The position numbers were made by a program, and so were the translations under genes. From Myxococcota bacterium (GTDB lineage: Bacteria; Myxococcota_C; UBA6777): a stretch of 59,005 nucleotides of DNA. Position 1 is the first letter of the stretch. Each line of letters begins with the position of its first letter. Shown here in pieces: positions 1 through 59,005 of this stretch. The DNA is taken from assembly GCA_023150835.1 (NCBI GenBank), contig JAKLKB010000112.1, positions 1 through 59,005 of the forward strand, read 5' to 3'. Below the pieces are notes generated by a model. The model saw nothing but the letters and a program-made list of their open reading frames with translations, was not told where the DNA came from and did no database searches.

Positions 1-503
1 GTTTACAGCGCCACGAGAGGGCCCCGAACTGAGGCGGCATTCGAGGGTCTCTACATGCTCTCTATCGTTTACTAACAACTTGGCTTGCGCCACTTCCTCT
101 GTTGTCGTCTGGTCAACCGGACTTGCCGAAACAAGCCCGCTCCATGTCGGGGCGGGTCGTTGACGCTTGTTTGCCTCATGTTTTTCGTGCTGATCTGCCC
201 CGAAGGACGGATACAATAAGCGGTAAGCGAAGTTTTTGTAGATTTGCAAACGAGTGGAGACCGTGGAGGGTCAGGTGGTTTGTGGAGGGCCTTGGTAGAG
301 GGCCATCCATCAAGTTGCGATACGCTCTTAGAGCAAGCAGCCGATGTTGTCAAGCGCGTTTTTTTGTGGTTTGGTCTGGAGTCGGTGGGTCGGGCTTGTG
401 GGTGGGGGCATGGAGGAGAAGGGGGCGTATGCGGGCCTTGTGTGTGGTGTGTGGATGGGGTGTTGTAGAGCGGCAAAGCAAGCGAAGTGCGGAGGAGAGA
501 AAG
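1..503. other. Leader region without a convincing gene
   Basis: Open frames run through this stretch on both strands, but none has a ribosome binding site, a recognisable domain or normal composition. The frame of the downstream lipid kinase stays open from about position 102. However, the first start with a good ribosome binding site is at 504, so the upstream in-frame part is probably untranslated. I see no repeat-family copy and no RNA gene here. Confidence 0.4.
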
Positions 504-1469
504 ATGAGTGCAGAACAGTTGAGAGTGTGCTTTGTGGTGAATCCGCAGAGCGCGTCGGGTCGGACAGGACAGGCGTGGGAACAGGTGTCGGCGGAGTTGC
601 GGGGGAGGGTGGGCGATTTTACGGTGAAGAAGACGGCGAAGGCGGGGGATGGGATGGTTTTGACGCGGGAAGCGTTGGTGGAGGGGCATGATCTGGTGGT
701 CTCGGTGGGAGGGGACGGAACGAACAACGAGGTGGTGAATGGTTTCTTTTCGTCGGAGGGACGGCCTGTTCGAGAGGGGGCGATGTTTTCGTTTTTTGCG
801 AGCGGCTCAGGGAGTGATCTGCAACGGACGTTGCCGACGACGCGGAACGCAAGCGAACTGGCCGAGATGATCTTGCATGGCGGGGTGCGGCATCTGGATG
901 TCGGATCGTTGGAATGGACGGATGCGCGGGGAGAAAAAGGCCAGAGATATTTTCTGAACATTGCATCGTTTGGGATGAGTGGGTTGGTGGCGCGGCTGAC
1001 CAACCGTTCGCGGCTCAAGCGATGGAGTGCGAAGTTGGCCTTTCAATGGGCGTCGATTCGGGGATTTTTTGGATTTCCCAACGTGCCGCTTCGGATATAT
1101 CGAGACGAGCAGCCTGTGTACGAAGTGCGTTCTCGGCTCGGAGCGATCTGCAACGGTCGGTGCTTTGGGAGCGGGATGCGGATGGCTCCACAAGCAGAGA
1201 TGGATGATGGTTTGTTGGATCTGATCTTGTTTGAGGGTTTTACGTTGCCGTATCTGCTGACCAAGTTTGGTACGATCTACAAGGGGACGCATATTGATTT
1301 GAAGGGTGTGACGACGCATAGGGTTCGGCGTTTGCGGGTGGAATCGGATTTTGCTGACGTGTTGATGGAGATCGATGGTGAGGAATTGGGCCGACTTCCG
1401 TTGGTGTGCGAAGTGATGGCGGGGGCATTGCCGTTTCGCCACCTTCTGCAAGGCGTGATCAAGCCGTAG
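504..1469 (+). CDS. Diacylglycerol kinase / lipid kinase family protein (YegS/BmrU-like)
   Basis: 321-residue soluble enzyme of the DAGK catalytic-domain family, which phosphorylates lipid alcohols such as diacylglycerol with ATP. The N-terminal motif VNPQSASGRTG (residues 12-22) and the nucleotide-binding loop VSVGGDGTNNEV (GGDGT at 69-73) are clear. The later ASGSGSDLQRTL matches the family's GTGNDLAR motif with Ser in place of Thr/Asn. The C-terminal half (MDDGLLDLILF) is the second beta-sandwich domain. The start at 504 is chosen because GGAGGAGAGA lies just upstream (491-500); the frame is open further upstream but has no such signal. Length fits YegS/BmrU proteins (about 300 aa). The lipid substrate cannot be told from sequence. 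Confidence 0.9.
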   Translation: MSAEQLRVCFVVNPQSASGRTGQAWEQVSAELRGRVGDFTVKKTAKAGDGMVLTREALVEGHDLVVSVGGDGTNNEVVNGFFSSEGRPVREGAMFSFFASGSGSDLQRTLPTTRNASELAEMILHGGVRHLDVGSLEWTDARGEKGQRYFLNIASFGMSGLVARLTNRSRLKRWSAKLAFQWASIRGFFGFPNVPLRIYRDEQPVYEVRSRLGAICNGRCFGSGMRMAPQAEMDDGLLDLILFEGFTLPYLLTKFGTIYKGTHIDLKGVTTHRVRRLRVESDFADVLMEIDGEELGRLPLVCEVMAGALPFRHLLQGVIKP

Positions 1470-1555
1470 TGTGGGCCAAGATCGGTGCGGGGGAAGATGT
1501 CGGATGTTTGGGGTGGGAAGGTTTTGGGGAAGGTGGGTGAGCGGTGTTGGGGGGG

Positions 1556-1768
1556 CTACTCTTCTTTGTGGTTGTCGCGAGGTTCTTCTTGTGCGGCTTC
1601 TTCTTGTTGGATGACGATCTGTGCGAAGAGTTCTTCGCGAAACACCGCGACAGAAGAAGGGGCGGTGATGCCCAGTCGGACCGTTTTTCCTGAGATGCTT
1701 TTGACAACGACGACGATGTCATCGCCGATACGGATGCTTTCGCCGGGTTTCCGTGTGAGGATGAGCAT
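1556..1768 (-). CDS. csrA: Carbon storage regulator CsrA
   Basis: 70-residue RNA-binding post-transcriptional regulator. It begins [18 protein letters not shown] and continues with VRLGITAP and VAVFREEL, the hallmark CsrA/RsmA segments, including the C-terminal Arg-Glu-Glu stretch that contacts RNA. CsrA dimers bind GGA motifs in mRNA leaders and change translation. The tail after residue 52 ([11 protein letters not shown]) is acidic and somewhat longer than in the 61-residue E. coli protein. The gene stands alone, convergent with the lipid kinase and divergent from the secreted protein at 2123, and not next to flagellar genes as it often is elsewhere. No CsrA-sequestering small RNA was recognised nearby. 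Confidence 0.95.
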
Positions 1769-2122
1769 AATTTTTCCCGCCTCTTGCGTACGCTCCTGTG
1801 AGGGGAGGACGCTTTTCTGCTGTCTTCGGGGGCTTGCGATGCTTTCTGTTTGTTGGTGAAAGCTCGCCGTGGAGATGTCGGCATAGTTTCTTCGTACACG
1901 AGTTCAGAAGGAAAGGGAAGAAACCAACAAGCGTCCGAGAATTGAAAAGATAGCACAGTCTTCTTGGGATCTCCAAACCGAAAAATACAAAGTCGTTTGT
2001 TTTCGGTATCTCAGGCGGATCGGTGAGGAGGAGGCCAAGCGGGGGTGTGTTGTATGTGGCTTCGATTTCGATGTAAAGGAGGGCGTAAGGGAGAAGTTGT
2101 GTTGAAGATGGGAGAAAGGTTG
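1769..2122. other. Divergent intergenic region between csrA and the 2123 gene
   Basis: About 350 bases between divergently transcribed genes, so promoters for both probably lie here. No clear -35/-10 pair, hairpin or repeat-family copy was picked out by eye. A frame open from 2045 reads into the downstream gene but lacks a ribosome binding site at its start. Confidence 0.3.
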
Positions 2123-2617
2123 ATGCGAAGGTGGTGTTGGTGTGTTGGGGTCTATGTTTCATTGTGTGGGGTTGTTGAAGCCGCGCCGCCTGTTGCGCAA
2201 GAGAGGCAAGCTGCATCAGCGGTTGTTGTGCAGGACGTGATGGGGATGTTTTGGTTTCGCCGTCAAGCGGTGTCTGCGAAGCCATCGGCAGTTCCGAAGG
2301 CGATCCGCTCTCGGTTGATGTTGCCCTTTGTGGATCCTGCGATTCCCAAGGATGGTGGGCGCGATACGAAGCCAGCAACGACACAACCACCGAAGTCAAA
2401 AGGCTCATCGGTCCGAAGTTTTGCGGTGAGTCGTCCTGTGGCGGATCGTCGTGCGGTGGGTCGTGCTGCGGTGGGTCGTGCTGCGGCGGGTCGTGCTGCG
2501 GTGGGTCGTGCTGCGGTGGGTCGTCCTGTGGGGCCTTCAACGCGCCCTTTGCGCAGTCAAGGAGCGCGAGTGAAAGAGTCCTATCCTGCGAGTAAACCAA
2601 AGCCATCTGCGCGGTGA
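2123..2617 (+). CDS. Small secreted protein with Gly-Arg-Ala repeats, unknown function
   Basis: 164 residues. The start at 2123 follows GGAGAAAGG at 2111-2119 and gives a signal peptide (MRRWCWCVGVYVSLCGVVEA, likely cut before APPVAQ). The mature protein has no recognised domain. Residues near 100-140 form a five-residue repeat (VGRAA, with variants VGRAV and AGRAA) encoded by a 15-bp tandem repeat at about 2440-2530. The protein is Arg-rich and probably periplasmic or surface-exposed. Its stop is 12 bases before the start of the spermidine-synthase-like gene, so the two are likely co-transcribed. The frame upstream of 2123 is open but lacks a ribosome binding site. Confidence 0.6.
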   Translation: MRRWCWCVGVYVSLCGVVEAAPPVAQERQAASAVVVQDVMGMFWFRRQAVSAKPSAVPKAIRSRLMLPFVDPAIPKDGGRDTKPATTQPPKSKGSSVRSFAVSRPVADRRAVGRAAVGRAAAGRAAVGRAAVGRPVGPSTRPLRSQGARVKESYPASKPKPSAR

Positions 2618-2629
2618 GGAGACAAGGCG

Positions 2630-4114
2630 TTGCGTCAAGAGAGACAAGGACAAAGTCGGCAAAGTGCGATCTTGGGGGTGTTTTGTGCGTTGTGGTTTCC
2701 TGCATCGGTGGGGAGTTGGTTGCAGCTTTGGTGGCCGGAGTATCGGTTGGTGATGTGGGCTGTGGTGAGCGCGGCTTTGGGGTTGTGGGTGGGAGGGCGA
2801 TGGCTTCGGATGGACGGGAGGAGAGGGGTCTATGGTGGTTTGTGGAGTGTGGTGGCGTGGGTGGCGTTGGGTCCTGTGTTTTTGTGGTTTCCGATGCTGC
2901 GGCCATTTGCGGGGTGGATCTTGTTGTTGGGGGCGTTTGTGGGAGGGGTGAGTTGGGGCGGAGCGTGGGGGATTTTGGCGGATGCGTTGTGGGAGATCTG
3001 GTCGGGGACGTTGGATCTGGGTGAAGTACCGATCTTTTTGGGGACGTTAATTCTTTTGGGTGTGTTGTTGGCGCTGCCGTTCTTTGTACGTCCGTATTTA
3101 GGGCGTTTGGGGCTGCATGTGTTGGTGGGTTTGTCGTGGGGGTGGTTTGTGTTGTGGGGGGTACAAGAGGCGGGAGGTGTGTCTCGTTGGGTGTGGGGAG
3201 GGTGGTCGTTGGGAGGGTTGGGTTTGTGTGTGGGGTGGGTGGTGTGGCTGCCTGCGTCGCTGCCGAATCACGAGGTAGTGTATTCGGCCTTGGTGGGCGG
3301 GGAGCGTGTGACGTTGAACGCCCGAAGAGGCGAAGGGATGCAGGTCTTCGCGTTGGTGTCGGATCGTTCGACGCTGTACCAAAGCATCCAAGCGTATCGC
3401 ACAGCGGAGATGATCGTGCATCCTGCGATGGCAAGGAGCAAAGTAAAGCGGCACAAGATCTTGTTGCTAGGTGGCGAAGATGGGACGATCTTGCGTGAGA
3501 TCGCAAGATATCCTGAGGGGGCGGAGGTGGTGTGGATCCCGTTGTTTTCGATCTGGGCCGATTTTTTTGAGAAGGCACCGCATTTTTCGGAGATCCACGA
3601 GCAAGCGAGGAAGCGTCTACAGATCAAAAAACTTGGTTTGTCGGCATTTTTTCAGCCTTGGGAGTGGTCGGCGCTGTTGGAGAAGCTCAGGGCGCAAGGA
3701 TCGTTCTCGCTGATCTTCGCGGACCTGCCGCCGCCTATAGAAGCGCTACAGATGTTGCACACGGCGCGCACCAAAAAAGCCTTGCTTGGGATGCTTTCTT
3801 TGGAGGGTGTGCTGGTGGAGTCGTCCGCTTCGCCTTACCGCCAACGACCGTTGTTTTGGTGTCTTGCGGCCAAGTGGGCGGAGGCGGGAGCGTATGTGGT
3901 TCCGTTTCATTTGTCGCCGTCGTTGCTTGGGGATCACGGTTTTGTCTGGGTGCTACGGAAGCCGTTTGAAGCTTCGACAGAGCCACTCAAGATCACGGTC
4001 CCTACGCGCTATTTGACGTCTGATCTTCCGTTTCATACGTTTATGCGATTTGCGCGAGATGTGAGTCCCGACGGTCGCGAGATGGTCGGAGCCTGTATCC
4101 TGCCAAGCCTGTGA
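2630..4114 (+). CDS. Membrane protein with C-terminal spermidine-synthase-like domain
   Basis: 494 residues. The N-terminal half (about 15-210) is a run of hydrophobic helices rich in Trp/Gly/Val/Leu, probably seven or eight membrane spans. From about residue 230 a soluble domain resembles polyamine aminopropyltransferases: LLLGGEDGTILREIARYP (about 277-294) matches motif I (GGGDGxxLREV), and SLIFADLPPP matches the later acidic motif. Multi-spanning SpeE-like proteins of this layout are known in Proteobacteria, where the reaction is often unproven. The start is TTG at 2630 with GAGGAG eight bases upstream. It follows the secreted repeat protein by 12 bases. Substrate and activity are not shown by the sequence. 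Confidence 0.75.
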   Translation: MRQERQGQSRQSAILGVFCALWFPASVGSWLQLWWPEYRLVMWAVVSAALGLWVGGRWLRMDGRRGVYGGLWSVVAWVALGPVFLWFPMLRPFAGWILLLGAFVGGVSWGGAWGILADALWEIWSGTLDLGEVPIFLGTLILLGVLLALPFFVRPYLGRLGLHVLVGLSWGWFVLWGVQEAGGVSRWVWGGWSLGGLGLCVGWVVWLPASLPNHEVVYSALVGGERVTLNARRGEGMQVFALVSDRSTLYQSIQAYRTAEMIVHPAMARSKVKRHKILLLGGEDGTILREIARYPEGAEVVWIPLFSIWADFFEKAPHFSEIHEQARKRLQIKKLGLSAFFQPWEWSALLEKLRAQGSFSLIFADLPPPIEALQMLHTARTKKALLGMLSLEGVLVESSASPYRQRPLFWCLAAKWAEAGAYVVPFHLSPSLLGDHGFVWVLRKPFEASTEPLKITVPTRYLTSDLPFHTFMRFARDVSPDGREMVGACILPSL

Positions 4115-4197
4115 GGGAGAGGTGAATTGCCATCGGTGGTTGTGGGGGTGAATTGCCATTGGGGTTTGCGAGGGAGAGGTGACTTGCCATCGTGGGA
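4112..4197. repeat. Short tandem repeat after the spermidine-synthase-like gene
   Basis: A unit of the type GAGGGAGAGGTGAATTGCC occurs three times with small changes (GTGAATTGCCATCGG, GTGAATTGCCATTGG, GTGACTTGCCATCGT). The first copy overlaps the stop codon of the preceding gene. It may be an intergenic expansion; no function is evident. Confidence 0.6.
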
Positions 4198-4309
4198 TGG
4201 GCGGATTATGTTGCGAAGCGATTTTGAGAGAGTTTTTTCATCTTTGCTTTTTCGAGTGTGAGGCGATCTCTGCAAAAAAGCAAAGCACAATCCAAAAGGA
4301 GCGCAACAG

Positions 4310-5047
4310 ATGGTAAGACGTCATCGACGTGTCGAAGTGTACGAACAAGGCGAAGCACCGAGCTATACACGCGGTTTTCGTATGGAGATGCGCGTAAGCG
4401 AAGCGGGCCGCCAGCTTTTGATGAAGACCTATATGTGGATGTTTGCGGCGCTGAGCGTGACGGGTGTCGTCGCAATGTATGTGTTGAGTTCGCGTGATAT
4501 CTGGATGTATCTGCGCATGAATCCCGGTGTGCTGTTCGGCTTGTTGATCGGTGAGTTGATCTTGGTCGGTATCATCGCAGGGATGGTGCATCGGATGAGT
4601 GTTCCTGTGGCTGCGGGTACGTTCTTTTTTTACGCAGCCTTGAACGGGATTACGCTCGCTCCGTTGTTTTTGATGTACACCAGTACCTCGATCGCAAACA
4701 CTTTCTTTATCACGGCGGGGATGTTTGCAGTCACGACGTTGTATGGATACACAACCAAGCGCGATCTCACAGGCATCGGACACTTTGCGATGATGGGCTT
4801 GATCGGGATCATTATCGCGTCCATCGTCAACATCTTCACGGGTAGTTCGATGTTGCATTGGCTGATCTCGGTGATCGGGGTGGTCGTCTTTACGCTGTTG
4901 ACGGCTTACGATACGCAGATGATCGTCCAGATGGGTGAAGAAGGCGACAACAGCAGCCAGACCGCGATCTACGGTGCGCTGGAGCTTTACCTCGATTTCA
5001 TCAACCTGTTTATTCTGTTGTTGCGCCTCTTTGGTAGTCGCGAATAA
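4310..5047 (+). CDS. Bax inhibitor-1 / YccA family membrane protein
   Basis: 245 residues. After a charged N-terminus (about 35 residues) come seven hydrophobic segments, the topology of the BI-1/YccA/YbhL family. Family-type features include the second half with TAYDTQMIVQMGEE, close to the conserved region near the last helices where acidic residues sit in the pore of characterised members, and ALELYLDFINLFILLLRLFG at the end. Bacterial members are inner-membrane proteins. Some conduct Ca2+, and YccA inhibits FtsH. The start ATG at 4310 follows AAAGGAG closely. It looks monocistronic. Confidence 0.9.
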   Translation: MVRRHRRVEVYEQGEAPSYTRGFRMEMRVSEAGRQLLMKTYMWMFAALSVTGVVAMYVLSSRDIWMYLRMNPGVLFGLLIGELILVGIIAGMVHRMSVPVAAGTFFFYAALNGITLAPLFLMYTSTSIANTFFITAGMFAVTTLYGYTTKRDLTGIGHFAMMGLIGIIIASIVNIFTGSSMLHWLISVIGVVVFTLLTAYDTQMIVQMGEEGDNSSQTAIYGALELYLDFINLFILLLRLFGSRE

Positions 5048-5107
5048 TACGATACCCAAGAGATGGGTGCGCGAAGTATGGCGTCGGTGGTGTGCGTGGT
5101 ATGGCGC

Positions 5108-5136
5108 TTGAGCAACGCATCGTGTTTGTGTATTCT
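5108..5136 (+). promoter_or_regulatory. Possible sigma-70-type promoter for the TPR gene
   Basis: TTGAGC (5108-5113) and TATTCT (5131-5136) are separated by 17 bases and lie 53 bases before the start codon at 5189. The match is by eye only and the organism's sigma factor consensus is unknown. Confidence 0.3.
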
Positions 5137-5188
5137 TGCTCGACTTTCTGCAACGAAGACCGTGGCACACTACAGGAGGACGTCACTT

Positions 5189-7399
5189 ATGTTCGCTCTG
5201 CCACCAGAATGCCAATCCTTACCCGCAGAGATCCAAGCTGCGTTGGTCGATTTTTTTTCGCGGCGTTTGCCTGTGATCCGTTGGATGAGCGGTGCGGGAG
5301 ATCGCCGTCGTGCCGCGATCGCGCTCAAGACGTACTTAAAGCGCCTTCAATACTTCGGTGTATACGAGACCGACGAGATCCAATGGGTGGATGATCTCGA
5401 AGCGGCGCGGGTCGCTCATCAAGCCAGCGCACGCAGTGCGTCGCTTGATGAAAGTCGCGACCTTGCGCTGAAAAGCATCCAAAGCTCCGCTGAAGGATGT
5501 GGCCGTTTGGCAGCTTTGCATGCTGTTCGTGCATGGGTTCGACAGTTGGTTTCTCAGCAGCAGCCGTCTTTTTTCTCGCCCCAAGACTGCGCCAACGCTG
5601 CGGATGATGTGTCGTTGATGGTGGCTTGGATGATCGTGGGCGATCAACAGCTTGAACCCAACCCGTTTGATCCGTTGTTGCAGCTTTGGGAAGAGGGATT
5701 TTGGCCGATCGGTCCGCTCGCAGGGAAGTTTGTGATCTTTGCACCCAGTGCTTTGGCGCTTCAAAACAAAGGTGCGCAGATGTATTCGGTCAGCGGTGCG
5801 TACGGTGCAGCGGGACAATTTGCACCGCAACCCTCGGGGACGCAGATCACTCCTTCGGGCGATGGGTGGACGATCTCCATGAGTTGGTCGAGCGATCAAA
5901 TGGAGTCCCCCCAAGCGGCGGCTCCATCCTACGGTGGGGCTGCAAACTACCCCCCCGCAGGTATGTCGCCGTCAGGTATGTATGGGTCTTCTGCTCCATC
6001 GCCCTATCCACCGCCCCATGACGAAGCGATGGTGACTCAGGCACAACGGGGCTTTCAATCGCCCCCACCGAGCGGGGCTTATGCTCAACCGCAAGGATAT
6101 CCACCGCCCTCTCACAGCGGGGGTATGCCGATGCAGCCTGTCTATCCTACGGGGCCTGCGTTTCCTCCGCCCTCCGCGCATGATCCCGATCCCTTTTCCG
6201 AAGCCGAAGTTGCGGCTCCGCCATCGTCAGGTCGTGGGATGATGTTTGGAATCCTCGGACTGTTGGTTGTTTTGGGGGGGGCTGGATGGTTCTTTTTGAT
6301 CTATGAATCCACCGAGCAGATCTATCAAAAAGCCGTCAAAGAGTTGCGAGCGAAGAACTACGCCAAGGCACAGATGCTGCTGGAGCGGATCATCAAAGAA
6401 GACAAAGACTTTACAAAAGCCTACCGATCTTTGGCTGATGCGCTTTTCGGCATGGACAAGCCGCAAGTCGCCATCGACGCTTACAAACAAGCGATCGCTC
6501 GCAACGCAGGGGATGCCCTCGCGCAACGCAACCTCGGCTATCTCTTGAAGCAACAGCAAAACTTTCAAGATGCCGAGTTGGCCTTACAACAAGCAGCACA
6601 AAAGCTCTCCAACGATCCGTTGGTTTGGTTGTATCTCGGTGATGTTCAGGCCGCATTGAAGCGCCATACTGCCGCAGAGCAAAGTTATAAGCGCGCACTG
6701 ACCAACAAGGCCGATCTTGCTGCGGCTTGGAACAACCTTGGAACGGTGTATCTGCGCCAAGCAGAGACTTTGCTGGCGACAGCCGCCGCCCTCAACCCCG
6801 ATATCTTGAAGCCGCCCGCAGACAAAGAAGCCCCCGCTCTTCCACCGCAGATATTGAATCTTGTTCAACAAGCGGAAACAGCTTTCCAAAAGGCCGTTCA
6901 GTCGGGCGTAAAGGCGCTTTATCATCGGAATCTCGGAAATGCTTTGGCGATGCAAGGAAAAGAAGACCTTGCGATCCAAGCCTACCTTTCGGCTCAACAG
7001 AGCGATGCCAACCAAGTCGAATCGACGGTGAGCCTCGCAGCGTTGATGATCCGACAATATCGGTATGCCGAAGCGTTGCCCTACCTTCAACGCGCCATCC
7101 CCACCCTGACACAAAAAGCGCGTGAAGCTACCAAAGATCCAAGCGTCAAACAAGAGCTTGCCGCCGCTTTGTATAACCTTGGTTTGGCGCACGAAGGCGT
7201 CGGAAATCGCGAAGAAGCCGCCAAAGCCTACCAAAGCTACACCCAAGAAGATCCCCAAGATGCCGATGGCTTCTGCCGTTTGGGGCAAGTCCTCAAAGTC
7301 TTACGGCAAAAACCACAAGCCAAACAAGCCTACGAAACTTGCCTGCGTCTCAATCCTTCCGATCAAGATGCCCAACGCACCCTCCGCTCTCTTCGTTGA
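5189..7399 (+). CDS. Membrane-anchored TPR protein with Pro/Gly-rich linker
   Basis: 736 residues in four parts. An N-terminal globular region (about 1-195) has no recognised domain. A linker rich in Pro, Gly, Ser, Gln and Tyr (about 230-345) follows. One membrane span lies at about 351-371 (FGILGLLVVLGGAGWFFLIY). The C-terminal domain (375-736) consists of tetratricopeptide repeats, with repeating A/Y/A/P signatures such as DALAQRNLGYLLKQQQNFQDA and AWNNLGTVYLRQAE. TPRs mediate protein-protein contacts; here they probably face the periplasm, with the linker domain in the cytosol. The start at 5189 has ACAGGAGG upstream. Codon use shifts along the gene: the 3' half is rich in C and A on the coding strand. 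Confidence 0.8.
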   Translation: MFALPPECQSLPAEIQAALVDFFSRRLPVIRWMSGAGDRRRAAIALKTYLKRLQYFGVYETDEIQWVDDLEAARVAHQASARSASLDESRDLALKSIQSSAEGCGRLAALHAVRAWVRQLVSQQQPSFFSPQDCANAADDVSLMVAWMIVGDQQLEPNPFDPLLQLWEEGFWPIGPLAGKFVIFAPSALALQNKGAQMYSVSGAYGAAGQFAPQPSGTQITPSGDGWTISMSWSSDQMESPQAAAPSYGGAANYPPAGMSPSGMYGSSAPSPYPPPHDEAMVTQAQRGFQSPPPSGAYAQPQGYPPPSHSGGMPMQPVYPTGPAFPPPSAHDPDPFSEAEVAAPPSSGRGMMFGILGLLVVLGGAGWFFLIYESTEQIYQKAVKELRAKNYAKAQMLLERIIKEDKDFTKAYRSLADALFGMDKPQVAIDAYKQAIARNAGDALAQRNLGYLLKQQQNFQDAELALQQAAQKLSNDPLVWLYLGDVQAALKRHTAAEQSYKRALTNKADLAAAWNNLGTVYLRQAETLLATAAALNPDILKPPADKEAPALPPQILNLVQQAETAFQKAVQSGVKALYHRNLGNALAMQGKEDLAIQAYLSAQQSDANQVESTVSLAALMIRQYRYAEALPYLQRAIPTLTQKAREATKDPSVKQELAAALYNLGLAHEGVGNREEAAKAYQSYTQEDPQDADGFCRLGQVLKVLRQKPQAKQAYETCLRLNPSDQDAQRTLRSLR

Positions 7400-7542
7400 T
7401 CGAAAAACCCGCCCCCTACGCGAACGCTTAGGAGGGTACATCTCGTTTCACCCTCACCCCGTCGCTACGCGACTCCCCTGCGACGTTCGCAAAACCTCGC
7501 TTCAAGGTGAGTTCCGCCCCTTTCCGTTTTTTGTGCCTACGT

Positions 7543-7654
7543 AATACGATCTCTGAGAGATGTGTGATCGAAGGGTAGTGCGTAGGCGCCCTATTGTTGG
7601 GCAGCCACGGGGGGCTGCCCCTACGTTTTATGATCACGCGATGGGCGGATTTCG
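7543..7654. repeat. Dispersed repeat family A, copy 1
   Basis: About 110 bases with the core TTGGGCAGCCACGGGGGGC followed by TGCCCCTACG, which can fold into a GC-rich hairpin. Its ends read TACGATCTCTGAGAGATG and ATGGGCGGATTTCG. A further partial end (ATGATCACACGGTGGGCGG) follows at about 7689-7713. It lies between two convergent genes and probably acts as, or was inserted in, a 3' untranslated region. The rest of 7400-7729 holds no gene. Confidence 0.75.
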
Positions 7655-7729
7655 TTTAAGCTCTGTGGAGCATTGTGCGTGGATTTATGATCACACGGTG
7701 GGCGGATTTCGCAGGACTCGGTATGTGGA

Positions 7730-8824
7730 TCAATCGGGTGCGGGGCCACGGGGGCAATCTTCGCCGGGCTTGATGATGGCGAATTCGACGCGTCGGTTGG
7801 TGGCGCGTCCGCGTTTGGTGCGGTTGGTGTCGATGGGATGGACGGGGCCGTAGCCGAGGGGTGTGAGTTGTCCTGCGTCGACTTGTTCTCGGACGAGGAA
7901 GTTGCGGACGGAGCGGGCGCGTCGTTTGGAGAGGTCGATGTTGTAGGCGCGTGGGCCACGGCTGTCTGTGTGACCTTCGATACAAACACGGATGCCTTTG
8001 TTGCTGCGGATGGCGTCGGCGACTTCGCGTAGCATGGCGAAGGAGCGTTTTTGGATCTTGTCGCGTGCGGTGGCGAAGAAGACTTTTTGGCGCAGTTCGA
8101 TCTTTTTGTCTTTGATGACGATCAGCTTGTATTTTTTCTTGACGATCTTGATGGCGGGGCAGCCGTTGGGTTCGACGCCCGGGACGGTGGGGCATTTGTC
8201 GCGGAAGTCGGGGATGCCGTCGCCATCGCTGTCGATGGCGGCGTCAGGGCAACCATCGTCGTCTTGGAAGCCGTTTTTGTCTTCAGGTTCAAAGGGGCAT
8301 TTGTCGCGGAAGTCGGGGATACCGTCGCCATCGGTATCGCGTTCGCCATCAGGACAACCGTCGCTGTCTTCGTAGCCTTGGTAATCTTCGGGTTGGGTGG
8401 GACAGAGATCGCGACAATCGGGGATACCGTCGCTGTCGGTATCTTTGGCGCAGGGATCGATCTTGGGGACAGGTCGAGGGCGGGGGCGAGGGCGGGGTTT
8501 GGGTTTGCCGATACATTTCCACATCTCGCCGCGTTTTCGGAAGACTTCGACTTCTTCGCGGGCCAGTTTTGCCCAAACCACAGCGCGTTTCATGTGCCAT
8601 TCGGCGAGGATATGTTGGCCTTGACGGAGTTCGGTTTCTGTGAATTCGGTCTCTGCACGGGCTTTGGCATAAGAATAAGGCGCACACAAACGTGCGCCGT
8701 CTTTGTCCATCGCGTTGACTTGGGTTTGTAGCCAGTCAAGGCGGGTGCGGACTTCGGGGCCGGTGGCGCAGCTCGGCAACAACAAGAGGCACCATGCGCT
8801 CAACAAAACAAGATAACGTCTCAA
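7730..8824 (-). CDS. OmpA-family lipoprotein with thrombospondin type 3 repeats
   Basis: 364 residues. A TTG start at 8824, with GGAGG six bases upstream, gives a lipoprotein signal (MRRYLVLLSAWCLLLLPSC). Residues after the lipobox Cys to about 100 are helical and resemble the DUF4398 region of the neighbouring gene. A Pro/Arg stretch (KPRPRPRPRP) follows, then three calcium-binding TSP3-type repeats (DTDGDGIPDFRDKCP). The C-terminal OmpA domain (about 230-350) has EGHTDSRG, NIDLSKRRARSV and GYGPVHPIDTN...NRRVEF, the peptidoglycan (diaminopimelate) binding motifs. The role is outer-membrane to peptidoglycan tethering. It forms a small operon with the 8919 lipoprotein. Confidence 0.92.
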   Translation of the reverse strand: MRRYLVLLSAWCLLLLPSCATGPEVRTRLDWLQTQVNAMDKDGARLCAPYSYAKARAETEFTETELRQGQHILAEWHMKRAVVWAKLAREEVEVFRKRGEMWKCIGKPKPRPRPRPRPVPKIDPCAKDTDSDGIPDCRDLCPTQPEDYQGYEDSDGCPDGERDTDGDGIPDFRDKCPFEPEDKNGFQDDDGCPDAAIDSDGDGIPDFRDKCPTVPGVEPNGCPAIKIVKKKYKLIVIKDKKIELRQKVFFATARDKIQKRSFAMLREVADAIRSNKGIRVCIEGHTDSRGPRAYNIDLSKRRARSVRNFLVREQVDAGQLTPLGYGPVHPIDTNRTKRGRATNRRVEFAIIKPGEDCPRGPAPD

Positions 8825-8918
8825 CGTAGACCTCCGCGTTGGATTCGTATGAACCGACAGATTCGAGCGTACCGCAGGTTTTGTAGGAAGGGAAACCCGC
8901 AGCAAAGGGATGGCGGTA

Positions 8919-9326
8919 TCATTCGACGATGCGTTTTCGCAAGTAGTTGTTGCCGGGAGCGCTTTTCTCTTTCATGTAGCGCTGTTCCATGATCTTGGCG
9001 CGTTCGCAGACGACAGGAGGCTTTTTCTGTTGGGTTTGACGCATCTCTGCGAGGCGTTGGGCGGCTTTGGCATAGGTGGCGGCTTGTGAGGCGAATTGAG
9101 CAGCAGCCTCAAAGTCGGAGAATCCGGCTTCTTCGACGGCTTTACGCATATAGGTTTGGGCGGCGTAGTATTCAAAGCATGCCCATTCCCATGCTTTGGC
9201 GTTTTTGGCATTTTGCTCGGCTTCGGAGGCTTCCATGATCGAAGAGATGTATTGAACGGGTCCACAACCCAAGTGGAGGCCGATCATTGCAACAAAGAGG
9301 GCGACAAGGAAAAACGAACGAGGCAT
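8919..9326 (-). CDS. DUF4398-like lipoprotein
   Basis: 135 residues. The signal MPRSFFLVALFVAMIGLHLGC ends in a lipobox (HLGC). The body is one long helical region rich in Ala and Glu (WEWACFEYYAAQTYMRKAVEE, QFASQAATYAKAAQRLAEMR), the pattern of DUF4398 proteins, which often sit beside OmpA-family genes in Myxococcota and gammaproteobacteria. The helical N-terminus of the downstream OmpA protein looks similar, so the pair may pack together at the outer membrane. It lies 94 bases upstream of that gene on the same strand. Confidence 0.8.
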   Translation of the reverse strand: MPRSFFLVALFVAMIGLHLGCGPVQYISSIMEASEAEQNAKNAKAWEWACFEYYAAQTYMRKAVEEAGFSDFEAAAQFASQAATYAKAAQRLAEMRQTQQKKPPVVCERAKIMEQRYMKEKSAPGNNYLRKRIVE

Positions 9327-9508
9327 GCGATACGTTCCTCTCTTTGGGGTCTAGCGCAAGATCATCGGGCCCTTGGTTGGCGCAGTTCTCGTCGAGACGA
9401 AGCCTCAAAGGGGGAGAGAGCATCTGAGGAAGGGAACCCGCGTAGGCTCGGTGATCTTGCGAGACGGCACAAAAATCCTCTTGTGTGCGTAGCAGAAGCA
9501 GGCTCCTC

Positions 9509-9538
9509 TTGTCAAGTTCAATGGCTTTCGCGTAGATT
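9509..9538 (+). promoter_or_regulatory. Possible promoter of the exbB-exbD-tonB operon
   Basis: TTGTCA (9509-9514) and TAGATT (9533-9538) are spaced by 18 bases about 100 bases before exbB, in a 308-base divergent intergenic region that otherwise shows no gene or repeat. Assigned by eye only. No Fur box was recognised. Confidence 0.25.
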
Positions 9539-9634
9539 CGCATCGGCGCGGAACCTGTGGTGTTTTCGTGCAAAGCATGGTGTTAAAGAGAAGTCCGAAA
9601 AGGAAGAGCTTGGACGAAAGAAGATGAGGCATGG

Positions 9635-10345
9635 ATGTTATCGCATAAGCTGTGGGAGATGGCGCAGATCGGCGCGGAATGGGTGTTGTATTTGTTGTTG
9701 GCGTTGAGCTTGTATTCGATCGCGATCATGGTCGAGCGCGTGGTGTTTTTCTGGCGTGTGCGCAGCGATATCGAGCAGTTGCGTCGGCGTCTGCGTCGAA
9801 GTCTTCAGGAAGGCGGAGCGGCCCGAGCATCCGAGCAGTTTGCTCGTGAAGAAACGCCTGAAGTGGTGATCTTGCGTGAGTCGTTGGCGATGGCAGCGGG
9901 GGGGGCCGATGCGGTTCAAGAAGCGGCAGCGGGGGTTCGTGAGCAGCAAAAGATCAAGCTGGAGCGCGGGTTAATTGTCTTGGGTACGTTGGGCAACAAC
10001 GCCCCATTCATCGGGCTATTTGGAACGGTATTGGGGATCATCAACGCCTTTCGCGACCTGTCCACAACCCAGCTCAGTCAGTCGGGAAACAAGCTGATGG
10101 GTAGCATCTCCGAAGCGTTGGTGGCGACGGCGGTCGGGTTGTTGTTGGCGATCCCTGCGGTCTTGGCGTTCAACTTTTTCCAGCGTCGTGTCAAAGTGAC
10201 GTTGTCTGGGGCGGATACGTTGTTGCACGAGCTTCTTGCGTACTTGCGAAGCCGAGAAGCACACGATCCCCAATTCGTGCAACCTGTGATCTTGCCGCCT
10301 CGAAAAAACGAATCTCGCGCATCCACCGAAGAACGCGCTGGATAA
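9635..10345 (+). CDS. exbB: MotA/TolQ/ExbB proton channel family protein
   Basis: 236 residues. One N-terminal span (LYLLLALSLYSIAIMVERVVFF) is followed by a cytosolic helical region and two further spans around ALVATAVGLLLAIPAVLAFN. The conserved motif GNNAPFIGLFGTVLGIINAF is the ExbB/TolQ signature just before the second span. With ExbD it forms the proton-driven inner-membrane motor that energises TonB. It is followed by exbD after 22 bases, then tonB and a TonB-dependent receptor, which favours ExbB over TolQ. Confidence 0.92.
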   Translation: MLSHKLWEMAQIGAEWVLYLLLALSLYSIAIMVERVVFFWRVRSDIEQLRRRLRRSLQEGGAARASEQFAREETPEVVILRESLAMAAGGADAVQEAAAGVREQQKIKLERGLIVLGTLGNNAPFIGLFGTVLGIINAFRDLSTTQLSQSGNKLMGSISEALVATAVGLLLAIPAVLAFNFFQRRVKVTLSGADTLLHELLAYLRSREAHDPQFVQPVILPPRKNESRASTEERAG

Positions 10346-10367
10346 CCCGCTTCAAGGAGTGACCCAG

Positions 10368-10802
10368 ATGGCTGGTAAAGCTGGCGGCCAAGACGACGAT
10401 GTGATCGTCGATATCAACGTCACACCGCTTGTCGACGTGGTGTTGGTGTTGTTGATTATCTTTATGGTGACGGCGCGTCTGATGGTGCCACCTGCGATCC
10501 CTGTGGAGCTTCCGAAAGCCAGTACAGGGGAGGGAGGCGAGCCTTCTTCTTTGGCGATCACCATCACACGCGCAGACAAAGCCTTGCCCGAGCGCTATTA
10601 CATCAATGGGACGGAGGTGACACCGCCTGCTTTGCGCGAGCGGGTGTCTTCGGAACTCAAGAAAAAAGGTAGCAAAAAGCTCCAAGTCGTGATCGCGGCA
10701 GATCAGCTTGTTCCGCATGGGAAGGTGATGTGGTTGCTCGATACGCTCCGTCAATTGGGCGTTGAGCAATACGCATTCAATATCAATCCGAGTGCGCCTT
10801 GA
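10368..10802 (+). CDS. exbD: Biopolymer transporter ExbD
   Basis: 144 residues. The ATG at 10368 follows AAGGAG by eight bases. It starts with a short cytosolic N-terminus, then DINVTPLVDVVLVLLIIFMV, the ExbD/TolR span containing the essential membrane Asp (VDVVLVLL). The periplasmic domain follows (VIAADQLVPHGKVMWLLDTL). It partners with ExbB in the proton-conducting complex. Its stop is 13 bases before the start of tonB. Confidence 0.93.
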   Translation: MAGKAGGQDDDVIVDINVTPLVDVVLVLLIIFMVTARLMVPPAIPVELPKASTGEGGEPSSLAITITRADKALPERYYINGTEVTPPALRERVSSELKKKGSKKLQVVIAADQLVPHGKVMWLLDTLRQLGVEQYAFNINPSAP

Positions 10803-10815
10803 GGAAGGGGACGTG

Positions 10816-11670
10816 ATGAGGAGCTTACTCGCGACGTTGCGAGAAAAAAAACGGCTGCGTTGGAGCGTTGCTTCGGTTGCATCGGCGTTGCTGCATACAG
10901 GACTGGCTTTTGGTTTGATCCTTTATAAACCAGCGCCGCGCCCGCCTGAGCCCAAAAAGGTGCATTTTCGTTTGCTCAAGCCGCGCCCAGAACCTCCGCG
11001 CCCTGCACCACGCCCCGAACCTCCGCCCACTCCGCGACCTGTGATCCGCCCCAAACCTCGGCCAAAACCACGCATCCGTCCGCGCATCCGCCCTCGTCCT
11101 CGACCGCGTGCTGTTCGGCCCATCCCACCGCCCAATCAACCTCCGCGACGTCCGCCCCCCCGCGCCGAAGAAGCGCAGCCGATCTTTGGCGTCTCGATGG
11201 ATTCCGTGTCGCAAAAGCCGGGTGGACGGAACGCCATCCGTGTTGGAAATACGCTGATGAAAGAACCCGAAGGGCGTTTTACTCCTCCCAGTCAGGTTCG
11301 CTCTTACAACGCTCCTGAGGGCGAGGCTGGAGATCCTCAAGGGACGGGAAAAAAAGATGTGTTTCAGCCTGTCCCCGACTTCGAGTTGGATCAATACCCC
11401 CAAGAGGTCCAATGCCCCAAAGCCAAGTACCCTCCCGAAGCCGAGCGGCTCGGTATCCAAGCTGTGATCGTTTCGAGCCTAGAGATCCGACAAAATGGAC
11501 GGATCCGCCGTGTTCGTGTGATCAGCGTTCGACCCGATGGGTCCGACAAGTATGGATTTTCAAAGTCTGTTCGTGCGGCTTTGATGCGTTGTCGGTTTCG
11601 AGCCGCACGTTACAAAGGAAAAGCGGTCGACGCCGTCATCCGCTACACTTCTCGTTTTGTTCCAGAGTGA
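10816..11670 (+). CDS. tonB: TonB family energy transducer
   Basis: 284 residues. ATG at 10816 follows GAGGAAGGGG. A single N-terminal span (SVASVASALLHTGLAFGLIL) is followed by a long Pro/Arg-rich periplasmic spacer (residues about 38-125, RPEPPRPAPRPEPPPTPRP type). The C-terminal TonB domain (about 190-284) contains CPKAKYPPEAERLGIQAVI and ends with RCRFRAARYKGKAVDAVIRY. It transmits the ExbBD-driven force to outer-membrane receptors, most likely the adjacent one at 11884. The unusually high Arg content of the spacer (others use Pro-Lys/Glu) is notable. Confidence 0.93.
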   Translation: MRSLLATLREKKRLRWSVASVASALLHTGLAFGLILYKPAPRPPEPKKVHFRLLKPRPEPPRPAPRPEPPPTPRPVIRPKPRPKPRIRPRIRPRPRPRAVRPIPPPNQPPRRPPPRAEEAQPIFGVSMDSVSQKPGGRNAIRVGNTLMKEPEGRFTPPSQVRSYNAPEGEAGDPQGTGKKDVFQPVPDFELDQYPQEVQCPKAKYPPEAERLGIQAVIVSSLEIRQNGRIRRVRVISVRPDGSDKYGFSKSVRAALMRCRFRAARYKGKAVDAVIRYTSRFVPE

Positions 11671-11679
11671 GCCGCTCTA

Positions 11680-11823
11680 ACGAGCCTCAAGGAGCGACTC
11701 CGTTGGTGTTGTGTATGTGGGGCGCTGCCCCACGCCCCGCCATAGAGCGCGGCTCCCTTGACCCCGTATTAAGGCCAATGTTCGGTCGCGGGCGGTTCGC
11801 GAACCGCCCCTACAATATGCTGA
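11680..11823. repeat. Dispersed repeat family B, copy 1
   Basis: Between tonB and the receptor gene lie GGGGCGCTGCCCCACGCCCC, CGCGGCTCCCTTGACCCCGT and GGGCGGTTCGCGAACCGCCC (a perfect inverted repeat). The GACCCCGTAT-type segment recurs at about 23310, 54145 and 55190. This may attenuate read-through from tonB to the receptor. Confidence 0.6.
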
Positions 11824-11883
11824 TATCTTAGGGTTTTCCTTTTCAACTGCGTAACTCCTATACCTATTGAAAGGAAGTGTTGT

Positions 11884-14640
11884 GTGTTAAAGATCACGGC
11901 GGACGTACGGGGCCGCATGATGCAGAAGCCGAAGCGACCGAAGGTACAGTGGTTTGTTTGGCTTGGGTTTTGTTTGGCGGTAGGGAGCCTCTTGTTGATC
12001 TCGCCGAACGCATCGGCACAACCCACGCCGCCTAACACCGCAAAACCTGCGGCCACTCCCCAAGGCTTTGTCCCTCCGAAGCTTCTGCAATTTGTTCAAG
12101 CTCCTTATCCCAAAGAAGCCTTGAAAGCCCGAAAAACAGGGGCTGTTTTGTTGCAGTTGATCGTCGATGCAACGGGCAAAGTGGTGAAAGCAACGGTGGT
12201 CGAATCCGCAGGGGCAGAATTCGATCAAGCGGCTCTTTCGGCAGTACAGCGCTTTGCGTTTCAACCCGCCACTTTCAAAGGCAAGCCCGTTCCTGTGCGC
12301 ATCGCGTATCGGTATCGTTTTACGCTCCAAACCATCGCTGCTTCGAGACCTGCCACACGGCCCAAACCTGTATCCCTGCCGACGACCCAAGCGGCCTTGC
12401 CTCCGCCGCGTCGAGCGATCGAATCTCGTACGCTCGATAGTGCGGGGGCTTCGATGGTTCGTGGCTTTTTGCGTGAACGCGGAACGCGCCGTCCGATCGA
12501 AGGCGCACCGGTCTACTTGCTCGGGCGGAAACGCTACCAAGCGATCACCGATCCCGAAGGGGCCTTTGCGATCCCCAACGTGCAGCCCGGGCGTTATCGT
12601 TTCGTTGCGCCTGTTCCCAACTTTGAAAAGCTCCGTCAGACCGTCACGGTGGCGCGCAAAAAAACACTCGACTTGCAAGTTTACTTGCGTTCCACCTCGG
12701 AGGAGCTGTTTCAAAGCGTGACCCGAGCCAAGCGCCAGCGCCTTGAGATCCATCAGCAAAGCCTCCAAGAAGAAGAGATCCGCATCGCCCCCGGAACCCA
12801 AGGCGATCCGCTCAAAGTCATACAAAACCTTCCCGGGGTTGCGCGAACTCCCTTGAATGCAGGGGCTTTTATCGTGCGCGGTTCTGCCCCGGGAGATACA
12901 CGCACTTATCTCGACGGTCATCAGATCCCGCAGTTGTACCATTTTGGCGGACTGACCGCTGTCGTGAACGGCGATATGGCCCAACGCCTCGACTTTATCC
13001 CGGGTGGTTTTAGTGTCGCGTATGGGCGCGGGATGGGCGGTGTGATCCATCTGCAAACGCGCCCGGGAAAAGATCGTTTTCATGGTTATGTCGATCTCGA
13101 TATCATCGATGTGGGGCTTTTTTTAGAGGGGCCGTTGTGGAAAGGCGCTACCTTTGTGGCCTCTTTTCGGCGGAGTCACTTGGATCTGTTTCTGAATCTG
13201 ATCTTGCCGCAGAATCGGGCTTTTGATCTCACGGTTGCGCCGCGTTATTACGACTACCAGTTCAAGATCGACTGGAACGTGGATCGGCACAATCGCTTGA
13301 CGTTGATGTACTTTGGTTCGGGTGACAAGCTGTCCTTTTTGCGCAGCGAGCCTGTGGGACGCTCCGATATACGCGGAGACTTTTTGTTTTATACGGCCTT
13401 TCATCGCTTGAACTTCTCGTGGGCTTTTCGGCTTGGAAACACTTTTGAACACGATCTTGCCGTACAGATCGGCACGACCAGCACCGATACCAAAGGCGGA
13501 GATCAGTTTGCATTCGGATTGTTCGAGCCGATCTTGTCGATCCGCGATGAGATGCGTTGGACTCCCTTTAAGCAATTGATGATCCGAGCAGGTCTCGATA
13601 TGCGCCTACGCTACGAGGAACAGCGCTTTGATGCCCCGCCTTCGACGCCGCGTGTGGGAGACGGAAACACGGGTGGAACGAACATCTTGCGCGATCTCAA
13701 GGAAAATCTGATCAATACATGGATCCCTGAGCCTGCCTTGTATCTTGAGGCCGCGTGGATGCCGATCCCTTCGTTGCGGATCGTACCCGGGATACGGGTC
13801 GATTTCTTTGGGCGCACCAAAGAATTCACCTTTGATCCGCGCTTTAACGTGGCTTGGGATCCGATCAAGATGCTGACGCTCAAGGCGAGTGTTGGTCTGT
13901 TTTCGCAACCTGCCTCGGGGCTGAATTCTTCCGAGATGTTTGGAAACCCCGATATACGGGCGGAAAAGGCGATGCACTATGTCCTAGGTGCAGAAGTCCG
14001 CTGGACGGAGTTCTTTGCGACCGAAGTCAACGGATATTACAAAGATCTGAGCGGTTTGGTGGTGAGCAGCAGCGACGTGGTGGTGCGCAACGGCCAAGAA
14101 GTCCCAGAGCGTGTCACCAACAAGGGCCAAGGCCGCGCCTATGGCGTCGAATTCTTGATCCGCCACAAGCCACACGGAAAGTTCTTTGGATGGATCAGCT
14201 ATACACTCGGTCGTTCCGAGCGATTGAATCGTACTACACAAGAGTGGGAGTTGTTCAACTTTGATCAAACGCACATCTTGACGCTGCTTGGGGCTTACAA
14301 GATCGGTTGGGGTCTGACGTTGAGTGCGCGTTTTCGGTTGGTTTCGGGGAACCCGTACACGCCGTATACAGGTGGGATCTACAACGCAGACTCGTTTGGT
14401 TACCTGCCGATCCGAGGCAAGACCAACTCCGCACGCGCCGAGCTTTTCCATCAACTCGATCTGCGCCTTGATTACGAATACGCCTTCCCGACGTGGAAAA
14501 TGATCTTTTACTTGGATGTCCAGAATGTTTACTACCAACTGAACCAAGAAGGTCGGATCAACAATTATGACTACACCAAACAAGCCCCCCTTACGGGCAT
14601 CCCGATCTTGCCTTCTATCGGGATTAAAGCGCAGTTTTGA
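11884..14640 (+). CDS. TonB-dependent receptor with N-terminal TonB_C-like and carboxypeptidase-regulatory-like domains
   Basis: 918 residues; GTG start with GGAAG six bases upstream. A signal peptide ends near NASAQP (about 46). Residues about 62-150 resemble the TonB C-terminal domain (APYPKEALKARKTGAVLLQL, VRIAYRYRFTL). Residues about 193-275 form a carboxypeptidase-regulatory-like beta-sandwich (TDPEGAFAIPNVQPGRYRF). Then come the plug (NLPGVARTPLNAGAFIVRG, GGFSVAYGRGMGGVI) and a 22-strand-type barrel ending KAQF with a terminal Phe. It is an outer-membrane active transporter for an unknown ligand. It follows exbBD-tonB and a family B repeat. A TonB-like domain on the receptor itself is unusual, although fusions of this kind are reported in deltaproteobacterial groups. 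Confidence 0.9.
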   Translation: MLKITADVRGRMMQKPKRPKVQWFVWLGFCLAVGSLLLISPNASAQPTPPNTAKPAATPQGFVPPKLLQFVQAPYPKEALKARKTGAVLLQLIVDATGKVVKATVVESAGAEFDQAALSAVQRFAFQPATFKGKPVPVRIAYRYRFTLQTIAASRPATRPKPVSLPTTQAALPPPRRAIESRTLDSAGASMVRGFLRERGTRRPIEGAPVYLLGRKRYQAITDPEGAFAIPNVQPGRYRFVAPVPNFEKLRQTVTVARKKTLDLQVYLRSTSEELFQSVTRAKRQRLEIHQQSLQEEEIRIAPGTQGDPLKVIQNLPGVARTPLNAGAFIVRGSAPGDTRTYLDGHQIPQLYHFGGLTAVVNGDMAQRLDFIPGGFSVAYGRGMGGVIHLQTRPGKDRFHGYVDLDIIDVGLFLEGPLWKGATFVASFRRSHLDLFLNLILPQNRAFDLTVAPRYYDYQFKIDWNVDRHNRLTLMYFGSGDKLSFLRSEPVGRSDIRGDFLFYTAFHRLNFSWAFRLGNTFEHDLAVQIGTTSTDTKGGDQFAFGLFEPILSIRDEMRWTPFKQLMIRAGLDMRLRYEEQRFDAPPSTPRVGDGNTGGTNILRDLKENLINTWIPEPALYLEAAWMPIPSLRIVPGIRVDFFGRTKEFTFDPRFNVAWDPIKMLTLKASVGLFSQPASGLNSSEMFGNPDIRAEKAMHYVLGAEVRWTEFFATEVNGYYKDLSGLVVSSSDVVVRNGQEVPERVTNKGQGRAYGVEFLIRHKPHGKFFGWISYTLGRSERLNRTTQEWELFNFDQTHILTLLGAYKIGWGLTLSARFRLVSGNPYTPYTGGIYNADSFGYLPIRGKTNSARAELFHQLDLRLDYEYAFPTWKMIFYLDVQNVYYQLNQEGRINNYDYTKQAPLTGIPILPSIGIKAQF

Positions 14641-14644
14641 TGCG

Positions 14645-15736
14645 ATGATGACACTCCGACTACACTGCTTTCGATTTTCGATCTTTCGATCTCGCCGATA
14701 TTTGCGCAGCCTTGGGTGCCTGAGCTTTTTGGCTCTTTTGGTAGGCTGCGTCAATCAATGCGAGGTCCCCTTTCCACCGAGTTCTTTTATCGACAAGATG
14801 CGCATCTTGGCGATCCAAGCCGAGCCGCCCGAAGTGACACCCGGGCAGCCCGTGAAGCTGCGTTTTTTGGCGGTCGACAGCAAAGGCATCGTCCCTTCGA
14901 CGGGGTTTTTGCCCTTTCCTTCGTGTCTTTCAGACGGCGGACCTGCCGATCCTTCGGCGCTTTGGGTGGGTTGTTTGCCGGGGGTCGGACCTGTCGAAGA
15001 TAGCTCGCGTTCTTGCACAGACTTTTCGTTTGTTTCGGGGGCGTCGGATGGCGGTGTGGCCGATGCTGGAGGGGCCGATGCTGGCGGAGGCATCGATCTG
15101 AGCAAGTTTCAGATCACTTCGCCACCTTGCGGGGTTTCGGTGAGTTGGCAAACGCCCGCAGCGTATCTGAATCCGTTGAACGTAGAAGAACAAACCAAAG
15201 GCCGAGAAGCTGTGATGGTGCTTTCTGCTCGGATACAAGGGCTTGATCAAGTTTCCTTCAAGCGCGTACGCCTGTCCAAACGCGAACCCCCCAAGCAAAA
15301 CACCAATCCACGCTTTTTGGGCGTCACGATGGGCGGGATGGAGGTGGATTGTTGCGACGAGCGAAACCCCGACGCTTGCAAGCCTCACGAGATCCCCGCT
15401 GATGCGTCGATCGAGATCCGCGCCCGCATCGATCCGCAATCCCAAGATCTCCTGCCAACACCGCTTCCCGATCAGCCACGCGAAGATATCTCGATCGTCT
15501 GGTTTACCAACGCGGGCGAGTTCAACCGCCAATCGACCGTCTTGTCGGGCAAAAATAACCCCAAAAATAGCCCTTGGCCGACATGGTTTCCCACAGACTT
15601 CCAAGGAAAGCCGCTTCCCGAAGGAACGCAAGCGACCCTTGTCGCGGTTGCACAAGACTTTCGTGGAGGGATCGGATGGATGGTCTGCCGTCTTCGGCTT
15701 GGTCCGCCCAAGAAAACGGAAGCTGTTCCTGATTGA
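14645..15736 (+). CDS. Lipoprotein of unknown function, linked to the receptor operon
   Basis: 363 residues from ATG 14645 (the next ATG, at 14648, is also possible), four bases after the receptor stop. The signal with lipobox LALLVGC gives a lipoprotein. The body has no recognised domain. It holds a Gly/Ala/Asp low-complexity stretch (GGVADAGGADAGGG) and several Cys pairs (DCCDERNPDAC) that suggest disulfides. It is probably an outer-membrane surface lipoprotein acting with the TonB-dependent receptor, as such partner genes often do. That role is inferred from position alone. Confidence 0.75.
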   Translation: MMTLRLHCFRFSIFRSRRYLRSLGCLSFLALLVGCVNQCEVPFPPSSFIDKMRILAIQAEPPEVTPGQPVKLRFLAVDSKGIVPSTGFLPFPSCLSDGGPADPSALWVGCLPGVGPVEDSSRSCTDFSFVSGASDGGVADAGGADAGGGIDLSKFQITSPPCGVSVSWQTPAAYLNPLNVEEQTKGREAVMVLSARIQGLDQVSFKRVRLSKREPPKQNTNPRFLGVTMGGMEVDCCDERNPDACKPHEIPADASIEIRARIDPQSQDLLPTPLPDQPREDISIVWFTNAGEFNRQSTVLSGKNNPKNSPWPTWFPTDFQGKPLPEGTQATLVAVAQDFRGGIGWMVCRLRLGPPKKTEAVPD

Positions 15737-15805
15737 CGGCCAAAGGTCTTTGGGGAGGCGGGATGTGAGGGGGTTGCGTGCGGATGGTTTGGGTGGTTGT
15801 GTTGT

Positions 15806-16339
15806 TTATTTCGTGGTTTGAAGTTTGGTTCCCGAGCAGTAGAGGTCGCAGGTCGTGCTGAGGTTGAAGAATTCGCAGGTGGCCGCACAAGCAAACTTGG
15901 CGACATATTGGGCGTCCCAATCGCCTTTGTCGTCTTTGTCGGGGCCTGTCAATTGGCCGGTGATGGTGGTGCTAGAAGGGTCACATTTGGCAGGGGCCGA
16001 AGGGAACGGGCCCGTGCCCGTAATGGTGCGTCCGTCGGTGAGTTTGAAGTTCAGGGTGACTTCGTTTCCTGTGGCTTTTCCATCGACTTTGACGAATTTG
16101 GTGGCGTCGGTTTCTCCTGTGGGCTTCATCAATCCGGTGATTGCTCCTTTCTCGTCTTGTTGAAGCGCAAGTTTTCCTTTGAGGGTCATACCGCTGTTGG
16201 CTCCGCTTCGGACGTTGACGTTGAAATCGTACTGGCAAGATTGAAGCGAAGCGTTGTTGGTGGCGGGTGTACCGCAAGCAGCCAGAAACAACAGACCAAA
16301 AAACACAGCAAACCATTGACCAAAGAAGTAGAAACGCAT
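15806..16339 (-). CDS. Small lipoprotein with beta-rich body
   Basis: 177 residues. The signal MRFYFFGQWFAVFFGLLFLAAC ends in a lipobox (LAAC). AAGGAG sits five bases before the ATG. The body alternates short beta-type segments (MTLKGKLALQQDEKG, NEVTLNFKLTDGRTITGTG) and ends with a cluster of Cys residues (CAATCEFFNLSTTCDLYC). No family was recognised. It is transcribed toward the receptor operon, tail to tail with the 14645 lipoprotein. Confidence 0.75.
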   Translation of the reverse strand: MRFYFFGQWFAVFFGLLFLAACGTPATNNASLQSCQYDFNVNVRSGANSGMTLKGKLALQQDEKGAITGLMKPTGETDATKFVKVDGKATGNEVTLNFKLTDGRTITGTGPFPSAPAKCDPSSTTITGQLTGPDKDDKGDWDAQYVAKFACAATCEFFNLSTTCDLYCSGTKLQTTK

Positions 16340-17058
16340 GGGGTTCTCCTTTACGGATCGTTTTCGTTGTGGGCAACACTCTCGCGGGTGCGTTGCGAGA
16401 GGAGAGGGTGAGGCGTGAAAGATTCATGATGGATAACAATGGTTTTTGAGATCTGTCAACCGATCGCAGTGTTTTGGAACCTTCGACAAGTGTTTGGTTC
16501 AGGAAATTTGGATAGGTGTGGCTTGTGGACAAAAAACCCCGTATTCGTAGCGCCTCGATCGGTAGGGGCGTGGGTTTGGAAAACGTAGGGCCGCCCTGCC
16601 GATACGGGACGGAACCTCACGAAAGCCAGAAGCAAGCTAGAAGCAAGCTAGAAATTTGGCAAAAGCAGTTCTTTGTTTGCAATATAAGTCAGTATCGCTT
16701 GATTTTTGTAACTTTGGTGCTTGAGCAGCAAGGTTCTTCGGGGTCCGTTCAAACCAACGCCATGAGAGAGGTATCAAGATGCAACACATTTCAGCCAGGG
16801 CAACCACAGGGGGTTGCCCCTACGATCTCTGTTGCGTCGGTGACCTCTTCATCGCCATCTTTTTTGAACGAACCCGTTCTTCGGGCGCGAAAGTTGAAGA
16901 AACTTAGTGATACTTACTTAGGAGTTGCGTCGTTGAGCAAAAAACCCGTGTTCGTGCCTGTTCAAGCGAGAGAGTCGTTGGTGTGAAAAATGGTGATGGC
17001 TTTGTAATACTGCGAGGGTGGTGTAGAGGACGGTCTTGACGAGCCAAGGGAGAGCGCG
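16340..17058. other. Repeat-rich intergenic region
   Basis: About 720 bases without a convincing gene. It contains family B-type pieces (AAAAAACCCCGTATTCG at about 16530 and AAAAAACCCGTGTTCGTG at about 16938) and a family A core (GGGCAACCACAGGGGGTTGC at about 16799). A short direct repeat (AGAAGCAAGCTAGAAGCAAG) lies near 16630. A 156-codon open frame from 16516 runs through these repeats and was not accepted as a gene. Confidence 0.55.
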
Positions 17059-18534
17059 ATGAGGAGCCGAGAAGAGGCAAAACAAGTACACGAACAAGCG
17101 GAGAACGAAGGGGACGCGATCGAACTGGCCAAGCAAAGTTTGCTGCTGGACCTTTTCGCGCATTTGCAGCCGAAAGAGGGGGAGTTTTGGTTTTTGGAAA
17201 GTGACGGGAGCGATGTTTGTTTGCAGGCAGGGGTCGAAGCGCGGCAGTTAGAGCAGGCTGCACAGCAAGAGGCGATGGTTGCTTTGCGCGATCTTCCATT
17301 GTGGCGATGGCTTCGGCCTTTTCTGCGATCAGGATTTTTCTTGGGAGCGCGGGGGATGGCGCTGCGTGCGCTGTATGCGTTGAGCGACGGGCGGTTGGCG
17401 TTGCGTTTCGTGTTGGGTGGGCGGCGGGTGCGTGAGCCTGTGCAATGGCAAGCCCACCTTGAAGCGTGGTTACAATCCGTTGGGATATCACGGCAACAAG
17501 GGCCGCATCGCATCTTGCAGATCGATGGAGCGGTATACGAGACGTTGCAGGAGATGATCTACCTCGGCCAAGCCCGCGCACCCGGGATCTTGTTGATCGA
17601 GCCAGAACATTTTGAGGAAGATCTTTCTGACCTGCTGCATCTTTTGGAAACGGCCTTCACAAGGGGTTTTTGGGTGTTGCTCCATGTTCCTTTGCGCACA
17701 GCAGATCCGCGTAATTCGGTATCTGGAGCGACTTACGAGTCCCTGATTCAGGGGTTAGAAGAACTCCAAGTGTCGCTGTGGTCTGTCGAAGTCGGAGGTG
17801 TCGGAGCGACTTGGCCGCACACACGCCGAAGTGCGTGGTGGGTGATCGCTCCGAACGAAGGGATACAGGCGTTTCGTGCGCAGGCGTGGAGTCACTTGCG
17901 GAGGCTGTTTGAAACGGGGTTTCAGCGGGCAAAAGAAGGACTCAAGATCAAGGATCTCTGTGAGTCGATGTTGTTGGAAGGCTCGTTGGATGCGGAAGGT
18001 GCCTTGATGCGGTCTTTTCCGCGAGAAGCGGGCTACCAGCTTTTTTTGGATCGAGCGATCCCTTCGGACATTAAAGCGATCTTGGATCTGTGGGAATCTT
18101 TGATGGATGAACACGCCCGAGAGACCAGCCTTTTTCAACGCCGTCCGACAGCGCGTTATTCTTTGCGTCGGACGTTTCTCAACTATCTAACCCAGCCCGG
18201 ACATCTGTTGTTGGTCTTGCGCCACCTTCAACACCCGATCGGATTTTTGTCGGCTTGTGTGACACGAACCCCGCTGTTGCAGGAAAATCGTTTTGGTCAG
18301 ATCATCGACACATACATCCAGCCCGCTTTTCGGGGCCATCAGTTGGGCAGTGCGATGGTGCGTTGCGCGATCGAATGGTTTCAGACCCAAGGCATCCAAC
18401 AAGTCGAGTTGAACTTTGCCACGCACAACCACGCAGCGGAGCGATTTTGGCGGCGTCATGGGTTTTCGCCCTACTTGTGCATCGCAACCCAACGCATCGC
18501 ATCGAAAGTATCGAATAATCGGGGCGATCTGTGA
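17059..18534 (+). CDS. GNAT-family acetyltransferase with large unknown N-terminal domain
   Basis: 491 residues. The last 150 residues carry a GNAT fold: HLLLVLRHLQHPIGFLSACV, then the acetyl-CoA binding region YIQPAFRGHQLGSAMVRCAI (motif A, R-G-H-Q-L-G), then HNHAAERFWRRHGFSPY (motif B). Residues 1-330 are not recognised. They include two Ala/Leu-rich halves and a stretch (ILQIDGAVYETLQEMIYLG...ILLIEPEH) that could be a Rossmann-like domain. No signal peptide is seen. The substrate is unknown. It stands alone between repeat-containing spacers. The start has only a modest ribosome binding site (GGGAGAGCG). Confidence 0.75.
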   Translation: MRSREEAKQVHEQAENEGDAIELAKQSLLLDLFAHLQPKEGEFWFLESDGSDVCLQAGVEARQLEQAAQQEAMVALRDLPLWRWLRPFLRSGFFLGARGMALRALYALSDGRLALRFVLGGRRVREPVQWQAHLEAWLQSVGISRQQGPHRILQIDGAVYETLQEMIYLGQARAPGILLIEPEHFEEDLSDLLHLLETAFTRGFWVLLHVPLRTADPRNSVSGATYESLIQGLEELQVSLWSVEVGGVGATWPHTRRSAWWVIAPNEGIQAFRAQAWSHLRRLFETGFQRAKEGLKIKDLCESMLLEGSLDAEGALMRSFPREAGYQLFLDRAIPSDIKAILDLWESLMDEHARETSLFQRRPTARYSLRRTFLNYLTQPGHLLLVLRHLQHPIGFLSACVTRTPLLQENRFGQIIDTYIQPAFRGHQLGSAMVRCAIEWFQTQGIQQVELNFATHNHAAERFWRRHGFSPYLCIATQRIASKVSNNRGDL

Positions 18535-18633
18535 TCCGAGCGCAGGGGGTTGACAATTTCTGAGGAGGGGACTTTTCTTAGAACAGGTGTTATACGATAT
18601 CCAAGTGATGTATATTCGCGTGGAGTGGCAAGT

Positions 18634-20472
18634 ATGTGGTGGGTGATGCGTTTGTTGTTTTGTGGGGGGATGTTGTTCGGCTTGTGGGCCGCGTCTTCGT
18701 GCCAAACCGATCTGCCTTGCTCTGCAAAAGATTGCTTGCCTCCGCGTGCCTGTTCGGATGGTTTGTGTGTTTGTGCCGCCCCGTTGGTGGAGTGTGCGCA
18801 GGGGTGTTTTGAGCTACAAAGCGATCCGCGCCATTGTGGGCGTTGCGAGGGGGCTTGTAAGCCCGAGGAACGTTGTGAACAAGGCAGGTGCCTTGCCGTT
18901 TGTCCGCCAACACAGGCTTTTTGTGAGGGGCGGTGCGTCTCGCCAAGCCAAGATCCCCTTCATTGCGGGGCTTGCGGTCGCTCTTGTTTGGCGGGTGGGA
19001 AGTGTGAGCAAGGGACGTGTCGTTGTGCGCCGCCGTTTTTGGAGTGCGAGGGGGCTTGTATCGATCCTCGGGCAGATGGTCGTCATTGCGGGGGGTGCGG
19101 TCAGCCTTGTCCTGCGGGGCAAGTTTGTGTGGAGGGCGGTTGTGTGGCCTCATGTCCTGCGGGGACGCCTGCCGTTTGTTTGGGCGGTTGCATCGCGTTT
19201 GAGCGCGATCTGCTGCATTGTGGAGCCTGTGGTCGTGCTTGTAAGGTGGGCTTGTTTTGCGTTAACGGACAATGCGGTTGTGTCGGTCAATCGGTGCTTT
19301 GCGCAGATCGTTGTGTGGATGCAAACACCGATCGCCAACATTGCGGAGGGTGCGGAAAAGCCTGTGTTTCGGGCGAAGTTTGTGTCGAGGGGCAGTGTCA
19401 AGTGTCTTGTCCTGCGGTGACGCCGACGGTGTGTTTTGGCGGATGTGTGGATGTTAACAAAAACCCCGAACATTGCGGTCGTTGCGGCAATGCCTGTCAA
19501 AAAGACGAACGCTGCGAAGCAGGGGCGTGCATCAAGGCTTGTTCGGCGCAGGCCCCCGATGTGTGCGATGGACAGTGTGTAGATATCCAAGGAGATGTGC
19601 GCCATTGTGGCGGTTGTGGCAAGGCTTGCGCAAGCGATGCGCTGTGCTTGCAAGGGCTTTGCGTGGTTCCCGATATCACGTCCGAAGCGAGCCTCTCGGC
19701 GGGTCGATTCACGATGGGATCGCCTCCTTTGGAAAAGGGCCGCCAAAAGGACGAAAACCAACACGATGTGCGTTTGACAAGAGCTTTTTTGATTCGACGT
19801 TATGAAGTGACACAAAAAGAATTCAAGCAACGCATGGGCTACAACCCCTCGTTTTTTGCGGATTGTGGGGAGATCTGCCCAGTCGAAAATGTCAATTGGC
19901 ACGAGGCTCTTGCGTTTGCGAACGCGCTTTCTCGGGAGAAGGGACTTGAAGAGTGTTTTTTTTGTGCGGGGGTGGGGGCGGCGGTGTCTTGTACGATCAA
20001 GCCCGCGTATGCGGGGAATAACTACTACGCTTGTGTGGGCTATCGTTTGCCGACCGAGGCCGAGTGGGAATATGCCTATCGTGCAGGGACGTATACGGCA
20101 TTTTACAACGGGGATATCACCCTAACGACCTGCGACTCCCCCGATCCCAACGTAGAGCAGATCGGGTGGTATTGTGGGAACTCACCTCGCAAAGAAACCT
20201 CGCGTGTTGGGCGTAAAAAGCCCAATACATGGGGGCTGTACGATATGGCAGGAAACGTGTGGGAGTGGTGCTACGATGCGTATGCTCTGTATCCATCGCA
20301 AGCTACGGTCGATCCTGTGCAATTGAAGCCCGCCCAAGGCGATTATATGGTCTTTCGAGGTGGCGGATTTTGGGCGGAGTCGCGGATGTTGCGTGCTGCG
20401 ACACGCGCAGGGATGCGGATCAATAGCCGTGGATCAGGCGTTGGCTTTCGGGTTGTGAGGACAATGCGCTAA
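18634..20472 (+). CDS. Cys-rich repeat lipoprotein with sulfatase-modifying-factor (FGE-like) domain
   Basis: 612 residues. ATG at 18634 follows GGAG by eight bases. The leader MWWVMRLLFCGGMLFGLWAA ends with ASSC, a probable lipobox. Residues about 25-330 hold seven repeats centred on HCGxCG (for example RHCGGCGKAC) with GxxCxxGxC between them, the disulfide-rich module common in myxobacterial surface proteins. Residues about 335-612 are an FGE/SUMF1-like C-type-lectin-fold domain (FTMGSPP, RLPTEAEWEYAYRAG, WGLYDMAGNVWEWCYDAY, RGGGFW, GVGFRVVR). The region where true formylglycine-generating enzymes carry catalytic Cys (after RGGSW) has none, so a binding role is more likely. TTGACA at 18550 may be part of its promoter. 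Confidence 0.88.
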   Translation: MWWVMRLLFCGGMLFGLWAASSCQTDLPCSAKDCLPPRACSDGLCVCAAPLVECAQGCFELQSDPRHCGRCEGACKPEERCEQGRCLAVCPPTQAFCEGRCVSPSQDPLHCGACGRSCLAGGKCEQGTCRCAPPFLECEGACIDPRADGRHCGGCGQPCPAGQVCVEGGCVASCPAGTPAVCLGGCIAFERDLLHCGACGRACKVGLFCVNGQCGCVGQSVLCADRCVDANTDRQHCGGCGKACVSGEVCVEGQCQVSCPAVTPTVCFGGCVDVNKNPEHCGRCGNACQKDERCEAGACIKACSAQAPDVCDGQCVDIQGDVRHCGGCGKACASDALCLQGLCVVPDITSEASLSAGRFTMGSPPLEKGRQKDENQHDVRLTRAFLIRRYEVTQKEFKQRMGYNPSFFADCGEICPVENVNWHEALAFANALSREKGLEECFFCAGVGAAVSCTIKPAYAGNNYYACVGYRLPTEAEWEYAYRAGTYTAFYNGDITLTTCDSPDPNVEQIGWYCGNSPRKETSRVGRKKPNTWGLYDMAGNVWEWCYDAYALYPSQATVDPVQLKPAQGDYMVFRGGGFWAESRMLRAATRAGMRINSRGSGVGFRVVRTMR

Positions 20473-20479
20473 GACGAGA

Positions 20480-20586
20480 GCCGCCCGTTGAGTTATCGTA
20501 AAGGTGTAGGGGCAGACAGTTGTGGCTGCCCAAGGATAGGGCGTCTACGCACTCTCCTTTGTGTACACCACTTGAGCATCGTATTC
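20480..20586. repeat. Dispersed repeat family A, copy 2
   Basis: Starts CCGCCCGTTGAGTTATCG and includes the hairpin core GGGGCAGACAGTTGTGGCTG then CCC, followed by AGGGCGTCTACGCACTC and an end GAGCATCGTATTC. It fills the space between the convergent FGE-like gene and the MFS gene, and its right end abuts the MFS stop codon. Confidence 0.75.
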
Positions 20587-21832
20587 AGGGGAGACGGCGT
20601 GAGAGGAAAAAAGCGCAGAGGGTGAGAGCAAGAGAAAGCGCAAACAGCGATGGATAGGAGAGAAACAGCAGCAAGAAACCTGCGAGCAAGGGTGACAACT
20701 GGCCGAAGGCGGTGGCAAGATTCGCAAGGCCGATGTAGAGGGGGCGTTGGTTGTCGGGAGCGTGATCGATCACCCATCCAAAGAAGCCAAGGCTCCAAGT
20801 GCAACGCTCACTACCGCGCAAGAAGGTGGCGAAAGAAAGCAGCGTGAGTGCGTAAGGCATGGGAGAAAATGTCGCTGCGATGGCGCACAGCAGATGCAGG
20901 GAAAGAAAAGTCAGCCCAGCCCAGATGCCAAAACGTTGACGCCAACGTTCGATGAGTGGGGTCAAGGTCAGCGCGGCGAAGACACGTCCAGCGATCAAGA
21001 GCAAAACAAATTGGCCCAAGATATCGGAAGAAGGCAGACGAAGAACTTTGAGCGCGTATACGGTGTAAAAGATGGACGCGCCGTTGGCGATATCAAAGAG
21101 CAAACGCACCACGAGAAAACGCCCGAAGGGTGGGTCTTTTTGGATGATCTGCAACAGATAGCGCGGATATTCCTTGAGGGGAGGAAGTTGGAGCGGATGT
21201 TGGGGGGGGCGTTCTTGTACTTGGATCAAGGAGAGCCACCCCGCGATCATCAGCAAGCCCGATATCGCGAAGAGAAGGGCAAAGTTGTAAGGGAAGGTGT
21301 ATCGAGACAGCACGAAAGGGACGATGGTGAGGGCCGCGATCGCGATAAAGGGTCCTTGGAGGACTTGGGCGTAGCCGAGGACGCGGGAGCGGGAGCGGGC
21401 TTGAAGGCTACTGCCGAGCAGATCGGACCATGCGGTAGCGACGACGCCTTCGATCATCCGAGCGATCATGCAGGTGATCAAAAAGCTCCAAAGCAAAAGC
21501 TGCGGATGATTCGGACCGATCCACACGATCAGGGCTGCAAGAGAGAAAAACAGCAAGCGCGCAAGGAGTCCGGGCCAGAGCACCCAAGGCTTGCGGGTTT
21601 GGGAGCGCGAGATCGGTCGTGCTGCCAATAGCTGAGGAGCCAGCCAAAGAGTGTAAAAGGCCGCGCTTGCGAGGCCGATCAGCCACGTTTCTTGGGTGAG
21701 GTGGCCGACAAAAGCAGGGATGGTGGTGCTTGGATCGATGATCGAAAGGGCCGTTCCGAAAAAGAACACATCAAAAAACAGCGCGTAAAAGTTTCGTTTT
21801 TCGTTGGACGGGGGAGAGTGTGGCGTTGTCAA
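20585..21832 (-). CDS. Major facilitator superfamily transporter
   Basis: 415 residues; TTG start at 21832 with AAGGA seven bases upstream. About twelve hydrophobic segments occur in two halves joined by a hydrophilic loop near VQERPPQHPLQLPPLKEYPR. The family-type loop between spans 2 and 3 (AARPISRSQTRKPWVLW) and the loop DLLGSSLQARSRSRVLG fit MFS. There is no signature for a given substrate. It is upstream of no obvious partner; the LolC/E permease gene follows on the same strand after a 52-base gap on its upstream side. Drug or metabolite efflux is possible but unproven. Confidence 0.85.
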   Translation of the reverse strand: MTTPHSPPSNEKRNFYALFFDVFFFGTALSIIDPSTTIPAFVGHLTQETWLIGLASAAFYTLWLAPQLLAARPISRSQTRKPWVLWPGLLARLLFFSLAALIVWIGPNHPQLLLWSFLITCMIARMIEGVVATAWSDLLGSSLQARSRSRVLGYAQVLQGPFIAIAALTIVPFVLSRYTFPYNFALLFAISGLLMIAGWLSLIQVQERPPQHPLQLPPLKEYPRYLLQIIQKDPPFGRFLVVRLLFDIANGASIFYTVYALKVLRLPSSDILGQFVLLLIAGRVFAALTLTPLIERWRQRFGIWAGLTFLSLHLLCAIAATFSPMPYALTLLSFATFLRGSERCTWSLGFFGWVIDHAPDNQRPLYIGLANLATAFGQLSPLLAGFLLLFLSYPSLFALSLALTLCAFFLSRRLP

Positions 21833-21884
21833 GTAAGGTTCCTTGCGCGGTGGCTGCGCGAAGAAGTCGGTGGGATGGGGAAGA

Positions 21885-23123
21885 TCACTCGTAGCGCAAG
21901 ACGTCTACGGGTTTTTGTCGGGCGGCTTGGACGGCGGGATAGATCGCCGAGAGAAAAGCGATGATCAAGGCACAGACCGCAACAACGGTGACTTCGACAG
22001 GTCGGATCTGGATGGGAAGTCGGGAGATGAAGTAGATCTCGGCATCAAGGCGGATATGAAGGCGTTGGGCAAGCTGACAAAGAAGCAGTCCGAGAAAGAC
22101 ACCCGCAAGAGTCCCAAGCGCACCGATGTACAAGCCGTATGTCATAAAGATCCTCATGATATCTTGGCGGCTTGCGCCCATCGTGCGAAGAATGGCGATA
22201 TCTTTGGACTTTTCGAGAACCATCAGGATCAATGTCCCTGCGATGTTGAGGGAAGCGACAAGGATAATAAAGAGCAGGACGATACTGAGCGCGAACTTGT
22301 TTTGCTCGATGGCTTTGAACAAGTTGCGATTCATATCGCGCCAGTCTTGGAGTCGATAAGGCCATCCCCCCAGTCGTTGCAAGATCCCCGATTTGACAGA
22401 GGCGATCTGTTGGAGATCATGCAACAGGATCTCTAAGCCGCTGACGGAGTTGTTGAGGTTAAAGAAGCTTTGGGCTTGGGAGAGCTCGATCACGCATTGT
22501 TTGCTGTCGTACTGATGGAAGCCAAAGCGAAAGAGGTAAGAGACACGAAAGTTTCGATGGCTAGAGCGCTGTTTGTAGCTAAGCCCAAAAAGGCTGATCG
22601 GCGAGATCACACGGACGATATCGCCTTCGCGGACTTGGAGCTTGTCGGCGAGACTTTTGCCAAGAGCGATGCCGGGAAGCTCGGCAGGATGGGGTGGTTT
22701 GAGGCGCAGAAGACCTTGGTGCTTGCTCAAGCCGTGACGCAAGAGGGTTTCAAGGTGGGCGGGCTTGGAGATATCGATGCCTTTGAGGCCCACTCCGATG
22801 CGCTTTCGTCCAGCGGAGATCATGACTTCGCCAAGGACGATGGGGGAGACGCTACGGATCTCGGGATAGCGCAGGAGTTTTTGTTGAACGCTTTGGTGGT
22901 CACGGAAGTCCACCCCATAACGAAACAAGATGGCGTGGGCGTGGGCTCCGATCGCTTTGGAGATGAGTTCTTGTTGAAAGCCGTTCATGACGGAGAGGAC
23001 GACTGTTAGAGTCGCCACCCCAAGCGTCACGCCAAGGATGCTGATCAACGTGATCAGCGAGATAAAAGAGGTGCGCTGGCGTGACTTGAGGTAGCGCAAG
23101 CCGATCCATGTTTCATAACTCAT
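21885..23123 (-). CDS. LolC/LolE-type lipoprotein-releasing ABC permease
   Basis: 412 residues. N-terminal MSYETWIGLRYLKSRQRTSF followed by a span with ITLISILGVTLGVATLTVVL is typical of LolC/E. A large periplasmic domain (about 50-260) and three C-terminal spans form the FtsX-like permease core (VASLNIAGTLILMVLEKSKD, IAILRTMGASRQDIMRIF, the cytosolic coupling helix). With LolD it extracts lipoproteins from the inner membrane and hands them to LolA. No LolD ATPase is adjacent here, so it must be encoded elsewhere. This suits the many lipoprotein genes in the window. C or E cannot be decided. Confidence 0.9.
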   Translation of the reverse strand: MSYETWIGLRYLKSRQRTSFISLITLISILGVTLGVATLTVVLSVMNGFQQELISKAIGAHAHAILFRYGVDFRDHQSVQQKLLRYPEIRSVSPIVLGEVMISAGRKRIGVGLKGIDISKPAHLETLLRHGLSKHQGLLRLKPPHPAELPGIALGKSLADKLQVREGDIVRVISPISLFGLSYKQRSSHRNFRVSYLFRFGFHQYDSKQCVIELSQAQSFFNLNNSVSGLEILLHDLQQIASVKSGILQRLGGWPYRLQDWRDMNRNLFKAIEQNKFALSIVLLFIILVASLNIAGTLILMVLEKSKDIAILRTMGASRQDIMRIFMTYGLYIGALGTLAGVFLGLLLCQLAQRLHIRLDAEIYFISRLPIQIRPVEVTVVAVCALIIAFLSAIYPAVQAARQKPVDVLRYE

Positions 23124-23224
23124 TGACCAAAAACTCCCGTAAAAGCAAAAGCAGAGCGCAAGAAGCGCACGGCGATCTGTGGTGTGCGCAGGAAAAGAGC
23201 AGCGATACCAAATGCGGTAGGAGC

Positions 23225-23382
23225 GAAGCAGCCGCTAAAAAAGCCGTGTTCGCGCCCCCCAAGCAACGGAGTCGTTGGTTTGAAAACCCACGATCTCTTC
23301 GCCGATACGGGGTCCATAGAGCCGCGCCCTTGGAAGCGGGGTTTGGTACCTCGCCCCATCAAAACGAGCAAACTGCGTAGCT
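23225..23382. repeat. Dispersed repeat family B, copy 2
   Basis: Contains AAAAAAGCCGTGTTCGCGCC, CAACGGAGTCGTTGG, GATCTCTTCGCCGATACGGG and GTCCATAGAGCCGCGCCC. Close relatives occur at about 16530, 16938, 54150 and 55110. It separates the LolC/E gene from the YciO-like gene. Confidence 0.65.
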
Positions 23383-23391
23383 CCGATCCGA

Positions 23392-24000
23392 TCAAAAGAA
23401 GACGCCGGGATCACCGACGCCAAGGCGCAAGACTTCGGGGGTTGCGGTGGTCAAGTCGACGATGGTGGACGGATTTTCGGGGAGGATCTCTGCGTCGATC
23501 ACCGCGCCGATCTGTTTTCCGTAAAGGTCTTCGATCTCACGGGGATCGTCGATGTATTGGCCTGAGAGATCGTTGGCGGTGACATTGAGCAGAGGGGTTC
23601 CCATGAGTTCAAGGATGCCGAGGATGACGGGATGATCGGGGATGCGGATGCCGACTTCTTTGCGTTTGCCTTGGAGGTGGCGAGGGACTTCTTTGGTGGC
23701 TTGAAGGATCAGCGTGTAGGGACCGGGCAGGACGCGCTTGGCGACACGGTAAGCGATATCGCCAATGTAGCAATACTGGGAGACCTGTTTAAAGGAGGAC
23801 GCCAAGAGCGCACCCGGCTTGTTTTTGGGGCGGTTGGTGATGCGATAGAGTTTTTCGACGGCCTTTCGTTGGTTCATATCGCATCCAAGGCCGTAACCCG
23901 TATCGGTGGGATAACAAAGGATCTCGCCTTCTTGGAGGATCTCCATAGCGCGTTGAAGTTTTCGGGGTTGGGGGTGATGTTCATTGAGTACGAGCAGCAT
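23392..24000 (-). CDS. Sua5/YciO/YrdC-family protein (threonylcarbamoyl-AMP synthase type)
   Basis: 202 residues. The YrdC-domain motifs are clear: GEILCYPTDTGYGLGCD near the start (nucleotide/threonine pocket), KLYRITNRPKNKPGALLASS (the KxR...SKNKP motif) and the later GIRIPDHPVILGILELMGTP and NVTANDLSG. TsaC/Sua5 proteins make threonylcarbamoyl-AMP for the t6A37 tRNA modification. This one resembles the YciO subgroup, whose function is less certain. No C-terminal Sua5 domain is present. GGAAAG lies just before the ATG. It belongs to the minus-strand group with the zinc-ribbon and cyclophilin genes. Confidence 0.88.
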   Translation of the reverse strand: MLLVLNEHHPQPRKLQRAMEILQEGEILCYPTDTGYGLGCDMNQRKAVEKLYRITNRPKNKPGALLASSFKQVSQYCYIGDIAYRVAKRVLPGPYTLILQATKEVPRHLQGKRKEVGIRIPDHPVILGILELMGTPLLNVTANDLSGQYIDDPREIEDLYGKQIGAVIDAEILPENPSTIVDLTTATPEVLRLGVGDPGVFF

Positions 24001-24067
24001 GGACTTTCCGTGGGTGTCGAGTGTGGGGCGATGGAGAGAAAGCGATCAAAGCGGGGAGGAAGAAGGG

Positions 24068-24499
24068 CTAAGAAGAGGTGTTTTCTTCGGAAGGATCGTC
24101 CTCTTCGGGGGGGAATCCCAAGAACAAGCCACATTCGGGACATTCGCCTTCGTCGGTGACTTCGGCGATCTCGGTTTGGCATCCCGGGCAGACGACGGTG
24201 TCTTGGGATAGATCTACGATCTGATCGGGGATAGCCTCAAGGCCCGCACTGGCGAGGGTTTCTTGCCAGATCTGTTGAAAGAGTTCCACGACGGCCTCGA
24301 TATCTTCGCGGTATACGCGCAGTTCGAGGGTGGGTGGGCCTTGTGTCGGGATCTCGCCTTCGAGTTCTCCGACGATCACGGCGGGTATCTCGTGTTCTTC
24401 GAGCGTAAGCAAGCGCTCACGGCAGTTTTGAAGGTCACCTAAAAAGACTGTCACCATCTCTTCGATGGGAAAATCAAGGGCCGTTTGTTTGTCTTCCAT
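24068..24499 (-). CDS. Zinc-ribbon protein with DUF2007-like domain
   Basis: 143 residues from ATG 24499. A longer frame to 24592 would overlap the stop of the upstream cyclophilin gene, and the shorter start has GAGAAAGAG before it. The N-terminal part (EEMVTVFLGDLQNCRERLLT... IPAVIVGELEG... ELRVYREDIEAVVELFQ) resembles DUF2007, a small ferredoxin-like fold called putative signal-transducing. The C-terminus has a rubredoxin-type zinc ribbon, CPGCQTEI...CPECGLFLG. It is cytosolic, with unknown role; possibly in an operon with the cyclophilins. Confidence 0.75.
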   Translation of the reverse strand: MEDKQTALDFPIEEMVTVFLGDLQNCRERLLTLEEHEIPAVIVGELEGEIPTQGPPTLELRVYREDIEAVVELFQQIWQETLASAGLEAIPDQIVDLSQDTVVCPGCQTEIAEVTDEGECPECGLFLGFPPEEDDPSEENTSS

Positions 24500-24536
24500 C
24501 TCTTTCTCGTCGCCGTCGGTGGGCGGTTTGCGTGAT

Positions 24537-25052
24537 CTAGGCACGCCGTATTTGGATGGTTTCGAGGATGACAGGGGTTCGGGGTTTGTCACCGGGACCT
24601 GTGGGGGTGGTGGCGATGGCGTCCACGATATTCATCCCATTGACGACTTTGCCAAAGACGGAGTGGCGGTTGTCGAGCCAAGGGGTGGCTTTGTGGGTGA
24701 TAAAGAATTGGCTACCGTTGGTGTTGGGGCCAGAGTTTGCCATGCTCAACACGCCGGGACCATCGTGCTTGAGCGCGGGGTGGAACTCGTCAGCGAACTT
24801 GTAACCGGGGCCACCTGTGCCTGTACCGAGCGGGCAACCGCCTTGGATCATGAAGTCTTTGATGATGCGGTGAAAAGCAAGGCCGTTGTAAAAGGGGCGG
24901 TTGTGTTGGGCTTGTCGGGTCTTGGGGTCAAGCCATTCTTGGCTGCCTGTCGCAAGGCCGACAAAGTTCGCGACGGTGTGTGGGGCTTGTTGCTCAAAGA
25001 GTTCGATGGTGAAGTTGCCCATGCTGGTATAAAAATCTGCATAAAGAGCCAT
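24537..25052 (-). CDS. Cytosolic cyclophilin-type peptidyl-prolyl cis-trans isomerase
   Basis: 171 residues without signal peptide. Cyclophilin motifs: [20 protein letters not shown] (active-site Arg in FHR, FMIQ), [29 protein letters not shown] and [15 protein letters not shown]. It catalyses Xaa-Pro isomerisation in protein folding. AAAAAGGA precedes the ATG. It is the last of three cyclophilins in a row and the only one lacking the four-cysteine insertion and an export signal. Confidence 0.95.
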
Positions 25053-25079
25053 GCGTTTTTCCTTTTTGTGAGGGGGAGA

Positions 25080-25934
25080 TTAGTCGTCTTCGCTCAGTCG
25101 TAGCCAAGAGCGTTTCCATGCCTTGCCAAGCTGGATCTTGACGCGTTTGATCTGGAGCGGTGAGGACGGTTGGCCGCTTGCATCGAGTGGTGCTTCGGCC
25201 ATGGCGTTGATCACGTCCATTCCGTGAACCACTTTGCCAAAGATCGTGTAACCACGGCGCACAACGCGCTCTTTGCAGATCGCGCTTCCGTCGGCAGCGC
25301 TCGGAAACTGCCGTGCGTAGTCTGTGCAATCTTGATCGCTGAGGCAGCGTACAGGGGTCGAAAAGTTTTCGCAATAGCGTCCTTTGATCTCTTTGGGATC
25401 GAGCCAAGGGGTGCTGCGTAGGGTGATGTAAAACTGGCTGCCGTTGGAGTTGGGGCCGATGTTGGAAAAGCCGACCATTCCGACGGTTTGGTGACGGAGT
25501 TGTGGATGAAACTCGTCGTCAGCCGAAAAGCCGGGTCCACCGCGTCCATTGCCAAGTGGGCATCCTCCCTGCACCAAGTAGGTGGGGAGGATACGATGGA
25601 AGGTCAAACCATCGTAGAGGGGGCGTTTGACTTTTTGCTTGGTTTTGGGATCGGTCCATTCACGCGCTCCTGTGGCAAGATCGATAAAGTGTTTGACCGA
25701 TTTGGGGACGTAGCGTTCGAAGAGTTCGATGACGACAGCACCGCGCTCTGTGTGCAAGATCGCCCAAGGTTGTTTGGAAGTATCGCTGTTTGCGGCGTTT
25801 TGAGGAACAAGCAGGAGCCCCACGAGCAGCACCGCAAGGCCCGCGCCCCCACTCGCAAGTCGCAGAAAACGCGTCCATCGGGTGCGTTTGTGTGGAGGGA
25901 AGGCGTGGGGTGGAGAGGACGATCGGGCTTTCAT
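25080..25934 (-). CDS. Membrane-anchored divergent cyclophilin with four-Cys insertion
   Basis: 284 residues. A basic N-terminus and a hydrophobic segment (GAGLAVLLVGLLLVP, about 31-45) form a signal anchor, so the catalytic domain (56-280) is probably periplasmic. The active site deviates from its neighbours: FHRILPTYLVQGG replaces FHR..xFMIQ, and FSNIGPNSNGSQFYI replaces [15 protein letters not shown]. Between TPWLD and GYTIFGKVVHG lies an extra segment of about 45 residues with Cys at 188, 197, 203 and 220 (spacing 8-5-16), absent from standard cyclophilins. GGAG lies eight bases before the ATG. Isomerase activity may be altered. Confidence 0.9.
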   Translation of the reverse strand: MKARSSSPPHAFPPHKRTRWTRFLRLASGGAGLAVLLVGLLLVPQNAANSDTSKQPWAILHTERGAVVIELFERYVPKSVKHFIDLATGAREWTDPKTKQKVKRPLYDGLTFHRILPTYLVQGGCPLGNGRGGPGFSADDEFHPQLRHQTVGMVGFSNIGPNSNGSQFYITLRSTPWLDPKEIKGRYCENFSTPVRCLSDQDCTDYARQFPSAADGSAICKERVVRRGYTIFGKVVHGMDVINAMAEAPLDASGQPSSPLQIKRVKIQLGKAWKRSWLRLSEDD

Positions 25935-26018
25935 CGAAAAATCTCCGCAGCATACAGCCTCTTGGGCTGTGGGTTGGTTCTTTCGGCTTTCGTATTCTTT
26001 CGGCTTTCGTGTTCTTTA

Positions 26019-26876
26019 TTATTTGGTGGGAGGCGTGGTGGGCGGCTTTGGCGGAGTCGTGTTGAGGTGGTTGATATCGAGCCACGCTTTGTCCCATTGG
26101 GCGGCTTTTTTGATCAAGACGCGATTCATGGTGATGGTTTGGGTGGGGCGGGTTTCGTTGTGGGGGGCGTTTCCGATGGCGATCACGACGTCTTGACCGT
26201 GAACCACTTGACCAAAGACGCTGTGGCCGCGCTTGACGGTGCGGTCACAGGCGGGTTTTCCGCTGGCGAACTGTGGATAGCGCCGAGCGATAATCTCGCA
26301 TTGGAAGTCGCCTTGGCATCGGACAAAACGGCCCGGGAAGTTGGAGCACACCTTCATCTCGCTACCATCGAGCCAAGGGGTGGCTTTATGAGTGATAAAG
26401 AACTGGCTGCCGTTGGTGTTGGGGCCCGAATTGGCCATGCTCAAGATGCCGGGTTTGTCGTGCTTGAGGTCGGGGTGGAACTCGTCTTCAAAGCGATATC
26501 CCGGGCCGCCTGTGCCGTTTCCAAGCGGACAGCCTGTTTGGATCATAAAACTGGGGATGACGCGGTGAAAGATGCGGCCATCATAGAAGGGGCGGTTGTA
26601 TTGCATCTGGCCGTTGGACGGGTCTTTCCAAGCCTTGTTGCCTGTGGCAAGGCCGACAAAGTTGGCGACTGTTTTGGGGACGCGCTTGGCGAAAAGTTGC
26701 GCGATGATCGTGCCTTTGGAAGTGTAGATCACAGCCCATGTTTTTTCGGCGGTGTCGGTGGTTTCTTTGTTGCCGGGCCAAGGTGTGAAGCCTTGTGCAG
26801 CGGCGTTGGGGAGTGTTGTCGTGTAGGCCAAAAGCAAACCAAGCCAAAGTGACGGATACAGCAGACGTTTCAACAT
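26019..26876 (-). CDS. Exported cyclophilin with four-Cys insertion
   Basis: 285 residues. The signal peptide [20 protein letters not shown] ends near NAAAQ (about 28). The cyclophilin domain (45-260) keeps the canonical [13 protein letters not shown] and [14 protein letters not shown]. An insertion after TPWLDG has Cys at 177, 187, 193 and 210 (spacing 9-5-16), matching the insertion in the next gene, so the two arose by duplication. The C-terminal tail is Pro/Thr-rich. AAAGGA lies six bases before the ATG. It is first of the three-cyclophilin group, transcribed toward the other two. Confidence 0.93.
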
Positions 26877-27251
26877 ACAGAATCCTTTCTTCTTTGAGTG
26901 TCAGGAGATCGAAAACGCAGACCTCTTGGAAGGGGCGGTGTGTTGGGGAGATCGGTTCGGTGAGAGCGTAAAAAAGCATGGGGCTGCTGCGCCGAGTCCG
27001 TACACACCCGCAAAATGTGGAGCCGTATGTAGCACAAAAGCCGCTGCGATAGCAAGCCTTTCGATCGCCCTCGCGGCGTGGTCTTTTTCGAGGCTTGTTG
27101 CCCCAAGCTACGGCTCGAACGTGGGGTGGTCTGGTGCCTTGCTTGACAGGGGGTTGTGTGTGCTGTTAAGTGCATGGGGATTGCGTGCGTGTTGCAGGGC
27201 TGATGCGTTGCGTGTGGGTCGATTCAGACGGATGTTGTTGAGGTTGGAAAG
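26877..27251. other. Divergent intergenic region
   Basis: 375 bases between the divergent cyclophilin and lipoprotein genes. A 129-codon open frame (from 26926) has odd composition, no ribosome binding site, and overlaps the lipoprotein gene, so it was not accepted. No repeat-family copy or clear promoter was found. Confidence 0.35.
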
Positions 27252-27692
27252 ATGGGAGATCGTTTCGTGCGGATCATGCGTAGTTTGGTGGGTGTGTTGT
27301 TGTTGGGGTGGTTGATCTCGGCTTGTATCACGCGGCCAAGTGTGGATCCATCTTGCAAAGAGCGCGGTGAATTGGAGATCGGTTGGTTGTTTGATGGAAG
27401 CGCCGTCTGCCCAACGACCGAAGGAGCGGTGATCCAAGAAGTCCGCGTCAAGCTGTGGCGGCAAGCCGAAGATGGAACCCGCGAAGCATTGCACCAAGAC
27501 GGGAAAGGCGACGTTTACAAATGCGCGGCGCAAACGGTTGTCTTTCCGAATTCTTTGTGTGGTGTGTATGTGATCCAAGTCTCTGCTGCGCTTGAAAATG
27601 GCCGTGTCGCGTGGAATTCTTCGGAGACAGTCCATCGCATCAAAGGCGGTCTGATCAACTCGGTGCGTGTGGGGATGCGCCCTGTCAACTAA
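27252..27692 (+). CDS. Small lipoprotein of unknown function
   Basis: 146 residues. The leader MGDRFVRIMRSLVGVLLLGW continues LISAC, a lipobox. The mature part has three or four further Cys (DPSCKERGE, SAVCPTTE, VYKCAAQ, NSLCGVY), consistent with disulfides, and beta-type strands with VREVRVKLWRQ-like and YVIQVSAALENG patterns that recall small transthyretin-like or Ig-like folds. An ATG at 27276 could also be the start. It sits 33 bases upstream of murI on the same strand, so it may be the first gene of the division/peptidoglycan operon. Confidence 0.7.
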   Translation: MGDRFVRIMRSLVGVLLLGWLISACITRPSVDPSCKERGELEIGWLFDGSAVCPTTEGAVIQEVRVKLWRQAEDGTREALHQDGKGDVYKCAAQTVVFPNSLCGVYVIQVSAALENGRVAWNSSETVHRIKGGLINSVRVGMRPVN

Positions 27693-27725
27693 AGCGGTCG
27701 CAATAAATCATGCGTAGGATACGGA

Positions 27726-28643
27726 ATGATCGGGGTATTTGACTCGGGAGTTGGCGGATTGACGGTCGTGCGTGCGATGCGCGAACTCTTGCCATCCGAG
27801 ACGATCCTGTATCTGGGGGACACCGCACGCGTTCCGTATGGCAACAAAAGCCCTGAAACGGTGAGGCGTTATGCACGCGAAGCCTTGGCTTTTTTGCAAG
27901 CGGCGGCACACGAGCTGATGTTGCGTGCGCGCAAACTCGAAGCATGGCAGCCTCTGCATACCAAGCCCGATTCTCCGGCCTTTCCATCTGTCGAAGGGCG
28001 GCTGAAGTTGGTTGTTGTGGCGTGCAATACCGTTTCTGCGGTGGCTTTGCCCGATCTGCGCGTCCGAAGCGAAGTGCCTGTGGTGGGGGTGATCCGCCCT
28101 GCCGTCAAGCGTGCGGTTCAAGTGACACGCAGCCAAGAAGTCGCGATCTGGGGAACGGAGGGAACCATCCGCAGTCTGGCCTACCAACAGGTGCTTGCGG
28201 AAGTGGCCCCTCAGATCCGCAGCCTCGGTTTGCCGTGTCCTTTGTTGGTGCCTTTGGTCGAAGAGGGCTGGTTACAACATCCCGTCACAGATTCTGTCTT
28301 GCAGATCTATCTTTCACAGCTTCCTTCGTCGACATGGGACACCTTGATCCTTGGCTGTACCCACTACCCTCTTTTGCGACCTGCGCTGTCTGCTTTGTTG
28401 CCTTCGTCTTGTGCGCTGGTGGACTCCTCTCAAACAACTGCCGAAGAAGTACTGACGTTGTTGCAAAAGCGCGGATGGCTGGCTCCTACACACGCCAAGG
28501 GAGATCTGTTGTGTTTTGTGACGGATTCCGCAGCGCGTTTTCGCCGCGTTGCCGCGCAGTTTTTGGGAGAAGAACCCCAAAGCGTCGATCAGATCGAGAT
28601 GACAGCTTTTCAACACTTGATCCCCGGAGGGGGTTTGCGATGA
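27726..28643 (+). CDS. murI: Glutamate racemase
   Basis: 305 residues. It makes D-glutamate from L-glutamate for the peptidoglycan stem peptide. N-terminal IGVFDSGVGGLTVVRAM, LGDTARVPYGNKSPETV, the first catalytic Cys in VVVACNTVSA (Cys100) and the second in LILGCTHYPLL (Cys211) are all present. Between ALAFLQ and KLVVVACNT there are about 30 extra residues (59-92) that most MurI proteins lack. The stop overlaps the start of the next gene as ATGA (28640-28643), showing translational coupling with the FtsEX operon. Confidence 0.95.
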   Translation: MIGVFDSGVGGLTVVRAMRELLPSETILYLGDTARVPYGNKSPETVRRYAREALAFLQAAAHELMLRARKLEAWQPLHTKPDSPAFPSVEGRLKLVVVACNTVSAVALPDLRVRSEVPVVGVIRPAVKRAVQVTRSQEVAIWGTEGTIRSLAYQQVLAEVAPQIRSLGLPCPLLVPLVEEGWLQHPVTDSVLQIYLSQLPSSTWDTLILGCTHYPLLRPALSALLPSSCALVDSSQTTAEEVLTLLQKRGWLAPTHAKGDLLCFVTDSAARFRRVAAQFLGEEPQSVDQIEMTAFQHLIPGGGLR

Positions 28644-29728
28644 TCACGGGATACAACCATAACGTACGACACGAAGGTCGTATTTATCATATCCAAACAG
28701 AAGACAGTGGGATTCAATACGCGCATATCATTACGCATCTCTTTGTCGGTGGAAATATCATCTCTTCTAAGAAAAGCTCGTATGGCCATCTGCTCGACAA
28801 AGGCTTCGACGAAGAGCGCTTGGAAAAAGAGATCCAAGCGTTGATGAAAGATCAACACAAGGACATGATGCGCGAGCTAAAGGGCGGCGCGTACGACCAT
28901 ATCGGGGCGTTTAAAAAGGAAGGCGAAGCGCTGACTCCGGGGGAGGGAGGGGCCAAAAAAGTCCGAAATACCAGCCTGAGTGGTGGTCCTCAAGTGGGTG
29001 GGATCGGTGGATTGCCCGGGATGACGGCAGCGGCAGCGGATGAGGCGATCTTGGATCTCGACGCGACGGGTGGTGTGGGCGACGCAGAGGCCGAACTGGA
29101 ACAATCGCTCGAAGCGATGATGAGCGATATCGATTCGCTGTTGACGGAAGATGAAGCGGGAGCAGGACGTGGTGGGCGTGAGCGTGCGGCCTCGCGTAGC
29201 CCAAGGCGCGGACGTGAGCGGCCTTTGCTTGCGCGGGATCGCCCGACGTTTCCCTCGAACCTTGTGACCAAAGCCGATCTTCCGACGCTTGAGCGCCCCG
29301 AAGGCAACGTCGTGTTGGACACGTCATCGGCCTCTGTCGGAACATCACAAGCCACGCCGAGCGAGAAACCTTCGGAGCGTTTGCGCAACCAACGCCGCGA
29401 GCGACCTTCTTTGGATCTGCGACCTCCGAATACGCCGACGGCGGCCCAACCCCTTTTGCAGGTGGCTGCTTCTGCACAGGCTGCTGTCCCTCCCAGATCG
29501 TCCGATCCTGCGCTCGATGCGTTGTTGTATGTTGTGCTGTCCGCTTCAAAGGGTCGAGTCGATCGGGCGACGAGCGAGATGACCACACACGCTTCGCAAA
29601 AAGTTCATGTGGTGGTGCGTGGATGGGATCTGCGCCAAGAAGCTGCACAGATCGCCGAACGGTCGGCCTCCAACGCATCTGTTCAAGCGGCGGTCTCTGC
29701 TTTTCTCCAGAGGGATCGCTTGTCATGA
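28640..29728 (+). CDS. Conserved protein of unknown function in the ftsEX operon
   Basis: 362 residues. The start ATG 28640 overlaps the murI stop (ATGA), and its own stop overlaps the ftsE start (ATGA at 29725). The N-terminal 85 residues (MITGYNHNVRHEGRIYHIQT, EDSGIQYAHIITHLFVGG, IISSKKSSYGHLLD) form a compact motif-rich domain that I associate with conserved hypothetical proteins of deltaproteobacteria. Then comes a disordered Gly/Ala/Arg region (105-280) and a C-terminal segment of about 85 residues (LDALLYVVLSASKGRVDRAT...VHVVVRGWDLRQEAAQIAER). No membrane segment is seen. The double overlap suggests fixed stoichiometry with MurI and FtsE. Confidence 0.8.
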   Translation: MITGYNHNVRHEGRIYHIQTEDSGIQYAHIITHLFVGGNIISSKKSSYGHLLDKGFDEERLEKEIQALMKDQHKDMMRELKGGAYDHIGAFKKEGEALTPGEGGAKKVRNTSLSGGPQVGGIGGLPGMTAAAADEAILDLDATGGVGDAEAELEQSLEAMMSDIDSLLTEDEAGAGRGGRERAASRSPRRGRERPLLARDRPTFPSNLVTKADLPTLERPEGNVVLDTSSASVGTSQATPSEKPSERLRNQRRERPSLDLRPPNTPTAAQPLLQVAASAQAAVPPRSSDPALDALLYVVLSASKGRVDRATSEMTTHASQKVHVVVRGWDLRQEAAQIAERSASNASVQAAVSAFLQRDRLS

Positions 29729-30453
29729 TCCGCTTTTTACAGGTGTCCAAGACCTATCCCGGCCACGAACCTGTGTTGGAAGAAGTGGATTTTTCGGTGG
29801 GGCGGGGAGAATATATGTTCCTTACGGGGCGTTCGGGTGCAGGAAAAAGCACGTTGCTCAAGTTGATGATGGCGATCGAGCGCCCCTCCGAAGGGCAAGT
29901 CCTGATCGGAGGCCAAGATATCGCACGATTGAAAGCGTCGCAACTGCCGTATTTTCGGCGAAAGATCGGCGTGGTCTTCCAAGATTTCAAGCTGCTTCCG
30001 CGCCGAACAGTTTTTGAAAATGTCGCGTTTGTTTTGGAGATCATGGGCGTTGGTCGCAAGGAGATCGCCACGCGGGTGGAGCAGATCCTCCACGAAGTCG
30101 GTTTGGTGCATGTGGCCCACAAGCGCCCTGCGTTGCTGTCGGGCGGTGAAAAACAACGGGTGGCGATCGCACGCGCTTTGATCCACAAGCCGTTGCTGTT
30201 GTTGGCGGACGAACCGACAGGAAACCTCGATCCTGATATCGCGGGTGAGATCATGGAGTTGTTCGCCCAAGCGAACAGCCGAGGAACCACGTTGGTGGTG
30301 GCTACGCATGACGTGGCGATGTTGGAATCGCCGATGTATCGGCACTGTCGGATCTTGTATGTGGGTGGGGGAGATGTGATTGAACGCAGAGCCGCGACGG
30401 CACGGACAGGATCGTTTGATCGTCTTCCGTCGTTGGAGATCGAGGGGTTGTGA
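29725..30453 (+). CDS. ftsE: Cell division ATP-binding protein FtsE
   Basis: 242 residues. ABC ATPase with Walker A GRSGAGKST, Q-loop VVFQDFKLLPRRTVFENVAF (typical of FtsE), signature LSGGEKQRVAIARAL, Walker B LLLADEPTGNLD and switch VATHD. FtsE binds FtsX and at the septum controls peptidoglycan amidase activation. The C-terminal 20 residues are less conserved. The gene overlaps the preceding one by ATGA and ftsX follows directly. Confidence 0.96.
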   Translation: MIRFLQVSKTYPGHEPVLEEVDFSVGRGEYMFLTGRSGAGKSTLLKLMMAIERPSEGQVLIGGQDIARLKASQLPYFRRKIGVVFQDFKLLPRRTVFENVAFVLEIMGVGRKEIATRVEQILHEVGLVHVAHKRPALLSGGEKQRVAIARALIHKPLLLLADEPTGNLDPDIAGEIMELFAQANSRGTTLVVATHDVAMLESPMYRHCRILYVGGGDVIERRAATARTGSFDRLPSLEIEGL

Positions 30454-31355
30454 TGTTGTATGCCTTGCGTCAGGCTTGGCGCAATGTTCGAGAAAGTTGG
30501 ACGGTGGCGCTACAGACGTGGCTGATGATGGGGATCTCGCTGTTTGTGTTGGGCGCGTTTGCTTGTTTGTCGGTGCAAGTTGAGGCGGTGTTGGCGCATT
30601 GGGAGGGTGAGGCCCCTGTCTTGGTTTACCTCAAGACCGATATCTCAACGGCGCAGCAAAAAGCCTTGCAGGCGCGCTTGTCGGCGCGCAAAGAGATCCG
30701 AAGTGTGCGTGCGATCTCTCCAGAAGAGGCGATGCGTCGTATGCGCAAAAGTCTGGGGAAAAAGAAAGATCTGTTGAAGGGCCTAGATGTCCCGTTGTTT
30801 CCGGCTTCTTTGGAGTTGGATTTGCATCCTTGGGCGCGGAGGGAACACCTGATCGAGAAGATGAGCCAAGCGATCACGCGGTGGCGAGGGGTCCAAGAGG
30901 TGGATTATGGGCGAGAATGGTTTGCGCCGCTGTGGCAGATGGCGTATTGGGTGCGTGCGATCTTGGCGGGGGGTGGATTGTTGTTGTTGTTGTGTACGAG
31001 TTTGATGGCTGCGGGGACGATCCGTTTGAGTTTGTTGTTGCACCAAGACGAGATCGAGATCATGCGGTTGGTGGGGGCGACCGAGCGTTTTGTGCGGGGG
31101 CCTTTTTACACAGAAGGCGCAGCTTCGGGGTTTTTGGCGGCGTGTTCGGCGTTGTTGGCGTTGGTGTTGTTGTTTGGTTCGGTGGATCGGTCGTATGGGG
31201 AAAGTTTTCGGGTCTTTACTTCGCTGCCGATGCGGTTTTTGTCGGTCCAGCAGGTGGGTTGGTTTTTGTTTGGGGGCTTGATGGCGGGGATCGTGGGGAG
31301 TTGGTTGGCTTTGCTCCGCCCCCCGAAACGTCAGAAAGATCGTGCGTTATGGTGA
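30453..31355 (+). CDS. ftsX: Cell division permease FtsX
   Basis: 300 residues. Four membrane spans: one near residues 20-45, then a periplasmic loop of about 110 residues with PVLVYLKTDISTAQQKALQA and SVRAISPEEAMRRM (the FtsX extracellular domain), and three C-terminal spans (ILAGGGLLLLLCTSLMAAG, a Leu/Ala-rich span, and FGGLMAGIVGSWLALL). The segment between spans (IRLSLLLHQDEIEIMRLVGA) is the conserved cytosolic coupling region. The start ATG 30453 shares a base with the ftsE stop and has GAGGGG six bases upstream. It overlaps the EnvC-like gene by seven bases. Confidence 0.95.
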   Translation: MLYALRQAWRNVRESWTVALQTWLMMGISLFVLGAFACLSVQVEAVLAHWEGEAPVLVYLKTDISTAQQKALQARLSARKEIRSVRAISPEEAMRRMRKSLGKKKDLLKGLDVPLFPASLELDLHPWARREHLIEKMSQAITRWRGVQEVDYGREWFAPLWQMAYWVRAILAGGGLLLLLCTSLMAAGTIRLSLLLHQDEIEIMRLVGATERFVRGPFYTEGAASGFLAACSALLALVLLFGSVDRSYGESFRVFTSLPMRFLSVQQVGWFLFGGLMAGIVGSWLALLRPPKRQKDRALW

Positions 31356-32542
31356 GGGCATGGGTTGTTTTGTGCGTGTTTTGCGTGATGTGGGGTGGGC
31401 GGGTGTCTGCGCAAGAAGAAGATGCTGCGAGTCGTCAACGTCGTTTGGCGCGGTGGGGAGAGCGTTTGCGGATAGAGCGGTTGCGTTCGCGAGAAGGGGC
31501 TTTGCTTGAAGAGGTCGAGCGCTTGGATCAACGCAGGGTGGATCTGGAGCAACAGGAGCAGCTTTGGCAAAAGCGGGCCGAGGATGTGAAGAAAAAAGTG
31601 CAAGAGGCGCAGCAAGAAGTTGCCTTGCAAAAAGAGATCAGCCGTGTGATGGTGCAGACGATGCGTCCGAGGCTACGGTTGTTTTACCGCGTGTCTCGGT
31701 TGGGTCACGGTCGGATCTTGCTTGGGAGTCGGACGTTGCGGGCGATGGCTTTGCGATGGCGTTTGTTGCGGGTATTGACGGCGCACGATCTCAAGATGTT
31801 GCAGGATTATCAACAGATGCGCCGCAAAGTAGAGCAAAGTGTCGAGAAGATGGAGCGTGAAAACAGCCGACTCAAGGCGATTCTTGACAAGTTGCGCAAG
31901 CAACAAACGCAGATCCTTGGCTACAAGCGAGAAAAACAAGCGGCGTTGCAGTTGATTTACCAAGAGGCCGATCTTTACAAACGAGCCGCGCAAGAGATGC
32001 AACAGAGCGGCCAAGGGCTGACGCAGATGCTGCGGGGGGCATCGGGGCAAGCAGCAGCGCAAGGGGTGAGTGCGCTAAAAGGGCGGCTACCATGGCCGAT
32101 TCAAGGATTTACGCCTTATTGCGAGCAGTACAAGTTGTACCAAGAAGGCTCATTTCGTGCGCTGCACTGCGAAAAAATGGGGCGCACGCCCAAACCTCTA
32201 CGAACCCCGTTGGGTCGAGCGGGGATCACGATGGCCGTTCCGGCAGGAGCGCCGATCCAGTCGGTTGCAACGGGCCGTGTTGCTTACCAAGGTTGGCGTC
32301 GTGGGTATGGGCTTGTTTTGATCTTGGATCACGGCCATCGTTTTTATACGGTGTACGCGCACCTTTCGAGCACGGCAACGCAACAAGGCCAAGTCGTCTC
32401 TGTGGGTGAGGTGATCGGTTTAAGCGGCGCAACGGGGGCGATCAGCGGCCCTGCTTTGTATTTTGAAGTCCGTTATCCTGTGCGTCCACAACCCCCCGAA
32501 GATTGGCTTCGGGCGGTGCAGCCTCCCCAAGAAAACCCTTGA
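31349..32542 (+). CDS. EnvC-like murein hydrolase activator (degenerate LytM/M23 domain)
   Basis: 397 residues. A signal peptide (to about VSAQEE) is followed by a long coiled coil (27-250, heptads rich in Arg, Gln, Glu and Leu), then a C-terminal LytM/M23 fold (about 290-390: TMAVPAGAPIQSVATGRVAY, YGLVLILDHGHRFYTVYAHL, GEVIGLSGATGAISGPALYF). The zinc ligands of active M23 enzymes are missing: the HxxxD position reads RAGITM and the HLHFE motif reads ALYFE. The same loss defines E. coli EnvC, which activates amidases under FtsEX control. Coiled coil, degenerate LytM and overlap with ftsX make this role very likely. Confidence 0.9.
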   Translation: MVRAWVVLCVFCVMWGGRVSAQEEDAASRQRRLARWGERLRIERLRSREGALLEEVERLDQRRVDLEQQEQLWQKRAEDVKKKVQEAQQEVALQKEISRVMVQTMRPRLRLFYRVSRLGHGRILLGSRTLRAMALRWRLLRVLTAHDLKMLQDYQQMRRKVEQSVEKMERENSRLKAILDKLRKQQTQILGYKREKQAALQLIYQEADLYKRAAQEMQQSGQGLTQMLRGASGQAAAQGVSALKGRLPWPIQGFTPYCEQYKLYQEGSFRALHCEKMGRTPKPLRTPLGRAGITMAVPAGAPIQSVATGRVAYQGWRRGYGLVLILDHGHRFYTVYAHLSSTATQQGQVVSVGEVIGLSGATGAISGPALYFEVRYPVRPQPPEDWLRAVQPPQENP

Positions 32543-32570
32543 GGTTGTGGGGCAATGGAGTGATCCCCCG

Positions 32571-33794
32571 ATGCGAAGAATGCGTGATACCTTGTTTTTC
32601 CTTGGAGGCTTGTTGGCAGGGATGTACATGGTGCGTTTCGCTTTTGGTGAGCAAGGCGACTTGTACCAGAGCCGATACAAAAAGCTCGATATCTTTGCTT
32701 CGGTGTTGAGTCATATCGAAAATGACTATGTGGATGCGGTGGATAGTAAAAAGCTGATCTACGGTGCGATCAAAGGGATGACGGATCAGCTTGATCCGTA
32801 CACGGTGTTTATTCCGCCGAACTTGTACCAAGAGATGAAGGCCGATACATCGGGAGAATATGGTGGACCGGGGGTCGAGATCACCAAAAAGGGCGAACAG
32901 ATCGTGGTGATCTCGCCTGTGCCGGATTCTCCTGCACAACGGGGAGGGCTGCTTGCAGAGGATCAGATCGTCCAAGTGGGGGATGTGGCTGTGCGAGGCA
33001 AGACGGTGTTTTCGGTGCGCCGACTGATGCGGGGGCGACCCGGGACGGAGGTTGTGCTTTGGGTCATGCGCAAGGGCTGGCCGAAGCCACGGCGGTTTGT
33101 GCTGATTCGTGAGCAGATCCGCGTCTTGAGCGTGGAGGCACGGATGTTGGAAAAAGGCTATTACTACTTGCGGATCAAGAGCTTTCAGGATCGGACCGAG
33201 CGGCAAATGAAGGAAGCGCTCGAACGGATGCAGCGCAAAGGTCCGATCATGGGGGTGATTCTTGATCTGCGCAACAACCCGGGGGGGTTGTTTGATCAGT
33301 CGGTGCGTGTTGCGGATCTGTTTGTCAATTCGGGTTTAATCGTGGCAGCGCGTGGGCGCAATCCGCGCAAGGTGGAGCGTGAATATGCGCACGAAAAGGG
33401 GACGTACCTGCATTTTCCGATCGTTTGTTTGATCAACGGCGGGACGGCTTCAGCGGCAGAGATCGTCACAGGAGCGCTCCAAGATCATCGGCGTGCGTTG
33501 GTTCTTGGGACGGAGAGTTTTGGCAAAGGCTCGGTGCAGACGATCATCGATCTTGCCGATGGTTCGGGACTTAAAATGACCATCGCACGTTACTATACGC
33601 CTCTTGGTCGGCTGATCCACGGAAAGCGCATCCAACCCGATGTCGAAGTCGAGATCACGGCCTCTGAAGACACACAAGTCAAAGAAGCGCTGCGCTACCT
33701 TCAGCAAAAAGCTCTCTACCAAAAAGCCCTTGGCAAGGGGCTTCCTGCCGAAATGCGCACTCGCTTTCCTGACGCGACACCCGCACAGCCCTGA
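32571..33794 (+). CDS. ctpA: C-terminal processing peptidase, S41 family (CtpA)
   Basis: 407 residues. ATG 32571 follows GGAG by ten bases. An N-terminal signal/anchor (TLFFLGGLLAGMYMV) targets the periplasm. Residues about 40-95 are helical, about 95-175 form a PDZ domain (YGGPGVEITKKGEQIVVISP, LAEDQIVQVGDVAVRG), and the S41 protease core follows. The catalytic dyad is Ser294 in NGGTASAAEI and Lys319 in ESFGKGSVQT, 25 residues apart as in CtpA/Prc. It cleaves C-termini of envelope proteins, including peptidoglycan hydrolases. CtpA after an EnvC gene is a common order in Proteobacteria. It closes the operon. Confidence 0.95.
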   Translation: MRRMRDTLFFLGGLLAGMYMVRFAFGEQGDLYQSRYKKLDIFASVLSHIENDYVDAVDSKKLIYGAIKGMTDQLDPYTVFIPPNLYQEMKADTSGEYGGPGVEITKKGEQIVVISPVPDSPAQRGGLLAEDQIVQVGDVAVRGKTVFSVRRLMRGRPGTEVVLWVMRKGWPKPRRFVLIREQIRVLSVEARMLEKGYYYLRIKSFQDRTERQMKEALERMQRKGPIMGVILDLRNNPGGLFDQSVRVADLFVNSGLIVAARGRNPRKVEREYAHEKGTYLHFPIVCLINGGTASAAEIVTGALQDHRRALVLGTESFGKGSVQTIIDLADGSGLKMTIARYYTPLGRLIHGKRIQPDVEVEITASEDTQVKEALRYLQQKALYQKALGKGLPAEMRTRFPDATPAQP

Positions 33795-33855
33795 TCTTTC
33801 GGGCGCTCGCCAAGGATCGAATCTTCGGAAAAAAGGTGGCTCGATAGAAAGGGCT

Positions 33856-34095
33856 GATACGAAATTCGCCCGCAGTGTTGTCGTGAAAACGTAGGGGCAG
33901 TACCACGTAACCGCCCATGAATAGGGCGTCTACGCACGACCCTTCGATCACACATCACACGGATATCGTACGATACGATATCCGCAGGGTGTGTGATCCC
34001 AAAACGTAGGGGCAGACAGGTGTGGCTGCCCAACGATCGGGTGTCTACGCACTATCCTATGGGAACACATCACTCGGATATCGTATGACACGATA
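33856..34095. repeat. Dispersed repeat family A, copies 3 and 4 in tandem
   Basis: Two adjacent copies, each with GTAGGGGCAG...CGTCTACGCAC. The first core is degenerate (GGGGCAGTACCACGTAACCG); the second is intact (GGGGCAGACAGGTGTGGCTG then CCC). Between them the perfect palindrome GATATCGTACGATACGATATC occurs in shortened form as ATATCGTACGATACGATAT. The right end (CACTCGGATATCGTATGAC) runs into the stop codon of the Hpt gene. Confidence 0.75.
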
Positions 34096-34473
34096 TCAAC
34101 AGGTAGGGAGGGTTGAGGAGGAGGGCAGGAGAAGGGACAGTCGGCGAAATTCGTGTTCAAAGGCATCGACACAGCGGTCGATATCGGGGGGATGTTGGAG
34201 GCGGACAGCATTTTCTAGGCGGATAGCGGCTTGATGAAGGGAGCCTTCACCGAGTTGGCTGCAACAGCCCTTGAGGGTGTGTGCTTCGCGCAAGGCGTTC
34301 GCGGTGTTTTTTTGTTGGAGAGCTTGTTTCAATTGGGCGAGGCGTTGGGTGGTTTCTTCGACAAAGAGCAGCACGAGGCTGTACATCAATTCGGGATCGT
34401 TGCTTGTGACTTCGCGCAGGTAGGCTGCATCGAAGATGTCGGTCGATTGGAGAAAAAGATCATCTTTGCGCAT
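34096..34473 (-). CDS. Hpt-domain phosphotransfer protein
   Basis: 125 residues from ATG 34473, which lacks a strong ribosome binding site; an in-frame GTG at 34497 is an alternative. The helical domain has the phosphorylatable His in AHTLKGCCSQLG (Hpt signature HxLKGxSxxLG) and a preceding helix LFVEETTQRLAQLKQALQQ. Such proteins shuttle phosphate between hybrid histidine kinases and response regulators. No kinase or regulator is nearby. Its last codon and stop lie at the end of a family A repeat. The frame continues far upstream, but that part overlaps the Nudix promoter region. Confidence 0.8.
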   Translation of the reverse strand: MRKDDLFLQSTDIFDAAYLREVTSNDPELMYSLVLLFVEETTQRLAQLKQALQQKNTANALREAHTLKGCCSQLGEGSLHQAAIRLENAVRLQHPPDIDRCVDAFEHEFRRLSLLLPSSSTLPTC

Positions 34474-34749
34474 CGCGTACGGGTCTTTCCAGTCCACGGT
34501 TTGGGTGGCGGGGAGCGGGTGGCAAGTCGAGTCTTGCAGGACAAAACAGCCAAGGTATCGAGTGTTTGGGTATGGTTGTAGAGGACAACCGAACAAAACG
34601 CAAGAGATCTTACAGTTTGCGAGAAAATGTTTTGCGTCTTGTGATGTTGTGGTGGATTGTTTGAGTTCGCTTGACCAAGCGGGTCGGTTGCTTTTATGCT
34701 GCGCGAAAGACGTCTGTTTTTTGCATCTTGCGAAAGGAGGCTTGGGCTT

Positions 34750-35196
34750 TTGTTGTTTGGCAAAAGCACTATCCCAAGGATGAGAGAGGCTTCGTTTGGT
34801 ATCGTTCCCTATTTCGTCGATGGTTATCGTTATCTGTATCTCGTTGTCCAACATCACGGCGGCCATTGGGGCTTTCCAAAAGGTCACCCAAACGATGGCG
34901 AAAGCTTTTTTCAGACGGCCCAACGGGAGTTTGAAGAAGAGACGGGGATCCGCCAGTACCAACTCGATCCGCAGCGGGCATTTGTGGAAAGTTATGTCTT
35001 TGACAAGGGTCGGACCGAAGTGGCCAAGACGGTCACTTACTATTCAGCCCGCGTTTTTTCGCTCGAAGTTCGCCTACAATCAGCAGAGATCAACGATCAT
35101 CGTTGGTTACCTTTTGAGGACGCGATTAAGCAGCTGACATTCGACGGGAGCAAACAAGTCCTTGTCGAAGTGCGCAACGTGATTGAACGATATTAA
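34750..35196 (+). CDS. Nudix hydrolase (dinucleoside-polyphosphatase type)
   Basis: 148 residues from TTG 34750, which has AAAGGAGG nine bases upstream; ATG 34780 is the first ATG but has no ribosome binding site at the usual distance. The Nudix box runs from GHPNDGE through REFEEETGI (GX5EX7REUXEEXGU), preceded by HGGHWGFPKG as in asymmetric Ap4A hydrolases. That group cleaves diadenosine tetraphosphate; related MutT-type enzymes clean other nucleotides. The next gene starts 22 bases after the stop. Confidence 0.9.
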   Translation: MLFGKSTIPRMREASFGIVPYFVDGYRYLYLVVQHHGGHWGFPKGHPNDGESFFQTAQREFEEETGIRQYQLDPQRAFVESYVFDKGRTEVAKTVTYYSARVFSLEVRLQSAEINDHRWLPFEDAIKQLTFDGSKQVLVEVRNVIERY

Positions 35197-35218
35197 GCAT
35201 CGGAAAGGTTTGTCAGAC

Positions 35219-35674
35219 GTGTCGAGAGAAGAGAGTGGGCAGGTTCGATCTCGGATGGAGTTTCGTGTGCGGTATGTGGAGACCGATCAGATGGGGGTAG
35301 TGCATCACGCATCATATCTGGATTGGCTTGAAGAAGGCCGCATGGACTATATGCGCAAGCGTGGGTTGTCGTACGCAAAGATCGAAGAGATGGGGTTTTT
35401 CTTGCCGGTGGTGGAGTGCAAAGTGCGTTATTTGGCTTCTGCACGTTTTGAGCAGGAGCTTGTGTTGTTTTCGTGGATCAAAGAGATCCAGCCGTTGATG
35501 GCGTTGTTTGCGTATCGTTTGGAGGACAAGGCCAGCGGTCAGTTGTTGTTAACGGGACATACAAAACACGTCTGTGTGACGCGTTCAGGGGAAGTTCAAG
35601 AGATCCCGTATGTGTGGGTCGAATCTCTCGCCCCCGAGTTGTTGGGGGCAAGAGATCTCGAACACAACGATTGA
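35219..35674 (+). CDS. 4HBT-superfamily acyl-CoA thioesterase (YbgC/FadM type)
   Basis: 151 residues from GTG 35219 (GGAAAGG ten bases upstream); ATG 35255 is the next option. The hot-dog fold motif VRYVETDQMGVVHHASYLDWLEEGR in part (YVETDQMGVVHHASYLDW) carries the Asp and His typical of the YbgC/4HBT group, whose Asp is catalytic. It hydrolyses short or medium acyl-CoA thioesters. YbgC itself is tied to the Tol-Pal system, but no tol genes are near. It follows the Nudix gene and is likely co-transcribed. Confidence 0.9.
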   Translation: MSREESGQVRSRMEFRVRYVETDQMGVVHHASYLDWLEEGRMDYMRKRGLSYAKIEEMGFFLPVVECKVRYLASARFEQELVLFSWIKEIQPLMALFAYRLEDKASGQLLLTGHTKHVCVTRSGEVQEIPYVWVESLAPELLGARDLEHND

Positions 35675-35686
35675 ACGTTCGGAGCG

Positions 35687-35800
35687 AGACGATATCCGAG
35701 TGATCTGTGATCGTCGGAGAGTGCGTAAGTACACGATTCTTGGGCGGCCACGCCTTGCTGCCCGACACCTTTACGATAACGCAACGGGCGGATCTCGTGT
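35687..35800. repeat. Dispersed repeat family A, copy 5
   Basis: Left end GATATCCGAGTGATCTGTG, core TGGGCGGCCACGCCTTGCTG then CCC, right end CAACGGGCGGATCTCGTG. It is in the orientation opposite to the copies at 45268 and 54282. It follows the thioesterase stop by 13 bases. Confidence 0.75.
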
Positions 35801-35811
35801 GGGTGGCATTC

Positions 35812-36033
35812 GCGTTTGATGCGGAATGTTCGGATGCGCGGGGGGTAGCGTTCGATGCGGAATGTTCGGAAGTGTTGGGGGAAGTGTAGAGAACGGGGTC
35901 TTGTGCATCGCACGGTAGCGTTCGATGCGGAATGTTCGGAAGAGTCGAGGGGGCGTTCGATGCGGAATGTTCGGAAGAGTCGAGGGGGCGTTCGATGCGG
36001 AACGTTCGGAAGAGTCAGGGGTTAGCGTTCGAT
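35812..36033. repeat. 35-bp tandem repeat merging with the thiolase 3' end
   Basis: A unit beginning GCGTTCGATGCGGAATGTTC occurs at 35812, 35848, 35918, 35953 and 35988, mostly at 35-base spacing (one gap of 70). The last GCGTTCGAT, at 36025, is the reverse complement of the final Ile-Glu-Arg-stop codons of the thiolase gene, so the array may have grown from that gene end. Confidence 0.75.
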
Positions 36034-37200
36034 CAAGATCGCGGCTCCCATGCCACCACCCACGCAGAGCGTAGCGAGACCGATGTGGAGATCGCGTCGT
36101 TTCATTTCGTAGAGTAGGGTGGTGGTGATGCGGCAGCCTGTCGCTCCGACGGGATGGCCGAGAGAGATGCCCGAACCGTTGACGTTGGTGATATCGCGGT
36201 TGAGTTCGAGGCCCTTTTCACAAGCGAGATATTGTGCAGCGAAAGCTTCGTTGACTTCGATCAGTTGGAGGTCGGCGAGGCTTTTGCCTGCGCGTTGAAG
36301 TAACTTTTTGACCGCAGGGACGGGGCCGTAGCCCATGCGTTCGGGTTCAACACCAGCTTTGCTGTGGGCGGTGATCTTGGCCAAGACAGGTGCGCCAAGG
36401 CTGCGAGCGCGTTCTTCGGACATCAGCACCATCATTGCGGCTCCGTCGTTAATGCCTGAGGCGTTGCCAGCGGTGACGGTTCCGTCTTTTTTGAAGGCGG
36501 GTTTGAGTTTGGCGAGTGTTTCGCGGGTGGTGCCACGGCGGGGATGTTCGTCAGTTTTAATGATCTGCTCGCCTTTGCGGGTTTTGTGGATATAAGGGTG
36601 GATCTCTTCTTGAAATCGCCCTGCGTCGATGGCTGCGATGGCGCGTGTATGGCTGGTTTCAGCGAGGATATCTTGTTCTTCGCGGCTGATGGAGAACTCT
36701 GTGGCGAGGTTTTCTGCCGTGATGCCCATGTGGAAATGCCCGAGCGGATCGGTCAATCCTTCGAGCAAGGCGTCCGTGGCTTGAAGGTGCCCCATGCGCC
36801 CGCCCCAACGGGCCTCTTTGAGTACATAGGGGATGTTGCTCATATTTTCGACGCCGCCCACCAAGACTGCTTCGGCATCGCCTGTCATGATCTGCTGCAT
36901 CCCGCTGAAGATCGCCTGCATACCCGAAGCGCACTGACGTTGGATGGTCATTCCTGTGGCGGTGTGGGGGATACCTGCCTTGAGTCCGATCACGCGGGCG
37001 ATATTGATCTCGTCGGTGCGCATCATACAATGCCCGAGGATCACGTCTTCGATCAGCGCTGGATCGATCTGTGCGCGCCGAAGGGCTTCTTTGGCGATCT
37101 CCGTTCCCAACTCACTCGCCGAGATATCTTTGTAGATGCCTCCAAACGAACCGATCGCCGAGCGTACCGCTGACACGATCACGGCATTCTTGAATCCCAT
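36022..37200 (-). CDS. Acetyl-CoA C-acetyltransferase (thiolase)
   Basis: 392 residues, the usual thiolase length. The nucleophile is Cys90 in MTIQRQCASGMQAI. The other signatures are VENMSNIPYV, NEAFAAQ, NGSGISLGHPVGATGCR (active-site His) and LCVGGGMGAAI (second Cys). It condenses or cleaves acetyl-CoA units (acetoacetyl-CoA) in fatty-acid or polyhydroxybutyrate metabolism. AAAAGGAG lies before the ATG. No partner reductase or synthase gene is near, so the pathway cannot be fixed. Confidence 0.94.
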   Translation of the reverse strand: MGFKNAVIVSAVRSAIGSFGGIYKDISASELGTEIAKEALRRAQIDPALIEDVILGHCMMRTDEINIARVIGLKAGIPHTATGMTIQRQCASGMQAIFSGMQQIMTGDAEAVLVGGVENMSNIPYVLKEARWGGRMGHLQATDALLEGLTDPLGHFHMGITAENLATEFSISREEQDILAETSHTRAIAAIDAGRFQEEIHPYIHKTRKGEQIIKTDEHPRRGTTRETLAKLKPAFKKDGTVTAGNASGINDGAAMMVLMSEERARSLGAPVLAKITAHSKAGVEPERMGYGPVPAVKKLLQRAGKSLADLQLIEVNEAFAAQYLACEKGLELNRDITNVNGSGISLGHPVGATGCRITTTLLYEMKRRDLHIGLATLCVGGGMGAAILIER

Positions 37201-37224
37201 CGAGACTTCTCCTTTTGCGTTTGT

Positions 37225-38001
37225 TTAGCGATAATCGCGGGTGACGTGTACTTTGATCGAGAAGAGGTTGTAGAAGTATTTGGCGGTCCACAGCAGGCCG
37301 GAATTTTGATCGTGTGAGGTGTCGGTGGCAAAGTCTTGATACCAGACACGCAAGACGCGCTTTGTACGGGCTTTGCGTGAATTAAGATCAAGTCCTGCGA
37401 CACCTTTGTCCCACATCGCGTAAGGATCGGAGACATCGTTGGTTTCAGCGGTGTGGAGGCTGATGTGTCCGCCGTCTTGGTATTCGCCAAAAGCAGCGAC
37501 GTCATCAACGTGCTGCGAATAAAAACGGATGAAGTCTTCTTTTGTCCCGATCCAGCCGCCGCTTTGCATGAGTGTTTTGTGAGCGGGCGAGCCTTTACGG
37601 AAGAATTGAGCCATGGTCTGATCGACAAAGTAGCGTTTTCCGTCGAGGTCAAAGTAGGTGAGCATGTGCATGGTGCGGGGCTGAAAGAGGTGAGCGGATA
37701 TGCCCATCCGGGTGAGATAAGCGGCGCTATAAGCTGCGCCGATGTGGCAGTAGCTACCGTCCAAAGGGAATCCCATCGAGATCATGCGTGGGATCGAGCG
37801 GCGCAAATAGGCGCGTATCTTGTGGAGGGTGTCTTGTTTTTGCGGATGTAACGCACGTACGTTCGATGTACCCGATGTTTTTGCAACAGGGTATGCCCGG
37901 CTGTGTGGCCTTGGTGGGCTTGGTTTGGCTTGAGCGGGAGGGGGTGTAGCGTGCGTGGGGTGGAGCAAAAACAGGAGCGAGAGCAGGAAGGTGGTGTTCA
38001 T
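37225..38001 (-). CDS. Secreted protein with possible transglutaminase-like catalytic triad
   Basis: 258 residues. A signal peptide (MNTTFLLSLLFLLHPTHA) and a Pro-rich linker precede a domain from about residue 55. The order Cys85 (DGSYCHIGAAYSAAYLT), His112 (MHMLTYFDLDGKRYFVDQTM) and Asp127 fits the transglutaminase/papain-like core, in which a Cys on a helix is followed by H-x14-D on adjacent strands. The overall family was not recognised, so enzyme activity (protease, amidase or acyltransfer) is an inference. It starts five bases after the stop of the basic repeat protein gene, so the two are likely co-expressed. Confidence 0.65.
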   Translation of the reverse strand: MNTTFLLSLLFLLHPTHATPPPAQAKPSPPRPHSRAYPVAKTSGTSNVRALHPQKQDTLHKIRAYLRRSIPRMISMGFPLDGSYCHIGAAYSAAYLTRMGISAHLFQPRTMHMLTYFDLDGKRYFVDQTMAQFFRKGSPAHKTLMQSGGWIGTKEDFIRFYSQHVDDVAAFGEYQDGGHISLHTAETNDVSDPYAMWDKGVAGLDLNSRKARTKRVLRVWYQDFATDTSHDQNSGLLWTAKYFYNLFSIKVHVTRDYR

Positions 38002-38006
38002 CGATT

Positions 38007-38765
38007 TTAGCGGTTGGCTTTCGCGTTGCGTTGTCTTTTGACGTTGGCTTGGGTTTTGGCGTTTTGTTGGATGACGGTACCGCGTGCTCTATTTTTTGCG
38101 GTGCGTTGTTTTACGGAACGTTGTTTGGCGTTGCGTTGGTTGATGGCCTTTGTGGCGCGTTGTTTGGAGACGCGTTGAGCGGAACCTTTGGAGGCGCGTT
38201 GTTTGGCGATGCGTTGTGCGCTTTTGGCGTTGCGCTGTTTGGTGATGCGTTGGTTGGCGGTTTTGGAGCGGCGTTGCTTGGTGCGACGTTGGTTGGCGGT
38301 TTTGGAGCGGCGTTGTTTGGTGATGCGTTGGTTGGCGGCTTTGGCACGGCGTTGCTTCATGGAGCGTTGGTTGGCGGTTTTGGCACGGCGTTGCTTCATG
38401 GAGCGTTGGTTGGCGGTTTTGGCGCGACGTTGTTTGGCGATGCGCTGGCCGTTTTTGGAGGCGCTTTGTTTGAGGCCCTTGGCGCGGCGTTGTTTGGAGG
38501 CGCGTTGCGCTTTGTTTGCGGCGTTTGAGCGTTTGGCGTTGCGCTGTTTTTCGACGCGCTGTGCGGTGTTTATGTTGCGCCGTCGGGCCTCTTTGGCGCT
38601 GCGTTGTTTGGAGGTACGTTGTGCGGCTTTTGCGTTGGTTTGGTTGTTGCCTTTTGCTGCGCGTTGTTTGGCGCGGCGTTGCGTTGCGTTTTGGGCTTGT
38701 GCGGAAGCGGCAAGCAACACAGCAAGGAAAGCACTTGAGAGAAGGGAAAGCATGAACTTTTTCAC
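38007..38765 (-). CDS. Secreted, extremely basic KQRRAK repeat protein
   Basis: 252 residues from GTG 38765, with AAAGGAG six bases before the start codon. A signal peptide (to about ASAQAQ, residue 25) is followed only by degenerate repeats of about 13 residues, such as RRAKTANQRSMKQ. The mature chain is built from Lys, Arg, Gln, Ala, Asn, Ser and Thr. It has no Asp, no aromatic residue, no Cys, Pro or His, and only two Glu. A 39-bp unit is perfectly duplicated near 38330-38420. The composition recalls histone tails or polycation-binding proteins; possible ligands are lipopolysaccharide, extracellular DNA or polysaccharide. No family was recognised. Confidence 0.75.
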   Translation of the reverse strand: MKKFMLSLLSSAFLAVLLAASAQAQNATQRRAKQRAAKGNNQTNAKAAQRTSKQRSAKEARRRNINTAQRVEKQRNAKRSNAANKAQRASKQRRAKGLKQSASKNGQRIAKQRRAKTANQRSMKQRRAKTANQRSMKQRRAKAANQRITKQRRSKTANQRRTKQRRSKTANQRITKQRNAKSAQRIAKQRASKGSAQRVSKQRATKAINQRNAKQRSVKQRTAKNRARGTVIQQNAKTQANVKRQRNAKANR

Positions 38766-38975
38766 GGAGGGCTCCTTTGGTTGAGGATCGGTCTTGACAT
38801 CTTTTCTCGGGGCGAGCCGAGAGAGTGGCGAAGTGAGCGGAAACACACGCATGGACGGACACAGCAACGAGCGACGATGCAAAGCGTGGATGCGTGGGAA
38901 ATCCTTGGGTGGAGAGACGCGAGGGCGTTTGGGTTTATTCACAACAAGATGCGGGTCGTTTTGTTGGGGTGGATT

Positions 38976-40392
38976 TTAGGGCTGAGTCGAGGGAGCGGTG
39001 GTCGGAGCGGATGTAGGGGACTCCGGCGAGTATTGGGTGTATGTCGGAAGGCCTTGTGAAGTCCATTGGGTCCAAAGCCCTTGGCGGGTGCCTTCGTGCC
39101 AAAGGCCGATGCTTTGGGGTTTTGCGTCGGGGTACCATGTTTGCCAAAGCCCATGAGGCGTGCCGCGTCTCCACGCTCCAAGAGAGCGGCGTGTTGCGTT
39201 GGGGTACCATGTTTCGCTGAGCCCTGAGAGTTCGTTGTTTCGATAATAGCCGCGAAACAGTAAGGTTCCTTGGGGGGACCATTCCTTCCAGATACCCGAG
39301 CGTTTGCCTTGTTGGTAGAAGGACTCTTTGGCGATTTGGCCGTTGGGATGCCACTCTTGCCATTGGCCCTGTTTTTTTCCTCGGTGCCAAGTGCCTTGTT
39401 CACGGGGGGTTCCGTCGGGATACCATGTTTCCCAAGGGCCATGCTTTTCGTTGTTGTGGTGGTGGGCCATCGCTTGGGGGGTTCCGTCGGGATACCAGAG
39501 TTGGCTGAGGCCGATTTGTTTGCCTTTGCGGAATCGGTAGACGGCTTTGGTGTTTCCGTTTGGCCAGTAATGGGTCCATACGCCGTCTGCATCGCCTTCA
39601 TCCCAGTGATCAATCGCTTTGCGTGTTCCGTTTGGGTACCAGTGAAGCCAGCGCCCGAATAACTGGCCGCCTTGCATGGAGCCTTGATCTTTTTTGTTTC
39701 CGTTGGGCCAGCGATGGGTCCACACGCCGTCAGCGTGGCCGTTCTTGTAAGCACCAACGGAAGCGAGTTTTTGGTTGGGATGCCATGTCTTCCAAGTGCC
39801 GGATGGAAGGCCGTGTTCGTAGTGCTGCACAGCTTTTGGGCCTCCATTGGGATACCAGATCCTCCATGTTCCGTGCTTGTGGTTGTGATGCCAAGGTCCG
39901 CGATATTGGAGGCGCCCGTTGGGGTACCATCGTGTTTCGACACCGTGTTTTTGGCCGTAGATGTAGGGAGTTTGTTGTTTGAATTGCCCGTTGGGGTACC
40001 AGATCTGCGTGAGCAGGTGTGGCTGTCCGTTGATGTAGTCGGTCATAACGCCATGAGGACTGCTCGGTGCGTTGACCGTTGGTGTTCCAGTTCTGCCAAC
40101 GCCCGTGGCGTTCTCCGTAGAACCAGTCGCCTTGTGTTCGGCTGCCGTCAGCGTGGCAAGTGACGAATACACCGTATTTTCGGTCATTTTGAAGAGAGGG
40201 AGTTTGAGGGATGCAGATGGCGGGACGAGAGGTGGGACGAGAGGTGGGACGAGAGGCGGGACGAGAGGCGGGACGAGAGGCGGGACGAGAGGCGGAACGG
40301 GAGGCGGGTGGTTGAGCATACGAAGGCCGAAGCTGGAGAGTGAAGAGAAAAACCAGCGAGAGGCCGAGTGCGAAATGAAGGCGCTGTTGCAA
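38976..40392 (-). CDS. Secreted MORN-like repeat protein, frameshifted
   Basis: TTG at 40392 with GGAGG six bases upstream starts a signal peptide (MQQRLHFALGLSLVFLFTLQ...SYA), an (A/T)SRP linker and the first repeat (GDWFYGERHGRWQNW). That frame loses sense near 40060, where a +1 shift joins the frame ending at 38976. In the second frame at least twelve 24-residue repeats follow (WYPNGxxxxxxxWxxGxxxGxWxx), a MORN_2-type pattern seen in surface and toxin-antidote proteins. The joined product would be about 470 residues with a Pro/Ser/Thr tail. A sequencing error, a real inactivation or programmed shifting could explain it. Without the shift, an internal start at 40046 would make a signal-less repeat protein. 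Confidence 0.72.
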
Positions 40393-40452
40393 GGTGATCC
40401 TCCGTCTGTGGGGCGTGTTGTTTCGGTGCTTGCCAAAACAAGCCCGCTCGCT

Positions 40453-41127
40453 TTAAGGGCGGGCTGTGGACGATGGTTTGTTGAGCAGAGCGGCGAGATG
40501 AGATTCGAGATGTTGGACGCGGGCTTCGAGATGAGCGATGCGGTCGCCGACGGCGCGTTCGAGATACTTGCCTGTGATATCGACTTCTAAGTTGGCGTAG
40601 TATCCGACGCCTTGGGAGCCGATCACGGTGGCGCTTTGGGTGTGCGGGATCAGCGTGACGGAAAAGGAGTCGTGTTGGGTGTGGACGACGGTTAGACTGG
40701 CTCCATCGACGGCGACATACCCTTTGGGGACGATGTAGCGCATCACCTCAAGGGGAGCGCGGAAGGTGTAGTTTTGGGCGTCTCCTTCGGGGGTTTTGTC
40801 GATGACTTCGATGGTGGTGTCTACGTGGCCTTGTACATAGTGCCCACCGACAGGGCGATCAGGGCGCAAGGCGCGTTCTAGATTGACGGGCGATCCGACG
40901 CGAAGTGTACTGAGGTTGCTGCGTTTGAGCGACTCGGGGACGACATCCACGCAAAAGGTGGAGGGGGTGAGGAAGATCACGGTGAGGCAAACGCCGTTGA
41001 CAGCGATGCTATCGCCGATTTGCGTTCCATCGAGTGCGCGGGCTGCGTCGATGGTCAAGCGGATGCCTGTATTTTGTGGTTCGATATGGCGGATAAATCC
41101 GAATTCTTCGACGATTCCACCGAACAT
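40453..41127 (-). CDS. ribE: Riboflavin synthase, alpha subunit
   Basis: 224 residues. AAGGAG lies seven bases before ATG 41127. It starts MFGGIVEEFG (family MFTGIVE) and has two lumazine-binding repeats: GDSIAVNGVCLTV and GGHYVQGHVDTT in the first, GYVAVDGASLTVV in the second. It converts two 6,7-dimethyl-8-ribityllumazine molecules into riboflavin and a pyrimidine. A C-terminal helix of about 25 extra residues (IAHLEARVQHLESHLAALL) could be a trimer coiled coil. No other rib gene and no FMN riboswitch was found next to it. Confidence 0.94.
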   Translation of the reverse strand: MFGGIVEEFGFIRHIEPQNTGIRLTIDAARALDGTQIGDSIAVNGVCLTVIFLTPSTFCVDVVPESLKRSNLSTLRVGSPVNLERALRPDRPVGGHYVQGHVDTTIEVIDKTPEGDAQNYTFRAPLEVMRYIVPKGYVAVDGASLTVVHTQHDSFSVTLIPHTQSATVIGSQGVGYYANLEVDITGKYLERAVGDRIAHLEARVQHLESHLAALLNKPSSTARP

Positions 41128-41211
41128 GAAAAGGCTCCTTGATTTGGGATGGCTTGGTGTCGAGGGTGTGGGTGCGTGATAAGGGTGTTTGCAGAGGTAC
41201 CACAAGGATAC

Positions 41212-41582
41212 GAAATCCGAGAAATGTGTGATCGCGTGACTGCCCTATTCTTGGGCAGTCACGGGGGGCTGCCCCCATAGGCGTTAGGTTAAGCGCTTGT
41301 TGGCCCCCCCACCCCAGCCCTCCCCCGTGAACAGGGGAGGGAGCGAAAGTCGGAAGCAGCGGGGATTTTGTTTTTTCATGACACACGCTGTATGCACGAC
41401 GCGCTGTATGCACGACGCGCAGACGCTGCCCGTTCCAACTTCCCCCCGTTCACGGGGGGATTGAGGGGGGGCGACAAAAGAAACGGCGATCATCCTCGAC
41501 CCTCCGGTGTTTCCACCTTAACCTAGCGCGTATGGGGGCTGCCCCTACGTTTTACGATCACGCAAGGGGCGGATTTTGTAGG
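41212..41582. repeat. Dispersed repeat family A, copy 6, interrupted
   Basis: The left part (GAGAAATGTGTGATCG, TTGGGCAGTCACGGGGGGCT) ends near 41273. The right part (GGGGGCTGCCCCTACG, TTTTACGATCACGC, GGGGCGGATTTTG) resumes at about 41534. The 260 bases between are the nested inverted-repeat element listed separately; the GGGGGCTGCCCC core appears on both sides. Confidence 0.6.
41274..41536. mobile_element. MITE-like element nested in a family A repeat
   Basis: About 263 bases bounded by CCCATAGGCGTTAGGTTAAG on the left and the near-exact reverse complement CTTAACCTAGCGCGTATGGG on the right (18 of 20 positions agree). Inside, a second inverted repeat pairs CCCCCGTGAACAGGGG with CCCCCCGTTCACGGGG. 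No coding sequence is present, as in non-autonomous elements. A duplicated GGGGGCTGCCCC on each side could be a target-site duplication or part of the host repeat's own symmetry. Confidence 0.5.
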
Positions 41583-41728
41583 GTTTGGGGGGGCGCTGGG
41601 TCCAATGCTCAAATATTTTTGAGGTGGTGTGGCCGCAGGAAGGTACAGTTCCGCCTCTACCCATTGCGCCTGATGCGGGTCGTTGGGCATCTCCGCACGA
41701 AGGCAAAGCCGTTGCGTGTCAACGGATG

Positions 41729-42409
41729 TTAAAGTGCGATGCTTTGGCCGGGATCGAGGATCACGACTTCACATTCGGGAGAGTGGGCGCTGACGGCTTT
41801 TCCAAAGGCGTTGGGATCTTGGACGATGTAGCCGAAGGTGTTGTAGTGGATGGGGAGGACGTAATGAGGTGAGAGAAATTCCACAGCACGAGCGGCATCT
41901 TGGATGCCCATCGTAAAATTGTCTCCGATCGGCAGGATGGCAAAGTCGAGTCCCTCTTCGCCGATCAGGGTCATATCTTTAAACAAAGCCGTATCTCCCG
42001 CGTGATAGATCACTTTTCCTTCGATGTAGAGCAGGAGGCCACAAGGAACACCACCGCTCGAACCGTCGGGCATGGTGGAACTGTGGTGAGCGATGGTCAT
42101 CTTGAGGCGGCCAAACGGGAAGGAGAAAGAACCACCGCAGTTCATGGGGTGGATCTTTTCGACACCGTTCTTTTGGGCGTACGTGGCGACTTCGTAGTTG
42201 CCGATCACGGTGGCTCCTGTGCGTTTGGCGATGGCTTCGGTATCTCCGTAGTGATCACCGTGTCCGTGGCTGAGCAGGATATAATCCGCGTGGATATCTG
42301 TCGCAGAGATCGGCGCGAGTGGATTGCCAGTCAAGAAGGGGTCGATCAGTAGGTGCGTTCCGTTGGTTTCGATCAGCACGCATGAGTGTCCGTAAAAGGT
42401 GATCTTCAC
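41729..42409 (-). CDS. UPF0173 metal-dependent hydrolase (MBL fold)
   Basis: 226 residues from GTG 42409 with AAAGGAG eight bases upstream. The metallo-beta-lactamase motifs are present: GHSCVLIETNGTHLLIDPF, YILLSHGHGDHYGD (HxHxDH), then MTIAHHSS, YHAGDTALF and IHYNTFG for the remaining metal ligands. UPF0173 proteins are cytosolic hydrolases of unknown substrate. Monocistronic, between the repeat-rich 41.2-41.6 kb stretch and the RNA-binding protein gene. Confidence 0.92.
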   Translation of the reverse strand: MKITFYGHSCVLIETNGTHLLIDPFLTGNPLAPISATDIHADYILLSHGHGDHYGDTEAIAKRTGATVIGNYEVATYAQKNGVEKIHPMNCGGSFSFPFGRLKMTIAHHSSTMPDGSSGGVPCGLLLYIEGKVIYHAGDTALFKDMTLIGEEGLDFAILPIGDNFTMGIQDAARAVEFLSPHYVLPIHYNTFGYIVQDPNAFGKAVSAHSPECEVVILDPGQSIAL

Positions 42410-42728
42410 TAAAAAAGCTCCTTTGTCTTCGTGAGCCGCAGCCAAAGAGGTTCGCATGAAAAAGCACAGGCATGGGCCGTCGGGATGGTCTTCGCGGGAA
42501 GGCACGTTTTTTTTGCAATCGTTCGTGAACAAAGAGACCCACACAGCGGCGATCTGTTGCTCGCTTTGTGGGCGCATCCTATCACTCGTTGCATGGAAAG
42601 CAAAGAGGTTCGTTTGTTTTGTTTTTCAAAACACGAGTTTTTGGGATGGGGGGGAATTAATTCACGATGAATGTTTGGAGAGAGGGGAAGGTTTGAAGAG
42701 GAAGGGAAGAGAGCCAAGAGAGGGAGGC
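42410..42728. other. Intergenic region without visible features
   Basis: About 320 bases upstream of the UPF0173 gene, which probably holds its promoter. Open frames here extend from that gene or run against it and show no domain. No repeat copy was seen. Confidence 0.35.
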
Positions 42729-43103
42729 TTACCAACGATCGCGATCGCGACCGCCACCACCACCGTAGCCACCACCACCGCCGCCACCGTAGCCGCCACC
42801 GCCGCCACGACGATTGCCACCGCCGCCACCGCCACCGCCGCCACCGGAACGGGGGGGACGCTCGCGGGCTTCGTTGACGGTGATTTGACGGCCATCCAAT
42901 TGAGTGCCGTTGAGGCCGTCGATGGCCTTCATGGCATCGTCATCATTGGCGAAAGTCACAAAGCCAAAGCCACGGGAACGACCGGTTTCACGATCGGTAA
43001 TGACTTTCACTTCGTCGACTTGGCCGTATTCTTGGAAAGAGGCGAAGAGAGTGTCTTCGTTGGTTCCCCAGCTCAAACCACCGACATAGAGTTTTTTGGA
43101 CAT
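42729..43103 (-). CDS. Glycine-rich RRM RNA-binding protein
   Basis: 124 residues. One RNA recognition motif (1-80) has RNP2 KLYVGGL and RNP1 RGFGFVTF. It is followed by a Gly/Arg/Tyr-rich tail (GGGGGYGGGG, GRDRDRW). This is the layout of small cold-induced RNA-binding proteins of cyanobacteria and many deltaproteobacteria, thought to act as RNA chaperones. AAGGAG lies ten bases before the ATG. The 270-base upstream spacer (43104-43376) includes a longish leader that may matter for cold regulation, though nothing definite can be seen. Confidence 0.95.
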   Translation of the reverse strand: MSKKLYVGGLSWGTNEDTLFASFQEYGQVDEVKVITDRETGRSRGFGFVTFANDDDAMKAIDGLNGTQLDGRQITVNEARERPPRSGGGGGGGGGGNRRGGGGGYGGGGGGGYGGGGGRDRDRW

Positions 43104-43376
43104 GGATACGAGACTCCTTACTTAGGCATTGCGTCGAGAATCTTTGTTCTAACGAGAGAGCAATGCAGATCCTGAAAAATCACAAACCAAGAAACGTAGT
43201 GCTAAGCGGGGCTCTCGTAGAAACATCAGAAACCATTCTAGAAAGAAGCTCGCATCAGACATCAGGGTATCTTTGGGGTTTGTGCCTGTGACCAAAACTT
43301 GATCACGGTTAAGGCATATAACACAGAAAGATCACAAGCGCAATGCTTTTCTTTGAAGTTGTTGTGATCGTGGGGT

Positions 43377-45194
43377 ATGAGTGGAGAAGCAAGGGTGAAG
43401 GAGATCGGCGAGCGCGTCAAGGAACAGAAAGGGGCAAAAAGGGTGCGAAGAAAGCTAGACAAACAACAAGTTGCGGAGATCTTTGCGGAGTGCGCGATGT
43501 TGTTGGAACTCAAGGGCGAGAATCCTTTTCGGATCCGATCTTTTGTGAACACAGCGCGCCAGTTGCGGGCGTTGGAGGGTGATGTGGGGGAGATGCTCGC
43601 GACGGGAGAGATCGCGCAGGTGAGCGGGATCGGAAAGGGGACGATCGAACGGTTGGAGGAGATCGCCAAAACAGGTACGTTGGCGGAGTATGAGGCATTA
43701 AAGCAAGCGTTTCCAGCGGGCCTTTTGGAGATGTTGAAGGTGCCGGGGTTGGGATCCAAAAAAGTGCGGGCGTTGTACGAGCGTTTGCAGATCAGCAGTT
43801 TGGGGGAATTGGAGTATGCTTGTCGAGAGAATCGTTTGTTGGCTTTGGAGGGATTTGGCGTAAAGACCCAAGAAAATATCTTAAAAGGGATCGATCACGT
43901 CAAGCGGTTTCAAGGCCGATTTTTGGTGAGTGTAGCGCGGCGTGTGGCGGAGCGTTTTTTGTTGGAGTTGCGCGGGTTGGTCGAAGTGGAGAGGGCGGAA
44001 GTTGCGGGGAGTTTGCGGCGTTGGAAAGAGACTGTCAAGGATGTGGATCTGGTGGTGGCGACTTGTGAGGCTACGAAAGTGATGGACTGGTTTGTGGGGC
44101 ATGAGTGGGTGGCCTCGGTGGTGGGGCATGGTCCGACCAAATCAAGTGTGGTGTTGGGCAATGGATTACAAGTGGATCTGCGGGCGGTTTCGCGAGAGCA
44201 ATACCCGTATGCGTTGATGCACTTTACGGGGAGCAAAGAACACAACACCGTGATGCGCGGAAGGGCGAAGGATCGGGGGATGAAGCTGAATGAGTACGGC
44301 CTGTTTCGGGGGGAAGAATTGGTGAGATGCGAAGACGAAGCGGCGATCTATCGTGCGTTGGATCTGTATGAGATCCCGCCGGAGATGCGAGAGGATCAGG
44401 GAGAGTTTGAGCGGGCTGTGGAGCCGTTGGCGACGTTGGTCACGCGGGAGTCGTTGCGTGGGGTGTTTCACGCGCATACTACAGAAAGCGATGGATCGGC
44501 GCGTTTGGAGGAGATGGCGGAGGCTTGTCGAGCCCGAGGTTGGTCTTACTTGGGAATAAGCGATCACAGCCAAAGTGCGCACTATGCGAATGGATTGACG
44601 GTGGAGCGCGTCTTGCGCCAACACGAAGAAGTGGAGGCGTTGAACCAGAAGTGGTCCGATTTTGTGATCTTGAAGGGGATCGAGTCGGATATCTTGGTGG
44701 ATGGGTCGTTGGATTATGGGGAGGATATCTTGGCGCGTTTCGATTTTGTGATCGCATCGGTACATAGCCATTTCAAGATGACAGAAGAGGCGATGACGGC
44801 TCGGATCATCAAAGCGATCGAGCATCCTGCCACAACGATGTTGGGCCATCCAACGGGGCGTTTGTTGTTGTCTCGTGAAGGCTACCCGTTGGAGATGACC
44901 CAGATCATCGACGCAGCGATCGCGCATGGTGTGATCATCGAGATGAACGCCAATCCTTATCGTTTGGATATCGATTGGCGATTTTTAGCGAAGGCGTGCG
45001 CACGTGGGTTGTTGGTAAGTATCAACCCAGATGCCCATAGCATCGAAGGTTTAGAGGATGTTGTATTTGGTGTAGGCAGCGCAAGGAAGGGGGGGTTGGT
45101 TCCTGCGCAGGTCTTCAATACATGGCCGCGAGAAGAAGTGCAGCGATGGTTGGTTGCGCGAAAAAGGCGCGCAATCGGCGAAGCGGACGCTTGA
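43377..45194 (+). CDS. polX: DNA polymerase/3'-5' exonuclease PolX with PHP domain
   Basis: 605 residues. An N-terminal helix-hairpin-helix 8-kDa-like region (about 25-110: QVSGIGKGTIERLEEI, KVPGLGSKKVRALYERL) precedes the family X polymerase palm, with carboxylates in VKDVDLVVAT and GLQVDLRAV. The C-terminal PHP phosphoesterase domain starts at about residue 360 (GVFHAHTTESDGS, ISDHSQSAHY, GIESDIL, ASVHSHF, GHPTGRL, INPDAHS) and carries the metal-binding His/Asp set of an active 3'-5' exonuclease. It works in base-excision and gap repair. The ribosome binding site is weak. Coding-strand composition is strongly G/T-rich. Confidence 0.93.
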   Translation: MSGEARVKEIGERVKEQKGAKRVRRKLDKQQVAEIFAECAMLLELKGENPFRIRSFVNTARQLRALEGDVGEMLATGEIAQVSGIGKGTIERLEEIAKTGTLAEYEALKQAFPAGLLEMLKVPGLGSKKVRALYERLQISSLGELEYACRENRLLALEGFGVKTQENILKGIDHVKRFQGRFLVSVARRVAERFLLELRGLVEVERAEVAGSLRRWKETVKDVDLVVATCEATKVMDWFVGHEWVASVVGHGPTKSSVVLGNGLQVDLRAVSREQYPYALMHFTGSKEHNTVMRGRAKDRGMKLNEYGLFRGEELVRCEDEAAIYRALDLYEIPPEMREDQGEFERAVEPLATLVTRESLRGVFHAHTTESDGSARLEEMAEACRARGWSYLGISDHSQSAHYANGLTVERVLRQHEEVEALNQKWSDFVILKGIESDILVDGSLDYGEDILARFDFVIASVHSHFKMTEEAMTARIIKAIEHPATTMLGHPTGRLLLSREGYPLEMTQIIDAAIAHGVIIEMNANPYRLDIDWRFLAKACARGLLVSINPDAHSIEGLEDVVFGVGSARKGGLVPAQVFNTWPREEVQRWLVARKRRAIGEADA

Positions 45195-45267
45195 GGCGGA
45201 TGGGCGGGATGTTGGGTTGGTTGGGGGAGTGGGTGCGTTGAGCGGATGTTTGAGGCGGATGGACGGG

Positions 45268-45385
45268 TGATGCGAGATCCGCCCGTTGCGTGATCGTAAA
45301 ACGTAGGGGCAGACAGGTGTGGCTGCCCAACAATCGGGCGTCTACACACTATCCTACGGGAACACATCACTCGGATATCGTATGA
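45268..45385. repeat. Dispersed repeat family A, copy 7
   Basis: A well-preserved copy: TGATGCGAGATCCGCCCG at the left, core GGGGCAGACAGGTGTGGCTG then CCC, GGGCGTCTACACACTATCC, and CACTCGGATATCGTATGA at the right. The two ends are imperfect inverted repeats (TGATGCGAGATCCG against TCATACGATATCCG). The right end stops one base before the stop codon of the vault-like gene. Confidence 0.8.
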
Positions 45386-45386
45386 T

Positions 45387-47123
45387 TTAGCTGTGGGTGT
45401 TGCTGTTGACGTGGATGTGAGGGGACAGCGAATCATTTTGGTTGCGCAGTTCGATCACTTGATCGGCGCGTCCTTGGGTGAGGTAGGCGGTGAGATCCAC
45501 GCCAGCTTCTTTGAGTTTGGCGAGGTAGGCGACGTGTTGTTCGTACTGTCGGCGTTGGGCTTCTTGTTGTTGGAGGGTGTCTTGTTCGCGCTGTTGGCGT
45601 TCGCTTTCGTGTTGTTCTTGGAGGAGTTGGAGCTGTTGTTGGTGTTGTTTTTGTTGGATCGAGAGGTTGTGTTCTTCGCGCTTTTGTTGGAGTTCGAGAT
45701 CGTGCTGGTGCTGGTTGCGTTGTTGGAGTCGAGCGTTGGTGTTGCGTTCAAAGTCGCGTTTTTGCTTAAAGTCTGCGAGTTCTTGGGCTTGGTTTTCGGT
45801 TTCGCGTTCGAGTTTAAGTCGTGTGCGGGCTTCGATCGCTTGTTCGTGCATGGCTTGTAGCGCGAGGGTGGTGGAATAGCCGCGATAGACGATCTTGCGG
45901 ATGCGATAGCCGACTTGTTCGGCTCGATCGTTGAGTTGGCTGTAGCTTTCGAGTTGGTTGAGCAGTTCTGTGCGGGCTTTGAAATCCTCGAAGCTGTAGC
46001 GGCCAACGAGATCGATCACATCAGAAGAAGTCGCATTGATGAAATCGCCGATCGGATCGTGGGTTTCATCAAGCATCTTTTCGACGTTGATCATCTCAAA
46101 GAACAACATCAGTTTGATGGTCAACACAACATCATCGGCAGTTCGGACATCTTCGACGTCATGGTACATCTGATCGGGCATCAACCAGAGTTTTTGGAAC
46201 GTGAGTGCCCCGGGATATTTTTTGTAATCCGCTCCACGCGAGCCGTGCCAACTGAAGGTGTGGAGCCATTCACCGGGCTTGGGGACAAAAGAGGCCGGAC
46301 CCGTCACGATACGGCGCTTGACTTGGTTGATATCGCCGCTGAGATCCGAAGCGTACACCACGATGGCTTCTTTGGCGGCGATCTGAAGGGCCTCTTCTTT
46401 TTCGATGTTGGCGTGGATGCGGGGATCAAACCAGACCTTGACGGGACCGGCGATGTGTTCTTGCGAGCCGTCGCGTTTGCGAACGATCAAAAACTCTCCC
46501 GGATAGGCGGTGTATTGGGAAAGAACTTGGGTTTTCTTGCCCCACGACCAGACGCGCTGTGGACCGTCGATCAGCTCGCCGCGTCCGTTTTTGTCGGTAA
46601 GAAGAACGCGTTGTCCTTCGGGGATGGTATGAAAAAAAAGACCCATCTCGACCTCCATACGGTGGCTAAGGGCTGTGTTGTTGGATTTGGGAGCAGGAGG
46701 GAGGTGTCGTCCTGTATGCGGATCGATCGCGATATGCCGTCCTCCAGCGTTGTTTGCAAAAGGGGCGTCGTGTTGGCCTGCGGGAGCTGCGCGGAGATTG
46801 GGGAGGGCTTGGATGCCCACACGTGTCTGGTGGGCGCTTGCGTAATCGTAGCTCTCGTTTTCTTGGTTGAGGCGTTGGATCGCCGCGTATTCGTCCGCAC
46901 GCATCTGTTCAAACGGATTGGCCGCGCTCAACGACTGGACGCCGACAAGGGTATTGGGGCGGCGGGGAGCATTGTAGACGGCTTGTTGCGCTTGCATGAA
47001 ACCGTCTTCGTTGTAGGCGTTGTCGTTCCCGATGTTGCTTGTGAGGCTGCTTGAGGCGTGAGAAAGCGAATCGACAGCTTCTTGGAGGGCGCCTGCTTTT
47101 TTTAGCATGCGGTATTTGTTCAT
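45387..47123 (-). CDS. Major-vault-protein/SPFH-like coiled-coil protein
   Basis: 578 residues, no signal peptide or membrane span. Residues 1-155 look disordered. Residues about 160-292 hold three beta-type repeats built around GP: RGELIDGPQRVWSW, QEHIAGPVKVWFDP and RRIVTGPASFVPKPGEW. The last fits the GPxxxxPxPGE pattern of major vault protein repeats. Residues about 300-430 (LWLMPDQMYHDVEDVRTADD, LMLFFEMINVEKML, YSFEDFKARTELLNQL) resemble the MVP shoulder/SPFH domain. A long Gln/Glu/Arg coiled coil (428-535) and a C-terminal motif (LKEAGVDLTAYLTQ) follow. Repeats, then shoulder, then coiled-coil cap is the MVP order, in short form. GAGAGG precedes the ATG. Function unknown. Confidence 0.7.
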   Translation of the reverse strand: MNKYRMLKKAGALQEAVDSLSHASSSLTSNIGNDNAYNEDGFMQAQQAVYNAPRRPNTLVGVQSLSAANPFEQMRADEYAAIQRLNQENESYDYASAHQTRVGIQALPNLRAAPAGQHDAPFANNAGGRHIAIDPHTGRHLPPAPKSNNTALSHRMEVEMGLFFHTIPEGQRVLLTDKNGRGELIDGPQRVWSWGKKTQVLSQYTAYPGEFLIVRKRDGSQEHIAGPVKVWFDPRIHANIEKEEALQIAAKEAIVVYASDLSGDINQVKRRIVTGPASFVPKPGEWLHTFSWHGSRGADYKKYPGALTFQKLWLMPDQMYHDVEDVRTADDVVLTIKLMLFFEMINVEKMLDETHDPIGDFINATSSDVIDLVGRYSFEDFKARTELLNQLESYSQLNDRAEQVGYRIRKIVYRGYSTTLALQAMHEQAIEARTRLKLERETENQAQELADFKQKRDFERNTNARLQQRNQHQHDLELQQKREEHNLSIQQKQHQQQLQLLQEQHESERQQREQDTLQQQEAQRRQYEQHVAYLAKLKEAGVDLTAYLTQGRADQVIELRNQNDSLSPHIHVNSNTHS

Positions 47124-47316
47124 GTTGGCCTCTCTACGGCTTGCCTTCTCGTGGGAAAGGGGTATGATTCGGGCTTCTTTGTGTCGAAAGGATCGACGTT
47201 TGTTGATGGATGCCTAGGGCCGTTGGGTTCTGGGAGCCATACAAAACCGAGGGTTGGAGAAGATCGTGTTGTTGCACCATCGGGCGCAGGTTTGTCAAGT
47301 GGAGGCTGTTTGGGGG

Positions 47317-48816
47317 TTGGTTTGTGTCCAACGAAAGCGCGTGTTTTGGTGGGGTTTGTTGTGTGTGTGTGTGTGGTTGGGGTTCGAGGGCAGTAGCGCT
47401 GCGTGGGTGTTGCGGGGGATTCAGGCAAGGCCCTCGATCCAAGCCCGTCTACTCGATGGACGCGGCGTTTCAGCGATCTTTCATAAACCACAGACACAAT
47501 TGAAGCTTCGTGTCACCCATGTGACGGGCGAATTTGCTCCGAGCATCTTAGAGATCCAGCCTGTTTCGATGGCGACGCGGTGTTCGCGTTTTCGTTCGGT
47601 GTTGGAACTGCGTTATCGGGGCCAGCGATGGCATTATTTTTCCGAGGCTCCCGCAGCGTTGTTTTTGCGCTTTGGTGGAGAGGGCGGGCTGCATCTGGCA
47701 GGAGAAGGGCAGGTCTGGTTGGCGGGAAGGTCGCCTTTTTGTGGGGATGATCTGTGGGGTGATGTGCCGACTACAGGGATTCCTGTGTGGGCTTTGCGTT
47801 CGGGGTGGTCACGCGGAAAAGCCTTGGCGTTGTGTCGCCTACGCGAGGGGGATCAATGGGCGGAAGGCTGGTCCGATGGAAAGCGTTGTTATGCGACGTT
47901 TGGGTCGGGAAATCCGCCTCTTGTGCAAGGCTCTTTTCAAGTGTTGTTGGTGAGTGCGCGGGATTTTTTTTGGGGGCTTCCGACGCATAAGCCTTACCAA
48001 TTTTTGCGCTACGACAAGAAGGTTGCGAGCCAGATCGGCTCGTTGTGTCGGGCTTCTTGGGGAGGCGGTATGTTTGTGGGTCACCACCAAGGGGGGCGTT
48101 GCTGGTTTGTGGTGAAAAAGCGTGTGCGTTCTGTCGGCGTGTATGAGCAGCTTTGGCCTGCGGGTTTGTATCCGCTTTCCAAACGTGCGGGTGATGCGGG
48201 AACATGGACGAAAAAAGAACAGGCTTTTTTGTTGTATCGGCGCAGGTGGAAGGGGCGGCGTTGGGGATCCTCCCAACAGGTGGGCGAACTGGTCTTGCGC
48301 GATATCCCCGATGCAAAGGGACAAATCGTGCGCTTTTGGGATAGCCTGCGATGGTCCCGAAACGGAGTTCCGCGTAGTGTGGAGAGCGATGCGCGTTGTT
48401 ATGCCGATGCTATCGCGGGAATGCGCAACGCAGCGATCCGTGTGGAAAGCCCCGTAGGCAGGGTGTCTTTTTCTCTACGGCAAGCGCGCAAACGGTTGTG
48501 GATCAAGGCGCGAGGGAAAGAGCACGCCCTACCCGCGCACCATCCGATGATTACGGCATGGGGGCGGTGGCGCGTCTTGGTGCATCTGCCGTTTGAGGTC
48601 GGATCGCACACGATCTTGTCGTATCTGGATCTACGGACGATGCGTGTGGTTCAGCGCTTGTACGCGTATGCAGGGCGCGAGCGGCTGGAGGGGCATGGTC
48701 AGGTTCATCGGATTCAAAGTGCCGAGGGTCGCGAAGTGGTGTGGGTTTCTCGGTCGCGTGTTTTGTTGCGCGTTGAGATGGATGGTGGGGCGCGTGTGAT
48801 GGTGCCTGCTCCTTGA
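47317..48816 (+). CDS. Secreted protein of unknown function with possible DM9-like repeats
   Basis: 499 residues from TTG 47317 (GTGGAGG upstream), giving a basic n-region (QRKR), a hydrophobic core and SSAA cleavage site. The frame is open to 47254. Two Cys-containing segments look alike: ALCRLREGDQWAEGW with DGKRCYATFG, and SLCRASWGGGMFVGH with GGRCWFVV. They recall DM9 (DUF3421) repeats, lectin-like modules that bind mannose in animals. The rest is beta-rich with many Arg/Trp. The match is weak and done by eye. The last codons are part of a 39-bp direct repeat. Confidence 0.6.
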   Translation: MVCVQRKRVFWWGLLCVCVWLGFEGSSAAWVLRGIQARPSIQARLLDGRGVSAIFHKPQTQLKLRVTHVTGEFAPSILEIQPVSMATRCSRFRSVLELRYRGQRWHYFSEAPAALFLRFGGEGGLHLAGEGQVWLAGRSPFCGDDLWGDVPTTGIPVWALRSGWSRGKALALCRLREGDQWAEGWSDGKRCYATFGSGNPPLVQGSFQVLLVSARDFFWGLPTHKPYQFLRYDKKVASQIGSLCRASWGGGMFVGHHQGGRCWFVVKKRVRSVGVYEQLWPAGLYPLSKRAGDAGTWTKKEQAFLLYRRRWKGRRWGSSQQVGELVLRDIPDAKGQIVRFWDSLRWSRNGVPRSVESDARCYADAIAGMRNAAIRVESPVGRVSFSLRQARKRLWIKARGKEHALPAHHPMITAWGRWRVLVHLPFEVGSHTILSYLDLRTMRVVQRLYAYAGRERLEGHGQVHRIQSAEGREVVWVSRSRVLLRVEMDGGARVMVPAP

Positions 48817-48921
48817 GGTGGCAGATGGCTTCTCTCCGATGGGGCTTTCGGTTCCGCCGTCTGTTCGTCGAGAGTGCACATTGCTCCTTGAGGTGGCAGA
48901 AGGCTTCTCTCCGATGGGGCT
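48808..48921. repeat. 39-bp direct repeat at converging gene ends
   Basis: GCTCCTTGAGGTGGCAGATG... occurs at 48808-48846 and again at 48883-48921 with one mismatch, 75 bases apart. The first copy contains the stop of the plus-strand gene at 48816; the second runs into the stop of the minus-strand carboxypeptidase at 48920. It may be a duplication of a gene end. Confidence 0.75.
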
Positions 48922-50848
48922 AGGGCAGCGTCTGCAAGACGCGAACGATCGGGTAGCGGTTGAGATCGCGCTCGTGGTAGGGCGAGCGTTTGTAGAGGTA
49001 CTGTAGCCGTCGAAGAGCATCGGAGGCAAACGCGGGTTCTTTTTGAAGCTTTTCTTGATATTTTTTCTTCAAAAGTGGATCTTTTTCTAAAAGCTGTTGT
49101 GCTGTTTTTTCAAAAAGATAAGGAGAAAAATATTCTTTTTGTTGAAAGATGGTCTGAAAGAATCCCCATCGCAGAAACGAGTCTTGGGCTTCGGGTTCCA
49201 GCATCTCAAGGATGTAGCGGACAAAAGGTTGGCGCGTGGAGACCCAGACATCGCCTTTTTGAGCGAGGTATTCGCGGGTGATCCAGCGCGTTTGAAAGGA
49301 CGTGAGCAACATCCGCCCTTCGTAGGGGCGTGAGGCCCAACGCGGCTGAGAGAAGAAGGCTTGTTGTACGCGGAAGCGTGTGGGCTTTGTGATCCGTGTG
49401 ATCTGGACACGATTGGCTTGCAGCCGTGTGATCACATCGTACCATGCGCGGGGGATCAGATATCCTGTTGGGATATCGATGGTTCGGGCGGGGACGATAT
49501 CGTCGAAAAAGGGGAGAGTGAAGGTGACGGGTTGCGTGCGATCGTATTGGATCCATCGGCCTCCTGATGCGCTCCCTTGTGTGCGTTTGTAGGCATAGCC
49601 CAAAAACTCGACAGGTCGGGACTTTTCCGTTCGCTTCCAATGCAGGACGTAGCGTTTGCTGTACGCGCTTTGTTGATCCGCCAGTATCCGCGCTTTTCGC
49701 AGTGCTTTGGCGTGTTGGTCGGCGTATTCGAGCGTGTGGCGCATCAAGTGATAGGTCGCCATGACGCGAGTGCGAAAGTCTTTGAGCATATGGGCTTCGC
49801 TCAGCAGAGTGATGGTGTTGAACAGTTCGCCGTAGCCTGTGGAAAAGCGCGGCGGTGGAACGCCCCGTAGGATGCCGCTTTTGATCTCGTCACCTTTTTT
49901 GTACATCACATAAGGACAGATCGGATAGCCGAGCGCTTTCATCTGTTTCGCGAGGTAGGGCTTGAGTTCTTGGCCGACCCATCGGCGCAACGGGGCTGCG
50001 ACGTTAGGGAGTTCGGAGATCAGGTAGGTCATGGGGTACTGGTAGTCCGCGCCGTTGGTGGTGTGGTTGTCGATCAGGATGTGGGGCGACCACCGATGAA
50101 AAGCCTTGTAGAAGGAGCGCATATTGGCGGTGTCGGCTTTGGTGAAGTCGCGGTTGAGGTTGTAGCCGCGTGCGTTGGCGCGAAAACCCATGCGTGCGGG
50201 GCCTTCTTGATTCACCCGATTGTAGGGGTGAAAGCGTGCATGGCCGCCCACGTTAAACACAGGGATCGTCACGAAAGTGAGATGGTTGAGTTGTGCGGGA
50301 TCCTTCATCCGAAGCAAGAGATCCCGCACCAACATCTGTGTCGCGTCGATGCCGCAGACTTCGCCTGCATGGATGCCGTTGAGAACAAACAGGATCGCGT
50401 GATCTTTAGGGGGGCGGCGCGCTCGGTGGGCGTCTGGGTGCTTGGAGACCACGACAAGTTCGAGCGGGGTTCCGTGATCGGTTTGGCCGATCTGTTCGAT
50501 GTGGATGTGGGGGCTTGTCTGCGCAAGTCTCCGATAATAGGGCATCACAGACGAAGGATGAACGCTTTCCCAAAACCGCGTCTGTTCGGCGTGTGTGACG
50601 AAGATCGCGGGACGTGTGGTGGGAAGACTTCGGAGCGTCGGGGCGTTTGTGTGCAGCGGAACGGCTTGATGAGGGACGCTCAGCAAGGGCCTTGAGGTCG
50701 GAGAAAGGCGAGAGATCGTGCGTTTTGGAGGACGTTTGTCAACGGCGGCAGGCGGAGCGTTCGTCAAGTCGGGCGGATGTGTAGGGGGAGCCGCTTGGAT
50801 CGCCGATATATCGAGTCTTCCCAACAGAAGCCCCATGATCACCGCCAA
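48920..50848 (-). CDS. M14-family zinc carboxypeptidase, exported
   Basis: About 642 residues from TTG 50848; the true start is uncertain. The frame is open to 51112 but there runs through a degenerate family A repeat, and no good ribosome binding site was found. A hydrophobic leader (AVIMGLLLGRLDISAIQAAP) suggests export. The peptidase domain shows the zinc motif NGIHAGEVCGID (HxxE), the substrate-Arg segment ARGYNLNRDFTKAD, the third zinc ligand in LIDNHTTNGADYQ, and the general base Glu in ITLLSEAH. About 300 residues follow without known domains. It removes C-terminal residues from peptides, possibly cell-wall peptides. Confidence 0.85.
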   Translation of the reverse strand: MAVIMGLLLGRLDISAIQAAPPTHPPDLTNAPPAAVDKRPPKRTISRLSPTSRPLLSVPHQAVPLHTNAPTLRSLPTTRPAIFVTHAEQTRFWESVHPSSVMPYYRRLAQTSPHIHIEQIGQTDHGTPLELVVVSKHPDAHRARRPPKDHAILFVLNGIHAGEVCGIDATQMLVRDLLLRMKDPAQLNHLTFVTIPVFNVGGHARFHPYNRVNQEGPARMGFRANARGYNLNRDFTKADTANMRSFYKAFHRWSPHILIDNHTTNGADYQYPMTYLISELPNVAAPLRRWVGQELKPYLAKQMKALGYPICPYVMYKKGDEIKSGILRGVPPPRFSTGYGELFNTITLLSEAHMLKDFRTRVMATYHLMRHTLEYADQHAKALRKARILADQQSAYSKRYVLHWKRTEKSRPVEFLGYAYKRTQGSASGGRWIQYDRTQPVTFTLPFFDDIVPARTIDIPTGYLIPRAWYDVITRLQANRVQITRITKPTRFRVQQAFFSQPRWASRPYEGRMLLTSFQTRWITREYLAQKGDVWVSTRQPFVRYILEMLEPEAQDSFLRWGFFQTIFQQKEYFSPYLFEKTAQQLLEKDPLLKKKYQEKLQKEPAFASDALRRLQYLYKRSPYHERDLNRYPIVRVLQTLP

Positions 50849-51738
50849 TGCGACGCGAAAAAGTTTCGGATGCGGCGTCGTCCATGATCCGAGAGCGGTG
50901 CGCTCAAAACGCCCGTGCGATCGGCTGTCATCGCCCTTTTCTTGGGCAGCTACCGAGGGCTGATCCCGGATGTTTGATAACACACTTGGCGGATATCGTA
51001 TAAGGCTTTTGCAATGTTGCGCAGAGAATAGAAGGGGAGTTGTTGATCGTTCCAAGGTTACGTCGGGAGAAAAAAGGCATCGCATACATAAGACTCCATC
51101 AGGAAAAAACATATTGACTTTGTGCGGGATCTTGTTCGTCTTTGGGGCTTCTCGGTGAGCGTTCCTGTGCTGCGTTGCGAAAGGCTGTCTTTGTTGAAAA
51201 AAGCAATCCTGTGATGCGGTTTTTTACATCAAATCCATCCGATCCAAGCCAAACAAAAAACGCGGATATCCCAAGGGCGATCCGCTGACGCACGTCCTAT
51301 CCAGCGTCTGGACGCGCTGAGACAGGTCTCTCGGCCTTGACCTTGTTGCGCGATGCGTTAGCTTTGCTTGCCTTTTGGGTCGCTGAGGTGTGGGGTGCGT
51401 GCGGCCTTTGTTGGCTCGGCGGTCCAAGGGTCTGTGCGGCCTTTGCTGCTTTGGCGGTTCAAGGGTCTGTGCGGCCTTTGTTGGCTCGGTGGTTCGAGGA
51501 TGCGAAGTGTCTCGCAAAGCCCAAACAAACGTCTCCTTTGCACAAACCTGCACAAAAGGCATACGCTTTGCTAACGCCCGCCGCCCCAGTATCCCGCACG
51601 TCGCCTCAAAAGGCAACGCGCTTTTGTCGCTCTCGCGTTGCTTTCTTTGCACCGATCAACACGGTGCTTCCTTTGTTCGGCTTGTTTCGTACGCAGCATA
51701 ACAGAGGATCGAGAAGGCGCGGTTGAAAGGAGTTTTCT
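50849..51738. other. Repeat-containing intergenic region
   Basis: About 890 bases between divergent genes. It holds a degenerate family A copy at about 50930-51003 (CTTGGGCAGCTACCGAGGGC, CTTGGCGGATATCGT) and a 35-bp tandem array at 51401-51505. Several overlapping open frames are driven by the tandem repeats and were not accepted. The promoter for the 51739 gene is expected near its right end but was not identified. Confidence 0.5.
51401..51505. repeat. 35-bp tandem repeat, three copies
   Basis: The unit beginning GCGGCCTTTGTTGGCTCGGC starts at 51401, 51436 and 51471, exactly 35 bases apart, with a few substitutions (CTGCTTTGG in the second). The unit length equals that of the unrelated array near 35.9 kb. 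Confidence 0.75.
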
Positions 51739-54057
51739 ATGAAAAAGGGACGTTATTTCAAATGGTTAAGCTTGCTTTTGAGCGTATTGATTTGGGGGGG
51801 GATCGCCCAAGTCGATGCCAAGCCTCCCGCCTCTTCTCTTCCTTCGATAGAGAAAAAGCCTCTTGAAAAAAGGCTTCTTGATAAAAAGCCTATAGGAAAG
51901 CAGCCTTTACAAAAAGAGTCTGCTCGCTTGCCTGAGTTTCTTTGGCTGCCGACGCCGCTTGTTTCACCTTTGCCATCAAAGCAAAAACCTCAGACCTCAC
52001 GACACAAACCCCCACACCCGCCTTATCTTCGCGGTAGCGCACCAAAGCCGATCGTGCACGTTGCCGTCCCTCATCCTTCTGCTCTCCCCACCAAGGCCAC
52101 ACAGCCGCCCGTTGTGAACGTCTCTCCCACCAAAACAGCGCAGCCGCCCGTTGAGATCGTCTCTCCCACCAAAACAGCGCAGCCACCCGTTGCGAACGTC
52201 TCCCCCACGAAAGCTACACAGCCGCTTGTTGCGCATCCCACCAAGAAAACGAACACTCCGAATTCAATCAAGAGAACGGATACTACGAAGCCTGCGGAGA
52301 CGGAGATGACCGCAAAGGGCTTCGAGGATTCGATGCAGCGTTGCCGCCGATTAACGCAAGAAAACTTACGCGAAGAGTTGGTTAAACTGTGTAAGGAGAG
52401 TTTTGTTGGGGCGCGGGTGAATTTTCGCCGTATCGTTGAGGATCTTTGGATGACGCACAAAGTTAAAGTGCTGATGGATATGGAGGTCGATAACGCTGCA
52501 AGCAAGCTGTACGGCGAATATCGTTACTGGACACGCCTCAAGTCGACCTTCTCCAAACACACCGCCAAAGAGATGGCCGAACGGATGGCGCGACTGGCTT
52601 TTTTGGGGCAGCCGTTTCGCTACCGAATCGAGATGCTTTCTAAAGATATCTCCAAAGATCTCAATAAGTTAATCCAAGATCGCGTGCATCATTCGGTGAA
52701 TCAGTCGATGGAGTGCATCAATAGCTTTTTGCAGTCGCAATATCACCAATCCATGCGCGGCATCTTTCAAGCCCATGTTCGGGGACTTTTGCGCTCGGTC
52801 AAGCCGGATGTCGAAGTTTCGTACGCTGCGCCTTCCTTGGTTCAACAACATCGCAAAGCCTTGGCAGGAGTGGGGTTGTTGATCTCGGCGCAAGTGATGC
52901 GCGTGATGATGAACCGAATCAGTCAGCGTGTCGCCTCCAAGATGGCAAATCGTCTTGGGATGCAGATCGCCTCGCGCATCGGTACCAAGCTGATCCCGTG
53001 GGTGGGCTGGGGGTTGTTGGTGTGGGATCTGTGGGATCTTGCGCACGCCAAAGGAGCATTGCCTGAGATCCAAAAAGCTCTCAAAAGCCCCAAGATGGAG
53101 CGCCAGATCCAACACGAGATCGTCGTTGCGATGCAAGAGTCTTTTGATTCCAACTACAAAGTCCTCGCCCGATCGATCGCAGACACCGTTCACGGGATGT
53201 GGGATCGTTTTCAAGGCCAGTTCCAAAAAGTCCTTCGGTTGGCCGAACGTGACAAGGATTTCCAAAAAGTGCTTGGCTATGTGCGCGGCAAAGAGCAACT
53301 CCACCTGCTCGTGCAATTGTACGATGCCCTCGGTGAGCAGCGGCTTTTGGAAGTCGCCCGCCAAGGAGCGATGTTGCAAATTTTAGAAAATCCTCAGATC
53401 AGCTCTTTGTTAGAGCTTTTGCGCTTTCAACCCGATGTTACACGTGCATTGTTGTGGTACCAGATCGCAAGACGCCGTCTCCCCGATGTTTTGCGCTTAG
53501 AGATCCACAAGCACAAAAATCCCGAACGGATGTCCATGCAAGTGCTCGATGTCTTGTTGCGTCTCGAAGAACCTGCCTTGGTCAGCAAAATGTTGTTGCT
53601 ACCCAACGAGCAGATCGTCCACTTCGATCGCGTCAGTACGGTCAACCGAAAACTGCTGATCCAAAAGTTCTCCACCCTCGATCTCCGGGTTCTTGCCGGC
53701 TACCTCGCCCACCTCGATAGCGATCAACGAAACAATCTTGTCGCCTCGCTGCTTCGGCCCGAGATCAAAGAAATCAAAGTCCTCAGTGATCCCGGTGTCT
53801 TGGCTTTGCTCAAACAAGAGCGTCACAAAGATAAATTGTTGCAATTCTTCTTGGCTCGCCAAGATATCTCCGATCTGATGGCCTTGCGCTATCTGCCCCT
53901 GCAAGCCTTTGTTGTCAAATACGGCTCCCAAGCCTACCTTGTCGTAGGCGTCGTCGCCTTGCTGTTTTTGCCGCTCGCGTGGTTCTTGATCAAGTCGTTC
54001 TTCTGGCCCGTCTTCTTGTTGTTGCGGTTGTTCCGTCGAAAGCAGCGCACCGCTTAG
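51739..54057 (+). CDS. Large periplasmic protein with C-terminal membrane anchor, unknown function
   Basis: 772 residues; AAAGGAG just before the ATG. A signal sequence (to about residue 28, VDAKPP) is followed by a Lys/Pro-rich linker to about 190, with a repeated SPTKTAQPPV unit (four copies). The helical core (195-740) includes a Met/Arg/Gly-rich stretch (RISQRVASKMANRLGMQIAS, then IGTKLIPWVGWGLLVWDLWD) that looks like a helical hairpin able to insert in or lie on a membrane. The C-terminus has a span (YLVVGVVALLFLPLAWFLIK) and a basic tail (RLFRRKQR) that would be cytosolic. No family was recognised. Coding-strand composition is C/A-richer than polX upstream. Confidence 0.75.
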   Translation: MKKGRYFKWLSLLLSVLIWGGIAQVDAKPPASSLPSIEKKPLEKRLLDKKPIGKQPLQKESARLPEFLWLPTPLVSPLPSKQKPQTSRHKPPHPPYLRGSAPKPIVHVAVPHPSALPTKATQPPVVNVSPTKTAQPPVEIVSPTKTAQPPVANVSPTKATQPLVAHPTKKTNTPNSIKRTDTTKPAETEMTAKGFEDSMQRCRRLTQENLREELVKLCKESFVGARVNFRRIVEDLWMTHKVKVLMDMEVDNAASKLYGEYRYWTRLKSTFSKHTAKEMAERMARLAFLGQPFRYRIEMLSKDISKDLNKLIQDRVHHSVNQSMECINSFLQSQYHQSMRGIFQAHVRGLLRSVKPDVEVSYAAPSLVQQHRKALAGVGLLISAQVMRVMMNRISQRVASKMANRLGMQIASRIGTKLIPWVGWGLLVWDLWDLAHAKGALPEIQKALKSPKMERQIQHEIVVAMQESFDSNYKVLARSIADTVHGMWDRFQGQFQKVLRLAERDKDFQKVLGYVRGKEQLHLLVQLYDALGEQRLLEVARQGAMLQILENPQISSLLELLRFQPDVTRALLWYQIARRRLPDVLRLEIHKHKNPERMSMQVLDVLLRLEEPALVSKMLLLPNEQIVHFDRVSTVNRKLLIQKFSTLDLRVLAGYLAHLDSDQRNNLVASLLRPEIKEIKVLSDPGVLALLKQERHKDKLLQFFLARQDISDLMALRYLPLQAFVVKYGSQAYLVVGVVALLFLPLAWFLIKSFFWPVFLLLRLFRRKQRTA

Positions 54058-54097
54058 TTTTCAGTGATGCTGTTGTTTTTTTGTTTGTTTTTGTTTG

Positions 54098-54270
54098 TTT
54101 TTGTGGGGTTCCACCCCACACCCCGCAAGGGAGCTTTGCCCCCTTGACCCCGTATCGGCGAAGAGATCGATCGTTTTCCAAACGGACGACTCTGTCGCTT
54201 CAAGCCTCGCAAACACGGGGTTTTTGGGGATGCTTGCGAACACGCCTTTCTTTTCATCCCCCACCCCACA
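54098..54270. repeat. Dispersed repeat family B, copy 3
   Basis: GGGGTTCCACCCCACACCCC, GGAGCTTTGCCCCCTTGACC, CCGTATCGGCGAAGAGATCG, then CAAACACGGGGTTTTTGGGG. This combines the segments seen separately in the copies at 11680 and 23225 and follows the end of the 51739 gene, where the GGGGTT...ACCCC hairpin could terminate transcription. Confidence 0.65.
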
Positions 54271-54281
54271 CAAAAAACAGA

Positions 54282-54400
54282 TGATACGAGATCCGCCCGT
54301 TGTGTGATCGTAAAAATGTAGGGGCAGACAGGTGTGGCTGCCCAAGAATCGGGCGGCTACGTACTATCTTACGATCACACTCCACTCGGATATCGTATGA
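54282..54400. repeat. Dispersed repeat family A, copy 8
   Basis: TGATACGAGATCCGCCCG at the left, core GGGGCAGACAGGTGTGGCTG then CCC, GGGCGGCTACGTACTATC, and CACTCGGATATCGTATGA at the right. Nearly identical in layout to the copy at 45268 and in the same orientation. Confidence 0.8.
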
Positions 54401-54473
54401 CACATCCCATCGAATCCTTCAATAAACCTAATACATCGGATACAGCGAATGCACCGAGCACATCGGATATAAC

Positions 54474-54545
54474 GAACGAATCGGATACAGCGAACGAATC
54501 GGATACAGCGAACGAATCGGATACAGCGAACGAATCGGATACATC
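54474..54545. repeat. 18-bp tandem repeat
   Basis: Four copies of GAACGAATCGGATACAGC (the last ends ATC), with related partial units upstream. In the frame of the downstream YbjQ-like gene it would read (NESDTA)n. That frame is open from 54334, but the ribosome binding site favours a start at 54733, so the array is probably untranslated. Confidence 0.75.
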
Positions 54546-54732
54546 GGACACAGCGGACGGAGTGCGGATGACAGAGGTGGTGATCTCGTCGACAAGCAGC
54601 GCACAGACGCCGATGGAAGTACGGCAAGGCTGCCTTCCTGCCTTGTGGGGGGGGCTTTGGGGTGGGGAGGTTCGTTTGGCTGCGCTGGCGTCGGCTTCGC
54701 GGCATCCGATGTTGACAGAAAAAGGAGAAGCA

Positions 54733-55050
54733 ATGCACGTTATCGCGTTAGATCATTGGCCGAAAGATGTTGAGGTGGGGGAGTTGATCGTCACGGTGGT
54801 GGTGCGTGCGGCCAACGTCGTGAGCGATATCCGCGAAAATATCCGAAACCTTGTGGGCGGACGGATGAGACACTACGAGGCGATGATCCAGCGGGCCGTC
54901 GAAGAGGCGATCGAAGAGACCCAACGAAAAGCCAAAGAAGCCGGTTATGACGGAGTGATCGGCCTCAAGATCGCCAATCCGTCTGTTGTCGATGGTGGCG
55001 TTGAAGTCATCGTCTATGCCAACGGCTTTCGGTTTTTACCGGCTCCTTGA
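54733..55050 (+). CDS. YbjQ/UPF0145-like heavy-metal-binding-domain protein
   Basis: 105 residues from ATG 54733 (AAAGGAG five bases upstream). It has one small alpha/beta domain: [20 protein letters not shown], a helix [20 protein letters not shown], then [20 protein letters not shown] and [10 protein letters not shown]. This matches the YbjQ/UPF0145 fold, which forms pentamers and is annotated as heavy-metal binding, though no Cys or His cluster is seen here. The coding frame is open for another 133 codons upstream through repeats. It stands alone. Confidence 0.8.
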
Positions 55051-55086
55051 GCCATCCAAGCCGAGACCTCTCGATCTTTGCGATCT

Positions 55087-55248
55087 GAAGTCGTTGGTGT
55101 CGCTCGTTGGTAAAAACCCCGTGTTCGCGCCGCTCCAAGCGGAGCCGTTGTGGATTTGAAAAACGTGTGTTCGTTCCGCCAACACGGGGTCAAGGGGCGA
55201 TAGTCCCTTGTGGGGTCTGGGGCAAAGCCCCAAAAAAACCAACCGCGT
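55087..55248. repeat. Dispersed repeat family B, copy 4
   Basis: AAAAACCCCGTGTTCGCGCC, CAAGCGGAGCCGTTGTGG, CCAACACGGGGTCAAGGGGC and GGGGTCTGGGGCAAAGCCCC. It lies between the convergent YbjQ-like and amidohydrolase genes; the final inverted repeat may end transcription from either side. Confidence 0.65.
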
Positions 55249-55289
55249 AATCATCTCACCATCCGCCCGATGCGATGGGAGCGATGGGG

Positions 55290-58289
55290 TTATGGCAGGG
55301 GTAAGGTGCGGTAGCGATCACGAAGCAAGGTTTGGCGCGAGTGGAGGGGGACAGGTTGGCCGTGGATCCAGATGCGGACGGGGCGGGAGGAAAGTTCGAG
55401 CGGATCGTTTTTCCATAGGACGATGTTGGCATAAGCGTTGGCGCGCAAAACGCCGTAATCTCGGATACCAAAGATCTCAAAGAAGTGGCGCGAGAGTCCC
55501 GCAAGAGCGGTGGCATGAGGGAGGCCGTGCGCAACCATGATGCCGACTTCTTGGAGGGTATTTCGGATAAAGTGCGCACGTTCGGGCGGAGTGAAGGCAA
55601 ATACCACACCCGCTTTGGCGAGCAGAGCGGCATTTTCAAAGCGGCTGTGAAGCGTATCGAAAGATCGAGGGAGATTGTTGGCCGAGCCGAGCAGTACGGG
55701 GATACGGGCTTTTGCAAGATCATCGGCGACCTTCCAACCTTCGGCAACTCCGCTCAACACAAGGCGGATGCGTTGGGCTTTTGCGAAACGGATAGCGCGT
55801 CGGATCTCTTCGGCTCGATGGAGGCTCAAGACCAGCGGGATCTGCCGACGCAAGACAAGGCCGAGGGCTTCGAGGTGGATGCGAGGCAGACTGAGTGTGC
55901 GGAGCTTTCCGAGGTTGTAGGCTGTTTTGTTGGCGTGATAAAAGCGTGCATCGTCGAGCGCTTCGCGTAGTTTGAGCCAAGCATGGGCCGTCGATCCGCG
56001 CCAACCACTTCCAAACCCCGCGTGGAGCGCAAGCGGAGTGTCATAGACGTGTGGCCCTTGTTTTCCGCCGAGGCTGATCAGCGCGGATTGGCCCGAGACA
56101 AGGCCGTTGATCGGAGCGATCTCGGCTTGCGTGATACCGCTGAGTCTTGCGACAGGCAATGTCACACTGCGCGGGTGGAAGCCTTCGCTCACTTGAAAGG
56201 CTGGCTTGATATCCAAAGGGCTGAGCATCTTGTCGTTTTGGGTGTTGGATTCGGCCATCACTTCGGTGAGTCCAAGCCCTGTTTGGGCCACCGCAAAGCC
56301 CGGCGTCACAAGGTAGTCCGATCCTTGAATCACTTTGCAGGAGCCCGCATAGCTCGAAAGATTCGGACCTACCGCCACGATCTGCTTTCCTCGCCACACC
56401 ACGTCCCCACGCGATGCAGGCGTCAACATGGTGTGAAGCATGGCTTGGCGGATCATCACACAAGGCGTTTTCGTACTGGCCTCTGTTTGTGTATGAGAGG
56501 CCGAACGCACGGATGCTTGGGAGGCTGAACGCGCCGATGCCTTGGCGTCGAGATGAGGCCGCTGCACCGTGTTGATCTCGGTCTGTGGGCGTTCTGTGGT
56601 GGTGTTGGGTGCGGGGTGTTCTGTGGTGGTGTTTGGTGCGGGACGCTCCGTTTGCGCCGTCGAAAGTCTTTGTGATGGGGAGGGCCTTTGTAGTTGGGGT
56701 CGCATCCGAGAAGGCGTTTCGCTGGTTTCGGAGGATGCGGGCTTTTGCGTGCGCAAGGGGCCGTTGGAAGGGATGGGGGAGGTTGGAAGAGAGGTGGTGG
56801 ATGGGTAGATCGCGGTGTCGTCGGTGAGACCGATCTCGAAATCGGTCATCGGACGGGGCTTTTGTCGATCATAGACGATCTGACCGTCGATGAACACATT
56901 CGAGGTGCGGGTATAAACACGCAATGGATGGCCGTCCCATATCGTGATATCGGCGTATTTTCCGACCTCAAGTGTGCCGACATACGCATCGATGCCCAAA
57001 GCCCACGCAGGATTGCGCGTCACCCAACGGATGGCCTCGTCTTCGCTGAGCTTCAGTCCCATCGCAAGCCCCCGATAATAGGCTTTGGCGGCTTCTTGGT
57101 TGAGCCGCTGGATACCCACCGAAGAATCTGAGTGGATGATCGCACGTCCCCCCGCAGCTGCGATCAACGGGGCATTTTCCTCGATGGTGTCAAAGGCTTC
57201 CATCTTAAAACCCCACCAATCGGCCCACAACGATGCAGCGATCTGCTCTTTCGCAAGGATATCTCGGATCTTGTAAGCTTCGATCGCGTGATGAAACGAG
57301 CGGATGCGAAAACCAAACTCACCCGCAAGAGCGATCATCCAACGCATCTCATCGGCGCGATAACAGTGGATATGCACAAGATGTTTGCCCTCGATGACGC
57401 CTTGAAGCACCTCAAGGTTGAGATCGCGTGTGGGGGCTTGGGGAGGCTTGGGCGGATCTGTCGGTGGCTTGGGCGAAATCGGAGCCGATGTGGATGCCGC
57501 AGAAGTCGGTGCCTTGGGGGTTTTAGACGCATCGGTGTTTTTGGGGGATGGCGTTTGGGCGGAGCTTGCAGCGGTGGCCTTCGTTGCGTGTTTTTTGTTC
57601 CATCTCGCGAGGTCGCGTTGGTAGTCGTCCCAACGCTGCTTGTATTCGCGGGCTTGTTGGAAGGCCATGCGCATCAGGGCGATATTGCCCATCCGTGTGC
57701 GGGTTTGGTTGCGATGCACGCGCTTGGGATTTTCACCGCATGCCATCTTGACGCCGTAAGGTGCGAGCGGAAAACGCATCTCTTGAACCGTCCGTTTCAA
57801 GCGCAAACGCACGATCAAGCTGCGCCCACCGATTAAGTTGGCCGAACCCGGCAAGATCTGAGCGGTAGTGGTTCCACCTTCAACTGCACGTGGGATCGCG
57901 GGATCTTGGGGCCAAAAGGCGTGTTCTGCGCTTGCATAAGCCGTGATGGCCTTGACCATCTCGTTGCCATCCGCGTGCGCAGAAGCCCAAGGGATCGGAT
58001 ACACCCCGATATGCGAATGGGTGTCGATCAAGCCCGGTGTAAGATGTTTTCCGCGAACGTCCAAGACCATCGCGCCATTTGCCGAAAGATGCCGACCGAT
58101 CGCCGCGATCTTTCCGTCGCGCACAAGCAGATCGTGATCCTTCAAGATCGCTCCTGTCGCCGTCCACAGCGTCCCTCCGCGCAACAGCAGATCTCGCCGA
58201 AGAGGCGCTGCTTCAAGAGGCTTCGTCGTCTGGTCGAGCCACACAAGTGACAAACTACACCACAGAAACAATCTGAAACGTCGTATCAT
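55290..58289 (-). CDS. Exported tandem amidohydrolase protein
   Basis: 999 residues with a signal peptide (LFLWCSLSLVWLDQT, cleavage near LEAAP). The first amidohydrolase domain (about 30-500) has LTPGLIDTHSHIG (HxH), GGTTTAQILPGSANLIGG, HIHCYRADE, SFHHAIEAYK and HSDSSVG, the metal-ligand set. It is interrupted by a low-complexity Ala/Pro/Thr insert (about 225-290). A second Pro/Thr/Ser linker (about 500-620) leads to a second amidohydrolase-type domain (about 625-999, ending NAYANIVLWKNDPLELSS). In the second domain the HxH position reads TPGFAVAQTGLGL, so it is probably non-catalytic. Related imidazolonepropionase-like pairs exist as separate proteins. Substrate unknown. Confidence 0.88.
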   Translation of the reverse strand: MIRRFRLFLWCSLSLVWLDQTTKPLEAAPLRRDLLLRGGTLWTATGAILKDHDLLVRDGKIAAIGRHLSANGAMVLDVRGKHLTPGLIDTHSHIGVYPIPWASAHADGNEMVKAITAYASAEHAFWPQDPAIPRAVEGGTTTAQILPGSANLIGGRSLIVRLRLKRTVQEMRFPLAPYGVKMACGENPKRVHRNQTRTRMGNIALMRMAFQQAREYKQRWDDYQRDLARWNKKHATKATAASSAQTPSPKNTDASKTPKAPTSAASTSAPISPKPPTDPPKPPQAPTRDLNLEVLQGVIEGKHLVHIHCYRADEMRWMIALAGEFGFRIRSFHHAIEAYKIRDILAKEQIAASLWADWWGFKMEAFDTIEENAPLIAAAGGRAIIHSDSSVGIQRLNQEAAKAYYRGLAMGLKLSEDEAIRWVTRNPAWALGIDAYVGTLEVGKYADITIWDGHPLRVYTRTSNVFIDGQIVYDRQKPRPMTDFEIGLTDDTAIYPSTTSLPTSPIPSNGPLRTQKPASSETSETPSRMRPQLQRPSPSQRLSTAQTERPAPNTTTEHPAPNTTTERPQTEINTVQRPHLDAKASARSASQASVRSASHTQTEASTKTPCVMIRQAMLHTMLTPASRGDVVWRGKQIVAVGPNLSSYAGSCKVIQGSDYLVTPGFAVAQTGLGLTEVMAESNTQNDKMLSPLDIKPAFQVSEGFHPRSVTLPVARLSGITQAEIAPINGLVSGQSALISLGGKQGPHVYDTPLALHAGFGSGWRGSTAHAWLKLREALDDARFYHANKTAYNLGKLRTLSLPRIHLEALGLVLRRQIPLVLSLHRAEEIRRAIRFAKAQRIRLVLSGVAEGWKVADDLAKARIPVLLGSANNLPRSFDTLHSRFENAALLAKAGVVFAFTPPERAHFIRNTLQEVGIMVAHGLPHATALAGLSRHFFEIFGIRDYGVLRANAYANIVLWKNDPLELSSRPVRIWIHGQPVPLHSRQTLLRDRYRTLPLP

Positions 58290-58532
58290 CCGAAGATATC
58301 TCCATCTTTAACGCCTCAACCTATCTTGGGCACAGCCCGCAGGATACCAAAAAAGCACGATCCGACAAGCAACCGATACGAAAAAGGCCGTTGTTTCGGC
58401 GCGGGCGGTTCCCGAACCGCCTGTGTATCGGGACATAGAGCAGCGAACGGACAGGCTCACACCACCACAGATTGTACCCCTGTAAGCGGGGGAGGGCTGG
58501 TGAGGGGTACAACTTGGCAGAGCCATATTCGA

Positions 58533-58847
58533 GAGTGGCAGCGTTGTTTAGAGGAGTGGTAGTGTTGTTTAGAGGAGTGGTAGTGTTGTTTAGAGGAGTG
58601 GTAGTGTTGTTTTTGAAGAGTGGTAGTGTTGTTTAGAGGAGTGGTAGTGTTGTTTAGAGGAGTGGTAGTGTTGTTTTTGAAGAGTGGTAGTGTTGTTTAG
58701 AGGAGTGGTAGTGTTGTTTTTGAAGAGTGGTAGTGTTGTTTAGAGGAATGGTAGTGTTGTTTAGAGGAGTGGTAGTGTTGTTTAGAGGAGTGGTAGTGTT
58801 GTTTAGAGGAATGGTAGTGTTGTTTAGAGGAATGGTAGTGTTGTTTT
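58533..58847. repeat. 21-bp minisatellite, about 15 units
   Basis: Unit GTGGTAGTGTTGTTTAGAGG (plus A), with variants ending TTTTTGAAGA (22 bases) or starting ATGG. Both strands are open through it (one strand would encode QHYHSSK repeats), but there is no ribosome binding site or flanking domain. It lies downstream of nothing coding in the window. The upstream part (58290-58532) contains AGCGGGGGAGGGCTGGTGAG and GGCGGTTCCCGAACCGCC, pieces also seen in other repeats here. Confidence 0.85.
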
Positions 58848-58888
58848 GTCAGAAAGAAAGAATGCTGTTCGTTTCGTGGTGCGTCGTA

Positions 58889-59005
58889 CAAAACCCGCCC
58901 GTTTTGTGATCGTACAGAGGTAGTGGCAGCCCCCTGTGGCTGCCCAATAATCGGGCGTCTATGTATTAAAACCCGCCCGTTTTGTGATCGTACAGAGGTA
59001 GTGGC
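58889..59005. repeat. Dispersed repeat family A, copies 9 and 10 (last truncated by the window)
   Basis: AAAACCCGCCCGTTTTGTG, TCGTACAGAGGTAGTGGC and core GGCAGCCCCCTGTGGCTGCC, then TCGGGCGTCTATGTATT. The opening 38 bases then repeat exactly from about 58968 to the window end, so at least two copies lie in tandem. Confidence 0.7.

What the first reader, a model, noticed from the sequence alone, without database searches (positions are those of the whole stretch)
45387..47123. A soluble bacterial protein with the domain order of the major vault protein
Three GP-centred beta repeats, an SPFH/shoulder-like domain and a long coiled coil occur in the order found in eukaryotic MVP, but in 578 residues and behind a 155-residue disordered head. 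Eukaryotic MVP builds the 13-MDa vault shell; short bacterial versions would be candidates for a smaller self-assembling cage or ring. Seen: the repeats, the absence of membrane segments, the coiled coil. Inference: shared fold and assembly.
Basis: partly seen in the sequence, partly recalled or inferred. Interest (0 to 1): 0.7.

Follow-up and report, generated by a model that had tools for sequence, protein, structure and literature searches.

The report
Short bacterial relative of vault protein
This bacterial gene encodes a small protein predicted to share the fold of the last third of the repeat barrel, the shoulder and the cap helix of the protein that builds the giant eukaryotic vault, so it could form a small cage or dome and is relevant to where vaults came from.

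Summary
ORF 45387-47123 (-) is a 578-aa soluble protein with a disordered head, three invariant GP-centred beta repeats, an SPFH/shoulder domain and a ~120-residue helix. Profile comparison ties the repeats to MVP (P 90 versus 1.4 for SPFH and 0.4 reversed). The shoulder sequence is closer to canonical SPFH proteins and to another short bacterial MVP-like protein than to MVP itself. The protein is not an MVP: repeats R1-R6 and the waist contact are absent, and it scores below the MVP and Band_7 cut-offs. It belongs to an apparently undescribed family in Planctomycetota and Myxococcota. Twenty-three of 36 members carry an MshEN domain in the head. In Myxococcota all 8 sampled carriers also encode a full-length MVP, as does the window genome; none of 9 sampled planctomycete carriers does. 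I infer an open, half-vault-like ring or dome; assembly and cellular role were not tested. The 'coiled coil' is only a predicted long helix.

The parts
45387..47123 (-). whole CDS, 578 aa, short vault-like protein (stop codon included)
   Evidence: start supported by conserved N-terminus in 36 homologues
47076..47123 (-). conserved N-terminal peptide, residues 1-16 (MNKYRMLKKAGALQEA)
   Evidence: not found at any other N-terminus of the genome
46653..47075 (-). mostly disordered head, residues 17-157; 23 of 36 homologues carry an MshEN domain (PF05157) in this region
   Evidence: pLDDT mostly below 50; Pfam counts
46500..46646 (-). beta repeat A, residues 160-208, GP at 187-188 (MVP-specific part)
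46374..46499 (-). beta repeat B, residues 209-250, GP at 226-227 (MVP-specific part)
46179..46373 (-). beta repeat C, residues 251-315, GP at 275-276; structurally also matched by the first part of SPFH proteins
45867..46178 (-). shoulder / SPFH domain, residues 316-419
   Evidence: Z 13.5, rmsd 1.9 over 109 residues to stomatin SPFH 4fvg; hhalign to SPFH 95.7 and to short MVP-like 94.7
45507..45866 (-). long helix, residues 420-539, counterpart of the MVP cap helix
   Evidence: AlphaFold helix 420-539; aligned with MVP up to residue 771
45390..45506 (-). conserved C-terminal tail, residues 540-578 (GVDLTAYLTQGRADQVIELR...PHIHV), low model confidence

Best explanation
A soluble, short relative of major vault protein: three MVP-type repeats (equivalent to R7-R9), an SPFH-like shoulder and a cap-type helix. 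Shown computationally: fold, domain order, homology and family conservation. Inferred: subunits pack side by side through repeat, shoulder and helix, as in MVP and SPFH rings, into an open ring or dome. With no R1 waist interface, two halves would not close into a barrel. The N-terminal head (disordered here, MshEN-bearing in planctomycetes) would then lie at the open rim and dock the half-shell on a partner. The most likely role is a cytosolic half-shell scaffold or holder; partner and cargo are unknown.
For: Foldseek top 12 hits are all MVP, E down to 3e-14. VIA-align: model 164-543 on MVP 323-771, Z 15-16, 343-370 residues; SPFH proteins score 10.7-13.7, most of the longer ones aligned only from about residue 245. 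Reproduced on the Gemmata homologue, Z about 15. hhalign: repeats to MVP P 90.2 over 117 columns, SPFH 1.4, reversed 0.4; repeats plus shoulder to the short MVP-like L061 P 96 over 241 columns; reversed at most 2.8. Direct BLASTP to L061 E 6e-8. The protein is the best sub-threshold MVP_shoulder hit in several carrier genomes. Published vault work finds more lateral contacts in the helix-cap (144 residues) than in repeats plus shoulder (132), fewer along R1-R6, and 39-mer half vaults (PMC13347060), so a protein lacking R1-R6 could still assemble; SPFH complexes form half cages (PMC13100048).
Against: No oligomer prediction or experiment. Below Pfam cut-offs for MVP_shoulder (12.7 versus 25 bits) and Band_7. 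The shoulder profile alone does not match MVP (P 1.2). The helix is more polar (68% QEKRHDN) than bacterial MVP cap helices (45-53%), which could mean different packing. rmsd to MVP is large (6-8 A), presumably because the long chain bends.
Confidence: 0.6

Rival explanations
1. Accessory vault subunit: in Myxococcota and the window lineage it co-assembles with, caps or loads the full-length MVP vault made by the same cell.
For: In 282 sampled Myxococcota genomes 8 have this protein, 23 have MVP, and all 8 have both (hypergeometric 5e-10, still 5e-4 if only three independent events are assumed). The window genome, a congener and G003 have both; five Nannocystis genomes have both.
Against: None of 9 carriers in 294 sampled Planctomycetota has MVP, and the 6 with MVP lack it. 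G004 and the MAG behind L031 have it without detected MVP, though MAGs may be incomplete. The genes are on different contigs. Shared ancestry and large genomes were not corrected for.
Confidence: 0.2
2. A soluble canonical SPFH scaffold whose extra N-terminal beta repeats are an independent elaboration, without particular kinship to vaults.
For: The shoulder sequence is as close to SPFH proteins (P 95.7) as to any MVP-like protein, and does not match the MVP profile directly. The first unbiased protein search returned Band_7 proteins as its weak hits.
Against: The repeats match MVP repeats by sequence profile (P 90) and not SPFH (1.4). Structural alignment to MVP runs without a break over repeats, shoulder and helix and outscores SPFH.
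Confidence: 0.13
3. A non-assembling regulatory adaptor: the head (MshEN in planctomycetes) senses or binds a pilus/secretion-type partner, and the rest is a small oligomer.
For: MshEN in 23 of 36 members, one clade; MshEN fold confirmed, Z 11.9 to MshE 5htl. Conserved terminal peptides.
Against: Only residues 28-104 are matched, to MshE 66-145; the upstream helices that hold the c-di-GMP motifs (from memory) have no counterpart, so ligand binding is not indicated. The window protein and the Nannocystis members lack the domain. The SPFH/MVP core is known elsewhere only in large oligomers.
Confidence: 0.07

Closest known systems
Major vault protein (MVP; PF11978 shoulder, PF01505/PF17795 repeats), eukaryotic and bacterial
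   Same: Order of repeats, shoulder and cap helix; contiguous structural match to MVP 323-771; no membrane anchor; repeats match by sequence profile
   Different: Three repeats, not nine; no R1-R6 or waist interface; shoulder sequence nearer to SPFH; extra disordered or MshEN head; different conserved C-terminal tail; below Pfam cut-offs
SPFH/Band 7 proteins (stomatin, prohibitin, flotillin, HflK/C, QmcA)
   Same: SPFH domain followed by a long helix; 1.9 A match to the stomatin SPFH domain; expected to form a half cage
   Different: No transmembrane segment found; two extra MVP-type repeats in front; below the Band_7 cut-off
Short bacterial MVP-like protein (L061, 489 aa; L086)
   Same: GP repeats plus MVP/SPFH shoulder plus helix without the full MVP length; hhalign P 96, BLASTP 6e-8
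   Different: More repeats in L061; no conserved N-terminal peptide or MshEN; itself detected by Pfam as Band_7, with sub-threshold Vault_3 and MVP_shoulder
MshEN domain of PilB/GspE/MshE ATPases
   Same: Present in the head of the planctomycete members (E down to 6.6e-19)
   Different: Absent from the window protein; fused to a vault-like core, not an ATPase; upstream helices of MshE not matched

Membership tests
Major vault protein | repeats-shoulder-cap helix order and fold | tested here: met
   model 164-543 on MVP 323-771, Z 15-16; second homologue Z about 15
Major vault protein | MVP-type repeat sequence | tested here: met
   hhalign P 90.2 over 117 columns, SPFH 1.4, reversed 0.4
Major vault protein | MVP_shoulder profile (PF11978) over curated cut-off | tested here: not met
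   12.7 bits versus 25; 3 of 36 members at E 0.1 or better
Major vault protein | nine repeats R1-R9 with R1 waist contact | tested here: not met
   three repeats only; head disordered or MshEN
Major vault protein | C-terminal cap loop/ring | tested here: inconclusive
   residues 540-578 conserved but pLDDT about 43
Major vault protein | 39-mer half shell / 78-mer barrel | not testable with these tools
   no multimer prediction available
SPFH / Band 7 | SPFH domain fold | tested here: met
   Z 13.5, rmsd 1.9 over 109 residues to 4fvg; hhalign 95.7
SPFH / Band 7 | Band_7 profile (PF01145) over curated cut-off | tested here: not met
   no hit for the window protein; 4 of 36 members, best E 0.0091
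SPFH / Band 7 | membrane anchor before the SPFH domain | tested here: not met
   no hydrophobic segment, maximum KD19 1.35; lipid or amphipathic anchors not tested
SPFH / Band 7 | ring or half-cage oligomer | not testable with these tools
   no multimer prediction or experiment available
MshEN-domain proteins | MshEN domain (PF05157) | tested here: not met
   met in 23 of 36 homologues but not in the window protein

The most novel reading that the evidence does not exclude
The family is a living intermediate between SPFH half cages and the closed vault (MVP-type repeats joined to a still SPFH-like shoulder, soluble, without the waist interface). It would build a natural bacterial half-vault, giving a route by which vaults arose from bacterial SPFH cages.
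Probability: 0.3. Interest if true: 0.85.

Novelty: new variant of a known kind. Interest (0 to 1): 0.62.

Why it matters
Reviews call the prokaryotic origin of MVP unresolved (PMC7916137), papers still state that vaults are absent from prokaryotes (PMC9778704), and MVP repeats are described as unique to the vault (PMC13100048). A conserved bacterial family with three such repeats on an SPFH-like shoulder, found beside full-length MVP in Myxococcota and alone in culturable planctomycetes, makes both the origin and the minimal assembly unit of vaults testable. It could also provide a smaller protein cage.

Tried and rejected
Single-protein Pfam, NCBIfam and PHROGs: only a weak RNR_inhib hit (19.9 bits, cut-off 23) and chance-level hits. 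PDB by sequence: angiotensin-converting enzyme at E 0.12, judged chance. Viral contigs: no relative. Plasmids: none. Gene neighbourhoods: no recurring partner beyond synteny among related planctomycetes; antisense frames of the gene itself fill the top clusters; in the window the gene stands alone, converging on PolX. Other proteins with the N-terminal GALQE peptide: none at an N-terminus. Helix periodicity: uninformative. A first enlarged MVP alignment contained an antisense frame and gave false negatives for MVP; rebuilt correctly (the MVP rows are void, its SPFH and L061 rows stand). Papers: none with MshEN and SPFH together, none found on planctomycete or Nannocystis vault proteins. The ADP-ribose pocket of the MVP shoulder was not mapped because the describing paper is not held.

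Full report
What is there. The ORF at 45387-47123 on the minus strand encodes 578 residues. It stands alone: PolX (43377-45194, +) converges on it from downstream, and no same-strand gene lies directly upstream. The genome is a 7.6-Mb assembly (G000) whose phylum is represented by only five held genomes; the gene is present in four of them.

Family. A scan of 84,980 species genomes found 39 loci in Planctomycetota (Gemmata, Zavarzinella, Limnoglobus, Singulisphaera and others), Nannocystis, and MAGs labelled Myxococcota, Deltaproteobacteria or Proteobacteria. Thirty-six aligned members share the core at 39-56% identity to the window protein, with invariant GP pairs in three repeats and nearly invariant stretches such as PGEWLHTF.WH, MPDQMYHDV and DPIGDF. 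Two short elements outside the core are also conserved: M..Y......GALQE at the N-terminus and GVDLTAYLTQGRADQVIELR...PH.H at the C-terminus. In 23 members, all planctomycete or unassigned, the head contains an MshEN domain (best E 6.6e-19); these 23 form one side of a single branch (support 99/94), so one gain or one loss suffices. No Pfam or NCBIfam family covers the core of the window protein.

Fold. AlphaFold2 with the 36-row alignment gave a confident core, mostly pLDDT 80-97 over residues 160-460. The top 12 Foldseek hits in the PDB are all MVP (E 3e-14 to 1.5e-10), followed by stomatin, flotillin, HflK/C and prohibitin. Re-alignment places residues 164-543 on MVP 323-771 with Z 15-16 over 343-370 residues; SPFH proteins reach Z 10.7-13.7, most of the longer ones from about residue 245. 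So repeats A and B are matched only in MVP among the rows listed, whereas repeat C and the shoulder are shared with SPFH proteins. A second model, of the Gemmata homologue L029, repeats the result (Z about 15) and shows a folded MshEN domain at 28-104 (Z 11.9 to MshE), joined to the core by a roughly 90-residue disordered linker.

Sequence test. Profile-profile comparison with reversed controls separates the halves. Repeats 158-310 match bacterial MVP repeats at P 90.2 (E 1.5e-6, 117 columns) and SPFH at 1.4. The shoulder 300-440 matches SPFH at 95.7 and the short MVP-like L061 at 94.7, but MVP directly at only 1.2. Repeats plus shoulder match L061 over 241 columns at P 96. L061 itself hits Band_7 (4e-8), Vault_3 (1e-4) and MVP_shoulder (2e-4) and aligns with MVP at P 96.5, so it bridges the two. 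Reversed profiles never exceed 2.8. These values come from small template alignments and are used comparatively.

Relation to full-length MVP. The same genome encodes a full-length MVP (MVP_shoulder 9e-19, 1024-aa frame; Vault_3 also hit). In an even sample of 282 Myxococcota, 23 have MVP and 8 have this protein, all 8 within the 23 (hypergeometric 5e-10, not corrected for phylogeny or genome size). In 294 Planctomycetota, 6 have MVP and 9 have this protein with no overlap (the remaining hits are MshEN-only matches). So the protein does not need MVP, but in Myxococcota it is nearly confined to MVP-bearing genomes.

Mechanism. Shown computationally: homology, domain order and predicted fold. 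Inferred: assembly. In MVP, 144 residues of the helix-cap and 132 of repeats plus shoulder make lateral contacts, R1-R6 make fewer, and half vaults exist (PMC13347060); SPFH relatives form half cages (PMC13100048). A protein that keeps the R7-R9/shoulder/helix part and lacks the waist would therefore be expected to form an open ring or dome with its N-terminal head at the rim. I give 0.6 to this picture as a whole and about 0.9 to the architecture alone. Cargo, partner and physiological role are unknown, and no operon points to one.

Novelty. Bacterial homologues of MVP have been reported (PMC7916137). I found no paper on this short family or on an MshEN-SPFH/vault fusion in the held library; absence from that library is not proof of absence. 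I rate it a new variant of a known kind.

Noticed in passing
L106:9402-12302 (own genome, contig C216): A full-length MVP (MVP_shoulder, Vault_3) in the same genome; an NfeD plus Band_7 gene pair lies about 4 kb upstream (L106:3432-5716).
   Followed up: partly
L061:1039-2505 (-), L086: A different short MVP-like protein (489 aa) with repeats plus shoulder detectable by Pfam, apparently another short vault-like family.
   Followed up: partly
Myxococcota and Planctomycetota genome samples: MVP occurs in 23 of 282 Myxococcota and 6 of 294 Planctomycetota, although papers state vaults are absent from prokaryotes; several Nannocystis genomes carry two MVP genes.
   Followed up: partly
G544, G487, G384, G386: Planctomycete relatives in open frames of 422-426 aa that lack the whole head: a headless subgroup.
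   Followed up: no
window 55290-58289 (-): A 999-aa protein with amidohydrolase matches in its first half and a second half without a family.
   Followed up: no
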